This document shows, one piece after another, positions 1-64,000 of a DNA stretch of 64,000 nucleotides. The notes beneath the pieces are model-generated. The model saw nothing but the letters and a program-made list of their open reading frames with translations, was not told the origin of the DNA and ran no database searches. The position numbers were made by a program, and so were the translations under genes. Origin of the DNA: Mucilaginibacter sp. (lineage in GTDB: Bacteria; Bacteroidota; Bacteroidia; Sphingobacteriales; Sphingobacteriaceae); contig JAQBOA010000041.1 of NCBI GenBank assembly GCA_028288305.1, positions 124,001-188,000 on the forward strand, given 5' to 3'. How positions within the stretch are numbered: the stretch's first letter is position 1; the number at the start of each line of letters is the position of its first letter.

Positions 1-2
1 AA

Positions 3-185
3 GAACTTCCCGTACCTGTAGTGAAGTACCTGTTTTTCCGGCAATTTACCTCCCTTATCGTTTTTCTGCTTGCAATTCCTTTGGCCTTTTACCAATTACG
101 CTGGGCACAGTATTACCTGTTTATTCTTTTTCCAGTACATTGGCTAACAAGGAAATATTTCAGAAAATATTCAGGGGGAAAGTAA
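3..185 (+). CDS. C-terminal fragment of a hydrophobic protein (truncated by window edge)
   Basis: Frame 3 is open from the window edge: ELPVPVVKYLFFRQFTSLIVFLLAIPLAFYQLRWAQYYLFILFPVHWLTRKYFRKYSGGK*; hydrophobic segments. Confidence 0.5.
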   Translation, partial: ELPVPVVKYLFFRQFTSLIVFLLAIPLAFYQLRWAQYYLFILFPVHWLTRKYFRKYSGGK

Positions 186-202
186 ATTAAAAAACGTCCG
201 TT

Positions 203-493
203 TTATAAAATGATGGGGTCTTGCCGGTTGTCCCAAAAGAAAAGCACTTCTATTTCATTCGGTTTAACTTCATAAAAAACAGAACAGTTTTTATGGATCA
301 ATCCCTTCCTGATATTTGGATTATCAGGTATTGACTTGAACATTAATGGCGATTGTAAGATCAAATCAAGTGTTTTAACTGTTTTTCGCTCAAATTTCTT
401 CAAAACAACATCTCCCCAACGATTATATAGCTGTGCCTGGATTGCCGCATAGGTTTCTTTGGCTTGTCTTGAGAATATCAGCGTTAAGCTCAC
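203..493 (-). CDS. RelE/ParE superfamily toxin
   Basis: 96 aa ParE-like protein (FSRQAKETYAAIQAQLYNRWG...FYEVKPNEIEVLFFWDNRQDP); overlaps the upstream small antitoxin-like ORF by 4 nt. Confidence 0.75.
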   Translation of the reverse strand: MSLTLIFSRQAKETYAAIQAQLYNRWGDVVLKKFERKTVKTLDLILQSPLMFKSIPDNPNIRKGLIHKNCSVFYEVKPNEIEVLFFWDNRQDPIIL

Positions 494-756
494 TTAGATA
501 TAGAAAGCTGTTGCTTAAATTCTTCGTAGGTAAATGTATCTCCAGCCTTGATATCTTCCTGACCTTTTTTAATTCCGGCCAAAACATGCGCAGGTAAGAC
601 CTCCTGCTTTTTCTCAAATTGCACATTTAGCGCTTTAAGAAATGCTGTAACAGCTTTTTCCTGTGCCTTTGTGGGATAAACAATTAAAGTTTCCATGTAC
701 GCGCTATTGTATTTTTGATATATAACAAACTTACAATTTTTTAAAATTAACGGCAA
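490..756 (-). CDS. Putative antitoxin paired with the ParE-like toxin
   Basis: 88 aa, METLIVYPTKAQEKAVTAFLKALNV...; adjacent to and overlapping the toxin; N-terminus resembles the ORF at 27218-27415. Confidence 0.65.
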   Translation of the reverse strand: MPLILKNCKFVIYQKYNSAYMETLIVYPTKAQEKAVTAFLKALNVQFEKKQEVLPAHVLAGIKKGQEDIKAGDTFTYEEFKQQLSISK

Positions 757-872
757 ATTACGGTTTTAATTTTCTACCCATACCTAAAAAACCGAATAAC
801 TCTCGCTAGCCGGTTCCATTATAGATAATGATTGTTTTAGTCCGAAAGTCCGAAAGATGAAGTCTAAAAGAA

Positions 873-993
873 ACTATTCTCCGATGTCTAATTTCCTCAT
901 CTGCACATCAGAACACTATTCTCCGACCTCTGACCTCCGTCCTCTGATTTCCTCATCTGCACATTCGCACATCAAAAATCTGCGCATCAGAAC
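873..993. repeat. Imperfect direct repeat of intergenic words (CTATTCTCCGA.. / TTTCCTCATCTGCACAT..)
   Basis: ctattctccgatgtctaatttcctcatctgcacatcagaacacta is followed by ctattctccgacctctgacctccgtcctctgatttcctcatctgcacattcgcacatc..gcgcatcagaacac; preceded by gtccgaaagtccgaaag. Confidence 0.75.
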
Positions 994-2465
994 ACCTGTT
1001 CAAACTGGTTCACCGCATCCTTGCTTTCCAGCACAGAATGACCCATTAAAAATTCATCCACTTTGCGGGCTGCCTCACGGCCTTCAGATATTGCCCAAAC
1101 TACCAGGGATTGTCCGCGGCGCATATCACCTGCAGCGAATACTTTGCCTACATTGGTACGATAAGCACCTTCGATAGCCAGAACATTTTTACGTGCGTCA
1201 AGCTTAATACCCAAACTTTCAAGCGTGCCTTCAAATTGCGGGTGCAAAAAGCCCATTGCCAGGAACACCCTTTGGCAAGGTATTTCCCTTTCAGAACCTT
1301 CCACTTTGCTAAACTTAATTGGCCTGTTCATCACATCCAGTTCCCAGCTAACATCAACAACCTTTAGCGCTCTTAAATTGCCATTTTCATCGCCCAAAAA
1401 CTCTTCGGTATTTACTCCCCAAAAACGCTCGGCACCTTCTTCGTGGCTGCTGGTTGTTTTAAGTATCATGGGGTAGGTTGGCCATGGCATGTGGGCAGTA
1501 CGTTGAGCAGGAGGCTGCATCATTACCTCAAACTGTTTAACAGATCTTGCACCCTGGCGATTTGAAGTACCTACACAGTCGGAACCGGTATCTCCCCCTC
1601 CTATCACAATCACATCTTTACCGGTTGCTAAAATATCTTCATCTTTAACTTCAATACTGCTTACCCGTTTATTCTGTTGCTTTAAAAAGTCCATCGCAAA
1701 ATAGATCCCTTTTAGTTCCCTTCCGGGGATAGGCAAATTACGAGGAATGGTAGAACCGCCGGCCAAAACAACCGCATCATTATTGCGCACCAGTTCATCA
1801 GCAGCTATATCCTTACCGACTTCAGTATTGCATTTAAATACAACGCCATCTTTTTCCATAAGTGAAATACGGCGTTCAACTACCCATTTTTCAAGCTTGA
1901 AATCAGGGATACCATATCGAAGTAAACCACCCGGACGGTCATCACGTTCATAAACTGTTACTGTATGGCCTGCCTTGCTCAATTGAGCGGCAGCAGCAAG
2001 TCCCGCCGGTCCAGAACCTACAACAGCAACTTTTTTACCTGTTTTTATAAGCGGAGCAACCGGTTTTACCAGGTTTTTCTGGAAAGCTATCTCAATAATA
2101 TGCTTTTCAATTTCTTCAATGGCTACTGCAGGTTTATTTATACCCAACACACATGCCGACTCGCATGGAGCAGGACAAATCCTGCCGGTAAACTCGGGGA
2201 AGTTATTGGTTGACGATAATATGTGATATGCTTCTTCCCAATTTTTACGATAAACGGCATCGTTAAATTCAGGAATAATATTGCCCAGCGGGCATCCCGA
2301 ATGGCAAAAAGGTATACCGCAATTCATGCAGCGTGCCGATTGCTGATTAAGTTTTTCGTCGGGGTATAAATGAACAAACTCTTTATAATTTTTTACACGT
2401 TCCGCAGCCGGTACCTTTTCGGGAAGTTCCCTGTTATATTCTTGAAATCCTGTAGCTTTTCCCAT
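987..2465 (-). CDS. gltD: Glutamate synthase small subunit
   Basis: 492 aa; [36 protein letters not shown] motif, [13 protein letters not shown]; adjacent to gltB. Confidence 0.97.
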
Positions 2466-5400
2466 TAGCCTATAGTTTGATATTGTAATTTCTCTAAAAC
2501 CTTTTTGTATTCTTTTGGATATACCTTAACAAATTGACCAGATGCTTTACGCCAGTTGGCAAGCAGGTGCTTTGCTACTTCGCTGCCTGTTAAATGTACG
2601 TGCTTATGCAGTAATGCCATGATTTGTTCTCCATCTTGTATAGATAAAGGATCAAGGTCAACCATTTCAGTATTGCAGTTTTCAGCAAACGTATTATTAG
2701 GATTATAAACCCAGGCAATACCGCCGCTCATCCCTGCTGCAAAGTTTCTGCCTGTTTCACCTAATATAAGTGCCCGTCCGCCGGTCATATATTCGCATCC
2801 ATGATCGCCAATGCCCTCAACAACCGTGGTAACACCCGAGTTACGTACAGCAAAACGTTCGCCTGCCATACCACGGATAAATACTTCGCCTGCCGTAGCG
2901 CCATAAAGGGCCACATTGCCGATAATGATATTTTTCTCAGGTGTAAAAGTTGCCCTTTCTGACGGATATATTGCCAGTTGTGCGCCTGATAAACCTTTTC
3001 CTACATAGTCATTAGCTTCACCTTCCAGCTCGAAGGAAATTCCTTTAGTGGCAAAAGCGCCAAAGCTTTGACCGGCAGAGCCTTTGAATTTAAAGTTGAT
3101 GGTATTATCAGGTAAGCCTGCCGAGCCATACTTTTTGGATATCTCGTTTGATAATAACGTTCCGATAGTACGGTCAACGTTCCTCACATCGAATGAAGCA
3201 AATACCGGTGTCTTATCTTCAAGTGCGGCTTTTGCAGCTTCAAGCAATTTCCAGTCAAGGATATCATCCATACCATGGTCCTGTTTTTCGCTGTTGTAAA
3301 GCGTAACATCTTTTGGATTATTTACTGGATGTAATATACCTGAAAGATCAATTTTTTGAGCTTTCCAATTTTTAAGGCCATCTTTAACCTTTAAGAATTG
3401 AACACGGCCAACCATATCATTAACTGTACGGAAACCTAGTTCAGCCATAATCTCGCGCAGTTCTTCAGCCATAAAGCGGAAGAGGTTTACCACATGTTCA
3501 GGTTTACCCGAAAATAATTTTCTTAATTCAGGATCTTGCGTAGCAACACCTACCGGACAAGTATTCAAATGACATTTACGCATCATTATACAGCCACCTG
3601 CCACTAAGGCGGCGGTTGCAACTCCCCACTCTTCAGCGCCCATTAAACAAGCTATCGCTAAATCGCGACCTGTTTTAAGCTGACCATCAGTTTGCAAAAC
3701 AACCCTGCTGCGCAGTTTATTGCGTACAAGTGTTTGATGTGCCTCAGTTAAACCAAGTTCCCAGGGTAAGCCTGCATGTTTAACAGAACTGATTGGCGAA
3801 GCGCCTGTACCACCATCATATCCGGCAATTAAAATAACATCCGCATGTGCTTTGGCAACGCCGGCGGCTATAGTACCAACGCCAGCTTTTGATACCAATT
3901 TTACATTGATACGGGCAGCACGGTTAGCATTTTTAAGGTCGAATATTAATTGCGCTAAATCTTCAATCGAATAAATATCGTGGTGCGGTGGCGGGGAAAT
4001 CAAACCAACACCTGGTGTAGAATGACGTGTTTTGGCGATCCAATCGTCAACCTTGTGGCCCGGTAATTGGCCGCCTTCTCCAGGTTTTGCACCCTGCGCC
4101 ATTTTTATTTGCAGTTCGTCCGCATTGGTGAGGTAATTTGATGTTACCCCAAATCTCGCCGATGCTACCTGCTTGATAGCCGAACGCATGGAATCGCCGT
4201 TAGGCAAACGCTCATACCGTATTTCGTCTTCACCGCCTTCGCCTGTATTGCTTTTACCGCCTATACGGTTCATAGCAATGGCCATAGTGCTGTGTGCTTC
4301 GTGCGAAATAGAACCAAACGACATCGCTCCGGTCGCAAAACGTTTCATGATGTTTTCAGCGGGCTCAACTTCATCTATGCTGATAGCTTCCCGGTGATGG
4401 GCAAAGTCAAGCAATCCCCTTATGGTAAAATGCTTTTCACTTTGCTCGTTTATTTCTTTAGCATAGTTTTTATATACAGAATAATCGTTACTGCGGGTAG
4501 CATGCTGCAATAAGTGAACCGTTGTCGGGTTAAATAAATGCGACTCACCCCTGCGTTTCCACTGGTAAATACCGCCTTCAGGTAACAAACGGTCAAGGCT
4601 TTTTGCACCAAAACCTATCCGGTGTTTACAAAGCGATTCGCGGGCAATTTCATCCAGACCTAACCCACCAATTCGGGTTACAGCGCCATTAAAATAACGG
4701 TCAACAACTGCCTGGTTGATTCCTAATATTTCAAAAACCTGTGAACCATGGTAGGATTGCAGCGTAGAGATACCCATTTTTGAGAATATCTTCAGCAAGC
4801 CATCATTAACAGATTTAACGTAATTTTTTTGGAGCGTTTTAATATCCAGGTTGGTTTCTAAACTGCCGTTATTTTTAAGGATCTCGATAGTTGACAGAGC
4901 CAGGTATGGATTTATTGCTGTAGCGCCAAAAGCAAGGAGACATGCAAAATGATGAACTTCCCAGGTATCCCCTGTTTCAACAACCAAACCTACAGAACCA
5001 CGGCGGCCACTCCTGATCAGGTGGTGATGTACTGCCGACACCGCCAGCAGGGAAGGTATTGGTGCATGTTCAGAGTCAATAGCACGGTCTGACAGGATCA
5101 ATACTTCGAAACCATCATCAACAGAATCTTCAGCGTAGCGGCAAAGCCTTGCTATGCCTTTTTCAAGGCTGCCCGGCATACCATCGGCATTATAGTAGGT
5201 TTGCAGTGTTTTAGCATGAAATACACCAGTATCAATGCTTCTGAGTTTTTCGAGCTGATGATTTTTTAAAATGGGATGCTTCAACATCACACAATGACAA
5301 TGCATTTTATCCTCATCCAGTAAATTACCGTTATTACCTATAAAAGTAGCAAGGCTCATTACCAAACGTTCACGTATCGGATCAATAGGCGGGTTGGTAA

Positions 5401-6982
5401 CCTGTGCAAAAAACTGCTTAAAATAACTAGATAAGTGTTGCGGTTTATCTGACAATATGGCCAGCGGCACATCGGTACCCATAGAGCCAATAGGCTCTTT
5501 GCCATCAAGGGCCATAGGTTTTATTATAGTATCGATATCCTCGCGGCTATAGCCAAATACCTGCTGGTAACGAAAAACAGAATCTTCTGACAGGCTGGCA
5601 AACGCTAAACGTGGCTCGGCAAGTTCACTTAAATGAATCTTGTAATTTTCCAGCCACCGGCCATAAGGCTGGCGCGATGCTATCTCGTGCTTTATCTCAT
5701 CATCAGTAATTATCTTGCCTTTTTCAGTATCTATCAGCAGCATTTTTCCAGGCTGTAACCGGCCTTTTTGTAATACTAAACTTTCATCGAGGTTAAGCAC
5801 ACCTGCTTCTGATGCGGCAATAACACGACTATCTTTAGTAACTACATAGCGCAATGGGCGCAGGCCGTTCCTGTCTAATAAAGCGCCGATCAGTTTTCCA
5901 TCAGTAAAAGTAATAGCAGCCGGACCATCCCATGGCTCTATTAAAGCGGCATGGAACTCATAAAACGCTTTTTTAAGCGGGTCCATATGTACATTACCAT
6001 CCCATGCTTCAGGGATCAGCATCATCATTACATGAGGCAATGAACGGCCGCTATGTAATAATATCTCAATAATATTATCAAGGCAGGCCGAGTCAGATTG
6101 GTTGTTATCAATCACCGGCAAAAGCATTTCCATTTCCTCCTGTGTAAAATAAGAGGATGCATATGATTTTAAACCCGAATAAAACCAGTTTAAGTTACCG
6201 GTTAAAGTATTGATTTCGCCATTATGGGCAATCAAACGGAACGGCTGCGCCAGTTTCCATGATGGAAAGGTATTAGTGGAGAAACGCGAATGGATCATAG
6301 CAAAACCCGATACCAAACGCGGATCAGTAAGGTCTGTAAAATACTTACGCAGCTGGTAGGTAGTTACCTGGCCCTTATAAATAATTGTTTTACAGGATAA
6401 TGAAGTAAAATAAAAATGCTCGGTAGCATTAGGTATAGTTTCGGTAATGGTTTTATTAATGTACCGTCTTAATACATAAAGTTTACGTTCAAAATCGTCA
6501 GTATTGGTGATATGATGAGGCCTCAATATAAAAAGCTGCTCCGAATCCGGTTCGGCTTTACGGGCAGTTTCACCTATGGCCGACGAATTAACCGACAATT
6601 TACGATAGCCTAATTTTTGTAATCCTAATTTTTCAATCGCATTACCTATAACCATACGGCAAGCCTTTTTAAGAGCAGAATCTTTCGGAAAAAAGATCAT
6701 TCCAACGCCATACTCACCTGGTTCGGGTAAGCTGATTTCTAAGTCAGAACACTCTTCCATCAAAAATTCATGGGGCAATTGTATCAATATACCGGCACCA
6801 TCGCCGGTTTCGGGGTCACAGCCGCAAGCGCCGCGATGCTCCATGTTCTCGAGCATGGTAAGCGCGTCATCAATAATTTGGTTGGTTTTATGACCATTTA
6901 TATTGGTTATAAATCCAGTTCCACAGGAATCGTGTTCAAATTCTGGCCTATAGAGGCCTTGGTCGTATTCAGTATTATCCAT
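2465..6982 (-). CDS. gltB: Glutamate synthase large subunit
   Basis: 1505 aa; CGTGFITNINGHKTN amidotransferase N-terminus, MSFGSISHEAHSTMAIAMNRIGGKSNTGEGGED, CHLNTCPVGVATQ. Confidence 0.98.
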   Translation of the reverse strand: MDNTEYDQGLYRPEFEHDSCGTGFITNINGHKTNQIIDDALTMLENMEHRGACGCDPETGDGAGILIQLPHEFLMEECSDLEISLPEPGEYGVGMIFFPKDSALKKACRMVIGNAIEKLGLQKLGYRKLSVNSSAIGETARKAEPDSEQLFILRPHHITNTDDFERKLYVLRRYINKTITETIPNATEHFYFTSLSCKTIIYKGQVTTYQLRKYFTDLTDPRLVSGFAMIHSRFSTNTFPSWKLAQPFRLIAHNGEINTLTGNLNWFYSGLKSYASSYFTQEEMEMLLPVIDNNQSDSACLDNIIEILLHSGRSLPHVMMMLIPEAWDGNVHMDPLKKAFYEFHAALIEPWDGPAAITFTDGKLIGALLDRNGLRPLRYVVTKDSRVIAASEAGVLNLDESLVLQKGRLQPGKMLLIDTEKGKIITDDEIKHEIASRQPYGRWLENYKIHLSELAEPRLAFASLSEDSVFRYQQVFGYSREDIDTIIKPMALDGKEPIGSMGTDVPLAILSDKPQHLSSYFKQFFAQVTNPPIDPIRERLVMSLATFIGNNGNLLDEDKMHCHCVMLKHPILKNHQLEKLRSIDTGVFHAKTLQTYYNADGMPGSLEKGIARLCRYAEDSVDDGFEVLILSDRAIDSEHAPIPSLLAVSAVHHHLIRSGRRGSVGLVVETGDTWEVHHFACLLAFGATAINPYLALSTIEILKNNGSLETNLDIKTLQKNYVKSVNDGLLKIFSKMGISTLQSYHGSQVFEILGINQAVVDRYFNGAVTRIGGLGLDEIARESLCKHRIGFGAKSLDRLLPEGGIYQWKRRGESHLFNPTTVHLLQHATRSNDYSVYKNYAKEINEQSEKHFTIRGLLDFAHHREAISIDEVEPAENIMKRFATGAMSFGSISHEAHSTMAIAMNRIGGKSNTGEGGEDEIRYERLPNGDSMRSAIKQVASARFGVTSNYLTNADELQIKMAQGAKPGEGGQLPGHKVDDWIAKTRHSTPGVGLISPPPHHDIYSIEDLAQLIFDLKNANRAARINVKLVSKAGVGTIAAGVAKAHADVILIAGYDGGTGASPISSVKHAGLPWELGLTEAHQTLVRNKLRSRVVLQTDGQLKTGRDLAIACLMGAEEWGVATAALVAGGCIMMRKCHLNTCPVGVATQDPELRKLFSGKPEHVVNLFRFMAEELREIMAELGFRTVNDMVGRVQFLKVKDGLKNWKAQKIDLSGILHPVNNPKDVTLYNSEKQDHGMDDILDWKLLEAAKAALEDKTPVFASFDVRNVDRTIGTLLSNEISKKYGSAGLPDNTINFKFKGSAGQSFGAFATKGISFELEGEANDYVGKGLSGAQLAIYPSERATFTPEKNIIIGNVALYGATAGEVFIRGMAGERFAVRNSGVTTVVEGIGDHGCEYMTGGRALILGETGRNFAAGMSGGIAWVYNPNNTFAENCNTEMVDLDPLSIQDGEQIMALLHKHVHLTGSEVAKHLLANWRKASGQFVKVYPKEYKKVLEKLQYQTIG

Positions 6983-7276
6983 TTCAATAAAAACCGTTTA
7001 TAAATGGTGTAACTACGAAGATACTGAATGCTATTTTGAATTTAAAATTTCCTAAAATTTTTTACATAATTTAAATAAATAAATATTAATTACTTGTTAA
7101 ATTATCAATATGCTAATAACGATGGCGATTAAATTTAAATTTAATAATTCAATAAAATTTATCTATTCTTTTTTCAAACCATTTAAACATCCACTAATTC
7201 TATAGTTAATATAGAAACAGGTAATAAAGTTGAATTAAAAATCTTTTTTTGACTTTTTACTGGTTATTTCCTTTAA

Positions 7277-7284
7277 TAACTTTG
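7277..7284 (+). promoter_or_regulatory. Bacteroidota-type -7 element (TAACTTTG)
   Basis: Exact TAnnTTTG match 12 nt upstream of the GNAT start codon; -33 spacing not optimal. Confidence 0.45.
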
Positions 7285-7295
7285 GTAAAAATAAT

Positions 7296-7829
7296 ATGAC
7301 AGATATTTTCATAGAAACATCCGGGCTAATACTAAGACCATGGAAAGAAACCGATTACGAACCATATGTCGAATTGAATATGGATGCTAATGTTGCGGAG
7401 TTTTTTCCATCAATTTCGACAAGGGCAGAAACAATGGCACAAATAGAAAGATTTACTCAACATTTTATTAAGTATAACTATGGTTTTTTTGCTGTTGAGA
7501 GGAAAGACAATCATCAGTTTATAGGATTTACCGGCTTATCACATCCCAGATTCGAAAGCCATTTTACTCCTTGTATAGAAATAGGATGGCGATTAAGTAA
7601 AGCTAACTGGGGCCAGGGATTCGCAACCGAAGCTGCAAAAGCATCCCTGGATTATGGTTTTAATAAATTAGGATTAAGTGAAATCTATTCATTTACAGCT
7701 GTTCATAATGCACGTTCGGAGTGGATAATGAAAAAGATCGGTATGATAAAACAAGGAGTATTTGATCACCCTTCAATTGAAGAAGGGCATATTTTAAAAA
7801 GCCACGTTTTATACAAAATAAGTGGATAA
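7296..7829 (+). CDS. GNAT family N-acetyltransferase (RimJ/RimL-like)
   Basis: 177 aa; LILRPWKETDYEPYVELN..., IGWRLSKANWGQGFATEAAKASLDYGF. Confidence 0.9.
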   Translation: MTDIFIETSGLILRPWKETDYEPYVELNMDANVAEFFPSISTRAETMAQIERFTQHFIKYNYGFFAVERKDNHQFIGFTGLSHPRFESHFTPCIEIGWRLSKANWGQGFATEAAKASLDYGFNKLGLSEIYSFTAVHNARSEWIMKKIGMIKQGVFDHPSIEEGHILKSHVLYKISG

Positions 7830-7837
7830 CAATGTTT

Positions 7838-7845
7838 TATATTTG
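7838..7845 (+). promoter_or_regulatory. Bacteroidota-type -7 element (TATATTTG)
   Basis: Exact TAnnTTTG match about 45 nt upstream of the redoxin start. Confidence 0.4.
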
Positions 7846-7890
7846 ACTTAACCGATTTACACCTTTTCTTGTATTTAAAATCTTGAATAA

Positions 7891-9024
7891 ATGAGAAAGT
7901 TTATTTTTCTTTTCAATTGTGCTTTAATTTTAATTTCCGGGTTAGCATATGCTTATAGCTTTGATGGGCATAAAACCCTGACTATCGGTGCAAACGCCCC
8001 TGATTTTAGTTTGCCTGGTGTGGATGGAAAAACTTATACCCTGCAGTCTTTTAAAAATGCAAAAGTGTTGGCTATAGTTTTTATGTGTAACCACTGTCCT
8101 TCATCACAGGCTTATGAAGACAGGATTATTAAACTCACAAATGATTATGCTGCTAAAGGGGTTCAGGTAATTGGTATAAACCCAAATAACCCGGCTTCAA
8201 TTCGTTTGGATGAATTGGGCTATACCGACCTGGGTGATACTTTTGATGAAATGAAAATACGTGCCAAAGACAAAAATTTCAATTTTCCATATTTGTTTGA
8301 TGGCGCAACAGAAATAGCATCAATGAAGTATGGCCCGGTAGCTACTCCCCATATATTTATTTTTGATAAGGCCAAAAGGTTACAATACCAGGGACGCATT
8401 GACGACATGGAAAATCCACGTAAAACACCGCACAACTTTGATGCACGTAATGCTATTGAAGCATTATTAAATAATAAAGAGGTGCCGGTAACCACTACAA
8501 AAGTTTTTGGTTGTTCTATAAAATGGGCCGAAAAAAGTACCTGGATAGATAAAGCAACTGCTGAATGGGCTAAAGAGCCGGTAAAATTAGACACCATAAA
8601 TGCTACAGGAATAGCTGATTTGATAAAAAACCATACCGATAAATTAAGGTTAATCAATGTATGGGCAACATGGTGCGGACCTTGTGTCACCGAATTCTCT
8701 GAATTTATTAATATGAACAGAATGTACAGAGGAAGGGATTTTGAATTTATCAGCATCAGTGCAGATGATCCTGCTAATAAGGATAAGGCCTTGAAGTTTC
8801 TGCAAAAAAAGCAGGCTTCCACTACCAATTATATATTTTCTGTTGATGATAAATATAAATTGATTGAAGCTATTGATCCAAAATGGGAAGGAGCATTGCC
8901 TTATACCATGCTGGTTGAACCCGATGGTAAAATTGTATATGCCCACCAGGGAATTATTGATCCTTTGGAGTTAAAAAAAATGATTGTTAACGACCCTGTG
9001 ATCGGAAGGGTGTATAATAAATAA
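7891..9024 (+). CDS. Two-domain redoxin/thioredoxin-like exported protein
   Basis: Signal peptide; AhpC/TSA-like half (IGANAPDFSLPGVDGKTYTL..FMCNHCPSSQ) followed by a TlpA-like half (LINVWATWCGPCVTEF). Confidence 0.9.
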   Translation: MRKFIFLFNCALILISGLAYAYSFDGHKTLTIGANAPDFSLPGVDGKTYTLQSFKNAKVLAIVFMCNHCPSSQAYEDRIIKLTNDYAAKGVQVIGINPNNPASIRLDELGYTDLGDTFDEMKIRAKDKNFNFPYLFDGATEIASMKYGPVATPHIFIFDKAKRLQYQGRIDDMENPRKTPHNFDARNAIEALLNNKEVPVTTTKVFGCSIKWAEKSTWIDKATAEWAKEPVKLDTINATGIADLIKNHTDKLRLINVWATWCGPCVTEFSEFINMNRMYRGRDFEFISISADDPANKDKALKFLQKKQASTTNYIFSVDDKYKLIEAIDPKWEGALPYTMLVEPDGKIVYAHQGIIDPLELKKMIVNDPVIGRVYNK

Positions 9025-9029
9025 ACGGC

Positions 9030-9383
9030 ATGAATACTGTACCTGAAATAGCAACCCGCTTATCTTCACTATGCAACGAACTTAAGTTTGTTGAGGCTTA
9101 TACAGAATTATTTTCGGAACATGCAGAAAGCATTGACCCCTTACATAAAAATGGGCCTTTGAAAGGGTTGACAAATTTGATTGAAAGGGAAAAGAAATTC
9201 CTGGCTTCATCACAAATACACGAATTAAAAATTTCTGATCCCCAATTTGCAGGGAATTATTTTAGCATGGTAATTTCAATGGATTTTACAACACATAGTA
9301 ATGAACGAAAAAAGGTAGAAGAACTTTGTGTTTATAAAGTTGAAAATGGTAAGATTGTTAGTCAGCAATTTTTTATTGGGTAA
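9030..9383 (+). CDS. SnoaL/NTF2-like small protein
   Basis: 117 aa; pattern typical of NTF2-like fold (LCNELKFVEAYTELFSEHAESIDP...). Confidence 0.65.
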   Translation: MNTVPEIATRLSSLCNELKFVEAYTELFSEHAESIDPLHKNGPLKGLTNLIEREKKFLASSQIHELKISDPQFAGNYFSMVISMDFTTHSNERKKVEELCVYKVENGKIVSQQFFIG

Positions 9384-9385
9384 TT

Positions 9386-9468
9386 GTCGAACTAAGATTC
9401 GCAAGATTATAAGATAAAAATTAGGTACAATCCGGGTATCCTTAAATCCTATAAATCTTAGTTCAGAC
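9386..9468. repeat. Intergenic inverted repeat (GTC(T)GAACTAAGATT)
   Basis: Left gtcgaactaagattcgcaagattataagat; right atcctataaatcttagttcagac (reverse complement gtctgaactaagatttataggat). Confidence 0.8.
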
Positions 9469-9504
9469 AAAAGTTTGCATAGTTACTTTCTATATTTACA
9501 TACC

Positions 9505-10383
9505 ATGCGATCATTCCTTTTTTTCCTAATCCTATTTTTCTTAACTTTTTCACGTTTGTTTGCCCAGGATAATGATGGTGCTGTTATTTTTCACATACAA
9601 TCATCTCACACTTCATTCCCGGATACAGGGCGTATAAAAGGCCATTTATATGATAGTGTATTGTACACATTTAAAGAACATTATAATGATAGTACGGTAC
9701 TGATCATCGCACCAAAAAATCTTGAAGCTAAAAAAACAGTCGACATGGTTTTCTGGTTTCATGGCTGGCGTAATAATGTGGATAGCACTGCAATAAGATA
9801 TGAATTGATCAAACAATTTATTGATTCGAAACGAAATGCGGTATTAGTTTTAGCCGAAACTGCCCGCGACGCCCCTGATAGTTATGGCGGTAAGCTAGAA
9901 AACGCTGGTGTATTTAAAGCCCTGGTGACAGATGTTATGGAGGGATTAAAGGCTCACAAACTTGTATCAAAAAGCTGCGTTCCAGGTCATATTCTGCTTG
10001 GAGGACATAGCGGTGCTTACAGGGTAATGGCGCGTATTATTCAAAATGGGCAAATGTCAATTGATGAAGCTATGCTTTTTGATGCCTTGTATGGTGAAAC
10101 AGATATATTTATGGATTGGATAAAGGCTGATAGATTACACCGCTTTGTCCATTTATTTACCGACCATGGCGGTACTTATGATGAAAGCAAAGCCATGGTT
10201 AAGTTACTGGATGAAGATGATATAAGTAACTTTGAAGTAGAAGAAACCACTCTTGTTCCGTCACAACTTCGGGCACATAGCATTATTTTTATACACAGTC
10301 TAAAGGAACACAATGATATTATTAACCCTGATAATTTCAGACTAGTGTTAGAAAATGAACTATTTTTGAAAAAGATAAAATAA
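9505..10383 (+). CDS. Secreted alpha/beta-hydrolase-like protein
   Basis: ORF called from 9475; MRSFLFFLILFFLTFSRLFAQ signal peptide supports a start at 9505; VFWFHGWRNN, LLGGHSGAYRVMA motifs. Confidence 0.65.
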   Translation: MRSFLFFLILFFLTFSRLFAQDNDGAVIFHIQSSHTSFPDTGRIKGHLYDSVLYTFKEHYNDSTVLIIAPKNLEAKKTVDMVFWFHGWRNNVDSTAIRYELIKQFIDSKRNAVLVLAETARDAPDSYGGKLENAGVFKALVTDVMEGLKAHKLVSKSCVPGHILLGGHSGAYRVMARIIQNGQMSIDEAMLFDALYGETDIFMDWIKADRLHRFVHLFTDHGGTYDESKAMVKLLDEDDISNFEVEETTLVPSQLRAHSIIFIHSLKEHNDIINPDNFRLVLENELFLKKIK

Positions 10384-10412
10384 CTTCGAATTAATTTAAT
10401 TTAAACCTTCTT

Positions 10413-10778
10413 TCAATTATTTACTACTACTGTTGCATTGGCCATCATTGAATGTATTGAACAATGGTATGTATAAGTACCCGGGGTGGTAAATTTTAAT
10501 TTAAAAGCTGTTGCGGGCGCTATGCCGCCGCTGTCAAACGAATTATGTATATCAGTAACCGTATGTGATACTACATCCGAATTGGTCCAGGTAACCGTCG
10601 TTCCCACATTAATGGTAATTGAAGAAGGAGAAAAAGCAAAGTTTTTTATATCAACAATATTTCCATTTTGTGTGGGTGGCATATCGTTCGGGGACACGGC
10701 CGGCTTTGATGAACAGCCATTAAAAAGCGCAAAACCTGACAAAATGATCAATGACAAAAAGACAAATTTCTTTTTCAT
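10413..10778 (-). CDS. Cupredoxin (plastocyanin/azurin-like) lipoprotein
   Basis: Lipobox-like LFNGCSS; FAFSPSSITINVGTTVTWTNSDVVSHTV...YTYHCSIHSMMANATVVV with type-1 Cu ligands. Confidence 0.9.
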   Translation of the reverse strand: MKKKFVFLSLIILSGFALFNGCSSKPAVSPNDMPPTQNGNIVDIKNFAFSPSSITINVGTTVTWTNSDVVSHTVTDIHNSFDSGGIAPATAFKLKFTTPGTYTYHCSIHSMMANATVVVNN

Positions 10779-10972
10779 ATATTAATTGTTCCTATTAATA
10801 AACGAATATAACTTAAAATAAGTTGCTATGGCCATATTTATTTCGAAAAGCAATTTATTGGTACGGTTTATCAATGCGTAGTTTTACGTATAAAAATGGG
10901 TGAAAACACGCTGGCCCGATAAATAGTTTTGGTATAATTTTACCGCACCTGATTACCAAAACACTATTTGAA

Positions 10973-11269
10973 ATGGCTGTACGTATTATTTGTATTAAAA
11001 AAGATGATGGGGAGCACGAAAACCCATATGTAGCAATTGACCATTTAGAATGGGTTAATGACCGGATTAAAGTAAATGGAATAACTGACAGAACGAAAAT
11101 TCACGACTGGATAAAAAATGAAAAAGGCGAGGCCTATATTATGGATCAGTTCGGGAATAAAACCTATCTCATACCTGCTATTAGTCCCAAAGGAAATAAA
11201 TATGTAAAAACTGTCATCGATGAAACAGTGATGGATTCCCTTTTAATGTTACCTGAATGCATATTATAG
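10973..11269 (+). CDS. Small DUF3892-like protein
   Basis: 98 aa; AVRIICIKKDDGEHENPYVAIDHLEWVND. Confidence 0.5.
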   Translation: MAVRIICIKKDDGEHENPYVAIDHLEWVNDRIKVNGITDRTKIHDWIKNEKGEAYIMDQFGNKTYLIPAISPKGNKYVKTVIDETVMDSLLMLPECIL

Positions 11270-11332
11270 AAATAAACGGAAGATGGATAGTGAAATGTAG
11301 ATACTCAGTGCCTACAACTTATAACTTTTAAA

Positions 11333-11800
11333 TTACCACTCTTTAAATGGATGCAATGATAGATATGAATTGTAATATCTATCATCATCGCTTACTTCGC
11401 GGCCAATCCATTCGGGTTTTTTAAATTCCTCCGTTTCCTGTTGCAATTCAATCTCTGCAATAATCAAACCTTCATTATCGCCTAAAAATTCATCAACCTC
11501 CCATAATTTACCGGCAAAATTAATACGGTACCGTATTTTCTCAACTTCAGATTTAGCAAAACCGTCCAGCAGTTCAATACCATCTTCCATGGGTATTTTG
11601 TATTCGTATTCTTTTCGGCTAATACCTGTTGAGCTGCCTTTAATTGTAATATAACCCTGGTTATCAGTAATCCTGACTCTTATAGTTTTAAAGTTTTCAT
11701 TTAACAGGTATCCTTGCTGGTAATGCGTACCCTTTGGCTTTATAGTCTTCTCCCATTTTTCATGATTAACTAAAAACTTCCGTTCAATCTCAACTCCCAT
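11333..11800 (-). CDS. CYTH domain protein
   Basis: 155 aa; GVEIERKFLVNHEKW, RVRITDNQGYITIKG, EVDEFLGDNEGLIIAEIELQ. Confidence 0.92.
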   Translation of the reverse strand: MGVEIERKFLVNHEKWEKTIKPKGTHYQQGYLLNENFKTIRVRITDNQGYITIKGSSTGISRKEYEYKIPMEDGIELLDGFAKSEVEKIRYRINFAGKLWEVDEFLGDNEGLIIAEIELQQETEEFKKPEWIGREVSDDDRYYNSYLSLHPFKEW

Positions 11801-11813
11801 TATGATAATCCTT

Positions 11814-12608
11814 TTAATTGGTAATATTTACCTTCTCCTCAACTGCTGTTGCCTTTTTTAAAAAATCACCTGCAAGCGAAGTGATATTACGCTTCACGTT
11901 TGCATTTTTTCTGTTTATTTTGGTTACTACCGGTTTATCATTTATTTCGGGCGATGAAAATAATTCGGCAGCTACAACATTATCATGCCATTCGCCAATA
12001 CTGTTTTGCAGCTTGTCAAGATATTCCCTGTTAAAATGAAAATTGCCATTAAGCGCTTTATCAGCCAGTTTATGGTTATAAACTAAAATTTTTATAAGTT
12101 TACGGTTATTATGCATTTCTTCGGTAAAAACAGTTGTTGCCAGGTTCCCTGCAATTTGCTCTAACTGCTTTTTATAATATTCAGCAATCAAATCATTGTC
12201 AATTTTCGGCAATTGCTTTTTAAGTTGTTTATGAGTTTCCTTTATATTTTTTAGATATTTTTTTCCTTTCAGGCGGAATTCGTTTGTTCCCTCTTCAATT
12301 ATTTTTTGCTGGCCGTTTTCAAAAAGTTCGTTCTTAAGTTTATAGCGTTCACTTAGCTGCAGGTTTGTATGTGCATCGCGTATATGGCCTGCATATTTAA
12401 ATATTTTGCGTACAGGTTTAAAATCCTTTAAAAGGCCATGTCGTCTGGATGTGCTTTCAAATAAGCTGAGCATGGCCTTTAACTTTTTTATCTGTACCCT
12501 GAATTTATGCAGTTCTTCCTGGTCGCCCGATTCTAAAAATGTCTTTAAATGAGCATTCATTTCATCCCATTCTTTATCCAAATACTTTGTTTCTTCTTTT
12601 TTCTTCAT
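11814..12608 (-). CDS. CHAD domain protein
   Basis: 264 aa; lysine/histidine-rich helices (EELHKFRVQIKKLKAMLSLFE), adjacent to the CYTH gene. Confidence 0.88.
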   Translation of the reverse strand: MKKKEETKYLDKEWDEMNAHLKTFLESGDQEELHKFRVQIKKLKAMLSLFESTSRRHGLLKDFKPVRKIFKYAGHIRDAHTNLQLSERYKLKNELFENGQQKIIEEGTNEFRLKGKKYLKNIKETHKQLKKQLPKIDNDLIAEYYKKQLEQIAGNLATTVFTEEMHNNRKLIKILVYNHKLADKALNGNFHFNREYLDKLQNSIGEWHDNVVAAELFSSPEINDKPVVTKINRKNANVKRNITSLAGDFLKKATAVEEKVNITN

Positions 12609-12772
12609 AATACAGAATATAGAGAATAACGTTTTTAAACTTAAAAGTTTAACTGTATTGTTAATATTACGATAAGATATCAGATTTTTGTTTCAGCAAA
12701 CCGATAATCCTTTAACTAAAAAAAATATTTGTTTATAAATATAAAACAATATTGATAATAAATTAAAATGCA

Positions 12773-12954
12773 TTACTAATGCAAATCAAGAGTCAAGATA
12801 TTAGAGCCAAGAATCAAGATAAAAAGGTAAAAACCGGCTCATTTACAGTATTGTACTGACATTGCCTGATTACCTTGTTTCTTTTTAATGGATTTCTTCA
12901 TCCTGTTGCTATTTTCTTGACTCTTGGTTCTTGACTCTTGATTCGCATTACTAA
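12773..12954. repeat. Intergenic element bounded by inverted word-repeats (AATCAAGAGTCAAGA)
   Basis: Left ttactaatgcaaatcaagagtcaagatattagagccaagaatcaagat; right ttttcttgactcttggttcttgactcttgattcgcattactaa. Confidence 0.85.
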
Positions 12955-12971
12955 GGGTGTTCGAAGTCCTC

Positions 12972-12980
12972 TCCCTTGGA
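12972..12980. repeat. 9-bp target site duplication, left copy (TCCCTTGGA)
   Basis: Identical to 13221-13229; flanks TIRs of the element. Confidence 0.85.
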
Positions 12981-13220
12981 CTACTGTGTGTACACAAATA
13001 TGTCACCCTTGCGAATCAAATACCCCAGGGGGGTAACCTGTTTGTAGAAAAACAAATAACAAATCAAAATTTGCCACGTCAGTGGCTGCCCTTCGCGAAT
13101 TGGGTAGCCACTGACGTGGCAAAAAAGGATGATTTAAAAGAAGTTCTACAAACGTTTAGTCCGCCTATTGGCGGAGCATAAAGACTTAACCGCCTCCAAA
13201 AAGATGTATACACACAGTAG
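12981..13220. mobile_element. 240-bp non-coding MITE-like element
   Basis: TIR-L CTACTGTGTGTACACA versus reverse complement of TIR-R CTACTGTGTGTATACA (15/16 identical); perfect 9-bp direct repeats TCCCTTGGA immediately outside both ends; removing element plus one TSD restores CTCTCCCTTGGAGAG. Confidence 0.88.
13073..13120. repeat. Long central hairpin of the MITE
   Basis: GCCACGTCAGTGGCTGCCC-ttcgcgaatt-GGGTAGCCACTGACGTGGC; 18/19 Watson-Crick plus one G.U. Confidence 0.92.
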
Positions 13221-13229
13221 TCCCTTGGA
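13221..13229. repeat. 9-bp target site duplication, right copy (TCCCTTGGA)
   Basis: Identical to 12972-12980. Confidence 0.85.
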
Positions 13230-13232
13230 GAG

Positions 13233-13251
13233 CCTGCCTGCCGCAGGCAGG
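13233..13251. repeat. Perfect REP-like palindrome CCTGCCTGC-C-GCAGGCAGG
   Basis: 9-bp perfect arms about a single base; lies just outside the MITE in the pre-existing target repeat. Confidence 0.85.
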
Positions 13252-13273
13252 GATTTAGGTGAGGCTTTTATAA

Positions 13274-13567
13274 TCAATCAATAATTATAGTTATTCCATA
13301 TTCATTAAATAATTGCTCAGCAGTCTGTAAAACCTTTTCTTCTTCTCTAAGCGCATAAATAGTGGTTATTTGCTTATCAATACATAAGGTTAGCATTTCG
13401 TGTGTATAAGCAATTGAATTAGGATGAGGCAACCTGATCATATTAAATGATGTTAACATAAAGGCAGGCAGATCAAGGTAATCGCCTAATATAATGTTGG
13501 CCGGATTTAATTTATTTTTAAGCCGGTAGGCATGTGCAGAATTTGCCGCAGTGATGAGCGTATTCAA
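13274..13567 (-). CDS. Hypothetical protein (pre-ATP-grasp-like)
   Basis: 97 aa, NTLITAANSAHAYRLKNKLNPANIILGDY...; complete ORF adjacent to the LolD-like gene. Confidence 0.55.
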   Translation of the reverse strand: MNTLITAANSAHAYRLKNKLNPANIILGDYLDLPAFMLTSFNMIRLPHPNSIAYTHEMLTLCIDKQITTIYALREEEKVLQTAEQLFNEYGITIIID

Positions 13568-13578
13568 TTAGCTCTAAA

Positions 13579-14232
13579 TTAATGGACAATTAAACCATCC
13601 TTCATTGAAACTGTGCGGTCAGACAGATCGGCCAGGTCTTGATTATGCGTAACTATGACAAATGTTTGGTTAAACTCATTGCGCAGTTTAATAAACAGTT
13701 CATGTAATTCAAGTGTATTAGCCGAATCGAGATTTCCTGAAGGTTCATCAGCAAAAATAAGTGAAGGCTTATTAATTAAAGCTCTTGCCACGGCAACTCT
13801 TTGCTGCTCGCCGCCCGACAGTTCATTGGGTTTATGGTTAAGCCTTTCACCCAAACCTAATAATTGCAATAATTCTATAGCCCTTTTCTCTGCCTCCTTT
13901 CGTGGGGTTCCAGCAATAAATGCAGGGATACACACATTTTCAATCGTATCAAATTCGCCAAGCAAATGGTGAAACTGAAATATAAAGCCAATTTTCTGGT
14001 TTCTGAAGGTACTTAAATTTTTATTGCTCAATCTGCTCACTTCCATATTATCAATAAACAATTGGCCTGAGTCGGACCTGTCTAAAGTGCCAAGTATATT
14101 TAAAAGAGTACTTTTCCCGGCACCCGAAGCGCCTACGATTGTTACAATCTCTCCCTTTTTTACTTCAAAATCAACACCTTTTAATATCTGAAGCTGTCCG
14201 TATGATTTATGGATATTTTTGGCTTTGAGCAT
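13579..14232 (-). CDS. LolD-like lipoprotein-export type ABC ATPase
   Basis: 217 aa; [50 protein letters not shown]. Confidence 0.9.
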
Positions 14233-14256
14233 GTGGCAAATGTAGGAGATTTTTTT

Positions 14257-14356
14257 GTCCGAAAGTCGTGAAGTCCGAAAGATGCCTTTTAGTTTTGTAA
14301 TAAAATTTCATTGTAATAATTTTCTTCCGGACTTTCGGACTTCCCGACTTTCGGAC
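14257..14356. repeat. Intergenic inverted repeat pair (GTCCGAAAGTCGxGAAGTCCGAAAG)
   Basis: Left gtccgaaagtcgtgaagtccgaaag 14257-14281; right ctttcggacttcccgactttcggac 14332-14356; 24/25 match as inverted repeats. Confidence 0.92.
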
Positions 14357-14390
14357 TTATTTATTAGCTTTACTGCAAATTCTTCAAAAC

Positions 14391-15584
14391 ATGAATATTC
14401 ACGAATATCAAGGTAAAGCCATATTAAAGAGCTTTGGCGTTAGGGTTCAGGAAGGCATTGTTGCCGATACAGTTGAACAAGCTACTGAAGCTGCAAAAAA
14501 AATGAAAGAAGAGTACGGATCAAGCTGGGTGGTAATAAAAGCCCAGATACATGCCGGTGGCCGGGGTAAAGGCGGTGGTGTTAAGTTAGCTAAGAACCTT
14601 GACGAGGTTAAGGAAAAAGCAGGAAACATTTTGGGTATGCAATTGGTAACCCACCAAACCGGACCTGAAGGTAAAAAAGTTTATAAAGTTTTGGTTGCCC
14701 AGGATGTATATTATCCAGGCGACAGTCCTACAAAGGAATATTACATGAGCGTTTTGCTCGACCGTGCAAAAGGGCGCAATATAATCATGTATTCTACCGA
14801 AGGTGGTATGGATATAGAAGAAGTGGCTGCTCATACTCCTCATCTGATATATAAAGAAGAAATTGACCCCAAAGTAGGTTTGCAAGCTTTCCAGGCTCGT
14901 AAAATAGCTTTTAACCTGGGTCTTTCGGGCGATGCTTTTAAGGATATGGTTAAGTTTATAACCGCACTTTATAAAGCTTATATTTCTACCGATTCTTCGA
15001 TGTTTGAGATCAACCCGGTATTAAAAACTTCGGATAATAAAATACTTGCAGTAGATGCCAAAGTTAACCTTGATGACAACGCTTTATTCCGTCACCCTGA
15101 TTTTGCCGCTTTACGCGATACAAATGAGGAAGACCCAATGGAAGTTGAGGCCAGCAAATCAAATCTTAATTATGTAAAGCTCGATGGTAATGTTGGCTGT
15201 ATGGTTAACGGCGCAGGTTTAGCTATGGCAACTATGGATATTATAAAAATTGCCGGAGGCCAGCCCGCTAACTTTTTGGATGTTGGCGGTACCGCAAATG
15301 CCGAAACAGTTAAAGCCGCTTTCAATATTATTTTAAAAGATCCGCACGTTAAAGCTATTCTTATAAATATATTTGGTGGTATTGTCCGCTGCGACCGTGT
15401 TGCACAGGGCGTTATAGATGCTTATCACGAAATAGGTAATATACCTGTTCCAATCATTGTTCGTTTACAAGGTACAAATGCAGTAGAAGCAAAACAACTT
15501 ATAGATAATTCGGGCTTAAAAGTTTATTCAGCCATATTACTTAAAGAAGCCGCCGAAAGGGTGAAGGAAGTGTTAGCACTTTAA
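14391..15584 (+). CDS. sucC: Succinyl-CoA ligase [ADP-forming] beta subunit
   Basis: 397 aa; MNIHEYQGKAILKSFGV, AQIHAGGRGKGGGVKLA, NIFGGIVRCDRVAQG. Confidence 0.98.
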   Translation: MNIHEYQGKAILKSFGVRVQEGIVADTVEQATEAAKKMKEEYGSSWVVIKAQIHAGGRGKGGGVKLAKNLDEVKEKAGNILGMQLVTHQTGPEGKKVYKVLVAQDVYYPGDSPTKEYYMSVLLDRAKGRNIIMYSTEGGMDIEEVAAHTPHLIYKEEIDPKVGLQAFQARKIAFNLGLSGDAFKDMVKFITALYKAYISTDSSMFEINPVLKTSDNKILAVDAKVNLDDNALFRHPDFAALRDTNEEDPMEVEASKSNLNYVKLDGNVGCMVNGAGLAMATMDIIKIAGGQPANFLDVGGTANAETVKAAFNIILKDPHVKAILINIFGGIVRCDRVAQGVIDAYHEIGNIPVPIIVRLQGTNAVEAKQLIDNSGLKVYSAILLKEAAERVKEVLAL

Positions 15585-15588
15585 GGAA

Positions 15589-15708
15589 GTCATTGGTCAT
15601 TGTGTCATTAGTCATTGTAAGTTTAATATTAAAAACTGGAACGCAATTCTATAAAATTATGGCCAACGACCATGTAAAATGACTAATAACTCAATGACTA
15701 ATGACCAA
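15589..15708. repeat. Intergenic inverted repeat pair (GTCATTGGTCATTGTGTCATTAGTCATT)
   Basis: Left gtcattggtcattgtgtcattagtcatt; right aatgactaataactcaatgactaatgacca. Confidence 0.88.
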
Positions 15709-15712
15709 AAGG

Positions 15713-15916
15713 ATGTATATTATAAAAGTTAAAGGCGTTGCCAAAATACCTGACTATGTACAACTAAGGGACGATAAATTCACTTTACTGGCATATTTCA
15801 GGGTTGACAGGCCTGAAAAATCATTGGATAAAGCAGGACTGCACGACAAAACTGAATATATAATGAATATTATCAAAGATCTGCCTTTTGGGCAGATCTT
15901 AAAATTAGAGCTTTAA
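15713..15916 (+). CDS. Small conserved-looking protein upstream of ftsE-like gene
   Basis: ORF called from 15701, but the first four codons lie in the repeat; MYIIKVKGVAKIPDYVQLRDD... start at 15713 is more plausible. Confidence 0.6.
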   Translation: MYIIKVKGVAKIPDYVQLRDDKFTLLAYFRVDRPEKSLDKAGLHDKTEYIMNIIKDLPFGQILKLEL

Positions 15917-15920
15917 AAAT

Positions 15921-16604
15921 ATGATTGGAGATTCCATTATAAGGCTAAAAAACGTTGATATTTTTCAACAGACGCACCTGGTATTATCAAATGTCGAACT
16001 GCATATTGATAAAGGCGATTTTGTTTGGCTAATAGGCCAAACCGGCTCCGGTAAAAGCAGTTTGTTAAAAGTTATTTACGGAGATTTGAGTATCTCTACA
16101 GGCGAAGGCGTTGCCTGCGGGTATGACCTTAATCATATAAAAAGCAAAGACATCCCTTTTCTGCGCCGTAAACTTGGAATTGTTTTCCAGGATTTTCAGT
16201 TACTTACCGACCGCTCCGTTGAACACAACCTGGAGTTTGTAATGCGCGCAACAGGCTGGACAGATAAGAAATTAATTGCTGACCGCAGCCTTGATGTATT
16301 GGAAAAAGTGGGATTACGTTCTAAACTAAAAAAAATGCCCCATGAACTTTCAGGCGGTGAACAGCAACGCGTTGTAATAGCTCGTGCAATGATTAACGAT
16401 CCTGAAATTATCCTTGCTGATGAGCCAACCGGCAACCTTGACCCGGATACTTCCGAAGAAATTGTGTTGCTGCTTAAACATATCAGTACATTAGGTACTG
16501 CCGTGCTCATCGCTACCCACGATTATCACATCATCCGTACATTTCCATCACGTATTATTAAATGTGAAAGTGGCAAAGTGCTTGAGGATGTGAAGATAGC
16601 TTAG
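15921..16604 (+). CDS. ftsE: FtsE-like cell division ABC ATPase
   Basis: 227 aa; [74 protein letters not shown]. Confidence 0.85.
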   Translation: MIGDSIIRLKNVDIFQQTHLVLSNVELHIDKGDFVWLIGQTGSGKSSLLKVIYGDLSISTGEGVACGYDLNHIKSKDIPFLRRKLGIVFQDFQLLTDRSVEHNLEFVMRATGWTDKKLIADRSLDVLEKVGLRSKLKKMPHELSGGEQQRVVIARAMINDPEIILADEPTGNLDPDTSEEIVLLLKHISTLGTAVLIATHDYHIIRTFPSRIIKCESGKVLEDVKIA

Positions 16605-16612
16605 ATTATTTC

Positions 16613-16780
16613 GGAATTTCGGAATTTCGATTTCGGATTTAGAATTGAATTTACATTGCATGCAAATGATTTACCGTTATTGGTTTGTTTATGCTTTTTA
16701 CCAATGAACTAATGAGCTAATGAACCAATGAACAATTTTTGACAATCTGCCAACTGCCCACCGCCAACTGAAAACAAAGC
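16613..16780. repeat. Cluster of three intergenic word-repeat types without inverted partners
   Basis: ttcggaatttcggaatttcgatttcggattt; ccaatgaactaatgagctaatgaaccaatgaac; tgccaactgcccaccgccaactg. Confidence 0.7.
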
Positions 16781-16839
16781 AGATTCCGACAAATAGTACT
16801 GACACGATGTCGGCTTTAAGCCAATGGCAGGATACTTGA

Positions 16840-17448
16840 TTGGCACTATTAGCTATGAATTTTAACGATATGTTGAAGAAAAAAAAGAAAGAAGGGGATT
16901 CTGATAACCCTGAAGTTATAAACAACGTAATAAACGAAAGTGAACAGACAAATGGTCAGGATCAAAATCAGCAGATAGCTGAAGATGAAAATGCACCCTC
17001 GGCTGTGGACATGCTTAAGGAAGAGTTATCCCTTGCTAATGATAAATACTTGCGTTTATACGCAGAATTTGATAACTTTAGAAGGCGCACCATAAAGGAA
17101 CGTGAAGAAGCGCGAAAAATGGAAGGAAAAGATTTAATTGTTTCCCTTCTCCCGGTTTTGGATGATTTTGAACGCGCCTTAAAAGCAATGGAAAATGCAA
17201 CTGATGTTGCTCCTATTAAAGAAGGAGTTACGCTGGTTCAGCATAAATTAAAAAACACACTTTCGCAAAAAGGATTAAAAGCAATGGAAACCATAGGAAC
17301 TCCATTTGACCCTGAATTGCAGGAAGCTATTACAAATATACCCGCCCCTTCAGAAGATTTGAAAGGCAAAGTGATTGATGAAATGGAAAAAGGATATTTC
17401 CTTAATGATAAGGTAATAAGGTTTGCCAAAGTAATAGTTGGAGCGTGA
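16840..17448 (+). CDS. grpE: Nucleotide exchange factor GrpE
   Basis: 202 aa; DKYLRLYAEFDNFRRRTIKEREE, LLPVLDDFERAL, IGTPFDPELQEAI; followed by dnaJ. Confidence 0.96.
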   Translation: MALLAMNFNDMLKKKKKEGDSDNPEVINNVINESEQTNGQDQNQQIAEDENAPSAVDMLKEELSLANDKYLRLYAEFDNFRRRTIKEREEARKMEGKDLIVSLLPVLDDFERALKAMENATDVAPIKEGVTLVQHKLKNTLSQKGLKAMETIGTPFDPELQEAITNIPAPSEDLKGKVIDEMEKGYFLNDKVIRFAKVIVGA

Positions 17449-17627
17449 ATAATTATTGAATGAGTGAATTATTGAATTAGTGAGTTATAGAAAGATTAAA
17501 TTATTGAATAATTGATTTGGCATTTATCTTTTTAATATTACAAATCAAAAAACTATCAATAATTAAATAACTCAATGATTCAACATTGTTAAATTCAGTC
17601 CTTCACTAATTCAATAATTCATAATTA
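17447..17627. repeat. Intergenic inverted repeat pair (GAATTATTGAATTAGTGA)
   Basis: Left gaataattattgaatgagtgaattattgaattagtgagtt...attgatttgg; right caaatcaaaaaactatcaataatt...tcactaattcaataattcataatt. Confidence 0.82.
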
Positions 17628-17637
17628 AAAAAAAGAG

Positions 17638-18801
17638 ATGTCTAAAAGAGATTACTACGATGTATTGGGCGTAGCAAAAGGTGCCGATGCTGATGAAATA
17701 AAGAAAGCTTACCGGAAAATGGCTATCAAATATCACCCTGACAAAAACCAGGGCGATAAAGCTGCTGAAGATAAGTTTAAAGAAGCGGCCGAAGCATATG
17801 AGGTGTTAAGTAGTCCCGAAAAACGTCAGCGGTATGATCAGTTTGGCCATGCGGCTAATGCCCATTCTGCTAATGGAGGAAATTATGGCGGCAACATGAA
17901 TATGGAAGACATATTCAGCCAGTTTGGTGATATATTTGGTGGTGGCAGCCCATTCGAAGGCTTTTTTGGCGGAGGCAGGCAAAGTGGCAGTGCTGGGGGT
18001 CGTAGAGTAACCCGTGGCAGTAACCTGCGTATCAAAGTAAGGTTAACATTGGAAGAAATAGCCAACGGCACCGAAAAAAAGATAAAAGTAAACAAGCAAA
18101 TTATTTGTAAAACTTGCGATGGCACTGGGGCTAAAGACCGTTCGTCATTTCAAACCTGTAAAACCTGTGGTGGTTCGGGTGCAGTGCGCAGAGTGACAAA
18201 TACTATATTGGGACAGATGCAAACTACCAGCACTTGTCCTACCTGTAACGGGGAAGGTTCAACTATTCTGTCAAAATGTACCGTTTGTGCCGGTGATGGT
18301 GTGGTACGCGGTGAAGAAACGATCAGCATAAATATTCCGGCAGGCGTTAGTGAAGGCATGCAACTGAGCATGGGCGGCAAAGGTAACGCAGCCCCAAGAG
18401 GCGGTGTTCCCGGTGATCTGATCATTCTTGTGGAAGAAATTCCGCATGAAACCCTGAAACGTGATGGCAATAATATAATTTACGACCTCCATATTAATTT
18501 TGTTGATGCAGCTATAGGCACCAGCGTTGAGGTACCAACCATCGACGGCAAGGTTAAAATAAAGATAGACCCCGGAACACAAGGAGGTAAAATTTTGCGC
18601 CTGAAAAGCAAGGGTGTACCGGAAGTAAACTCCTATCATCGTGGCGACCAACTGGTGCATATCAACATCTGGACACCAAAAGCGTTGAGCCGTGAAGAAC
18701 GTGAAATATTAGAAAAATTACAAGGCTCTCCTAACTTTAAACCCAATCCCGGAAAAAATGAGAAAAGCTTTTTCGAACGGATGAAGGAGTACTTTGAGTA
18801 A
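17638..18801 (+). CDS. dnaJ: Chaperone DnaJ
   Basis: 387 aa; J-domain with HPD, Gly-rich region, four CxxC zinc repeats. Confidence 0.98.
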
Positions 18802-18827
18802 GGTTAAAGGTGAAAGCCAAAAGGTAT

Positions 18828-18863
18828 TTAAAGCCCGGAATCGTCATGATTTTGGGCTTTTTT
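18828..18863 (+). terminator. Intrinsic terminator after dnaJ
   Basis: aaagccc..gggcttttttat hairpin followed by a T-tract. Confidence 0.75.
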
Positions 18864-18898
18864 ATACTTTATTATTTATTTAGATAAAAAAGCAGTTT

Positions 18899-18950
18899 GT
18901 CGTCCTGAGTAAAGCGAAGGATCTTCTAAAAGCGACATATCGCCGACCCT
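18899..18950. repeat. Intergenic repeat (CGTCCTGAGTAAAGCGAAGGATCT)
   Basis: gtcgtcctgagtaaagcgaaggatcttctaaaagcgacatatcgccgac; resembles a dispersed repeat form remembered from Bacteroidota genomes, not searched. Confidence 0.5.
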
Positions 18951-18951
18951 T

Positions 18952-19974
18952 TTAGTTTCTGCTCTTAGCCTTCCCCTTCCCAACCGGCTGATACATAATC
19001 AACTCATTTATCAAATCCTGCACAATTTTATAATCCACTTTTTCAACCAGGTAGGCCTGTCCTTCCCCATTATCATCCCAGGTATTACGTCCATTAGCAG
19101 CAACTACAATTCTGCCCTTATGTAAATCGTACCATGGTGAGTATCCCCTTATTGCAACTAAAACGGCCGTTTCATCCCAGCTTTTTCTACCGGCAGAATC
19201 TTCTTTAGCCTGCGGGATTGAAATTCGGAATACATCTTTAACCGGATCGTTTTTAATAGCATTATTATGGATTAGTGGCAATCCGGCCTTTATCTTTGCC
19301 CCTATTTCAAAACCACTGAATATTACCGGTGTGTTCCAGTTTTCAAATACGTTTTGTGATGCAGGGGCATCTTTCATCACATTAAACTCAAATCCGGAAG
19401 GAAATTTACCTGCCATGCACACCAATAGCTTTACTTTCTTTTTTATAAGTTCTTTCCCCGAAAGGGTAGAATACTGATCGGCTGGTGTATTTAATACATT
19501 CGAAAGGTTAGTTAAAAATCCGACTGTAACAATCGTTACACTTTGATCAGGCTGGATAGCCAAAATTTTTCTATAAAGCTCAACGGCATCCCATGCCTCG
19601 TTGTTGGTCTTTATCCGGTGCGGATATTTTACCAACAAAGTGTCGGTCCAGTGCTGCCAGTCACGTAGATCAAGTGCATCACCTTTCGGCACGCCTACAG
19701 GAATATTAGGACGTTTAAAATAGGTGTTGAACACATTTAAGACCCCTGCAACACCTTCGTATTTAGTACTTGCTATGGTGGCCAATATCCTCACTTCGCC
19801 CTCAGCTGCTAAAGCATGTAAAATAGTTATAGCACCAGCATCATCATAATCAGGCCCCATATCGCTGTCGAAAATAATATGCACGGGTTCAGCTTTTTTT
19901 TGTGCAAAAACATTGGTTGCACAGTAAAAGATCATAAAAAAAAATAAAGACTTTAAACGACATTTTGATATCAC
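18952..19974 (-). CDS. Secreted nucleoside hydrolase family protein
   Basis: 340 aa; signal peptide; PVHIIFDSDMGPDYDDAGAITILHALA. Confidence 0.92.
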   Translation of the reverse strand: MISKCRLKSLFFFMIFYCATNVFAQKKAEPVHIIFDSDMGPDYDDAGAITILHALAAEGEVRILATIASTKYEGVAGVLNVFNTYFKRPNIPVGVPKGDALDLRDWQHWTDTLLVKYPHRIKTNNEAWDAVELYRKILAIQPDQSVTIVTVGFLTNLSNVLNTPADQYSTLSGKELIKKKVKLLVCMAGKFPSGFEFNVMKDAPASQNVFENWNTPVIFSGFEIGAKIKAGLPLIHNNAIKNDPVKDVFRISIPQAKEDSAGRKSWDETAVLVAIRGYSPWYDLHKGRIVVAANGRNTWDDNGEGQAYLVEKVDYKIVQDLINELIMYQPVGKGKAKSRN

Positions 19975-20160
19975 AGGTTTAATTATTAGAGTTGAACAAT
20001 TTACAATGAAAATTATAAATTACAACTTTAAAACTTAACCTAACTCATTCACCGTATTCAACCATTCTAACTTATTCTAACTTAATCAACCAATATCATG
20101 TAACTTTATGGCTTCTGTCGTATCTAAAGCAAAACTATTTAAAGTTAAAAACCCTTATCC

Positions 20161-21069
20161 ATGCTAAGCATCCGCAACATTGTAAAACAATACGCCGGTC
20201 ACACGGCATTAAGCGGCGTAAGTTTAGAAGTTGAAAGCGGACAAATATTTGGTCTTTTAGGACCAAATGGCGCCGGTAAAACCTCACTTATCCGTATTGT
20301 AAATCAAATTACCGCACCCGATTCTGGTGAAGTCTTTTTTAACGGCGAAAAACTCAATCAATCACACATTGAGCGGATCGGTTATTTGCCTGAAGAACGA
20401 GGCCTTTACAAAAAAATGGAGATTGGCGAGCAGATGATCTACCTGGCACGCTTAAAAGGTCTTAGTAGAGATGAAGCCATAAAAAGGTTAAAAATATGGT
20501 TTCAAAAACTAGGTATGGAAACCTGGTGGAAAATGAAAATAGAAGAGCTATCAAAAGGTATGCAGCAAAAAGCCCAGTTTGTAGCCACCGTATTGCATGA
20601 GCCAGATTTGATCATTTTAGATGAACCATTCAGCGGTTTCGACCCTGTTAATGCTGAAATAATAAAAGACGAAATACTTGAACTGAACCGTAAAGGCGCA
20701 ACTATACTGTTTTCTACCCATCGTATGGAATCAGTAGAAGAATTATGCGATGCTATCGCCTTGCTTGATAAATCAAAAAAAATACTGAGCGGGAAGATCA
20801 GGGATATCAAAAACACCTACCGCAATAACATCTATATTATAGAATATACTGGTGAAAAAATAAATTTTAATGGAGCCCAGCCTTTTGAGTTAATTGATGA
20901 GAAAGCAGGACATGAAAATGATTACACCATAAGAATAAAGCTAAAAGCAGGGTCTGATTCTAATGAAGTATTACAATATCTTATTCCAAAAACACATATA
21001 ACCAGGTTACAGGAAGTGATACCAAGCATGAACGAAATTTTTATTGAACAAGTTAACAAAATCGCCTAA
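20161..21069 (+). CDS. ABC transporter ATP-binding protein (NatA-like)
   Basis: 302 aa; GLLGPNGAGKTSLIRI, LSKGMQQKAQFVATVLHEPDLIILDEPFSGFDP. Confidence 0.93.
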   Translation: MLSIRNIVKQYAGHTALSGVSLEVESGQIFGLLGPNGAGKTSLIRIVNQITAPDSGEVFFNGEKLNQSHIERIGYLPEERGLYKKMEIGEQMIYLARLKGLSRDEAIKRLKIWFQKLGMETWWKMKIEELSKGMQQKAQFVATVLHEPDLIILDEPFSGFDPVNAEIIKDEILELNRKGATILFSTHRMESVEELCDAIALLDKSKKILSGKIRDIKNTYRNNIYIIEYTGEKINFNGAQPFELIDEKAGHENDYTIRIKLKAGSDSNEVLQYLIPKTHITRLQEVIPSMNEIFIEQVNKIA

Positions 21070-21072
21070 GTC

Positions 21073-22323
21073 ATGAATAAAGTTTTACTAATTATACAAC
21101 GTGAATACATTACGAGAGTAAGAAAGAAAGCATTTATCATCATGATATTTGTAGTGCCTGCTTTAATTATAGCAATGGGTGCTGTTATTGCCTTAATTGC
21201 TAAAAACAGCGGCGAATTAAGCAATCAGCAAATTGTTGAAGTAGTAGATGAAAGCGGAGTATTTGCTGGAAAATTTCACGATATAAAAAATTTGAAGTTT
21301 TTAAATGTGGGGCAGTCATTGACGGCGGTTAAGCCAGAGGTAAAAAAAGATGAAAACACTTCCGCGTTACTGATATCGAAAGACTATACTAAAAATGGGG
21401 CTGTTCAAATATATTCGAAAAAGAAACCAGGCTTTGCCTTAACCGGCGAAATAGAAAAGCAGATGAATGATATTGCCATTAGCGACAATATGATAAAACA
21501 TCATATTGATACAGCAATAGTTCGTTCTATAAAAAGCAATATTTCCATCAGCCCTATAGAAGTAACTGATACCGGCGATAAGGAAGCTAATGTTGGTGCA
21601 GCTGTTGGTGTAGGTATAGCCTGCGCAGTTTTAATTTATCTTGCACTGTTTATTTATGGAGCACAGGTAATGAGGGGTGTTATAGAAGAGAAAACCAGCC
21701 GCATTATTGAGGTGATCATATCTTCGGTAAAGCCATTCCAGTTAATGCTTGGAAAAATCATTGGTGTGGGGCTTGTAGGGTTAACACAGTTTGCCGCGTG
21801 GATAGTTTTATCGGTTATTGCAACAAAAATAGCTGGCGGTGCATTTTCATCCCCGCAAGGTGGCATAATGGGCGCCTTAGCTGTTTTGCAAACCATCCAT
21901 TTCGGTTTTGTTTTAATTTGCTTTTTATTTTATTTTCTTACTGGTTACCTGCTTTATAGCGCTCTGTTTGCGGCAGTCGGCTCGGCAGTTGACAGCGAAA
22001 CAGAAACACAGCAATTTATGTTTCCCATTACGCTGCCTTTGCTGTTTACTTATATACTATCAGTTTCAGTTTTATTTCAGGCACCCGACAGTCCTTTGGC
22101 AGTTTGGCTTTCTATAATTCCTTTTACTGCCCCGGTAGCTATGATGGTACGCTTGCCATTCGGCGTTCCCGGCTGGCAATTGGCAATATCAATGTCGCTA
22201 ATGGTTATTGGTTTCCTGTTTACCACCTATGTCGCCGCAAAAATTTACCGTGTTGGAATTTTGATGTATGGAAAGAAAGCGAGCTATAAAGAACTGGCAA
22301 AATGGTTTTTTTATAAAGAATAA
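21073..22323 (+). CDS. ABC transporter permease (NatB-like)
   Basis: 416 aa; GAQVMRGVIEEKTSRIIEVIISSVKPFQLMLGKIIGV; immediately downstream of the ATPase. Confidence 0.92.
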   Translation: MNKVLLIIQREYITRVRKKAFIIMIFVVPALIIAMGAVIALIAKNSGELSNQQIVEVVDESGVFAGKFHDIKNLKFLNVGQSLTAVKPEVKKDENTSALLISKDYTKNGAVQIYSKKKPGFALTGEIEKQMNDIAISDNMIKHHIDTAIVRSIKSNISISPIEVTDTGDKEANVGAAVGVGIACAVLIYLALFIYGAQVMRGVIEEKTSRIIEVIISSVKPFQLMLGKIIGVGLVGLTQFAAWIVLSVIATKIAGGAFSSPQGGIMGALAVLQTIHFGFVLICFLFYFLTGYLLYSALFAAVGSAVDSETETQQFMFPITLPLLFTYILSVSVLFQAPDSPLAVWLSIIPFTAPVAMMVRLPFGVPGWQLAISMSLMVIGFLFTTYVAAKIYRVGILMYGKKASYKELAKWFFYKE

Positions 22324-22386
22324 GTTTGATTTGGGAGTTATGATTTACGATTTCAGATTTAGAATCATTTAGAGTCAAGAAGGTAC

Positions 22387-22510
22387 GTCATGCCGATGCA
22401 TATCGGCATCTCATATGATATTGAGGCCATGCTTTTATCAAACTCCGTATGGTGTATACATTGCAAGTCGTTCACTTAGCATAAGGGATGCCGATATACA
22501 TCGGCATGAC
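22387..22510. repeat. Inverted repeat pair whose arms are themselves palindromic (GTCATGCCGATGCATATCGGCATC)
   Basis: Left 22387-22410 GTCATGCCGATGCATATCGGCATC; right 22487-22510 GATGCCGATATACATCGGCATGAC (23/24 as inverted repeats); each arm has a GCCGAT/ATCGGC stem. Confidence 0.92.
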
Positions 22511-22565
22511 ATCTGTTTTTTATTTTAGTTTTAATCATTCAACTTCGCATTTGAATAATTCTTAT

Positions 22566-23495
22566 ATGAACAATAAACCGATAGCCATTATCGATTTGGG
22601 AACCAATACCTTTCAATTTTTGATTGCTAAAGGAGCTTCATCCGATTATAAAGAAATTGTCAGTTTACAGGAAACCGTTAAGCTTGGCGAAGGCGGTATA
22701 AATAAGGGTTTGATACAACCCGTAGCATTTGAACGCGGGATTAACGCGATGCTTAAATTTCATGAGTTAATATTAAAACATGAAGTTAAAAAAGTTAAAG
22801 CCATTGCTACATCTGCTTTGAGAAGCGCTGCAAACGGACAGCATTTTATTGAGGAAGTTAAAAACCAAACGGGTATTTCTATTGAAATTATTGATGGCGA
22901 TAAGGAAGCAGCATATATTTATAAAGGAGTTAAGTCTGCAGGTTGTTTATCCAAAAAAGATAGCCTGATCATTGATATCGGCGGAGGAAGTGTTGAATTT
23001 ATTATAGGGAACAGTGAGCAGATAAAATGGAAACAAAGCTTTGAAATTGGCTGCGCCCGGCTAATGGATAAATTTCACCGTACCGACCCCATTCCACCGG
23101 AATCCATTACCGCATTAAATTTTTATTTGGAAGATAGTTTAAAAGATCTATTTATCGCGACTTCAAATTACAAAATTGAAAATATAATAGGTTCATCCGG
23201 CGCATTTGAAACATATACCGAAATAATAGAACTTGAAAAAGGAAATACCATTAATCTAAAAAAAACGAAACGATACAGTTTTGATAAGAATGAACTCTTA
23301 ACTCTAATTGAAAAACTTGTCCTTTCCTCCCATCAGCAACGTTTAGTTATGGACGGCATTATCCCTATCCGGGTGGATATGATTGTAACCGCCGCACTCA
23401 TAACCCGTTTTGTAATGCGAAAGTTGAATATTTATAATGTAGTGATGACAACAAACTCGTTGAAAGAGGGAGTATTGAGTGAAATGATGGATTAA
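22566..23495 (+). CDS. Ppx/GppA family phosphatase
   Basis: ORF called from 22488 but the N-terminal 26 aa read through the repeat; MNNKPIAIIDLGTNTFQFLIAK at 22566; DSLIIDIGGGSVEFI. Confidence 0.9.
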   Translation: MNNKPIAIIDLGTNTFQFLIAKGASSDYKEIVSLQETVKLGEGGINKGLIQPVAFERGINAMLKFHELILKHEVKKVKAIATSALRSAANGQHFIEEVKNQTGISIEIIDGDKEAAYIYKGVKSAGCLSKKDSLIIDIGGGSVEFIIGNSEQIKWKQSFEIGCARLMDKFHRTDPIPPESITALNFYLEDSLKDLFIATSNYKIENIIGSSGAFETYTEIIELEKGNTINLKKTKRYSFDKNELLTLIEKLVLSSHQQRLVMDGIIPIRVDMIVTAALITRFVMRKLNIYNVVMTTNSLKEGVLSEMMD

Positions 23496-23566
23496 TGATT
23501 GTAATGATTAAATGCAAATAAAATTTTCAACCCATCCTTTGTATATTGCTACCATATTAACATCTA

Positions 23567-25564
23567 ATGAAATTTAAACTTATCCTAATCATCTTTCTGT
23601 CTATAGCCGTGTCCGTTCATGCGCAAAGAAGACACCGGAGCAATAACCCTAATGATACCATATCTTCCAGTTATCAGCCATCTGAATTATTTTCTCCTAT
23701 GTTTTATAGTGAAAAGGGAAATGAATTTCATTCTGTCAATGGTGATCCCGGACCTAAATATTGGCAAAACCGGGTTGATTATCAGATAAAAGCCAATATT
23801 GATACGGTAACTAAAACCCTCAGCGCTTCGGATAATATTACTTATACTAATAACAGTCCTGATAATTTGCAATTTTTATGGCTGCAGCTTGATCAGAATA
23901 CTTATAAAAAAGAGGCACGTTCAAATTTTGTAACCGGTTTTTCTCCCGGTCCAGATCAACATACAAATGGTTACCAAATTGAATCAGTCTCTATCATCCA
24001 AAACGGAAAAGCAGAGAAAGTAAATTTTATAGTTTCCGATACCCGCATGCAGGTACGTTTACCAAAAGCAGTGGGGGCTAATGGCGGGAAGTTAAATCTG
24101 CTCATTAAATATCATTATACTATCCCCGGTAATTTCGGTGGCCGCACAGATTTTACTGACACCAAAAATGGTAAAATATATGAAATAGCTCAATGGTTCC
24201 CGCGTATGTGTGTGTACGATGACAGCCATGGATGGGACACGCTGCCATTTTTAGGAGCCGGTGAATTTTACCTGGAGTATGGAGATGTTGATTACCAGGT
24301 AACCGTACCCTGGGATATGATTGTAGCGGGGTCAGGAGAACTGCTTAACCCTACCGAGGTGCTAACTGCAAAACAGATCAGCCGGCTTAATAATGCCCGC
24401 AACAGCGATAAAACCATTATGATCAGAAGTGCTGAAGAAGTAAACGATGCCTCATCCCGTCCGGTGCATAAAGGAACTTTAACCTGGCACTTTAAGATGC
24501 TTAATACCCGCGATGTAGCTTTCGGCGCGTCAAAGGCATATGTATGGGATGCTGCAAAGGTTAATTTATCAGGTGGTAAAAAGTGCCTTTCTATGTCGGT
24601 TTATCCGGTAGAAAGCGCTGGCAATGACGCCTGGGGCCGGGCAACCGAATACCTGAAAAAATCGATAGAATATTTTTCAGAAAAATGGTTTGTGTACCCC
24701 TACCCTGTCGCCGTAAATGAAGCAGGTATAGCTGGAGGAATGGAATACCCAGGTATCGTGTTCGATGGCATAACTGATAAAGGCAAAGAGCTTTATTGGG
24801 TAACCGCCCATGAAATAGGCCATAACTGGTTCCCTATGATTGTTGGCAGTAATGAACGTCGTTACGCCTGGATGGACGAAGGTTTTAATACTTTTATTGA
24901 TGTTTATGCAGACGACAATTTTAACAACGGCGAATATGCCCCCAAACGCGATTCCGAATACGCACCTGGAGGCGGTAATCCAGCGGATGAGATTGTGCCT
25001 ATAATAAATGATCCAAACGCCCCGATTATCATGACAGCAGCCGATGCAGTACCCGAAAAATACCGGCACCCTATTGTTTATTATAAACCTGCCTTTGGTT
25101 TGGTTTTGCTTCGGGAGCAAATTTTAGGAAAAGACAGGTTTGATTACGCATTCAGAAATTATATCCACAAATGGGCTTTTAAACATCCGCAGCCTGATGA
25201 TTTTTTTAGATCAATGGATAATGGTGCGGGAGAAGATTTATCCTGGTTCTGGAAGGGGTGGTTCTATAATAACTGGTCACTTGACCTGGCAATAATCGAC
25301 GCCAAATATGTAAACAATGATCCTAAAAAAGGCATACAGGTTACTGTTGCCAATAAGGAACAAATGGTTTTTCCATTTATAGTAGAAGTTAAGTTAAAAG
25401 ATGGCAGTAAACAGCGAATACATTTGCCAGTTGAAACCTGGCTGCAAAACAAAGCGATCACTTTTACTATCCAAACTACATCCGAGGCAGAAAGTGTAAC
25501 GGTTGACCCGGATGCTGCTTTGCCTGATATTAACAGGAAGAATAATGTTATGACAGTAAAGTAG
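23567..25564 (+). CDS. M1 family metallopeptidase
   Basis: 665 aa; signal peptide; [40 protein letters not shown]. Confidence 0.94.
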
Positions 25565-25574
25565 CAAGTCGGAG

Positions 25575-25607
25575 CCAGACTTACGAAGTTTTTAAAACTT
25601 CGTAAGT
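25575..25607. terminator. Bidirectional hairpin between convergent genes
   Basis: AGACTTACGAAGTTTTTAAAACTTCGTAAGTCT, near-perfect long palindrome followed by T-rich sequence. Confidence 0.8.
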
Positions 25608-25624
25608 CTTTGTACCCCTTGTTT

Positions 25625-26191
25625 TTACAAATTCATCAACTCTCTATACAGCTTTTCTGTAGGTAACCCCACAACATTAGTATAGGAGCCATTTATCCTT
25701 TCAATACCAATAAGGCCAATCCGTTCCTGAATACCATATGAACCCGCTTTATCCAAAGGCTGATATTTGTTTACATAGCTCCTGATTTCCTCATCAGTAA
25801 GCTTGCCGAAATACACTTCCGAAACATCATAAAAGCTATGATACTGATGTTTATAAAGCAAACAAACTCCTGTTATTACCCTATGCATCCTGCCGGATAG
25901 CAATTGAAGCATTTCAACCGCATGACCCGGAGTTTCCGGCTTGCCAAGTATTTGATTTTCTATGCATACAATAGTATCAGCGGTGAGTACTATCTCATCA
26001 ACAACACTTTCATCAAATGCCCGGGCTTTTTTTTCGGCAATGTAAACTGCTATTTCTTCAGGCTTTAAATGATCTGGATATGATTCATCCACATCTTTTA
26101 AAACAACACGAAATTCAATATCCATTAGCCTTAAAAGCTCCTGCCGCCGGGGAGATTTAGAGGCAAGGATGATTTGGGGAAAATTGTTCAT
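25625..26191 (-). CDS. maf: Maf family nucleotide pyrophosphatase
   Basis: 188 aa; ILASKSPRRQELLRLM, LTADTIVCIENQILGKP. Confidence 0.95.
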   Translation of the reverse strand: MNNFPQIILASKSPRRQELLRLMDIEFRVVLKDVDESYPDHLKPEEIAVYIAEKKARAFDESVVDEIVLTADTIVCIENQILGKPETPGHAVEMLQLLSGRMHRVITGVCLLYKHQYHSFYDVSEVYFGKLTDEEIRSYVNKYQPLDKAGSYGIQERIGLIGIERINGSYTNVVGLPTEKLYRELMNL

Positions 26192-26363
26192 TGGTTCACT
26201 GGTTCATTAGTCATACTGCCAATAAATTCAAATTTTAATATTGTTTATGGGGAGGTTTGAAGATTTGAATTTGAGTTAAAAAGTATAAAATTTATAAATT
26301 GGCTATAGCGCAAATGGGCCATAACGGCACCAATGAACAAATGAACCAGTGAACTAATGAACC
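26184..26363. repeat. Intergenic inverted repeat pair (AATGAACCAGTGAACTAATGAAC)
   Basis: Left ttgttcattggttcactggttcattagtcat; right ccaatgaacaaatgaaccagtgaactaatgaacca. Confidence 0.88.
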
Positions 26364-26368
26364 ACACC

Positions 26369-26890
26369 CTACCAGCTATAGGCATCTTCGTTCATCCATT
26401 TGCCCTGTACTTTCAGCACTTTTTCAATTACATCCCTAACGCAGCCTTTACCACCTGCATAGGGAGAAACATACATACTTACCGCTTTAATCTCTTCAAC
26501 TGCATCGGCAGGACAAACCGGCAGGCCTATTATTTTCATTACCTCCAATTCGGGAATATCATCGCCCATGTATAAAACATTTTCATGGATAATACTTTTT
26601 TCCTCCAGGTAATTTTTGACTTTTACTATTTTGGTATGGATTCCCATATAAACATCTTGCACCCCCCAGCCATTTAATCTGTAAAGTGCACTTTTTGACC
26701 TGCTTCCCGAAACAGCGCAAACATTATAGCCGCACTTAACAGCCAGTTGTATAGCGTATCCATCCTTTATATTAAAGGCTCGGCTTTGCTCACCGCTTTC
26801 AGTTACAAAAACGGTCCCGTCCGTTAGTACACCATCCACATCAAAAATGAAAGTGGTTATATCTTTTAATTTATGTAAGAATGATTCCAC
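26369..26890 (-). CDS. kdsC: KdsC-like HAD phosphatase
   Basis: 173 aa; TTFIFDVDGVLTDGTVFV, AVSGSRS, GDDIPELEVMKIIGLPVCPADAVEEIK. Confidence 0.88.
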   Translation of the reverse strand: MESFLHKLKDITTFIFDVDGVLTDGTVFVTESGEQSRAFNIKDGYAIQLAVKCGYNVCAVSGSRSKSALYRLNGWGVQDVYMGIHTKIVKVKNYLEEKSIIHENVLYMGDDIPELEVMKIIGLPVCPADAVEEIKAVSMYVSPYAGGKGCVRDVIEKVLKVQGKWMNEDAYSW

Positions 26891-26950
26891 AGATTATATT
26901 ATGATTACACTGATTATATATTCAAGATTTCACCGATTTTTTTTATATCC

Positions 26951-27216
26951 CTAAGGGAATACTTTATAAATATCCTTTCGATGTATCACGCGAACAAATT
27001 CAATAATATTATTTTCAACGAAAAGGCCAATTCTATAATCACCAATTCGTATTCTATATGCAGTTAGATGTCCTTTAAGTTTTTTAATGTTTTTAATTTC
27101 AGATAAGAAGTTAGCCTTCTCCACTTGTTCAATTATATCAGAAATGTCTCTTTTGATTGAGGCTTGATTGAGTTTATCCAATCTTTTAAAAAGCGTCCGG
27201 TAAATTCAGTAATCAT
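26951..27216 (-). pseudogene. RelE-family toxin split by a -1 frame change (frameshifted or recoded)
   Basis: ATG at 27216 reads MITEFTGRFLK then leaves the toxin frame; -1 slip at T_TTA_AAA (27190-27184) continues as RLDKLNQASIKRDISDIIEQVEKA...YRIRIGDYRIGLFVENNIIEFVRVIHRKDIYKVFP. The ORF track shows only the second part, from a TTG at 27181. Confidence 0.8.
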
Positions 27217-27217
27217 T

Positions 27218-27415
27218 TTAAGAGTTAAGCTTTTTCATAACTTCTTCCCGTGATACTTTTTCATTACGGTCAACTTCCTTCATCATCATTAATAAGCCAA
27301 AATCTTCTTTTTCATCTTCAGTAATTACTTTTGATGAAATGTTCATCCTTTGCAGAAGATCGGTAGTGAACTTAGCTTCATCTTTTGATTTCGGATTAAT
27401 AACTATGCTTTCCAT
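27218..27415 (-). CDS. Antitoxin-like protein of the RelE module
   Basis: 65 aa MESIVINPKSKDEAKFTTDLLQRMNI...VSREEVMKKLNS; TAA is 1 nt upstream of the toxin ATG. Confidence 0.7.
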   Translation of the reverse strand: MESIVINPKSKDEAKFTTDLLQRMNISSKVITEDEKEDFGLLMMMKEVDRNEKVSREEVMKKLNS

Positions 27416-27432
27416 TTAACAAATTTAATCAA

Positions 27433-27474
27433 CTAATTTTAGATTACACAGATTATTGAAGTGATTTCACTGAC
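27433..27474 (+). repeat. Intergenic repeat (GATTACACAGATTA...GATTTCACTGA)
   Basis: tagattacacagattattgaagtgatttcactgac; related copies at 26888-26945 (same orientation) and 27781-27836 (inverted). Confidence 0.75.
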
Positions 27475-27515
27475 ATTGCCAGCTCATCCCGGTAGCTATC
27501 AAAACTGCAAACTGC

Positions 27516-27758
27516 CTACTGGTTATCACGCCATTCATATACCCAGGCCGACTGGATTTGTTCCAGGTGGCCCTCATTGGATTCTTCGCGCGTACCTTTA
27601 AAATTCGGAAGGGAAAGCACCCATTCTAAAAGATCAGTAAAACGGATCCTGTATATCTTTGATTCATCAAAATCATCGCCAAACTTTTCATAAAGTTCAA
27701 TAGCAATATCTTCATGATCTTTCCAGTGTATCGGCAAGGTAAATTTGTTTTCAGTCAT
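27516..27758 (-). CDS. iscX: IscX-like Fe-S assembly protein
   Basis: 80 aa; IHWKDHEDIAIELYEKFGDDFDESKIYRIRFTDLLEWVLSLPNFKG..SNEGHLEQIQSAW; next to ferredoxin gene. Confidence 0.85.
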   Translation of the reverse strand: MTENKFTLPIHWKDHEDIAIELYEKFGDDFDESKIYRIRFTDLLEWVLSLPNFKGTREESNEGHLEQIQSAWVYEWRDNQ

Positions 27759-27837
27759 TTTTTATGTTAAACTTTATATGGTTTAATCTGTGTCTTTATA
27801 ATCAGTGAAATCAAAATTTAATCGGTGAAATCACTTA

Positions 27838-28170
27838 CTAGTGTCCTAAAAAATTAGATTGGTCTGGTAAAGTTATTTCAATATCACCATCAATCATAAC
27901 ACACTGGCACCCTAAACGCGAATTAATCCGCGGATTCACAGCTCTGTCCACAAAATCCTCTTCTTTGTCAGATATTTCCTGTACATTATCCATGCCTTTG
28001 TTAACATAAACATGGCAGGTACTGCATCCGCATACCCCCCCGCAATTGTGCTGCAGTTCTATGCCATTTTCCAGGCAAACGTCTAATATCGACTCACCTT
28101 CGGCAATAGGTAACTCAACAGGTTCGAGCCCCTTTTCCTCAAAGTTGATCTTAACTTTAAAAATGTCCAT
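27838..28170 (-). CDS. 2Fe-2S ferredoxin
   Basis: Likely start MDIFKVKINFEEKG at 28170 (ORF called from 28212); LQHNCGGVCGCSTCHVYV and RLGCQCVMIDGDIEITLP. Confidence 0.93.
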   Translation of the reverse strand: MDIFKVKINFEEKGLEPVELPIAEGESILDVCLENGIELQHNCGGVCGCSTCHVYVNKGMDNVQEISDKEEDFVDRAVNPRINSRLGCQCVMIDGDIEITLPDQSNFLGH

Positions 28171-28211
28171 TTCTGCAAAAGTAACAAAATTACTTGCGCC
28201 AGTGGTCGGCA

Positions 28212-28973
28212 TTATATGTTTTTGATAATTGCCTGACTTAATAACTCGTATAAATTTTTCATTTCCGGCTCGCCATTAAGCATTTGAAGATGAATGGCCA
28301 TTGTATTTTTGTCATTACGGATGGCGGGGCCTGTTTGTACTTCAGCAGGCAAGTGGTCTTGCACTTTTTGTGCGGTTTCCAAAATTAAAGGCCGCAACAA
28401 TTCAAACTCCATATTGTGCTTTGCCAAGAGCTGTTGGGCAATAGAATATAGGTAATTAGGAAAGTTACAGGCAAAAACAGCAGCCAGGTGCAAAATTTTA
28501 CGCTGTTCGGAATTTATACGGTAAACATGATTACTTATGGTTTGTGCAAGCTGTTCTAATTCAAATGTTATTGTCTCGTTTGCTCCTTCAACACAAAGCG
28601 GAACCGTGAAAAAATCCACTTCCTTGTTTTTACTTAAAGTTTGCAGCGGATAAAAAACCCCTGCATTTGATGTAAAAGCCGATAACGAAGACAAATCGGT
28701 AGCACCAGAGGTATGTACTATTAACTTTTGATGTTTTGACAATGTTTTGGCTGTCGATATGATAGCATCATCTTTAACTGAGATAATGAAAATATCAGTT
28801 TCAGGATTAACCTGATTTAAATTATCAATTGGTTCCGCGCCCACATGATACGCTAGTAATGCTGCGTTTTGCATATCGCGGCTATAAACTTGCACTATGC
28901 GATGACCAGCGTTTTTAAAAGCCGCTGCAAGGTGGGTGGCTACGTTACCGGATCCGATGATGGTGATGCGCAT
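28212..28973 (-). CDS. DUF2520/Rossmann-like NAD(P)-binding protein
   Basis: MRITIIGSGNVATHLAAAFKNAGHRIVQVYSRD; start at 28973 more plausible than 29018. Confidence 0.88.
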   Translation of the reverse strand: MRITIIGSGNVATHLAAAFKNAGHRIVQVYSRDMQNAALLAYHVGAEPIDNLNQVNPETDIFIISVKDDAIISTAKTLSKHQKLIVHTSGATDLSSLSAFTSNAGVFYPLQTLSKNKEVDFFTVPLCVEGANETITFELEQLAQTISNHVYRINSEQRKILHLAAVFACNFPNYLYSIAQQLLAKHNMEFELLRPLILETAQKVQDHLPAEVQTGPAIRNDKNTMAIHLQMLNGEPEMKNLYELLSQAIIKNI

Positions 28974-29032
28974 TGTTATTGATATTATGCTAATCTTAAA
29001 GCACTTAACAAGAACCAAACTTGCTTGCTTTG

Positions 29033-29056
29033 TATAAAAAAGTCCCGTTAGGGACT
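29033..29056 (-). terminator. Terminator-like hairpin downstream of ccmF
   Basis: Minus strand AGTCCCtaacGGGACTTTTTTAT: 6-bp GC-rich stem followed by a T-tract. Confidence 0.75.
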
Positions 29057-29064
29057 AAATATTG

Positions 29065-29083
29065 GTAGTAGTAGTAGTAGTAG
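29065..29083 (+). repeat. (GTA)6 trinucleotide microsatellite
   Basis: ggtagtagtagtagtagtagc. Confidence 0.95.
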
Positions 29084-29106
29084 CAAAAACGCAAAAGCAA
29101 TTTTTT

Positions 29107-29148
29107 CATGCCGTAGGTATGTAACCTAAGTAGCATACCTACGACATG
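29107..29148. repeat. Inverted repeat CATGCCGTAGGTATG / CATACCTACGACATG
   Basis: 14/15 complementary arms in the intergenic space. Confidence 0.9.
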
Positions 29149-29210
29149 CAAAACATTTTATTATTTATCTGGTTACCGATATTTAACTCCTAACGAATTA
29201 TTTATTTTTC

Positions 29211-31685
29211 TCAAACCGTCTTCAATTCCTTACTCCTTCTAAAAATAGAAAGCAAAAATCCGATGATCATAATAACTGTTCCTGCCCACAGAAAATTGAT
29301 GTATGGAAAATCAAGGGCACGCATTACAATCCATGGCTTTTTATTTTCGGGTTGCTGGTAAACGGTGATCTCCACCTTGTTTTTATCCGGAATTATTTTT
29401 GTGAGGCGCAGCTTTAAACCTGCATCGTCAACTTTACGGGCAAAGTCGAAAACGCTTTTGTTTTTTATCATATAAACCGGCTCGGCTTCATAAGTTTTAT
29501 CGTGCGATACCACTACCAATTTAGCGCCTATAGCAATATCATTAGCAGCAAGTGGAATGTTTTGTACTTGCGCTTCTTTATTCAGTGATTTTAAAATTAT
29601 ATACCCTTCCCGAAAACGAATGGTGTCGCCCATGGAAACTTCATATACCACAGGGGCATCATAATTTTTATCGTCGTTTTCTCCTCCATGTGCCGCATCA
29701 GCCTGTTCATCAGCAGGTTTTTCGTTTACTACAGGTAATGCTGTAATATGCGTGTAAAGATCGTGAAATAAAAAATGCTTTGTATCAGGGGATGGAGAAG
29801 GCAATGATCCCATTTGCGGGTTTGTCAATACGTCTGGTTTTAATGTAAACTCTTCTGAAACTTTACCAGTAGCATCAAGGCGTTTATAATCAACTTTAAA
29901 GTAATGATTAGGCGCGGCAAGCGAATCCCCTAAATAGGTTACCATATAATCACCCATCTTAACGGGCTCGTTTTTGTAGATCATTACATTTTCACGTGCA
30001 TCACCCACTCCTCCGTCTCTATTAAAACCGGCTATATCGATAGAACCTTTGTCATTTTTCGATACTACCCCCCTGGTACCCGCTGCAATTAAAGCGCCTA
30101 CCAGCATTAATGCAAAACCTATGTGGGCCACCGCAGAACCAGCCAGTTTAAATTTACCTTTTAAAGCATCCGCCAATACCTTTCCGTTCGCTAAAAGAGA
30201 ATAGATAGAACCCAGCATTACAAGCATAAACACAAATTGCAGCTTATATAAACCGGTAGCATAAATTATAACTGCAGCAATTATAACGGCAACAGCCAGG
30301 TAAAGTAAGGTAGTGATAAAAAACCGCGTAATATCTGTCTTCTTATATTTTAAAAATTGGGTAAAGCCTGTTAATAAAGTAATTACCATTCCAAATGAAG
30401 CCTGTACAATATTGTAATGTCCAACTGAATCTGTTGGCGGAGCTACCTTAGTACCAAACATGCGGTTCCATACAGGAATAGAAGTCACCAAAATAAGGTG
30501 AAAGCAGGATAGTCCTAAAAAGATCGCTCCCACAAACATCCAAAACTCGCGTGAGTAAGTGTCTTCATCCTTTTTTGTGATGGGCAATTCTTTCCGTCGT
30601 ACTATTAAAAAGTATACTGCAATAAATAAAAATATTACTATGTAAGCGACTAACTGGTCAAACATCCCCAAATCGGTAAAAGCATGTACCGATGTTTCAC
30701 CGAGTACACCGCTACGGGCAAGGAACGAGGAATAAAGCACCATGATAAAACTTAACAATACTAAAAACGTCGCTGTAAAGTAAGAATGCCCGGTGTTTTT
30801 ATATACAATTAAAACATGAAGCCCTCCTACTAAAGTAAGCCATGGAAAAATTGAACCATTCTCTACCGGGTCCCAGGCCCAAAAACCTCCGAAATTAAGC
30901 GATTCATAAGCCCACAAAGAACCCATAATAACCCCGGTGCCCAATACCATAGCGCCAAACAATGCATAAGGAATTGCCTCGTTTACCCATTCTTTGTATC
31001 GTTTTTGCCAAAGCCCGGCAATAGCGTAGGCAAATGGGACAACTACCAATGCCTGACCAAGGAATAAGGTAGGCGGATGTATAACCATCCAATAATTTTG
31101 AAGCAAGGGGTTCATACCTTGCCCATCTTTTATAAAGTTCAAGTAATCCGGGCGTGAAAATATCGGTGCTTCAATGGCGTCCCTTAAAAGCAGAAATGGT
31201 GAACTACCTATTCTTACATTAAAAAACTCAATCCCCAAAAGCATGGATGCCAATACTAACTGTGAAAGCGAAATAACTGTCATTACAGGTTTTTCCCACG
31301 ATTTTGCCTTCCAGATTAAAAAATTACCTATAACAGCTTGCCAAAATGTCCACAGCAGGAAACCGCCCTCCTGCCCGTTCCAAAAACCGGATACTATATA
31401 GTAAACCGGTAAGGACCTGGAGGTATAGGACCAGGCGTAATGATATTCGAAATAATGATTGTATATAACATAAAACAAGCAGACTGCTACGCCTAAAATA
31501 GCAATGGTATTTGCATAAAAACCAATGCGTGCCATCCGATGCCATGACTTATCGAGCTTATCGGCAGTCGTGGTTGCAAAATAATAACTTATAGTCGACA
31601 AAAGGGCTGCCCCGAAGGAAAGAATAACAAAGATCTGCCCGATATGACCGGGTAAAAGGTGTTCGCCCTGAAAAGCTTTATCCAT
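29211..31685 (-). CDS. ccmF: Cytochrome c biogenesis protein CcmF-like (CcsA/heme lyase family)
   Basis: 824 aa polytopic protein; SGFWNGQEGGFLLWTFW, WAYESLNFGGFWAWDPVENGSIFPWL WWD-type motif. Confidence 0.95.
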   Translation of the reverse strand: MDKAFQGEHLLPGHIGQIFVILSFGAALLSTISYYFATTTADKLDKSWHRMARIGFYANTIAILGVAVCLFYVIYNHYFEYHYAWSYTSRSLPVYYIVSGFWNGQEGGFLLWTFWQAVIGNFLIWKAKSWEKPVMTVISLSQLVLASMLLGIEFFNVRIGSSPFLLLRDAIEAPIFSRPDYLNFIKDGQGMNPLLQNYWMVIHPPTLFLGQALVVVPFAYAIAGLWQKRYKEWVNEAIPYALFGAMVLGTGVIMGSLWAYESLNFGGFWAWDPVENGSIFPWLTLVGGLHVLIVYKNTGHSYFTATFLVLLSFIMVLYSSFLARSGVLGETSVHAFTDLGMFDQLVAYIVIFLFIAVYFLIVRRKELPITKKDEDTYSREFWMFVGAIFLGLSCFHLILVTSIPVWNRMFGTKVAPPTDSVGHYNIVQASFGMVITLLTGFTQFLKYKKTDITRFFITTLLYLAVAVIIAAVIIYATGLYKLQFVFMLVMLGSIYSLLANGKVLADALKGKFKLAGSAVAHIGFALMLVGALIAAGTRGVVSKNDKGSIDIAGFNRDGGVGDARENVMIYKNEPVKMGDYMVTYLGDSLAAPNHYFKVDYKRLDATGKVSEEFTLKPDVLTNPQMGSLPSPSPDTKHFLFHDLYTHITALPVVNEKPADEQADAAHGGENDDKNYDAPVVYEVSMGDTIRFREGYIILKSLNKEAQVQNIPLAANDIAIGAKLVVVSHDKTYEAEPVYMIKNKSVFDFARKVDDAGLKLRLTKIIPDKNKVEITVYQQPENKKPWIVMRALDFPYINFLWAGTVIMIIGFLLSIFRRSKELKTV

Positions 31686-31694
31686 TAAAATGAT

Positions 31695-32105
31695 TTATAT
31701 ATTGGCTGATTTAGCCTTAACTTCTGTAGTTTCAATTTTATCCTGTTTGTACTTGGAAGGACATTTCATAAGAATTTTTGATGCATGAAATTCATTGCCT
31801 ACCATTTGCCCGGTAAGAACAATTTTTTCCGAACGTTCAAAATCCTGCGGCTTTGTTCCTATAAAAACTACTTTACACTCCTTGCCTATATTGTCTTTTA
31901 CAAAAAAGGAGAAGTAGTTGGCATCTTTAGCAGCATCATAATACAATTCCTTTTGTTTATCCAGGAAACCAACCACATTTAATTCGCTTTCAGATTTTTT
32001 GGCATCATTAAATGTACTATAACTGCTTGATTTTGACATCACAGCAATAATAACTGAAATAGCAATAGCTATAACAATTAAACCTAATATTGAACTTCTT
32101 TTCAT
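31695..32105 (-). CDS. ccmE: Cytochrome c maturation protein CcmE
   Basis: 136 aa; single N-terminal TM and OB-fold pattern (VVFIGTKPQDFERSEKIVLTGQMVGNEFHASKILMKCPSKY), upstream of ccmF. Confidence 0.9.
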   Translation of the reverse strand: MKRSSILGLIVIAIAISVIIAVMSKSSSYSTFNDAKKSESELNVVGFLDKQKELYYDAAKDANYFSFFVKDNIGKECKVVFIGTKPQDFERSEKIVLTGQMVGNEFHASKILMKCPSKYKQDKIETTEVKAKSANI

Positions 32106-32329
32106 CCGCGGTCTAAACTCTAATTTTTCGATTTACAAAAATACGAAACGTTAAGTTAATAATGTTTATTACAAGATTTTAATCTTATTTAGAATCTGTT
32201 TTAATAAAGACAATTAAGCAGTAAAACAACCTTTTTGTTAAATAAAAATTTAATTAGTTCTTTCTTAGCAAAATATAGCGCTAACATCACGGCTATGTCA
32301 AAACAATTCGTTTTTTTAATAAAAAAGCA

Positions 32330-32337
32330 TATTTTTG
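32330..32337 (+). promoter_or_regulatory. Candidate -7 element for the polysaccharide locus (TATTTTTG)
   Basis: TAnnTTTG match about 47 nt upstream of the wza-like ATG; no clear -33. Confidence 0.3.
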
Positions 32338-32383
32338 GCAATTCTTTAACAAAGGATAGCAGTTACCTACGTCGTCATAAAGC

Positions 32384-33208
32384 ATGAAAAAATTTCTTTA
32401 CCTGAATATTTTTGTTGTTCAGGCAGTAATACTAACACTTACTTCGTGTGTTTCTCAAAAACAAATAACATACTTTCAAAAAGGAGTTAACCAACCGGAT
32501 ACTATAGCAGTTGCAAAGGCCTATATTCCTAAAATTCAACCAGGAGATATTTTGGCAATTAATATAGGTTCACTGAATCCTGCTGCCAGCAGTTTTTTTA
32601 ATCCATATTCAACAATGCCTTTAGGCACTGATGCTAATGATGCAGCAGCTAACGGTACACCATCATCATTGGTACTTAATCAATCAGCTTCACCAAATTA
32701 TTTAGTTGATGCAGACGGTTCAATTGAATTGCCGCTTATTGGCAATATTAAATTATCCGGCCTTTCTACTTCAGAAGCAAGAGATATGATTAAAAACAGT
32801 TTGAAAACATATCTTAAGGGACCTACCGTTAATGTAAGGGTCATGAATTATAAAATATCAATAATGGGGGAAGTTGCCAAGCCATCAGTTTATGTAATCC
32901 CTAATGAAAAAATAACACTGCCTGAAGCATTAAGTCTTGCGGGCGATATGACCATTTTTGGCAAGAGGGATAACGTGCTAATCATTCGGGATAATGATGG
33001 TAAAAAAGAATTTGGAAGGGTAAACCTAAATAGCCGCGAGGTTTATACATCTCCTTATTATTACCTCCATAACAATGATGTGATTTATATTGAACCTAAT
33101 GGAGGAAAGATTGCGCAAACAGATAAAACCTATCAAATTTTACCTATTGTATTGAGTACGCTTTCATTTATTGTTATTATTTTTAGCTATACCCACATAA
33201 AACTTTAA
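32384..33208 (+). CDS. Polysaccharide export outer membrane protein (Wza-like)
   Basis: 274 aa; lipoprotein signal, IQPGDILAINIGSLNP, VDADGSIELPLIGNIKLSGLSTSEA, SLBB-like. Confidence 0.92.
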   Translation: MKKFLYLNIFVVQAVILTLTSCVSQKQITYFQKGVNQPDTIAVAKAYIPKIQPGDILAINIGSLNPAASSFFNPYSTMPLGTDANDAAANGTPSSLVLNQSASPNYLVDADGSIELPLIGNIKLSGLSTSEARDMIKNSLKTYLKGPTVNVRVMNYKISIMGEVAKPSVYVIPNEKITLPEALSLAGDMTIFGKRDNVLIIRDNDGKKEFGRVNLNSREVYTSPYYYLHNNDVIYIEPNGGKIAQTDKTYQILPIVLSTLSFIVIIFSYTHIKL

Positions 33209-33222
33209 TTCCTTGCTAACCA

Positions 33223-35577
33223 ATGAGCACTGCTGATAATAACAATAGTATAGACCAAGAAGATATAGACGTTGACCTGCTTGAAAATATAGTTACCTAT
33301 TTCAGACACTGGAAGCTCTTCATTTTATCTATAATTTTCTTTCTATTTCTGGGATATATTTACAATAAATTGGTAACTCCATTATATAGAATAGAATCTG
33401 ATTTGCTTATTAAAGATAATAAACAAGGCGTGAGCAGTCAAAATGACATGCTTAAGGATATTGGCTTGTTCTCATCTGAAAAGATCATTGATAATGAAAT
33501 TCCAATCCTGAAGTCAAATACAATTTTAGAAAAAGTGATAAAATCCCTAAAATTGCAGACCTCGTATATTACCACTGAAGGAGTTCGAAATAAAGAGATA
33601 TATGATAACTTGCCTTTTGAAGCAGAACTTTTAAAACCTTCTTCAAATGCCTATAATATTTCCCTTCCTATTCAGTTAGTGAGTAATCATGAAGCAGTTA
33701 TAAATGGTAAAAAAGTTTCGATAGATTCACCAGTTTTAACTGAAGCAGGATTGATCATTATAAAGCCAAATCAATCGGCCATTAACCCTTATAATAAAAT
33801 TTTATTAATAAATTTTAGTGAAATGGTTGATCTGCTTCAGCGATATAAAAAAAGTTTAACCATAGAACCCGATAGTAAGCAATCTAGTGTATTAATTATA
33901 ACTTTAGAAGATGCTATTCCGCAAAGAGGTAAAGATTTCCTGAACAAGCTTGTAGAGGAGTATAATCTTGCATCTATAGAAGACAAAAATCAGATAACTT
34001 CTAATACTTTATTTTTTATTGATAAAGAATTAAAAAGGATAGCTGATCAACTTGGTTCAGTTGAAAAAAATGTAGAGCAATATAAATCAAGTAACAGGAT
34101 TACTGATATAAGTGCAGAATCGCAAATTTTTTTGCAAAGCGTTCAGGATTATGATGTTCAACTTACCCGGGTAATGATTCAACTTAATGTAATTAACAAT
34201 CTGGAGAATTACCTTCAAAATCATCAGGATCAATCTGCAAAACTACCATCCATGCTTGGAATTGAAGACCCAACTATTTTAGGCTTGGTTTCTAAATTAA
34301 GTGAGACTGAGCTTCGAAGGCAAAATCTTATGCAAACCGTACCGGAAACTAACCCCCTCGTTATTACGCTAACCGATCAGATTAACACTTTAAAGCAATC
34401 CATACTTTCATCAATCCAAAATCTTAAAAATGGATTGCAGATAACTAAGCAACAACTACAAGCTAAGAATAATTTATTTGAATCAACCATTCAAGGGGTG
34501 CCTACTAAAGAGCGTGGCTTATTGGATGTGATGAGGAAGCAAGAAATTCAAAACAACCTGTTTACTTATTTATTGCAAAAACGTGAGGAAACGGCCATGT
34601 CGCTTGCATCAGTTGTGTCTGATAGCCGGACGATTGATTTAGCAAGCAGTAGTAAATATCCTATTAAGCCTGTTAAAAGTGTAGTATATATGGTGTTTTT
34701 TTTAATAGGGCTTATTTTACCAGCGGGTATTATTTTTTTAAGTACGCTTTTAAATTTTAAAATAACCCGCCGATCAGATATTGAACAAGCAACAAAAGTT
34801 CCCATACTGGCCGAAATATCTCACTCAGAAGACTCAGGTGTTATAATAGTATCAAGCAAGCCGCGTTCCATGATTGCCGAACAAATTCGAACGTTAAGGA
34901 CCAATATGCAGTTTGTGCTTCCTGATGAAACTCAAAAAGTCATCCTTTTTACTTCCAGTATTAGTGGGGAAGGTAAATCTTTTGTTTCATTAAATCTGGG
35001 AGCTTCATTGGCAATGACAGGTAAAAAAGTTATTATTTTGGAGTTAGATTTACGTAAACCCAAATTACATAGCGGATTGAGTATTGATAATAGTATAGGT
35101 TTATCTAATTTCCTGGTTGGTAAAGTTGATTACAAAGAAATTATTAAAGAAATACCCTTTCAAAAGGATTATTATATAATTCCAAGTGGCCCCATACCCC
35201 CCAATCCTGCGGAGTTGTTAGCAAATGGACAGATTGATGGACTTATCGAAAATCTTAAGAAAAAATTTGACTATATCGTTTTAGATGCACCACCAATTGG
35301 ATTAGTTACTGATGCACAAATACTGGGAGAATATGCTGATTTGACACTATTTATAGTGAGACATAATTATACCGCAAAAGCGCATATCAAAGCCCTAGAA
35401 AACCTCTATAAAAATAAAAAATTTAAAAACATTAATCTCATTCTGAACTCTGTAGATTTAAAGATGGGTTACGGTTCAAGTTATGGTTATGGTTATGGTT
35501 ATGGTTACGGTTATTACCAAGAGCCAACCCCACGAAAATTTATGGACTTGTTTAATTGGTTTAAAGAAAGAAAGTAA
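33223..35577 (+). CDS. Wzc-like polysaccharide co-polymerase / tyrosine autokinase
   Basis: 784 aa; Wzz domain, SSISGEGKSFVSLNLGASLAMTGKKVIILELDLRKP, C-terminal Tyr-rich tail SSYGYGYGYGYGYYQ. Confidence 0.95.
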   Translation: MSTADNNNSIDQEDIDVDLLENIVTYFRHWKLFILSIIFFLFLGYIYNKLVTPLYRIESDLLIKDNKQGVSSQNDMLKDIGLFSSEKIIDNEIPILKSNTILEKVIKSLKLQTSYITTEGVRNKEIYDNLPFEAELLKPSSNAYNISLPIQLVSNHEAVINGKKVSIDSPVLTEAGLIIIKPNQSAINPYNKILLINFSEMVDLLQRYKKSLTIEPDSKQSSVLIITLEDAIPQRGKDFLNKLVEEYNLASIEDKNQITSNTLFFIDKELKRIADQLGSVEKNVEQYKSSNRITDISAESQIFLQSVQDYDVQLTRVMIQLNVINNLENYLQNHQDQSAKLPSMLGIEDPTILGLVSKLSETELRRQNLMQTVPETNPLVITLTDQINTLKQSILSSIQNLKNGLQITKQQLQAKNNLFESTIQGVPTKERGLLDVMRKQEIQNNLFTYLLQKREETAMSLASVVSDSRTIDLASSSKYPIKPVKSVVYMVFFLIGLILPAGIIFLSTLLNFKITRRSDIEQATKVPILAEISHSEDSGVIIVSSKPRSMIAEQIRTLRTNMQFVLPDETQKVILFTSSISGEGKSFVSLNLGASLAMTGKKVIILELDLRKPKLHSGLSIDNSIGLSNFLVGKVDYKEIIKEIPFQKDYYIIPSGPIPPNPAELLANGQIDGLIENLKKKFDYIVLDAPPIGLVTDAQILGEYADLTLFIVRHNYTAKAHIKALENLYKNKKFKNINLILNSVDLKMGYGSSYGYGYGYGYGYYQEPTPRKFMDLFNWFKERK
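35479..35516 (+). repeat. In-frame hexanucleotide repeat (GGTTAT)n encoding GY repeats
   Basis: agttatggttatggttatggttatggttacggttattac in the 3' end of the wzc-like gene. Confidence 0.93.
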
Positions 35578-35705
35578 TAACCAGTAATAATTGAAATAAG
35601 GAATACTTTGATAATAAATCCATTAATTATAAATAATTATAACTTTTTATAATTAATTTGGATAATGCGGTGTAACTTATTCACAATAGTAATCTAACAA
35701 TTTCA

Positions 35706-37031
35706 ATGTCTAAAAAAATAAATAATTTAAGTATATCTAACCATAATATATATCTTGAAAATGTTAGAATAGCTATTATTGGTTTAGGGTATGTGGGGTT
35801 ACCACTTGCAGTTGAATTTGCGAAAAAATATAAAGTTGTTGGCTTTGATATCAATACTAAAAGAATAGCAGAACTAAATAATGGTTATGACCGCACCCTG
35901 GAAGTAACTGTTGAATCACTTAATGAAGTTAAAAATACTTATAAAGATTCTGGGTTGTTTTACAGTGATCATTTAGAAAGCATTAAAGATTGTAACTTTT
36001 ATATTGCAACTGTTCCCACACCGATAGATAAGTATAATCGGCCAAACCTTACTCCATTATATAAAGCGAGTAAAACGATTGGACAAGTATTAAAAAAAGG
36101 AGATATTGTAATATATGAATCAACCGTATATCCGGGTGTTACCGAAGATGAATGTGTACCCGTTCTTGAAAACGAGTCTGGTTTAAAGTTTAATATTGAT
36201 TTTTTTGTTGGTTACTCTCCTGAGCGTATAAATCCGGGAGATAAAGAACATACTGTTTCTAAAATTTTAAAGATTACTTCAGGTTCTACACCAGCTGCTG
36301 CAGAAAAAATTGATCAATTATACAATTCTGTGATAACTGCCGGCACTTACAAAGCTGCTTCAATAAAAGTAGCTGAAGCGGCAAAAGTTATTGAAAATGC
36401 TCAACGCGATATTAATATTGCTTTTGTGAATGAATTGGCAAAAATTTTCAATTTGATAGGCATAAATACGAATGATGTATTAGAGGCCGCTGGGACAAAA
36501 TGGAATTTTTTGAAATTTAAGCCTGGTCTTGTTGGAGGACATTGTATAGGTGTAGATCCGTATTATTTGGCTCAAAGAGCCCAGGAAGCCGGTTATCATC
36601 CCGAAATCATATTAGCAGGAAGAAGGTTAAATGACGACATGGGTAAATACGTTGCTTCACAAACCATTAGGTTGATGATCCAAAAGGATATTAAAATTAA
36701 AAAAGCTAATGTATTGGTGCTCGGCTTTACTTTTAAAGAAAATTGCCCTGATGTAAGAAATACTAAAGTTATTGATATCGTATTGGAACTGAAAAGTTAT
36801 AATATAAATGTAACTGTTGTGGACCCATGGGCAAATCCATCCGATGTTAGCAGAGAATACAATGTGAAATCAATTAAACAAATACCGGATAATAAGTTTG
36901 ATGCAATTATTTTGGCCGTAGGACATACAGAATTTAGTGCCATTACAATCAGTGATTTTTTGAATAGTAATTCAATAGTGTTTGATGTAAAAGGGATATT
37001 GCCAAAGGATTTAATTGATGGATCATTATAA
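35706..37031 (+). CDS. UDP-N-acetyl-hexosamine 6-dehydrogenase (TviB/WbpO-like)
   Basis: 441 aa; [65 protein letters not shown]. Confidence 0.92.
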
Positions 37032-38008
37032 TGGATAAACAAGTTAAATTATTGATTACAGGTGGCGCAGGATTTATAGGATCAAATCTTGTTGCTAAAT
37101 ATATAAATGACCCGCGAATTGCTTTAATAAGAGTAGTTGATGATCTTTCAAATGGATATTATTCAAATATTGAAGAATTTGTGGGGTACTCAAAATTTGA
37201 GTTTATCAAAGGTGATATTTGTGATTACAATGTTTGTACCGAAGTAACAAAAGATATTAATAAGGTAAGCCATCAGGCTGCTTTGGGCTCGGTACCCCGA
37301 TCAATACAAAACCCAATGAGAAGTACTGAGGTTAATATTTTAGGTACCGTTAATTTATTGCATGCATGCCATGTTAATGGTGTTGAACGTATTATTTTAG
37401 CCTGCTCGTCATCCACCTATGGAGATAGCAAGGCATTACCTAAAACAGAAGATGTAATTGGCAAGCCATTAAGCCCTTATGCTGTTACAAAATATGCCGT
37501 TGAGGTTTTTGCTGACGTATTTAATAAAAATTATGGTTTAAATTATATTGGATTGCGTTATTTTAATATTTTTGGCCCCCGCCAAAATCCTGATAATCCA
37601 TATGCAGCCGTAATTCCAATTTTTTGCAAAGCTTTTATTGATGGAAAATCGCTGGTTATTAACGGTGATGGTGAAACCAGCCGTGATTTTACCTATATTG
37701 AAAATGCTTTAAATGCAAATGATCTGGCACTTTTTACAGATCATAAGAATGCTATTAACGAAGTATATAATGTTGCATGCGGCGACCAGGTAACACTAAA
37801 TGAAATGGTTGCTTACCTAAAAAAAATTACAAGAAAAGATATAACTGTTAATTATGGCCCTGAAAGAATAGGTGATGTAAAGCATTCAAAAGCAGATATT
37901 TCAAAAATAGAGGCATTATTGGGTTATAAATGTAAAGTCGGTTTTTATACTGGGTTAAAAACGGTATATGAATGGTATTTATCTAATCATTATCAATGCA
38001 AACATTAA
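37031..38008 (+). CDS. UDP-GlcNAc 4-epimerase type SDR (TviC/WbpP-like)
   Basis: 325 aa; LITGGAGFIGSNLVAKYI, HQAALGSVPRSIQNPM, FNIFGPRQNPDNPYAAVIPIF. Confidence 0.9.
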   Translation: MDKQVKLLITGGAGFIGSNLVAKYINDPRIALIRVVDDLSNGYYSNIEEFVGYSKFEFIKGDICDYNVCTEVTKDINKVSHQAALGSVPRSIQNPMRSTEVNILGTVNLLHACHVNGVERIILACSSSTYGDSKALPKTEDVIGKPLSPYAVTKYAVEVFADVFNKNYGLNYIGLRYFNIFGPRQNPDNPYAAVIPIFCKAFIDGKSLVINGDGETSRDFTYIENALNANDLALFTDHKNAINEVYNVACGDQVTLNEMVAYLKKITRKDITVNYGPERIGDVKHSKADISKIEALLGYKCKVGFYTGLKTVYEWYLSNHYQCKH

Positions 38009-38031
38009 ATTTCATTTAAAATTATAATACA

Positions 38032-38808
38032 ATGAAAGTAGTAATTTTGGCAGGAGGTTTAGGAACCCGAATTTCTGAGGAAACCGGGATAAGACCCAAG
38101 CCCATGATAGAAATTGGTGGTAAACCAATTTTATGGCATATAATGAAGATTTATTCGCAATACGGGTACAATGATTTTATTATATGTTTGGGTTATAAAG
38201 GGTATATGATCAAAGAATATTTTATTAATTACTTCTTATATAATTCCGATATAACAGTTGAACTACATAATAATCAGTTAGACGTTCATTACACCAATAC
38301 GGAATCATTTAAAGTAACCCTTGTCGATACGGGTATAAACACAAATACAGCGGGTAGGATAAAAAAAATTCAAAAATATATTGAGGGTGAAACTTTTATG
38401 CTGACTTATGGGGATGGAGTTTCCAATATTAATATTAAAGAGCTTGTTTCATTTCACAAGAATCACGGAAAATTAGCTACGCTTACATCAATACAGCCTC
38501 CCGGTCGTTTTGGGAATCTGGAAACAAATGAAGAAGGTGAAATTTCTAAATTTAAAGAGAAGCCGGAAGGTGATGGTTTATGGATAAATGGGGGGTTTTT
38601 TGTGCTGGATCCGAAAATATTTAATTACCTTGAAGGCGATGTAGACAACGAGCAATGGGAAAACGCCCCTTTATCGTCAATAGCTGCAGATGGACAATTA
38701 TTTGCATATAAACATTATGGCTTTTGGAAGTGTATGGATGCAATGAGGGATAAAATTGAATTGGAAGAAGAATGGAATAGTGGGATTGCACCCTGGAAAA
38801 TATGGTAA
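38032..38808 (+). CDS. rfbF: Glucose-1-phosphate cytidylyltransferase
   Basis: 258 aa; MKVVILAGGLGTRISEETGIRPKPMIEIGGKPILWHIMKIYS. Confidence 0.96.
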   Translation: MKVVILAGGLGTRISEETGIRPKPMIEIGGKPILWHIMKIYSQYGYNDFIICLGYKGYMIKEYFINYFLYNSDITVELHNNQLDVHYTNTESFKVTLVDTGINTNTAGRIKKIQKYIEGETFMLTYGDGVSNINIKELVSFHKNHGKLATLTSIQPPGRFGNLETNEEGEISKFKEKPEGDGLWINGGFFVLDPKIFNYLEGDVDNEQWENAPLSSIAADGQLFAYKHYGFWKCMDAMRDKIELEEEWNSGIAPWKIW

Positions 38809-38809
38809 T

Positions 38810-39895
38810 ATGAGTAAACCCCAAGTGTTAAATTCTATATATTCTGGAAAAAAGGTTTTTTTAACCGGTCACACAGGTTTTAAAGGTTCCTGGTTATTGA
38901 GTTGGCTGCGTCTTTTAGGAGCTGAAATTAAAGGATATGCTTTAAATACGATTAATGAAAACGACTTATATAATTGCATACAAGGGGATACAATTTGTGA
39001 ATCGGTTATTGCTGATATTCGTTCTAAAGAAACGTTAAAAAATGAAATATTACAATTTGAACCCGATTTCATTTTTCATTTGGCTGCCCAGCCATTAGTG
39101 AGAGTATCTTATGAAATACCTGTAGAAACCTTTGAGGTGAATGTAATTGGAACAGCTAACGTTTTGGAGGCGCTAAGATTTCTTGAAAAACCGTGCGTAG
39201 TAGTTGTTATAACAACAGACAAGGTATATGAAAACAAGGAATGGATATATCCCTATAGAGAGAACGACAGCCTTGGCGGATATGATCCATACAGCGCAAG
39301 CAAAGCCTGTGCTGAGTTAGTTATTGGCTCTTATCGTAACTGCTTTTTCAATGTGTTGAACTATTCTAAGCACGGTAAAGCAATTGCGTCTGCAAGGGCA
39401 GGGAATGTAATTGGAGGGGGGGATTGGTCGCAGGATAGAATTATACCTGATGTTGTAAGGGCCTTAAGCCGCAATGAAAGTATAAATGTTCGCAATCCAT
39501 CGGCCATTCGTCCATGGCAACATGTTTTAGAACCACTTTATGGTTATTTATTGTTGGGCGCCAAATTGACTGAGGATCCGATAAAATATTCCGGAGTGTA
39601 TAATTTGGGACCTTATGCCGAAGATACATTGTCTGTAGAAGATTTAGTGAAAGTGGCTATATGTTTATGGGGTAAAGGAGATTATTACAAACTTGATTTT
39701 AATTCTGCGGATCAACCACATGAGGCAGGGATATTAAAATTGGATATCAGCAAAGCTATCAATGAATTAAGTTGGCGGCCTAAGTTAACATCTGATAAGG
39801 CAATCTCCTGGACTATAGATTGGTACAAAAAGGCAGATGACGTTTCCAAAAAAAGTTTTACATTTGAGCAAATATTTAACTATTCTAACCTTTAA
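38810..39895 (+). CDS. rfbG: CDP-glucose 4,6-dehydratase
   Basis: Start MSKPQVLN at 38810 preferred over 38756; KVFLTGHTGFKGSWLLSWLRLLGAEIKGYAL, NVIGGGDWSQDRIIPDVVRAL. Confidence 0.95.
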   Translation: MSKPQVLNSIYSGKKVFLTGHTGFKGSWLLSWLRLLGAEIKGYALNTINENDLYNCIQGDTICESVIADIRSKETLKNEILQFEPDFIFHLAAQPLVRVSYEIPVETFEVNVIGTANVLEALRFLEKPCVVVVITTDKVYENKEWIYPYRENDSLGGYDPYSASKACAELVIGSYRNCFFNVLNYSKHGKAIASARAGNVIGGGDWSQDRIIPDVVRALSRNESINVRNPSAIRPWQHVLEPLYGYLLLGAKLTEDPIKYSGVYNLGPYAEDTLSVEDLVKVAICLWGKGDYYKLDFNSADQPHEAGILKLDISKAINELSWRPKLTSDKAISWTIDWYKKADDVSKKSFTFEQIFNYSNL

Positions 39896-40440
39896 TGAAT
39901 TTTTTAGAAACTACTCTTGCTGACTGTTTCGTTGTAGAATTCAATAAATTTTCAGATGATCGCGGATGGTTTGCAAGAACGTATTGTAAAGATGAATTTT
40001 CTTCCATCGGATTTAATAAACAGTGGGTGCAGCACAATCATTCTTTTACAAATTATAAGGGAAGCGTTAGAGGGATGCATTTTCAATTACCTCCATTTGC
40101 CGAAACAAAATTAGTTAGATGTATCGCTGGTAAAGTTTATGATGTTGTTGTTGATTTGCGAAAATCATCGCCTACTTATTTAAAGTGGTTTGGTATTGAG
40201 TTGTCGGCATTTAACCGTCACATGATATTGATTCCGCAAGGCTTCGCACATGGCTTTCAGACATTGGAAAATGATTGTGAATTGCTATACTGCCATAGTG
40301 AATTTTATAACCCCTCGCATGAAAGTGGCATACATTATCAGGATAAAACAATTGGTATAAATTGGCCATTATCAGTTACGCAACTTTCAGAAAGAGATTC
40401 AAATCACGCTATAATTACTAATACATTCTTAGGCCTTTAA
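39895..40440 (+). CDS. dTDP-4-dehydrorhamnose 3,5-epimerase family protein
   Basis: 181 aa; DDRGWFARTYCKDEF, NHSFTNYKGSVRGMHFQLPPFAETKLVRCIAGKVYDVVVDLR. Confidence 0.93.
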   Translation: MNFLETTLADCFVVEFNKFSDDRGWFARTYCKDEFSSIGFNKQWVQHNHSFTNYKGSVRGMHFQLPPFAETKLVRCIAGKVYDVVVDLRKSSPTYLKWFGIELSAFNRHMILIPQGFAHGFQTLENDCELLYCHSEFYNPSHESGIHYQDKTIGINWPLSVTQLSERDSNHAIITNTFLGL

Positions 40441-40451
40441 TAGTTTATTCA

Positions 40452-41675
40452 ATGAATTGCAGATTTTGCAAAAATACGCTAACACACGAATTTGTTGACC
40501 TGGGATTCAGCCCCCCGTCAAATTCCTATTTAAAGGCATCAGACTTAAATAAACCTGAAACTTTTTTTCCGCTACGGATAATGGTTTGCGAAAAATGCTT
40601 TTTGGTGCAAATAGATGAGTTTGCCAAACATGATGATATTTTTAATGCTGATTATGCATATTTTTCATCTTTCTCTACCAGTTGGCTTGCCCATGCCAAA
40701 GCTTACACCGTAATGATGATTAAACGGTTTGGCTTTAATTCACAATCGCAGGTGATAGAAATTGCAAGCAACGATGGGTATTTGTTGCAGTATTTTAAAG
40801 AGCAGGGAATACCTGTGTTGGGCATTGAGCCTACAGCCAATACAGCTGCTGCTGCAAAAGAAAAAGGGATTGAGTCGGTAGTTGATTTTTTTGGTGTGCG
40901 ATTGGCAAATACATTGGGAGCAAAAGGCATTAAAGCTGATTTATTGTTAGGAAACAATGTGTTGGCACATGTACCCGATATCAATGATTTTGTAGGAGGC
41001 CTTAAAATATTATTAAGGCCGGATGGGGTTATTACATTTGAGTTCCCTCATTTGTTACAATTAATAGATAAAAATCAGTTCGACACCATTTATCATGAGC
41101 ATTTTTCTTACTTGTCGCTAATCGCCGTAAAACAAATATTCGAACGTCACGGATTAGCTATATTTGATGTAGAAGAAGTGGCCACACATGGTGGATCATT
41201 AAGAATTTTTGTAAAACATGCAGACGATACCAAAGCAATATCTGATAACGTGGCTAAAATCATGGATAAGGAAATAACATTTGGGTTGAATGACCTTCCT
41301 ATTTATAAAAACTACCAGGATAAGGCAGAGAAGGTAAAAAATGATTTTACAGAATTTTTGATAAAAGCGAAAAAAGATGGAAAGAAAGTAGCGGGTTATG
41401 GCGCAGCGGCAAAAGGTAATACGTTACTTAATTTTGCAGGCGCTAAAAAGGACCTCTTGCATTTTGTAGCCGATGCTTCGCCGCATAAGCAAAATAAATT
41501 TTTGCCTGGTGTGCATATTCCTGTTTTTGATGAACAAAAAATCAAAACAGAAAAACCTGATTACATTGTAATTCTTCCGTGGAATTTGAAAGATGAAATT
41601 TCAGATCAGCTAAATTATATTAGAGCGTGGGGTGGAAAGTTTGTTGTGGCTGTGCCGGAGTTAAAAATTTTTTAA
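40452..41675 (+). CDS. SAM-dependent sugar C-methyltransferase (Zn-binding N-terminus; NovU/TylCIII-like)
   Basis: 407 aa; CRFCKNTLTHEFVDLGFSPPSNSYL, CEKCFLVQ, VIEIASNDGYLLQYFKEQGI, VAGYGAAAKGNTLLNFAG. Confidence 0.92.
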   Translation: MNCRFCKNTLTHEFVDLGFSPPSNSYLKASDLNKPETFFPLRIMVCEKCFLVQIDEFAKHDDIFNADYAYFSSFSTSWLAHAKAYTVMMIKRFGFNSQSQVIEIASNDGYLLQYFKEQGIPVLGIEPTANTAAAAKEKGIESVVDFFGVRLANTLGAKGIKADLLLGNNVLAHVPDINDFVGGLKILLRPDGVITFEFPHLLQLIDKNQFDTIYHEHFSYLSLIAVKQIFERHGLAIFDVEEVATHGGSLRIFVKHADDTKAISDNVAKIMDKEITFGLNDLPIYKNYQDKAEKVKNDFTEFLIKAKKDGKKVAGYGAAAKGNTLLNFAGAKKDLLHFVADASPHKQNKFLPGVHIPVFDEQKIKTEKPDYIVILPWNLKDEISDQLNYIRAWGGKFVVAVPELKIF

Positions 41676-41678
41676 GAA

Positions 41679-42167
41679 ATGAATGAAATTGCTATTACAG
41701 CAAAAATATCTCCTTTTTGCGATATTGAAACTTCATCGAGAGGAAGTAAACTAATTGTTTCTGAAAATGTAACAATAGATTCTTTTGTAAAAATTAAATT
41801 TGTTGGAGGGTTAGGTAATATCGAAATTGGAGACCGGTCTTTTATTAATTCGGGCTGCGTTTTATACTCCGGAAATGGGATAAAAATAGGTAAAGATGTT
41901 CTTATAGCTGCTAATTGCGTGTTTGCAGCGGTTAATCATGAGTTTAGCTGTAAGTCGCAAACTATAATAAGTCAACGTTTTAAACCATCAAAGGGTGGGA
42001 TAACCATAGAAGATGATGTATGGATTGGCGCAGGTGTAATAATTTTAGATGGGGCAATTGTGAAAAAAGGAAGCGTTATAGGTGCCGGCTGCATTGTAAA
42101 CACAAAAACAGAAGAGTTTGGTGTTTATGTTGGCAATCCACCAGTTTTAAAAGGGTACAGAAAGTAA
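41679..42167 (+). CDS. Left-handed beta-helix acyltransferase
   Basis: 162 aa hexapeptide repeats: IEDDVWIGAGVIILDGAIVKKGSVIGAGCIVN. Confidence 0.9.
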   Translation: MNEIAITAKISPFCDIETSSRGSKLIVSENVTIDSFVKIKFVGGLGNIEIGDRSFINSGCVLYSGNGIKIGKDVLIAANCVFAAVNHEFSCKSQTIISQRFKPSKGGITIEDDVWIGAGVIILDGAIVKKGSVIGAGCIVNTKTEEFGVYVGNPPVLKGYRK

Positions 42168-42168
42168 T

Positions 42169-42984
42169 ATGATTACAGTTTTAGGTGCTTCGGGTTTTGT
42201 TGGATCTCATTTGGTAAAGGAATTAATCAGGCGGGATATTGAATATTTTGCGCCGAAACGAGACGAAGCACTAACACAAAAATTCTTGGGAGATATAATA
42301 TACTGTATTGGATTAACCGGAGATGCCAAGTATAAACCACATGAAACAATTATCGCCCATGTTAGTAAACTTCAGGAAATAATAAAGCACTCACAATTTA
42401 GCAGCATCACCTATTGTTCGTCAACACGCATATTTATAAATAATGTATCTACGGAAGAGGATGGGCTTGTGAACATAAATGTAAATGATCTGTTTGAATT
42501 GTTTAATTTAACAAAATTAACTGCAGAATCATTACTAAAAAACACTGTTGAAAATTATAAAATTGCACGATTATCAAATGTATTCGGAAATGATTTCGGC
42601 TCCGATAATTTTATTACCTCAATTGTAAAGGATGCTTTATTTGATAAGAAGATTACTTTTAGAACAACCTCAAAATCTTCAAAGGATTATATCTATATAA
42701 AAGATGCAGTAAACATGTTAATAAATATTGCTATGTGTGAACCTTCCAGGGGCATCTACAACATCGCGTATGGGCACAATATTAGTAATAAGGAAATTTC
42801 AGATAAAATAGGTGAAATAACTGGTGCGGCTATAGAATTTGCAAGCAATGCATCGGATATTATTTTCCCCACAATAAATATTAACAAAATTAAACAAGAG
42901 TTTAATTTTAGCCCAACATCTTCTCTTATCGATTTCTTACCACAGTTTATTGAACAGTTTAAAGCTAATTTTGTTAATCTATGA
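42169..42984 (+). CDS. NAD-dependent epimerase/dehydratase/reductase (SDR)
   Basis: 271 aa; MITVLGASGFVGSHLVKELI, YCSSTRIF, IARLSNVFGNDFG. Confidence 0.88.
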   Translation: MITVLGASGFVGSHLVKELIRRDIEYFAPKRDEALTQKFLGDIIYCIGLTGDAKYKPHETIIAHVSKLQEIIKHSQFSSITYCSSTRIFINNVSTEEDGLVNINVNDLFELFNLTKLTAESLLKNTVENYKIARLSNVFGNDFGSDNFITSIVKDALFDKKITFRTTSKSSKDYIYIKDAVNMLINIAMCEPSRGIYNIAYGHNISNKEISDKIGEITGAAIEFASNASDIIFPTININKIKQEFNFSPTSSLIDFLPQFIEQFKANFVNL

Positions 42985-43673
42985 ATTTTTCAATTCCTAA
43001 GTCAGAACTTTGCGATTACGTGACAAAGCAATTAAATACTTTTTATCCGGATAAATTCATTGTAAAAAACGAAATCAGCCAGGTAATTGATATTACATTA
43101 GATAGGTTGGATTTTTGCTTTAGTCACGCTTTAAACACCCGGTATAATGGTATAAATGGGACTATTTTCAATCATTTGTATGCAGATCATTATGTGATGT
43201 TTTTGTGGTATTTATCAAGTGCTGTTTATAAAGAGCTTAACAACTCTAATATCTCATCAAAGCTTTATTATTTAAATAAATCCTTACATGGGGTTGATTG
43301 TATGTTTGATACTAAAATGCCTAACATATTTTTGATATTTCATGGAGTAGGTACTATGATTGGCAAAGCCGAATACAATGATTTTTTTGTGATTTTACAA
43401 GGTTGTACAGTTGGCTCGCATAATGGAAAATATCCTGTATTTGGAAAGGGGGTTGCTTTGGCTGCTAATAGTTCAGTCATTGGGGATTGTAAATTAGGAG
43501 ATAGGGCAACAGTTGCTACACGCACAACTTTATTTAAAAAAGAAATACAGAATGATCATACTGCATTTGTGAACTTTGAAACCGGTGGATTAGAGATTAA
43601 ACACTCTAAAAATTGTTATGCGCAACAGTTTTTCAATATAGATCTAAATAATATAGATCTAAATAAAATATAA
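42981..43673 (+). CDS. Serine-acetyltransferase-like (CysE-type LbH) transferase
   Basis: 230 aa; hexapeptide region GKAEYNDFFVILQGCTVGSHNGKYPVFGKGVALAANSSVIGDCKLGDRATV. Confidence 0.8.
   Translation: MNFSIPKSELCDYVTKQLNTFYPDKFIVKNEISQVIDITLDRLDFCFSHALNTRYNGINGTIFNHLYADHYVMFLWYLSSAVYKELNNSNISSKLYYLNKSLHGVDCMFDTKMPNIFLIFHGVGTMIGKAEYNDFFVILQGCTVGSHNGKYPVFGKGVALAANSSVIGDCKLGDRATVATRTTLFKKEIQNDHTAFVNFETGGLEIKHSKNCYAQQFFNIDLNNIDLNKI
43636..43665 (+). repeat. Tandem 15-bp duplication at 3' end of the acyltransferase gene
   Basis: aatatagatctaaat x2, encoding NIDLN-NIDLN just before the stop. Confidence 0.95.
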
Positions 43674-43675
43674 CG

Positions 43676-45232
43676 TTGTTAAAAAAAATATTACACACCA
43701 CATCACTAAAGGCAAATATCATTGCAAACTTTGTTGGCAGTGGTTGGGGTGCTTTAATAAGTGTTATTTTTATACCATTATACCTTAAATATATTGGTGT
43801 CGAAGGGTATGGCCTGATTGGGATTTTCGCCAGTTTGCAAGTTGTGCTTTCTTTACTTGACAGTGGATTAAGTACAACCTTGAATAAAGAGATAGCAACG
43901 CTAAGTGCGCTGCCCGATACCCAACGGCAAATGCGTAACCTGGTTAAAACGTTAGGCAATATGTATTGGGGCATAGCTTTAACAGCCGGGCTGATAGCGC
44001 TTTGCCTTTCGCCATTACTGGCAAAATACTGGGTACATTCTAAAGAATTAAGTGTCCAAACAATTACTTATGCTTTTGTTTTACTAAGTATTTCCGTAAT
44101 TTTTCAGTTTCCCAGTGGATTTTATAGCGGCGGCTTACTTGGATTGCAAAAGCAAGTTGCTCTTAATGTTTTGCGAGTGTTTTTTGCCACTTTAAAAAGT
44201 GTTGGTGGAGTAATCGTTTTGGCATACGTATCCAGTTCGATTTTAGCATTTTTTAGCTGGATATTGATTGTAAGTATTTTTCAAGCTTTCGCATCCAGGT
44301 ATACTTTGTGGTATTATTTACCTAAAACAGCTATAAAACCAATATTTGATAAAAAAGAACTAAGAAATATTGGTCGTTTTGCAGCCGGCCTTACATTGAT
44401 TGGCTTAACAAGTGTGTTACTTACGCAGGTTGATAATATAGTTTTGAGCAAAATATTATCATTAAAGCAATTTGGGTATTATACTTTAGCCTTTACTGTC
44501 GGGTCTATACTTTATATGATTGTCGGGCCTATTTCACAATCATACTTTCCAAAATTTAGTGTGTTGCTGACCGAAGGAAAATTAGACGAATTAAAAAAAA
44601 TGTATCACCAGGGGTGTCAATTAGTAACATTACTTGTAGTGCCGTTTGCTTTATTTTTGGCATTATTCAGTAAGGAAATTTTACTTATCTGGACGCGTAA
44701 TAGCGTTACTGTTCAAAATACCTGGCAAATAACCTCGATAGTTATTTTAGCGATAGCTATTCATTGCTTAATGTTTATTCCTTATATGCTATGCCTTGCT
44801 TATGGTTATACAAAGCTGGCTTTATATACAAATATTATCATCCTGATGGTAATGATTCCGGGGACTATTTTTTCGGCCATGTATTGGGGGGGATTAGGGG
44901 GTGCGATATGCTGGTTAATTACTAATATTATTTGTTTCTTTGTTAACCCAATAATGATACATAAACTTTTTTTAAAAGGGGAGGCGTTTAAGTGGTATTG
45001 GAATGATACGTTTAAACCTATAATAGCATGTATAATAATATTGCTGTTGTCAAGATTTGTTTTATCAAAAAGTCATTTTGGTATTTCTTTAACCATGGGT
45101 ATCCTTGTAGTTACCTGTATCGCTGGTTTTTGCGTAACCCTTCTTTCTTCCACAGAATTAAAAGAAAATATTGTTGGAAAATTACGTTCCCAATTCAAAA
45201 CAAATAAAACCGGTAAAATTTATGTTAAATAA
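43676..45232 (+). CDS. Wzx-like O-unit flippase
   Basis: 518 aa polytopic MATE/PST-like protein; NFVGSGWGALISVIFIPLYLKYIGVEGYGLIGIFASLQ; TTG start. Confidence 0.9.
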   Translation: MLKKILHTTSLKANIIANFVGSGWGALISVIFIPLYLKYIGVEGYGLIGIFASLQVVLSLLDSGLSTTLNKEIATLSALPDTQRQMRNLVKTLGNMYWGIALTAGLIALCLSPLLAKYWVHSKELSVQTITYAFVLLSISVIFQFPSGFYSGGLLGLQKQVALNVLRVFFATLKSVGGVIVLAYVSSSILAFFSWILIVSIFQAFASRYTLWYYLPKTAIKPIFDKKELRNIGRFAAGLTLIGLTSVLLTQVDNIVLSKILSLKQFGYYTLAFTVGSILYMIVGPISQSYFPKFSVLLTEGKLDELKKMYHQGCQLVTLLVVPFALFLALFSKEILLIWTRNSVTVQNTWQITSIVILAIAIHCLMFIPYMLCLAYGYTKLALYTNIIILMVMIPGTIFSAMYWGGLGGAICWLITNIICFFVNPIMIHKLFLKGEAFKWYWNDTFKPIIACIIILLLSRFVLSKSHFGISLTMGILVVTCIAGFCVTLLSSTELKENIVGKLRSQFKTNKTGKIYVK

Positions 45233-46370
45233 TAAATCGCCTCTCTTAAGCATAATTATCCCAACTAAAAACAGGCAATATACATGCCTTTTTGCAATAG
45301 AGTCTGTTTTACTACTTAACAAGGAGGATGTAGAAATAATAGTTCAGGATTGCAGCGATTCAAATATATTGGAAAATCAAATTGTTGATAAATTTGGAAC
45401 AGATTTGAGGATTAGCTATGAATATATAGATACAAAGCCTTCAATGACAGATAACTGGAACCGGGCATTTGAAAGGGCTACGGGGATGTATAAATGTGGC
45501 ATAGGAGATGATGATGCTGTTTTACCTAGTATTTATGATATTGCAAAATGGGCAAAAGAAAATGATATTGATGCTGTCGGCCACAGCAAAAGATATGAAT
45601 ATTTTTGGCCGGATTTTACGGTTACACCTGGCCATACGGCAAAGTTAATTGTATGGCATTCTAACATTTTCGAGAGTGTAAAAGTTTATGAAAGAAAAGA
45701 TTTGGATGAGTTGTTGAAAATCCAAGCTGCTAGACCAAACATGAATTATAGAAACTTACCAATGGTATATCATTGTTTGTTGGCAAGTTCGTTGATAGAG
45801 AATTTAATAAAAAAAACAGGAAAGTTTTTAGATGGCACCTCTTTAGATGTTTATTCTGCTTTTTCATTAGGCTTACTGGCTAATAAATTTTATGTTTATG
45901 ATACGCCATTCACCTTGCCGGGTGCTTGCGGAGCCAGTAACACAAACAGGTCTCTAAAAAAAAGTATCAGTAATCATTTTTCAGAGTTTAAAATAATTGT
46001 TTCGGACAAAAGAATACCAAAAGTTTATAATTTGACATTTACTATAGCTGAATCTACACAAACAGCTTTTCGTAATTTAAATGATATTACTTATTCAAAA
46101 CTTCTTGACCTTCCATATTTATATGCCGATTTTTTATCTTATTCATTCAATATAAAAATGATTAAAGATTTATATAGATTAATGAAAGAAAATAAGTTTA
46201 CAGCAAAAGATTATATAAGGTTGGTGAAAAATTTTGTGAGGAAAACGTTGGTAAAATTTAGATTTATAAAAAAAAATTTAATAAGATATAGAGCAAAGGA
46301 TGCCGTTCTCTATAAGTCTGATAATATATTGGAGGCAATGAATGTTTTAAAAGCAGAAGGGGTTTTATAG
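45222..46370 (+). CDS. GT2 family glycosyltransferase
   Basis: Start MLNNKSPLLSIIIPTKNRQYTCLFAIESVL at 45222 preferred over 45171; CGIGDDDAVLPS. Confidence 0.85.
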   Translation: MLNNKSPLLSIIIPTKNRQYTCLFAIESVLLLNKEDVEIIVQDCSDSNILENQIVDKFGTDLRISYEYIDTKPSMTDNWNRAFERATGMYKCGIGDDDAVLPSIYDIAKWAKENDIDAVGHSKRYEYFWPDFTVTPGHTAKLIVWHSNIFESVKVYERKDLDELLKIQAARPNMNYRNLPMVYHCLLASSLIENLIKKTGKFLDGTSLDVYSAFSLGLLANKFYVYDTPFTLPGACGASNTNRSLKKSISNHFSEFKIIVSDKRIPKVYNLTFTIAESTQTAFRNLNDITYSKLLDLPYLYADFLSYSFNIKMIKDLYRLMKENKFTAKDYIRLVKNFVRKTLVKFRFIKKNLIRYRAKDAVLYKSDNILEAMNVLKAEGVL

Positions 46371-46475
46371 TTTTCTCTTATTTACTTGATAAATTGAAGT
46401 CGAAAATTAATCATCAATTGCAGATACAGTAAAAATGTCCAATTAATTATCAATAAACAATTACAAATAATAATT

Positions 46476-47552
46476 ATGAATAGAGAGAAACTCTATTTCG
46501 TTCATTTAAATAAGAAACTCAATGATGGCGGGTTATCCCGAAACTTAGCCTTTTGTGAATATCATTTAAAGAAAGGCGCAAAAGTTCAAAATGTTTTTCA
46601 CAGCAATAAATTCAGAAGAGTATTAAGTTCAATCGCCGTTTTTAAAGTTTTATTCTTTTCAAAAAATAAAATCATATTTATTCACCAGGGAACTATCATA
46701 TTTTTGTTTCCTATATCAATATTAAAACATAGTTTTTTTTTAAAGGCTTTGTTTAAGGCACTTCAGCATATTTCAAATAGGAACCGTCTAATTATAGAAG
46801 TAAATGATTTACCTTATGAACAATCGATAGATCTGGAATTACCCGTGAATTTTATAGACAAGCAATTTGAGGAAGCTTTATATTCTTTGAAAAACTGTTT
46901 TTATATCTTCGCATCTCAACAAATGAATGATTTTGTGAAGGAGAAGTTCAAAATCAAAGATGGCCATTCAGAGGCTGTTATTAATGGTTCAACCAGGTTA
47001 GATTCTAATGACATTGTTTTAGCAGATTCTTATAATTGGATAAGTCAGTTCAAATATAAATGTGTATATGCAGGAACCTTAAATAAAGGTAGGCAAATTG
47101 AATCTTTAATAGAGTTATTTACAAAAATTAACCATGTTAATTTAATTTTATTAGGAGATTGGGGAGAATGGCTGCTCGATTACGCTTTGCCGTCAAATGT
47201 GATTTATTTGGGCAATAAGGAACACACTGTTGCACAGCAAATTGTATCAAAATGTGATTTTGGTTTAATTCAGTATAATGCTGATAGATTTTACTATAAT
47301 TTATGTTTTCCAACCAAAATATCTTTTTATCTGACGGCAGGTTTACCTGTTTTAACGACGCCTTTAACAGAATTGAAAAACCATTTCAAAAATTCTGAAT
47401 GCGTTTACTTCGTAGAATTTGACAAATGGAAAGCATTTTTGTTATCTGTTAATTCAGAATTTATAGACAAAGCTAAAATAAATGCGAAAAAAGAAAGCAT
47501 TGATTATGAATGGGCCTCAGTTTTTACCTCATCCAAATTTTTAAACACATAA
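46476..47552 (+). CDS. GT4-like glycosyltransferase
   Basis: 358 aa; CVYAGTLNKGRQIESLIELF, FGLIQYNADRFYYNLCFPTKISFYLTAGLPVLTTP. Confidence 0.75.
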   Translation: MNREKLYFVHLNKKLNDGGLSRNLAFCEYHLKKGAKVQNVFHSNKFRRVLSSIAVFKVLFFSKNKIIFIHQGTIIFLFPISILKHSFFLKALFKALQHISNRNRLIIEVNDLPYEQSIDLELPVNFIDKQFEEALYSLKNCFYIFASQQMNDFVKEKFKIKDGHSEAVINGSTRLDSNDIVLADSYNWISQFKYKCVYAGTLNKGRQIESLIELFTKINHVNLILLGDWGEWLLDYALPSNVIYLGNKEHTVAQQIVSKCDFGLIQYNADRFYYNLCFPTKISFYLTAGLPVLTTPLTELKNHFKNSECVYFVEFDKWKAFLLSVNSEFIDKAKINAKKESIDYEWASVFTSSKFLNT

Positions 47553-48656
47553 ATGTATTTCTATATTGGTCTGATCCTATTGACTCTTTCAATAATTGAA
47601 TCTCTGTTCAAATATGAAATTGGTATCAAAAGAATTCTTTTGATATTTTCGATATCTCTATTCTTTATATTAGTTGCATTTAATACATGGTCTCCTGATT
47701 TAGATAGTTATAAATTACAATATCAAAATTATGATGAACAATATGTAAAATATTCGGTCGAACCAGCGACCTTATTTATAATGAAATATGCCAATATATT
47801 TGGCTTTACATTTGAACAATACCAAATTTTTATCGCTTTCATAATTTTTTTATTATTATATAAATCCCTGGTTAAATATTCTCCCTTACCAGTTTTTATT
47901 TTAAGTTGCTTTTACATCATTCCTTTCTTTCCCAATATAGTTCAGGTAAGAAGTTTTCTTTCCTATTCTATATTGATTTATGCGCTCAGATTTTTAAATA
48001 ATCAAAAAATAAAATTTTGGATGTTATTCCTTGTTGCCTTTTTTATACATTATTCTGTTTTAGTTTTTTTGCCTTTCATCTTTTTAAAAAGGTTTCCATT
48101 CTATAACTCAGTCAAGAAAAATCATTACATCATACTGATTGGTACTTTACTTCTCTTGTTGGTACCAAAGTCTATTTCTGAACCTGTTTTAATTTTTATA
48201 AATCCAAAGTACTTACAGAATTTAAAAAATAGTAATACTTTTTTGGGAACCTTAACATTATTTATGCCCTTTTACATTATTAATTATTTTGTTTTAAGTT
48301 TCCATGAAAGGAAGTATAAATTTATAGAATATAAAATTGACGAAAAATATAAAAGTTATATTCCATTATTGGTTCAACTCATCCAATATTCAAATTATAC
48401 GATTATATTTCAATACTTTTTACGCGACACATCCAGAATTACGTATATACTTTACTTGGCTACCCTTATTTATTTGTCAATTATTTTATTTTATGGAGTA
48501 TCCAAAAAATACAATAAAAAGAAAGTTACTTTCCTCCGGGTTACAGTGTTATTATGGACAATTTTGATTTTTTATGTAAACTTCTTAATGATTAATCTGG
48601 GGGAATATTTTAAAATAATAGAAAGGGTTTTTGATTCAAATTCAATATTTAAATGA
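47553..48656 (+). CDS. EpsG/Wzy-like polysaccharide polymerase
   Basis: 367 aa polytopic; DLDSYKLQYQNYDEQYVKYSVEPATLFIMKYANIFGFTFEQYQIFIAF, NIVQVRSFLSYSILIYALRFL, FFIHYSVLVFLP. Confidence 0.85.
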   Translation: MYFYIGLILLTLSIIESLFKYEIGIKRILLIFSISLFFILVAFNTWSPDLDSYKLQYQNYDEQYVKYSVEPATLFIMKYANIFGFTFEQYQIFIAFIIFLLLYKSLVKYSPLPVFILSCFYIIPFFPNIVQVRSFLSYSILIYALRFLNNQKIKFWMLFLVAFFIHYSVLVFLPFIFLKRFPFYNSVKKNHYIILIGTLLLLLVPKSISEPVLIFINPKYLQNLKNSNTFLGTLTLFMPFYIINYFVLSFHERKYKFIEYKIDEKYKSYIPLLVQLIQYSNYTIIFQYFLRDTSRITYILYLATLIYLSIILFYGVSKKYNKKKVTFLRVTVLLWTILIFYVNFLMINLGEYFKIIERVFDSNSIFK

Positions 48657-49708
48657 TGAAGAAACAAATTGCAATACTTTCTAAATACAATTCAAATGGT
48701 GCAAGTTCCAGATATAGATCGTATAATTACGAAAAGTACTTTAAATCTCGTAAGATTGATATAACATATTTCCCCCTGCTAGGTGATAATTATATAGAAA
48801 ATTTATATCAAAAAAATAGATTCAAAACATTTGTACACCAACTTGAAGGAATAATAAAAAGAATTTTTCAATTGCTATTTTATATGCATAAGTTTGATTT
48901 TCTTATCATTGAAAAAGAACTTATTCCCAATTGCCCGTATTTCTTAGAAAAGTTGTTGCTACGGGGGAAAAACTTTGCTTTAGATTTCGACGATTATGCC
49001 GGATCAAGCTATAAAACGAACCCCCTTAAAAGAATTTTACTCAAAAACAAAATTGATAATTTAGCAAGAGTCGCAAAATTTGTTACAGTTGGCAACCATT
49101 GGTATTTTACAGAGATCAAGAGTAACAATTTAGTTTATTTGCCTACAGTAATTGATTTGGATCAATATAAGTCAATAAAAAAACATAGCAATAATCATGT
49201 AATGACATTAGTTTGGATTGGCTCGCCAACTACAATTAAATATTTGGAAAATTTAAAACCTGTATTACAAAAGCTCGCTAAGAGCAGGGAATTCAAATTA
49301 AAAATAATTGGAGGAAAATTTAGATTAACCGGAGTCGATGTCGAGGAAATTATTTGGAGCTCTGAATCGGAAATTAATGAGATTTTAACCGGGGATATTG
49401 GAATTATGCCTTTAAATGATACATTATGGGAGAAAGGAAAATGCGGCTTTAAATTAATTCAATATATGGCTTGTGGTTTGCCGGTAGTTGCTTCTCCATC
49501 ACCAGCAAATGAAGAAATCATAGTGAACAATAAAACTGGCTATATTGCTTCAGACCTCTCGCAATGGGAATATTATTTAAATAAACTCATGAACGAACAC
49601 GAATTACGTGCTGATTTTGGTTTTAGCAGTAGAGAAAGAGTTGAAAATTTATATTCTTACCAGATTTGGGGCGAAAAATTTGCTGAATTGGTATATGAAA
49701 ACTGTTGA
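48653..49708 (+). CDS. GT4 family glycosyltransferase
   Basis: 351 aa; SKYNSNGASSRYRSYNYEKYF, FKLIQYMACGLPVVASPSPANEEII. Confidence 0.88.
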   Translation: MMKKQIAILSKYNSNGASSRYRSYNYEKYFKSRKIDITYFPLLGDNYIENLYQKNRFKTFVHQLEGIIKRIFQLLFYMHKFDFLIIEKELIPNCPYFLEKLLLRGKNFALDFDDYAGSSYKTNPLKRILLKNKIDNLARVAKFVTVGNHWYFTEIKSNNLVYLPTVIDLDQYKSIKKHSNNHVMTLVWIGSPTTIKYLENLKPVLQKLAKSREFKLKIIGGKFRLTGVDVEEIIWSSESEINEILTGDIGIMPLNDTLWEKGKCGFKLIQYMACGLPVVASPSPANEEIIVNNKTGYIASDLSQWEYYLNKLMNEHELRADFGFSSRERVENLYSYQIWGEKFAELVYENC

Positions 49709-49781
49709 TATGTTATTACTAATCTACAGTGATATTCAATTTTAATATAAAAATAGCTATTCAAATTTGAGTTCTGCAACT

Positions 49782-50663
49782 TTAATTCTTAATTCTAAAA
49801 ATATAGCTCATAGCTGATTTTAAAAAAAATATTTTTTTATGAATAATTGATTGTCTTGTTGCCTTTTTTAATAGACGAATATCAAAAAAAAAACTATCTG
49901 TAAATGACATGCAAAAATGGCTAGCCCCATCTAAATAATACTTAAACCTAACTTTATCAGAATGAAAGCTATTTTTCATAACTGTAGAGAGAAAATGTTT
50001 CACTTTCAAGTCAATTACTACAAAAGTATTTGTGTGTGTTTTAAATCTCCTGACAAAATCATGATCACTAAAATCTAGTTTGATTAATTCATTATAACCA
50101 TTATTCTCATTAAAAGCCATCAAATCAATACACATTCCACAATTAATGCAAGAGTATTCTTTTAGATTGTTTATACCTGACTTAAGGTTTTTAGAATAAA
50201 AGTTTTGTTTGACATTTTTAGAATAAAACCCTCTTCCAAATTTTAAATGCCCTGGGGAAATAATATTACCATCAACAGTAAGCATAATCGGTACAAAAAG
50301 TTTTTCTTTTGGATAAGCATTTATAGCAGTGATATACTCATTTATGGTTTGGATGGGGAAATCTGTGTCTTGATCTAAAAGCAGCAGCCACTTTTTATTT
50401 TTTTCTAATGCCATTGAAGCTGCAGTATTATACGCTTTGCTAACACCGCTATTATCTTCGTCGCCATAATAGGTGATATTCCAATTAATATAACCGTTGA
50501 GTCTTTCGTTGTTGTTATATTTCGGAAAGTTATCATAAACCAATAAATCAATCTTTCTATCAATAATTTGCAATGATTTAGTTAGCGACGTGAAAGATAT
50601 TGAATCACTTAGTTTTGTTTTATATAAAACTAAAACTGCTAAAACATCTTCTTCAACCTTCAT
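49782..50663 (-). CDS. GT2 family (rhamnosyltransferase-like) glycosyltransferase, opposite orientation
   Basis: 293 aa; AVLVLYKTKLSDSISF, YGDEDNSGVSKAYNTAASMALEKNKKWLLLLDQDTDFP. Confidence 0.85.
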   Translation of the reverse strand: MKVEEDVLAVLVLYKTKLSDSISFTSLTKSLQIIDRKIDLLVYDNFPKYNNNERLNGYINWNITYYGDEDNSGVSKAYNTAASMALEKNKKWLLLLDQDTDFPIQTINEYITAINAYPKEKLFVPIMLTVDGNIISPGHLKFGRGFYSKNVKQNFYSKNLKSGINNLKEYSCINCGMCIDLMAFNENNGYNELIKLDFSDHDFVRRFKTHTNTFVVIDLKVKHFLSTVMKNSFHSDKVRFKYYLDGASHFCMSFTDSFFFDIRLLKKATRQSIIHKKIFFLKSAMSYIFRIKN

Positions 50664-51264
50664 TTTTTAGCTATAATTTAATCGATTAACAATTTGGGGA
50701 GCCATCAATTTTTAATAAATGATAGTGATCGCTATATTTTAAGCATTGTAATACTTAAAGCATACCCTTTACGATGCGGGGCAAATATTCAACATTTTTT
50801 TATTAATAAAGCCCTAAAATGTAAATTATTACCGAATTTTAATCAAATAAAAGGTACCTACTGATATAAAATCATAATACTATTTTTACGCATTATTCAT
50901 CATATCAGCCTTTTGCAAGCTTTGTAATTATTGTTATTTATTTGACTGATATAACCAAAAATAAAGCAAGTGAGTTGTTAATGAGGTTATTTCAAATTTT
51001 AAAAATCAGGTTCTACCTCAACTTTTATAAGAGATTACCTAATTGTAAGTTTTTTCCCCTGAAAGCTTCACCACGATATTATGCCGATTTTGGTTAACTA
51101 TAAAACAAATAACTTGGTGCCTTTGCACCGCGGAAATTTTCACTCCGTTCGTATTTAAAAACTTCTTTATTACATGTTCCAGAAGAAAGTTCGTAAGGGT
51201 AGTCATATCCTTGATAGGCTACCACCTTATTATGTCTAATTTTGGGAATATATGTGAGCCGATA

Positions 51265-51295
51265 TTTTGTGAGTTCTTTTTAATCGCTAACTTTG
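51265..51295 (+). promoter_or_regulatory. Complete Bacteroidota-type promoter (TTTTG-N18-TAACTTTG)
   Basis: TTTTG 51265-51269, 18-nt spacer, TAACTTTG 51288-51295; 132 nt upstream of the next ATG. Confidence 0.65.
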
Positions 51296-51427
51296 GCATT
51301 AAATAATTCCAAAACTTAAGAATCTGACAACAAAAGATTCTTTTAATTTTGACGCATAAATTTCGTAAAGATTATAAAATGGGTACTATTTGTTGTAATC
51401 TTTTTAAACATTAGTTTTAGTATTTCC

Positions 51428-52570
51428 ATGATGAGAGGCATGAAAATTTCGCTGTTTTTTTTATTTATCGGTTTATGCATTTTTCAAAAACTTTATTCCC
51501 AGAGCTTCGATAAGGCAGTACCTTCGGTATATTCAAATATTAATTTGCCTACAAATAAGGAGAGAACTTTAGTAGAACGTGATTTTAAAGGATCATATAA
51601 TATTAATTCTTGTTTGCCGCCAAATTATGTTAGAGATGGCTCTATTGATTATACTTCTTTTATTCAAGGGGTGCTGGATAAATATTCTAAAGTTGTTTTT
51701 CCTGATTTTCCTGTTTTAATTAATGAAAGCGGTTTAACAATTCATAGTAATTCAAAATTATATTTTCCTTCAGGCTCAAAATTATTTTTACGGCCGAGCA
51801 ATAATGGACATTATGAAATGTTAAGAATTCATAATGTTAGTAATGTCATTTTATACTACCCTGTTGTTGTTGGCGATCGTAAAAATCATTCAGGCACTGA
51901 CGGTGAGTGGGGAATGGGATTATCAATAAGTGATTCAAAAAATATTTTGATTCAAAAACCCAGAATTGATGATTGCTGGGGTGATGGCATCTATTTAGGA
52001 CAAAATTCCAACCCTAATATAAATATTCAAATTGTTAAACCTTTTTTAAATAATAATAGACGAAATGGGATTTCTATTATTTCGGTAAATGGTTTAAAAA
52101 TTTACCAGCCGGTTATATCAAACACAAATGGTACAAGCCCTATGGCTGGCATCGATTTTGAACCAAACTCGAATAATGATATTATAGATAGCATTTTAAT
52201 AGATAAGCCTATTACATTCAACAATTATTTTCACGGAATTCTTTTTGCATTGGGTAACCAGTCAGGCAATCATCAGCGATATATTAACATTAAAATTAAT
52301 AGTCCTATTGATGACCAATCTGCTTATGGTATAAGCTTTAAATTAGAGCAGAACCACGCTTTGCCAAATAACCCAAAAGGCTTGATAGAAATAAATAAGC
52401 CTGTTTTAAAAAATAATAAAATAAAATCTCTACTTTTTTATCCGGGAAACCTTGATAATACTGTTACCGTTAAAATTTCCAATCCTAAACTTATAAGCAC
52501 AAAACCCGATGAGCTCCTGAAAATCCAAAAGGAATTACAAGATAACAATAAAAATATTATTATACAGTAA
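51428..52570 (+). CDS. Secreted right-handed parallel beta-helix protein
   Basis: 380 aa; signal peptide; repeated ILIQKPRIDDCWGDGIYLGQNSN / RRNGISIISVNGLKIYQPVISNTNGTSPMAGIDFEP coils. Confidence 0.85.
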   Translation: MMRGMKISLFFLFIGLCIFQKLYSQSFDKAVPSVYSNINLPTNKERTLVERDFKGSYNINSCLPPNYVRDGSIDYTSFIQGVLDKYSKVVFPDFPVLINESGLTIHSNSKLYFPSGSKLFLRPSNNGHYEMLRIHNVSNVILYYPVVVGDRKNHSGTDGEWGMGLSISDSKNILIQKPRIDDCWGDGIYLGQNSNPNINIQIVKPFLNNNRRNGISIISVNGLKIYQPVISNTNGTSPMAGIDFEPNSNNDIIDSILIDKPITFNNYFHGILFALGNQSGNHQRYINIKINSPIDDQSAYGISFKLEQNHALPNNPKGLIEINKPVLKNNKIKSLLFYPGNLDNTVTVKISNPKLISTKPDELLKIQKELQDNNKNIIIQ

Positions 52571-52644
52571 TATTTTTATTGTTAAATCAACAGTAGGTCA
52601 CAACTTTTTAAATTCTATAACTATGGAGAATAAATATATAATTA

Positions 52645-54552
52645 ATGTGCGGAATTAACGGTCTCCTAAGTAAAGGGAACATAGGAAAGGAAACTATAAA
52701 AGAAAAACTTTCCTCAATGAATGATAAGATTGTTCACAGAGGTCCTGATGAAGATGGATTTTATACCGATAATTTGGATGAGTTTTCTATAGGAATGGCA
52801 ATGAGACGATTGTCAATCATAGATCTTTCTACAGGGCAGCAACCAATCTTATCAGTAGATAAACAAAAAGTAATTGTTTTTAATGGAGAAATATATAATT
52901 ATAGGGCACTAAAAGAAACGTTAATTAATGCAGGTATAGTTTTTTATACGAATTCTGATACAGAAGTAATTCTTAAACTATATGAGAAGGAAGGAATAAA
53001 TGCATTTTCTATGCTGGATGGAATGTTTGTGTTTAGCATTTACGATAAAACATTAAATAAAATCTTTATAGTACGTGATTTTTTTGGAGAAAAACCATTA
53101 TATTATACTCAAGAAGCAAATGATTTTTATTGGGCATCTGAACTTAAATCTATAATTAAAGTATTACCACAAATTCCTTCAATTTCTATTGAGGCACTCA
53201 ATATTTATTTTCAATTAACCTACATTCCGGCTCCGTTTACAATTTATAATAGGATCAGCAAGCTGGAGGCAAATAATTTTATTGAATATGATTGCCAGAG
53301 GTTTAGTTATCAAATTAAAGAAATAAAACAACAATATAAAGAAAACATAACTATTTCCGGTTTTGGCGATGCCGTTAGTCAAACTCATAATTTAGTTCAG
53401 CAAAGCATACAAAGCAGAACAGTATCCGATGTGCCCATTGGGACCTTTCTTTCCGGAGGTGTTGATTCCTCCATTATTTCCTTATGTGTTGCTCAACAAA
53501 CCAATTCAAAAATTGATACTTTTTCTATAGGATTTGAAAAAAAGGCGTTTGATGAATCGGATAAAGCAAGAACAGTTGCCAAATTAATAAATAGTAATCA
53601 TCATGAATTCATTATTGGGGAGAAAGATCTGACTGAAAATATAGAATCCATCTTACTTAATTTTGATGAGCCATTTGCTGATTCTTCTGCATTAGCTAGT
53701 TATTTAGTAGCCTATAAAACAGCTGATTTTGTAAAAGTTGCCTTAACTGGCGATGGAGGCGATGAAGTGTTTGGAGGGTACAATAAATATTACATGGGTA
53801 AATTGAACAGGCAGTATACAAATTTTGTTCCCAGTTATATTCACAATTCAATTCAAAGTGTTGCTTCCCGGGCATTAGCAATAAAGGATGATAAACGTGG
53901 ATTGCGCTTTAAGTTAAATAAGCTGATTAAGGCAATTAACTACAGTGGTGATTTTTATTACAATATTATTTCCCTTGGCTTCCAGGAAGATGAATTGGAG
54001 CAACTACTATTGGAATCGTTATTCAAAGATAAAGCATTAAACTACTACAAAGACAAAATTAATAACAAAGGTCAATCATTAACCGATTTTAGGAATATAG
54101 ACTTACACCTGAGTTTGGAGGGAGATATGTTGGTTAAGGTTGATCGGACAAGTATGTTAAGTTCACTCGAATGCAGGTCACCCTTTCTTAGTAAGGATTT
54201 ATGGCATTTCACTACTCAACAACTACCAGAAAGCTACCTAATCAAAGGTTGGGATAAAAAACACATACTTAAAGAGGCTTTTAAGGAGTACTTTCCTTCA
54301 GGATTTTTAAATAAGAGTAAGCAAGGTTTTGGAGTTCCGGTAGGTGATTGGTTAAGAGGCCCTATTAAAAATGAATTATTGTCTTATGTCCAACCAGACT
54401 ATTTAGAAAGGCAAAAGATATTCAATGTTGAATTAGTAAATAAATTAGTGACGGATCATATAAATCAAAAAATAGACAGTACGTTTAAAGTTTGGACATT
54501 TTATTGTTTTCAAAAATGGTACAAGAATATTTATGAAAGCAATAAAAACTAA
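52645..54552 (+). CDS. asnB: Asparagine synthase (glutamine-hydrolysing) family amidotransferase
   Basis: 635 aa; MCGINGLLS N-terminal Cys, LSGGVDSSIISLCVA PP-loop, LTGDGGDEVFGGY. Confidence 0.95.
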   Translation: MCGINGLLSKGNIGKETIKEKLSSMNDKIVHRGPDEDGFYTDNLDEFSIGMAMRRLSIIDLSTGQQPILSVDKQKVIVFNGEIYNYRALKETLINAGIVFYTNSDTEVILKLYEKEGINAFSMLDGMFVFSIYDKTLNKIFIVRDFFGEKPLYYTQEANDFYWASELKSIIKVLPQIPSISIEALNIYFQLTYIPAPFTIYNRISKLEANNFIEYDCQRFSYQIKEIKQQYKENITISGFGDAVSQTHNLVQQSIQSRTVSDVPIGTFLSGGVDSSIISLCVAQQTNSKIDTFSIGFEKKAFDESDKARTVAKLINSNHHEFIIGEKDLTENIESILLNFDEPFADSSALASYLVAYKTADFVKVALTGDGGDEVFGGYNKYYMGKLNRQYTNFVPSYIHNSIQSVASRALAIKDDKRGLRFKLNKLIKAINYSGDFYYNIISLGFQEDELEQLLLESLFKDKALNYYKDKINNKGQSLTDFRNIDLHLSLEGDMLVKVDRTSMLSSLECRSPFLSKDLWHFTTQQLPESYLIKGWDKKHILKEAFKEYFPSGFLNKSKQGFGVPVGDWLRGPIKNELLSYVQPDYLERQKIFNVELVNKLVTDHINQKIDSTFKVWTFYCFQKWYKNIYESNKN

Positions 54553-55729
54553 CAATACCCTTGTTCGTGTTACAACTGTTCCAATATCGCTTGAGAAATT
54601 GATAAGTGGTCAAATGCGGTTTCTGAGTGAACAAGGTTTTGAGGTTTATATGATTAGTTCCGATTATGAACAGGCAAAATTTCTGGAAGAAAAGGAAAAT
54701 GGCAAATATGTACCAGTAAACATGACCCGTACCATATCACCTGTTAAAGATTTACTTTCTTTAGTAAAAATGATTTTGGTATTTAGAAGAATTAAACCAA
54801 TAATAGTTCATACACATACCCCTAAAGCCGGTTTAATTGGTATGATAGCCGCTTGGCTTACCAGAGTACCTATACGTTTACATACTGTTGCCGGTTTACC
54901 TTTAATGGAAAGTACTGGAGCTAAGAGGCGGTTATTGGAAATGGTTGAAAAAATAACTTATTTCTGTGCTTCAATGGTTTATCCGAACTCATATGAGTTA
55001 AAAGAATTTATTTTAAATTCAAAGTTTTGTAAAACACCTAAGTTAAAGGTTATAGGCAACGGTAGCAGTAATGGTATTGACACCGATTTTTATAAATTAA
55101 CTCCTCAATTAATTAATAGTGCAGGAGCATTAAGAGCAAAGTATAATATTTCAGAAAGTGATTTCATATTTATATTCGTTGGAAGGTTGGTGAAAGATAA
55201 AGGTATTGAAGAGTTAGTTGATGCATTTGCTGATATTAACATACTTTATCCGGATACACGCCTACTTTTAGTGGGCGGAACAGAACCTGATTTAGATCCG
55301 TTATCTTTTAATTGTATTAAACAAATTGAAGAGAATTCAAAAATTATTTCCGTTGGTTATCAAAGCGATGTTAGAAAATATTTTGCAATAAGTAACGCGT
55401 TGGTTTTTCCTTCCTATAGAGAGGGCTTTCCAAATGTACCTATGCAGGCAGGTTGTTTTAATTTACCATGTATAGTAACTAATATAAATGGATGCAATGA
55501 AATTATTGAAGACGAAAAAAACGGATTGATAATTCCTGTAAAAGATACTGAAGAATTGAAAGTTGCAATGGAACGAATGATGAATGATAAATTATTATAT
55601 TTGCAGCTTAAAGAAAGTGCCCGAAAAATGATAATTGATAGATATGAGCAAAGTGATTTTTGGTTTTTATTGTTGGATGAATATCATACCCATTTAAAAG
55701 AACATGGTTTTCTACTCCCAAATTTTTAA
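54533..55729 (+). CDS. GT4 family glycosyltransferase
   Basis: 398 aa; VHTHTPKAGLIGMIAAWLTRVPIRLHTVAGLP, FVGRLVKDKGIEELVDAF. Confidence 0.92.
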   Translation: MKAIKTNNTLVRVTTVPISLEKLISGQMRFLSEQGFEVYMISSDYEQAKFLEEKENGKYVPVNMTRTISPVKDLLSLVKMILVFRRIKPIIVHTHTPKAGLIGMIAAWLTRVPIRLHTVAGLPLMESTGAKRRLLEMVEKITYFCASMVYPNSYELKEFILNSKFCKTPKLKVIGNGSSNGIDTDFYKLTPQLINSAGALRAKYNISESDFIFIFVGRLVKDKGIEELVDAFADINILYPDTRLLLVGGTEPDLDPLSFNCIKQIEENSKIISVGYQSDVRKYFAISNALVFPSYREGFPNVPMQAGCFNLPCIVTNINGCNEIIEDEKNGLIIPVKDTEELKVAMERMMNDKLLYLQLKESARKMIIDRYEQSDFWFLLLDEYHTHLKEHGFLLPNF

Positions 55730-56315
55730 ACGATTTTTTGACTTAATTTTTAGCCTTTCTTTATTCATTCTTTTTTTTCCTTTTTTTTTAATTCTTAGCT
55801 TCCTACTCACTATTGCAAACAAGAATACTCCTTTTTTTTTACAATCCCGTCCAGGTAAAAATGGTCATATATTTAAGTTGATTAAATTTAAAACAATGAA
55901 TGATAAGAAAGACGAGAATGGTAATTTTTTATCCGATGCACAAAGGATAACTTCGATGGGCTCATTCATTAGGAAAACATCATTAGACGAAATCCCCCAA
56001 TTGCTCAATGTAATTAAAGGGGACATGAGCCTGGTTGGTCCTCGCCCTTTGTTAATAGAATATCTTCCATTGTATAACAATATCCAAAAAAGAAGACATG
56101 AAGTACGGCCTGGAATTACAGGTTGGGCACAAGTTAATGGAAGAAACTCTATAAGTTGGGAAAAGAAATTCGAATACGACGTTTATTATGTGGATCATAT
56201 GAGTTTTTGTCTTGACCTGAAAATTTTGATATTGTCTGCAAAAAAAGTCTTTAAGGCAGAAGGAATTAGTTTACAAGGACATGCAACTATGCCATTTTTC
56301 GAAAAGACTAAATAA
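55704..56315 (+). CDS. Initiating undecaprenyl-phosphate sugar-1-phosphate transferase
   Basis: 203 aa; KRFFDLIFSL, KFKTMNDKKDENG, RKTSLDEIPQLLNVIKGDMSLVGPRPLL, RPGITGWAQVNGRN. Confidence 0.95.
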   Translation: MVFYSQIFKRFFDLIFSLSLFILFFPFFLILSFLLTIANKNTPFFLQSRPGKNGHIFKLIKFKTMNDKKDENGNFLSDAQRITSMGSFIRKTSLDEIPQLLNVIKGDMSLVGPRPLLIEYLPLYNNIQKRRHEVRPGITGWAQVNGRNSISWEKKFEYDVYYVDHMSFCLDLKILILSAKKVFKAEGISLQGHATMPFFEKTK

Positions 56316-56317
56316 CG

Positions 56318-57283
56318 ATGAATATATTAATAACTTCTGCAGGGCAAAGAGTATCATTGGTAAGAGCTTTCGAAAGCGAGCTTAAAAAACAATTTCCTTC
56401 TAGTAAAGTATTTACTGCTGACATGTCGCCGGAGCTAAGTCCTGCTTGTAACGTCTCTGACAGATACTTTAAATTAAAAAAAGTTACTGACCCACTTTAC
56501 ATAACTGAATTACTAGAATTATGCATTTCAGAAAATATTCGAATGGTTATCCCTACTATCGATACAGAACTCCAGGTATTAGCAGATCACAAAGAAATAT
56601 TTGAAAAAGTGGGCATTTTTGTTGTCATTTCATCCCCAGAATTTGTTTCCAAATGCCGTGATAAAAGAAAAATCAATAAATTTTTTCAAACTTTGGATAT
56701 TAATATTCCAAAAGAAATTGATAAAAACGCACCTGTTTTTCCACTGTTTATCAAACCATATGATGGCAGTTTAAGTGTTGATAGCTTTCATATCAAAAAT
56801 GCTGAGGAAATAACAAATTATCATATAAATAATGAAAAACTTCTTTTTATGGAATATATAGATAAGGTATATCATGACGAGTATACTGTTGATATGTATT
56901 ACGGGAAAGATAATTACTTAAAGTGCATAGTACCACGTAAAAGAATACATATTCGGGCAGGTGAAGTTAATAAGGGTGTAACATGTAAGAATATTATTGT
57001 ACCTTTTTGTAAAGAAAAATTGAACTATGTGAAGGGTGTAATTGGATGTCAAACGTTACAGTTATTTTTAAATAGGGATAATTTCAATATTATTGCAATT
57101 GAAATTAATCCTCGCTTTGGAGGAGGCTATCCGTTAAGCTATCAAGCTGGTGCAAATTTCCCTGCTTATCTTATTAAAGAATATTTCATGAATGTGCCTA
57201 TTGAATATACTGAAGATTGGGAAGAAAATTTATTAATGCTAAGATATGATGATGAAATCCTGATACATGGTTATAAATGCTAA
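56318..57283 (+). CDS. ATP-grasp domain protein (CarB/PylC-like)
   Basis: 321 aa; MNILITSAGQRVSLVRAFESEL, AIEINPRFGGGYPLSYQAGANFPAYLIKEY. Confidence 0.88.
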   Translation: MNILITSAGQRVSLVRAFESELKKQFPSSKVFTADMSPELSPACNVSDRYFKLKKVTDPLYITELLELCISENIRMVIPTIDTELQVLADHKEIFEKVGIFVVISSPEFVSKCRDKRKINKFFQTLDINIPKEIDKNAPVFPLFIKPYDGSLSVDSFHIKNAEEITNYHINNEKLLFMEYIDKVYHDEYTVDMYYGKDNYLKCIVPRKRIHIRAGEVNKGVTCKNIIVPFCKEKLNYVKGVIGCQTLQLFLNRDNFNIIAIEINPRFGGGYPLSYQAGANFPAYLIKEYFMNVPIEYTEDWEENLLMLRYDDEILIHGYKC

Positions 57284-57929
57284 TGAAAAAAGCTTTTTTA
57301 TATTCGATCTCGATGATACATTATATAATGAGATTGACTTTTTAAAATCCGGGTATAGCTGCATTGCCAAAATTCTGGAACCCTATTTAGAATATAGTAT
57401 TTTTGATTTAATGTTTGATAAATACAAAAACAATGAGAATGTTTTTGCCTGGATAATACAAGAATATAGCCCAATAACTCCGTTTAAAACCATTTATGAA
57501 CTTTTAGATATATACAGAACACACTTTCCTACTATTAAGATGTCTCAGGAGACTATTAAGTTTTTGGGAGATATTAAAGAAAAAAATATTTCTACAGGCC
57601 TTATTACTGATGGACGAAGCACAACACAAAGAAATAAGTTAAAAGCGTTAGGTATTGAAAATTATTTTACAGATATTATTATTTCTGAAGAATTTGGAAC
57701 TGAAAAGCCTAACAAATTAAATTATTTATACTTCCAAAAAAAACATCCTGAAAAAAGCTTTTATTTTTTTGGAGATAACACTTCAAAAGACTTTATTGTT
57801 CCTTCGAAATTAGGATGGAATATAATATGCATTAAGGATGCAGGTAAAAATATACATTTGCAGGAATTACATAAATTAAATTTTCCAAATACTATTATTT
57901 CATCATTTGAAGAAATAACACTCTTATGA
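57267..57929 (+). CDS. HAD-family hydrolase
   Basis: 220 aa; FFIFDLDDTLYNEIDFLKSGY, STGLITDGRSTTQRNKLKALGIENYF, FFGDNTSKDF. Confidence 0.92.
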   Translation: MVINANEKSFFIFDLDDTLYNEIDFLKSGYSCIAKILEPYLEYSIFDLMFDKYKNNENVFAWIIQEYSPITPFKTIYELLDIYRTHFPTIKMSQETIKFLGDIKEKNISTGLITDGRSTTQRNKLKALGIENYFTDIIISEEFGTEKPNKLNYLYFQKKHPEKSFYFFGDNTSKDFIVPSKLGWNIICIKDAGKNIHLQELHKLNFPNTIISSFEEITLL

Positions 57930-59059
57930 ATCCGAAAATATGGCTTTCCAGTCCGCATATGGGCAGTGAAGAATTTAATTTTGTAAAAGAAGCTTTTGAT
58001 ACCAATTGGATAGCACCACTAGGCCCAAATGTAGATGGCTTTGAACATGACCTGGAAAAATTCACAGAGGTTAAATATGCGGCAGCGCTAAGCTCTGGTA
58101 CAGCTGCGTTACATCTGGCTTTGATTATGTTAGGGGTAGAGGCTGGCGACGAAGTAATTTGCCAGAGTTTTACTTTTTCGGCCACAGCTAATCCTATAGT
58201 TTATTTAGGAGCAACACCCATATTTATTGATAGTGAAGCTGATACCTGGAATATGTGCCCTGATCTGCTGGAACAAGCAATAAAGGAAAGGATTGTTAAA
58301 GGTAAAAAACCAAAAGCAGTTATACCAGTTCATTTGTATGGCATGCCGGCCAAAATTGAGCGCATTATTGAAATAGCTAATAAATATGAAATACCTGTTA
58401 TTGAAGATGCCGCAGAAGCTTTAGGCTCTACAATAAATGGAAATGCTGCAGGGTCTTTTGGACAGATGGGTATACTGTCATTTAATGGCAATAAAATAAT
58501 TACAACAAGTGGCGGTGGCGCATTAATTTCAAATAATGAGAAATTCATTAATCAGGCTCGGTTTTTAGCTACACAAGCAAGGGATGCTGCTCCGCACTAC
58601 CAGCATTCGCAAATTGGATATAATTATAGAATGAGTAACGTTTGTGCCGGTATTGGAAGAGGACAAATGAAGGTAATTGCTGATCGTGTTAATCAACGAA
58701 GAAAAGTGTATAATATTTATTTGCAACATTTACAGGAATTTTCCAACATCGAATTTTTACCTGAACCGAAAGGCTATTTTAGTAATCGCTGGCTAACAAC
58801 AATTTTAATTAATCCGCAAAATAATAATGGAATTACCAGGGAAGCAATAAGGCTTTGTTTAGAAAAGGAAAACATTGAATCCAGGCCCCTATGGAAGCCT
58901 ATGCATTTACAACCTGTATTTCAAAATTACCCATCGTATATTAATGGTATTAGTGAAAAACTTTTTGATTATGGTTTATGTCTCCCTTCCGGTTCTAATC
59001 TCACAGAAGGTGACTTGAACAGGGTGTTGATTAATATTCAACAGCTTTTTTTAAATTAG
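57926..59059 (+). CDS. DegT/DnrJ/EryC1 family PLP sugar aminotransferase
   Basis: 377 aa; ALSSGTAALHLALIMLGVEAGDEVICQSFTFSATANPIVYLGATPIF, FNGNKIITTSGGGALIS. Confidence 0.95.
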   Translation: MNPKIWLSSPHMGSEEFNFVKEAFDTNWIAPLGPNVDGFEHDLEKFTEVKYAAALSSGTAALHLALIMLGVEAGDEVICQSFTFSATANPIVYLGATPIFIDSEADTWNMCPDLLEQAIKERIVKGKKPKAVIPVHLYGMPAKIERIIEIANKYEIPVIEDAAEALGSTINGNAAGSFGQMGILSFNGNKIITTSGGGALISNNEKFINQARFLATQARDAAPHYQHSQIGYNYRMSNVCAGIGRGQMKVIADRVNQRRKVYNIYLQHLQEFSNIEFLPEPKGYFSNRWLTTILINPQNNNGITREAIRLCLEKENIESRPLWKPMHLQPVFQNYPSYINGISEKLFDYGLCLPSGSNLTEGDLNRVLINIQQLFLN

Positions 59060-59183
59060 ATGTTCAAAATTTAATTTAAGAAAGTCAATAAAGTAAAAAA
59101 AGTAAATATTTAGAGTGTTTAAAATTGTTTTGTTAAATTATTAGCTAATTTACTTTAATTTAGCACTTTCTGCGAAATAGATT

Positions 59184-61103
59184 ATGAGAAAATATTTACA
59201 ATTTAACGGGGTGGTACCCCGATGGGTAATAATGTTGCTTGATTTTTTTATTGTTGCTACATCTTTCTCTTTCTCTTATTTTATTGTTTACCGATTTGAG
59301 TTTGTAAATATTCTGAGAGGTTACTTTCTTATTTATACAGGTTTATATTGTTTATTAACAGCCGAAGTAATGTTTATAATGCGTATACATACCGGCCTTA
59401 TACGCTACTCAAATACACGTGATGTGTTACGCATATTTAGTTCTGTTTTTTTAAGCACTTTAATTTACCTGGTTATTATAAATATTTGGATTTTACCTCG
59501 TTGGCCTATTAATTCTGTTACAATAGATATGGTTATGCTGGTTAACTTTTCTGTATCAAGTACTTTATTAATTTTACTGCGTACAGCTGTTAAAAGTGCA
59601 TATTATTTTATTAACAATTATTCCAGTACAACTAAAACAGTAGTGCTTATATATGGCTCCGACAGTAGCGCTATACTAGTTAAGCAGGCTTTGGAAACAA
59701 GTGCAAAAACCAATTTTGCTGTTATAGGTTTTGTTGCTGATGACCCAGGTAAGATTAATAAAGAAATAGAACAGGTTAAAGTATACGATATTGATAAGCT
59801 TGATAAGCTTATAGAAAAACGAAAGGTGGATAAGCTAATAATAATGAACCATCATTTGGATGAAGAAGCCAAAAAAAATGCTCTTGAAAAATGTATTGCT
59901 TTGGGCATACAGGTACTTACAGTACCGCCTTCGGACCAATGGATTTACGGTAAACTAAACCTGCAGCAAATTAAAGATCTTAATATCGAAGACTTGCTGC
60001 AACGTAAGCCTATTCAAATTGATACTACACGTATATCAGATGATTTGCAGGGAAGACGGGTCCTTGTTACCGGAGCCGCAGGGTCAATCGGATCAGAAAT
60101 AGTACAGCAAGTTCTTCAATATAAACCTGCAATGGTTATACTAAGCGATCAGGCCGAATCGCCTTTGCATGAGTTACGTTTGCATGTGGAGGAAACCTTT
60201 CCGGATGTTCCCGCTAAAATATTTATTGGCGATATAAGAAATTATAACCGGATGCGTAAATTATTCCTTGATTACAGGCCCGAAGTAGTTTTTCATGCCG
60301 CTGCATACAAACATGTACCTATGATGGAAGAAAATCCTACAGAAGGTGTATTAACTAATATATTAGGTACCAAACATATTGCGGATCTGGCAGTTGCATT
60401 TAATGTTGATAAATTTGTAATGATTTCTACCGATAAAGCAGTTAATCCTTCTAATGTAATGGGTACTACCAAGCGTATTGCCGAAATTTATATTCAATCG
60501 CTTAAAAATAGTTCAATAAATAAATCTACGCGCTTTATTACCACACGATTTGGTAATGTTTTAGGTTCAAATGGCTCAGTTATACCAAGATTTAAGGCTC
60601 AAATTCAAAAAGGTGGTCCAATAACAGTTACACACCCCGAAATCACCCGTTATTTTATGACCATTCCTGAAGCGGTGCATCTTGTTTTAGAAGCCGGTAC
60701 AATGGGTATAGGAGGTGAAATCTTTATTTTTGATATGGGTGAGCCGGTTAAAATCACAGATCTTGCATTAAAAATGATAAAACTCGCTGGCCTGCAGCCA
60801 GAAAAAGATATAAAAATTATATATACCGGATTAAGACCTGGCGAAAAACTTTATGAAGAACTGCTGAATGATGGTGAAAGTACAATGCCAACTTATCATG
60901 AAAAAATTAAGATTTCACAAGTGATAGATTATGATTATAAACAAGTGCTTGCAGATATTGACGAATTGCTCACACTGAATAAATGGAATAATGTTATGGC
61001 TGTAGTTAATAAAATGAAAGAGATCGTGCCTGAATTTATAAGCAAAAATTCACAATTTGAAGGATTGGACAACAATATAAAAGAAGGAATACTGGAAGCT
61101 TAA
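59184..61103 (+). CDS. CapD/WbpM/PglF-like membrane NDP-sugar 4,6-dehydratase
   Basis: 639 aa; N-terminal TMs, RRVLVTGAAGSIGSEIVQQVLQYKPAMVILSDQAESPLHELRL, HAAAYKHVPMMEENPTEGV, STDKAVNPSNVMGTTKR. Confidence 0.95.
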   Translation: MRKYLQFNGVVPRWVIMLLDFFIVATSFSFSYFIVYRFEFVNILRGYFLIYTGLYCLLTAEVMFIMRIHTGLIRYSNTRDVLRIFSSVFLSTLIYLVIINIWILPRWPINSVTIDMVMLVNFSVSSTLLILLRTAVKSAYYFINNYSSTTKTVVLIYGSDSSAILVKQALETSAKTNFAVIGFVADDPGKINKEIEQVKVYDIDKLDKLIEKRKVDKLIIMNHHLDEEAKKNALEKCIALGIQVLTVPPSDQWIYGKLNLQQIKDLNIEDLLQRKPIQIDTTRISDDLQGRRVLVTGAAGSIGSEIVQQVLQYKPAMVILSDQAESPLHELRLHVEETFPDVPAKIFIGDIRNYNRMRKLFLDYRPEVVFHAAAYKHVPMMEENPTEGVLTNILGTKHIADLAVAFNVDKFVMISTDKAVNPSNVMGTTKRIAEIYIQSLKNSSINKSTRFITTRFGNVLGSNGSVIPRFKAQIQKGGPITVTHPEITRYFMTIPEAVHLVLEAGTMGIGGEIFIFDMGEPVKITDLALKMIKLAGLQPEKDIKIIYTGLRPGEKLYEELLNDGESTMPTYHEKIKISQVIDYDYKQVLADIDELLTLNKWNNVMAVVNKMKEIVPEFISKNSQFEGLDNNIKEGILEA

Positions 61104-61127
61104 TATATAAATATCTATTTAAGAACC

Positions 61128-61607
61128 TCAGTACGCTGTTTTTGCAGATGACGATTGCCAAAGCTTAAATATCTGTAATGCTTCGTCTCTTATCAGTTGT
61201 ATAAAGGGTAGTTTTCTTTTCTTAATATGCATTCCCATCTCTTTGTAAATAAATTCATCGTCAAAACCGATATCGGCGGCATCCTCCTTTGAGTTAGCAT
61301 AATAAATTTTATCGATATGAGCCCAGTATATAGCACCAAGACACATTGGGCATGGCTCGCAACTAGTATAAATTTCACATCCTGATAAATTATAAGTACC
61401 TAATTTTTGGCAAGCTAACCTAATTGCCGAAATTTCTGCATGAGCAGTCGGGTCATTTTCCTGGATTACCTTATTGGCGCTTTTTACCAGAACAATACCA
61501 TCCTTAACTATTACAGCACCAAATGGCCCCCCCTGCCCCGCCCTTACATTAGATTCTGACAGCTCTATGGCCATTCTCATAAATTTTTCATGCACCTGGT
61601 TTTCCAT
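61128..61607 (-). CDS. Nucleoside/guanine deaminase-like CDA-fold protein
   Basis: 159 aa; PTAHAEISAIRLACQKLG, CEPCPMCLGAIYWAHIDKIYY. Confidence 0.93.
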   Translation of the reverse strand: MENQVHEKFMRMAIELSESNVRAGQGGPFGAVIVKDGIVLVKSANKVIQENDPTAHAEISAIRLACQKLGTYNLSGCEIYTSCEPCPMCLGAIYWAHIDKIYYANSKEDAADIGFDDEFIYKEMGMHIKKRKLPFIQLIRDEALQIFKLWQSSSAKTAY

Positions 61608-61620
61608 AAATCTTTAAATT

Positions 61621-61652
61621 AAAAAAACCCCAAACAAATTTGAGGTTTTTAA
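61621..61652 (-). terminator. Intrinsic terminator downstream of ompH-like gene
   Basis: Minus strand AAAACCTCAAATTTGTTTGGGGTTTTTTT: 8-bp stem (one G.U) plus T-tract. Confidence 0.75.
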
Positions 61653-61704
61653 TGTGAATTCATAAGTCCTAAAAGCAAGTAATTATCTTACTTTACCAAA
61701 CAAT

Positions 61705-62292
61705 TTATTTTTTATCCTTTTGATAGGCGTCATTCAGTCGTTTTATTACATCAGCAGTAACATCCAAACTTTGGTCACCATATAAAACAGTAGGGTTAGC
61801 TTTTGAGTACATCAATACTAATTTATAACCTTTTTCTTTAGCATAACCCTTTACAAATTCAACAATTTTATCATAAACTTTACCCGCTTCAGTAGCTTGT
61901 TCATTTTGAAATTGAGCTGAGGCATTTTGCTGGTATCCTTGTAAGGCCTGATTTTCACGTTGCAAGCGTTGTTCTGTTGTTTGCCGTTGGTCAGCAGGCA
62001 TAGTATTGGCATTCTTTTGGTATTCAGCAACTTCACGCTGAAAAGCCTGTTGCCGGCTTCCAAGATCGTTTTGTGCATTTTTACCTTTATCCTGCATAGT
62101 CTTGGTCACGTCTTTAGCATATGTATATTTACTTAATAATGTATCCTGATTGATATACACAATTGTTTCTTTATTAGCAGCGGAAGTCGCAATTGGTTTC
62201 TCCTCCGTTTTAGGTTTGTTGCACGCGGTCATCCCCCCTGCAATTAATATACATAAGGTGACCTTAGTGAAAATAGAAGCCGTAGTTTTCAT
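61705..62292 (-). CDS. OmpH/Skp-like lipoprotein
   Basis: 195 aa; lipobox LIAGGMTACNKP, coiled-coil QQAFQREVAEYQKNANTMPADQRQTTEQRLQRENQALQGYQQ. Confidence 0.9.
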   Translation of the reverse strand: MKTTASIFTKVTLCILIAGGMTACNKPKTEEKPIATSAANKETIVYINQDTLLSKYTYAKDVTKTMQDKGKNAQNDLGSRQQAFQREVAEYQKNANTMPADQRQTTEQRLQRENQALQGYQQNASAQFQNEQATEAGKVYDKIVEFVKGYAKEKGYKLVLMYSKANPTVLYGDQSLDVTADVIKRLNDAYQKDKK

Positions 62293-62456
62293 TTTAATTT
62301 AGTTTTTTCTTGTGCCATTACACAAAAGAGTGTCCGGTTAATTTCTTATAAAATTTTGACAAATATAAGCTTTCAATGCAAGTATCCTAATGTTTTACCA
62401 GCATGTTTATATCGTGCGTATTTATCAACAATACCGATAATACGCGGTAAAATTCG

Positions 62457-62464
62457 TACCTTTG
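62457..62464 (+). promoter_or_regulatory. -7 element of gyrB (TACCTTTG)
   Basis: Exact TAnnTTTG match 23 nt before the gyrB ATG. Confidence 0.55.
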
Positions 62465-62480
62465 ACAGTTATTGTTTTAA

Positions 62481-64000
<1,520 letters not shown>

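Follow-up and report, generated by a model that had tools for sequence, protein, structure and literature searches.

In this work we describe a degenerate RelBE type II toxin-antitoxin locus in a 64,000-nucleotide stretch of Mucilaginibacter sp. DNA (hereafter, the window), in which, at a probability of about 0.7, a recent single-base loss has disabled the toxin gene and left the antitoxin gene intact. As in sister species, the pair would have consisted of a toxin of 88 residues with a RelE/ParE fold, encoded in one frame, and a RelB-like antitoxin; as its family suggests, the toxin would be an mRNA interferase that the antitoxin restrains. Loss of one base near 27181-27178, immediately 3' to the conserved FLKD start, would then have put the toxin body out of frame, such that ribosomes starting at the ATG at 27216 would produce a 27-residue peptide before meeting a stop codon, and the antitoxin probably persists on its own. 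The features of the locus are as follows:

27415-27218, minus strand: intact RelB-like antitoxin open reading frame of 65 residues (71-77% identity to intact orthologous antitoxins)
27216-27133, minus strand: toxin N-terminus as read in frame 0, an ATG and 26 further codons followed by TAA
27190-27184, minus strand: T_TTA_AAA heptamer spanning in-frame Phe-Leu-Lys codons, incidental and absent from five orthologs
27181-27178, minus strand: best-supported place of the frame break, where one base is missing relative to intact orthologs (placement of a single gap)
27181-26951, minus strand: RelE/ParE toxin body in the -1 frame, carrying no further lesion (PF05016, 26.5 bits)

The split toxin gene and its orthologs

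Inspection of the sequence upheld the layout given in a preliminary description of this DNA. The antitoxin open reading frame (27415-27218) ends in TCT TAA and is followed by one A and then by the ATG at 27216-27214, from which frame 0 reads MITEFTGRFLKDWINSIKPQSKETFLI and soon reaches a stop codon (27135-27133), giving an open reading frame of 27 codons. The RelE body, RLDKLNQASIKRDI...YRIRIGDYRIG...KVFP, lies in the -1 frame and closes at a TAG (26953-26951), and T_TTA_AAA occurs in frame at 27190-27184 within a C-TTTTT-AAAA-G tract at 27193-27183. The frame-0 product contains the family N-terminus, MITEFTGRFLKD, the remainder being out of register. Read as one joined protein, the toxin matches the Pfam family PF05016 (ParE_toxin) at 32.1 bits, and the body alone, at 26.5 bits, likewise exceeds the cut-off of 23; the RelE/ParE superfamily toxin domain represented by PF05016 is therefore present, if not complete in one reading frame, and is interrupted at 27181-27178. 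In a scan restricted to the body, the score against the RelE_StbE subfamily TIGR02385 was 17.9 bits, under its cut-off of 27.9, and the antitoxin gave a weak, below-cut-off match to Pfam PF18506 (RelB-like; E 0.00036). The antitoxin lies directly upstream of the toxin with one base between them, as is expected of RelBE pairs, and the orthologs are arranged alike. By sequence, the closest solved relative of the toxin is RelE3 of Methanocaldococcus jannaschii (PDB 3bpq).

A relBE pair beside iscX and/or a gene for a KdsC-like phosphatase was found in six Mucilaginibacter species, the window included. The five sister-species orthologs come from genomes G122, G106, G119, G158 (Mucilaginibacter sp. 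OK098, whose locus was retrieved both as L027 and as L111) and G080; in G106 the pair adjoins the KdsC-like gene, and iscX is on a different contig. Four of the five (G122, G106, G119 and G158) encode the toxin in one uninterrupted frame of 88 codons. The G080 ortholog (L112, G080:C1:1876264-1876526), from a closed genome, has a toxin broken mid-gene in an A-run, at a different site from that in the window, and the end of its antitoxin has been altered by another indel, which indicates that toxin has been lost repeatedly at the relBE locus beside the iscX/KdsC-like genes. The window's own frame break is thus conserved in none of the five, four being continuous and one broken elsewhere, and T_TTA_AAA is likewise absent from all five, in which the equivalent positions are spelled TTTCTGAAA, TTTTCAAAA, TTTCTTAAA, TTTTCCAAA and TTTTTAAGA. 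Four continuous, heptamer-free orthologs are the very outcome that the preliminary description had associated with an error or a simple pseudogene, rather than with recoding of the toxin.

The toxin body in the window carries no second lesion and resembles its orthologs as closely as intact copies resemble one another, with identities to the orthologs of 64-75% for toxins and 71-77% for antitoxins. These features suggest that the loss is recent; put more strictly, the break would be recent at most, or would not exist in the organism at all. In the latter case the toxin would be intact in the cell, and one base would have been dropped from the assembled sequence. Such a consensus error, which we regard as somewhat unlikely, would be in keeping with a draft assembly of 109 contigs that is 90.7% complete, as well as with a toxin of normal ortholog identity that bears a single lesion. 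It accords less well with the location of the break outside any long homopolymer, or with the 24 kb of the window that could be compared with relatives, among whose genes no other frame break was found. The latter result leans towards a real mutation, in which case toxin function would probably have been lost.

The intergenic spaces flanking relBE and iscX also hold a cluster of six copies, with at most one mismatch, of AATCNGTGNAATCA (26882-26938, 27441-27454 and 27800-27833), against 0.51 expected by chance in 64 kb. Similar copies occur on other contigs of the same genome and beside the sister-species relBE orthologs, and AATCNGTGNAATCA is an intergenic repeat.

Position of the break and weight of the heptamer

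To locate the break, we tried a single gap at every position of the window toxin, scoring each placement by its number of matches to the four intact orthologs. The score is highest, at 757-760, with the gap at 27181-27178, as against 747-750 within the heptamer. By this alignment the break lies beyond the 3' end of the heptamer and does not touch the T5A4 tract, and frame 0 accordingly stays in register up to and including GAT, the codon for Asp next after the heptamer. In one of its two readings, the preliminary description had attributed the lesion to base loss within the A/T homopolymer; gap placement moves that loss to 27181-27178. We also considered transcriptional slippage and rejected it, given how short the T5A4 tract is and that the break maps elsewhere.

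The second possibility raised in the preliminary description was programmed -1 frameshifting, by which slippage at T_TTA_AAA (27190-27184) would yield a small amount of full-length toxin. In its favour, frame 0 presents the heptamer as an X_XXY_YYZ motif, what follows is in the -1 frame, and the alignment of the joined protein with relatives needs no gap; even so, we consider this reading highly improbable. The orthologs conserve neither the break nor the heptamer, the break maps 3' of the slippery site, and the residue at the junction fits a slip poorly: residue 12 is Asp in 100 of 130 intact homologs and Arg in one; in the window it is Asp as read by frame 0, but would be Arg if ribosomes slipped at the heptamer, and a profile of the intact homologs favours the Asp version by 3 bits. 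No significant stimulatory structure emerged downstream, the pseudoknot-free predicted fold of the following 81 nt having a z of -1.17 and its first hairpin, of 6 bp, abutting the heptamer with no spacer.

Furthermore, the heptamer itself carries little information. Its Phe-Leu-Lys codons form part of an F-x-K-D start common in the family, and T_TTA_AAA is a natural spelling of the family F-L-K motif in AT-rich codons; its presence here is incidental. Among intact relE relatives it occurs 14 times in 11,330 codons, which gives a chance expectation of about 3% over the 24 codons where the two frames overlap; the window's long open reading frames contain 20 in 15,395 codons. For any X_XXY_YYZ heptamer, the chance of occurrence in this overlap is about 24%. 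At least 11 other relE loci among those fetched are frame-changed, with shifts of both signs and mostly without a heptamer, and inspection of the broken genes L112, L186, L200, L124, L127, L201, L203, L213 and L055 revealed no common slippery site. More generally, 12 of 131 intact relE genes contain T_TTA_AAA, so that in AT-rich genes little weight can be given to a slippery heptamer lying in frame close to a break. One of the broken genes, a more distant relE relative (L127, G140:C150:27817-27948), has a -1 type break with an in-frame A_AAA_AAC in the overlap of its frames.

The mapped position also bears on a further explanation, in which translation would begin internally at the TTG at 27181-27179 and yield the body as a toxin of 76 residues, without its first strand. 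This codon is located right at the break, and the frame that it would open continues to the natural stop. However, the upstream start codon is the one from which every intact ortholog begins, an internally initiated product would be without the conserved N-terminus, and the TTG occupies the position of the family's Leu13, such that we give internal initiation hardly any credence. The preliminary description had left two readings side by side, of which a fresh frameshift or sequence error is supported and programmed frameshifting, given the junction residue and a break 3' of the heptamer, is not.

relE genes beside tRNA-His

A separate lead emerged from two orthologous relE genes on the minus strand adjoining tRNA-His (gtg), L123 (G074:C33:6191-6456) and L122 (G130:C349:7475-7740). 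Both have a -1 break at an in-frame T_TTA_AAA within ATGCAGGNTTTAAAAC, the two breaks falling in one short stretch. Identity between the toxins is 59% in the N part and 82% in the C part, with no stop in either part; because synonymous sites are saturated, dN/dS could not be computed. Such constraint is hard to reconcile with a shared old pseudogene, and points either to a recoded site or to independent breaks in the same short stretch. This pair makes a stronger case for toxin recoding than does the locus in the window, and, if production by programmed -1 frameshifting at the conserved T_TTA_AAA were true of it, toxin dose would be set by recoding. We nonetheless judge this unlikely. The family profile favours base loss in the Gly codon just upstream of Phe-Lys over a slip (by about 1 and 4 bits), a loss at that codon creates the heptamer automatically, and several other relE copies break in the same region.

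A third copy beside tRNA-His (L239, G106:C52:110983-111171) retains an intact antitoxin that shares 68% identity with its G074 counterpart, and has a toxin cut by deletion to its first eight or so codons, indicating that toxin loss recurs at the tRNA-His locus. Searches across the family and the order did not add a third gene with a broken frame to the pair L123 and L122, and the intact relatives were no closer than about 52%. A scan of viral contigs likewise found nothing resembling the tRNA-His relE, and a plasmid search recovered one intact distant homolog, from Chryseobacterium. Just past the relE stop codon in L122 (G130:C349) lies a copy of the tRNA-His 3' end (GTGGGTTCGAGCCCCATC), which suggests that relBE may have arrived here by integrating into the tRNA gene.

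Comparison with known systems

Programmed -1 ribosomal frameshifting at X_XXY_YYZ sites is familiar from genes such as dnaX and the transposases of insertion sequences. The locus in the window resembles these in having an in-frame heptamer of this form in the overlap of two frames, but differs in that neither site nor break is conserved, no significant stimulatory structure is predicted and the break lies outside the heptamer. In a limited search of open papers, we came across no account of programmed frameshifting being used to make a RelE-type toxin. To count a frame transition as programmed, one genome-wide survey demands a conserved frameshift site (PMC3711429), and the window locus is without one. 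For the co-translation of mazEF, a -1 frameshift has been proposed that involves no slippery motif (PMC8749433).

A further likeness is to RelBE type II systems, of which RelE3 (3bpq) is the nearest solved example. Shared with these are the order of antitoxin then toxin, one base apart, and a RelE/ParE-fold body with conserved YRIRIGDYRIG and HRKDIYKVFP segments; the difference is that the putative toxin in the window is split over two frames. Also close are the Mucilaginibacter relBE pairs beside iscX and/or the KdsC-like gene, which correspond to it in neighbourhood and in the identity of both toxin and antitoxin, and from which it differs by their continuous toxin frame in four of five cases and by a T_TTA_AAA that none of them has. 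As found, the locus adds one more example to an already known kind of toxin-antitoxin locus, in which the toxin is broken and the antitoxin is kept.
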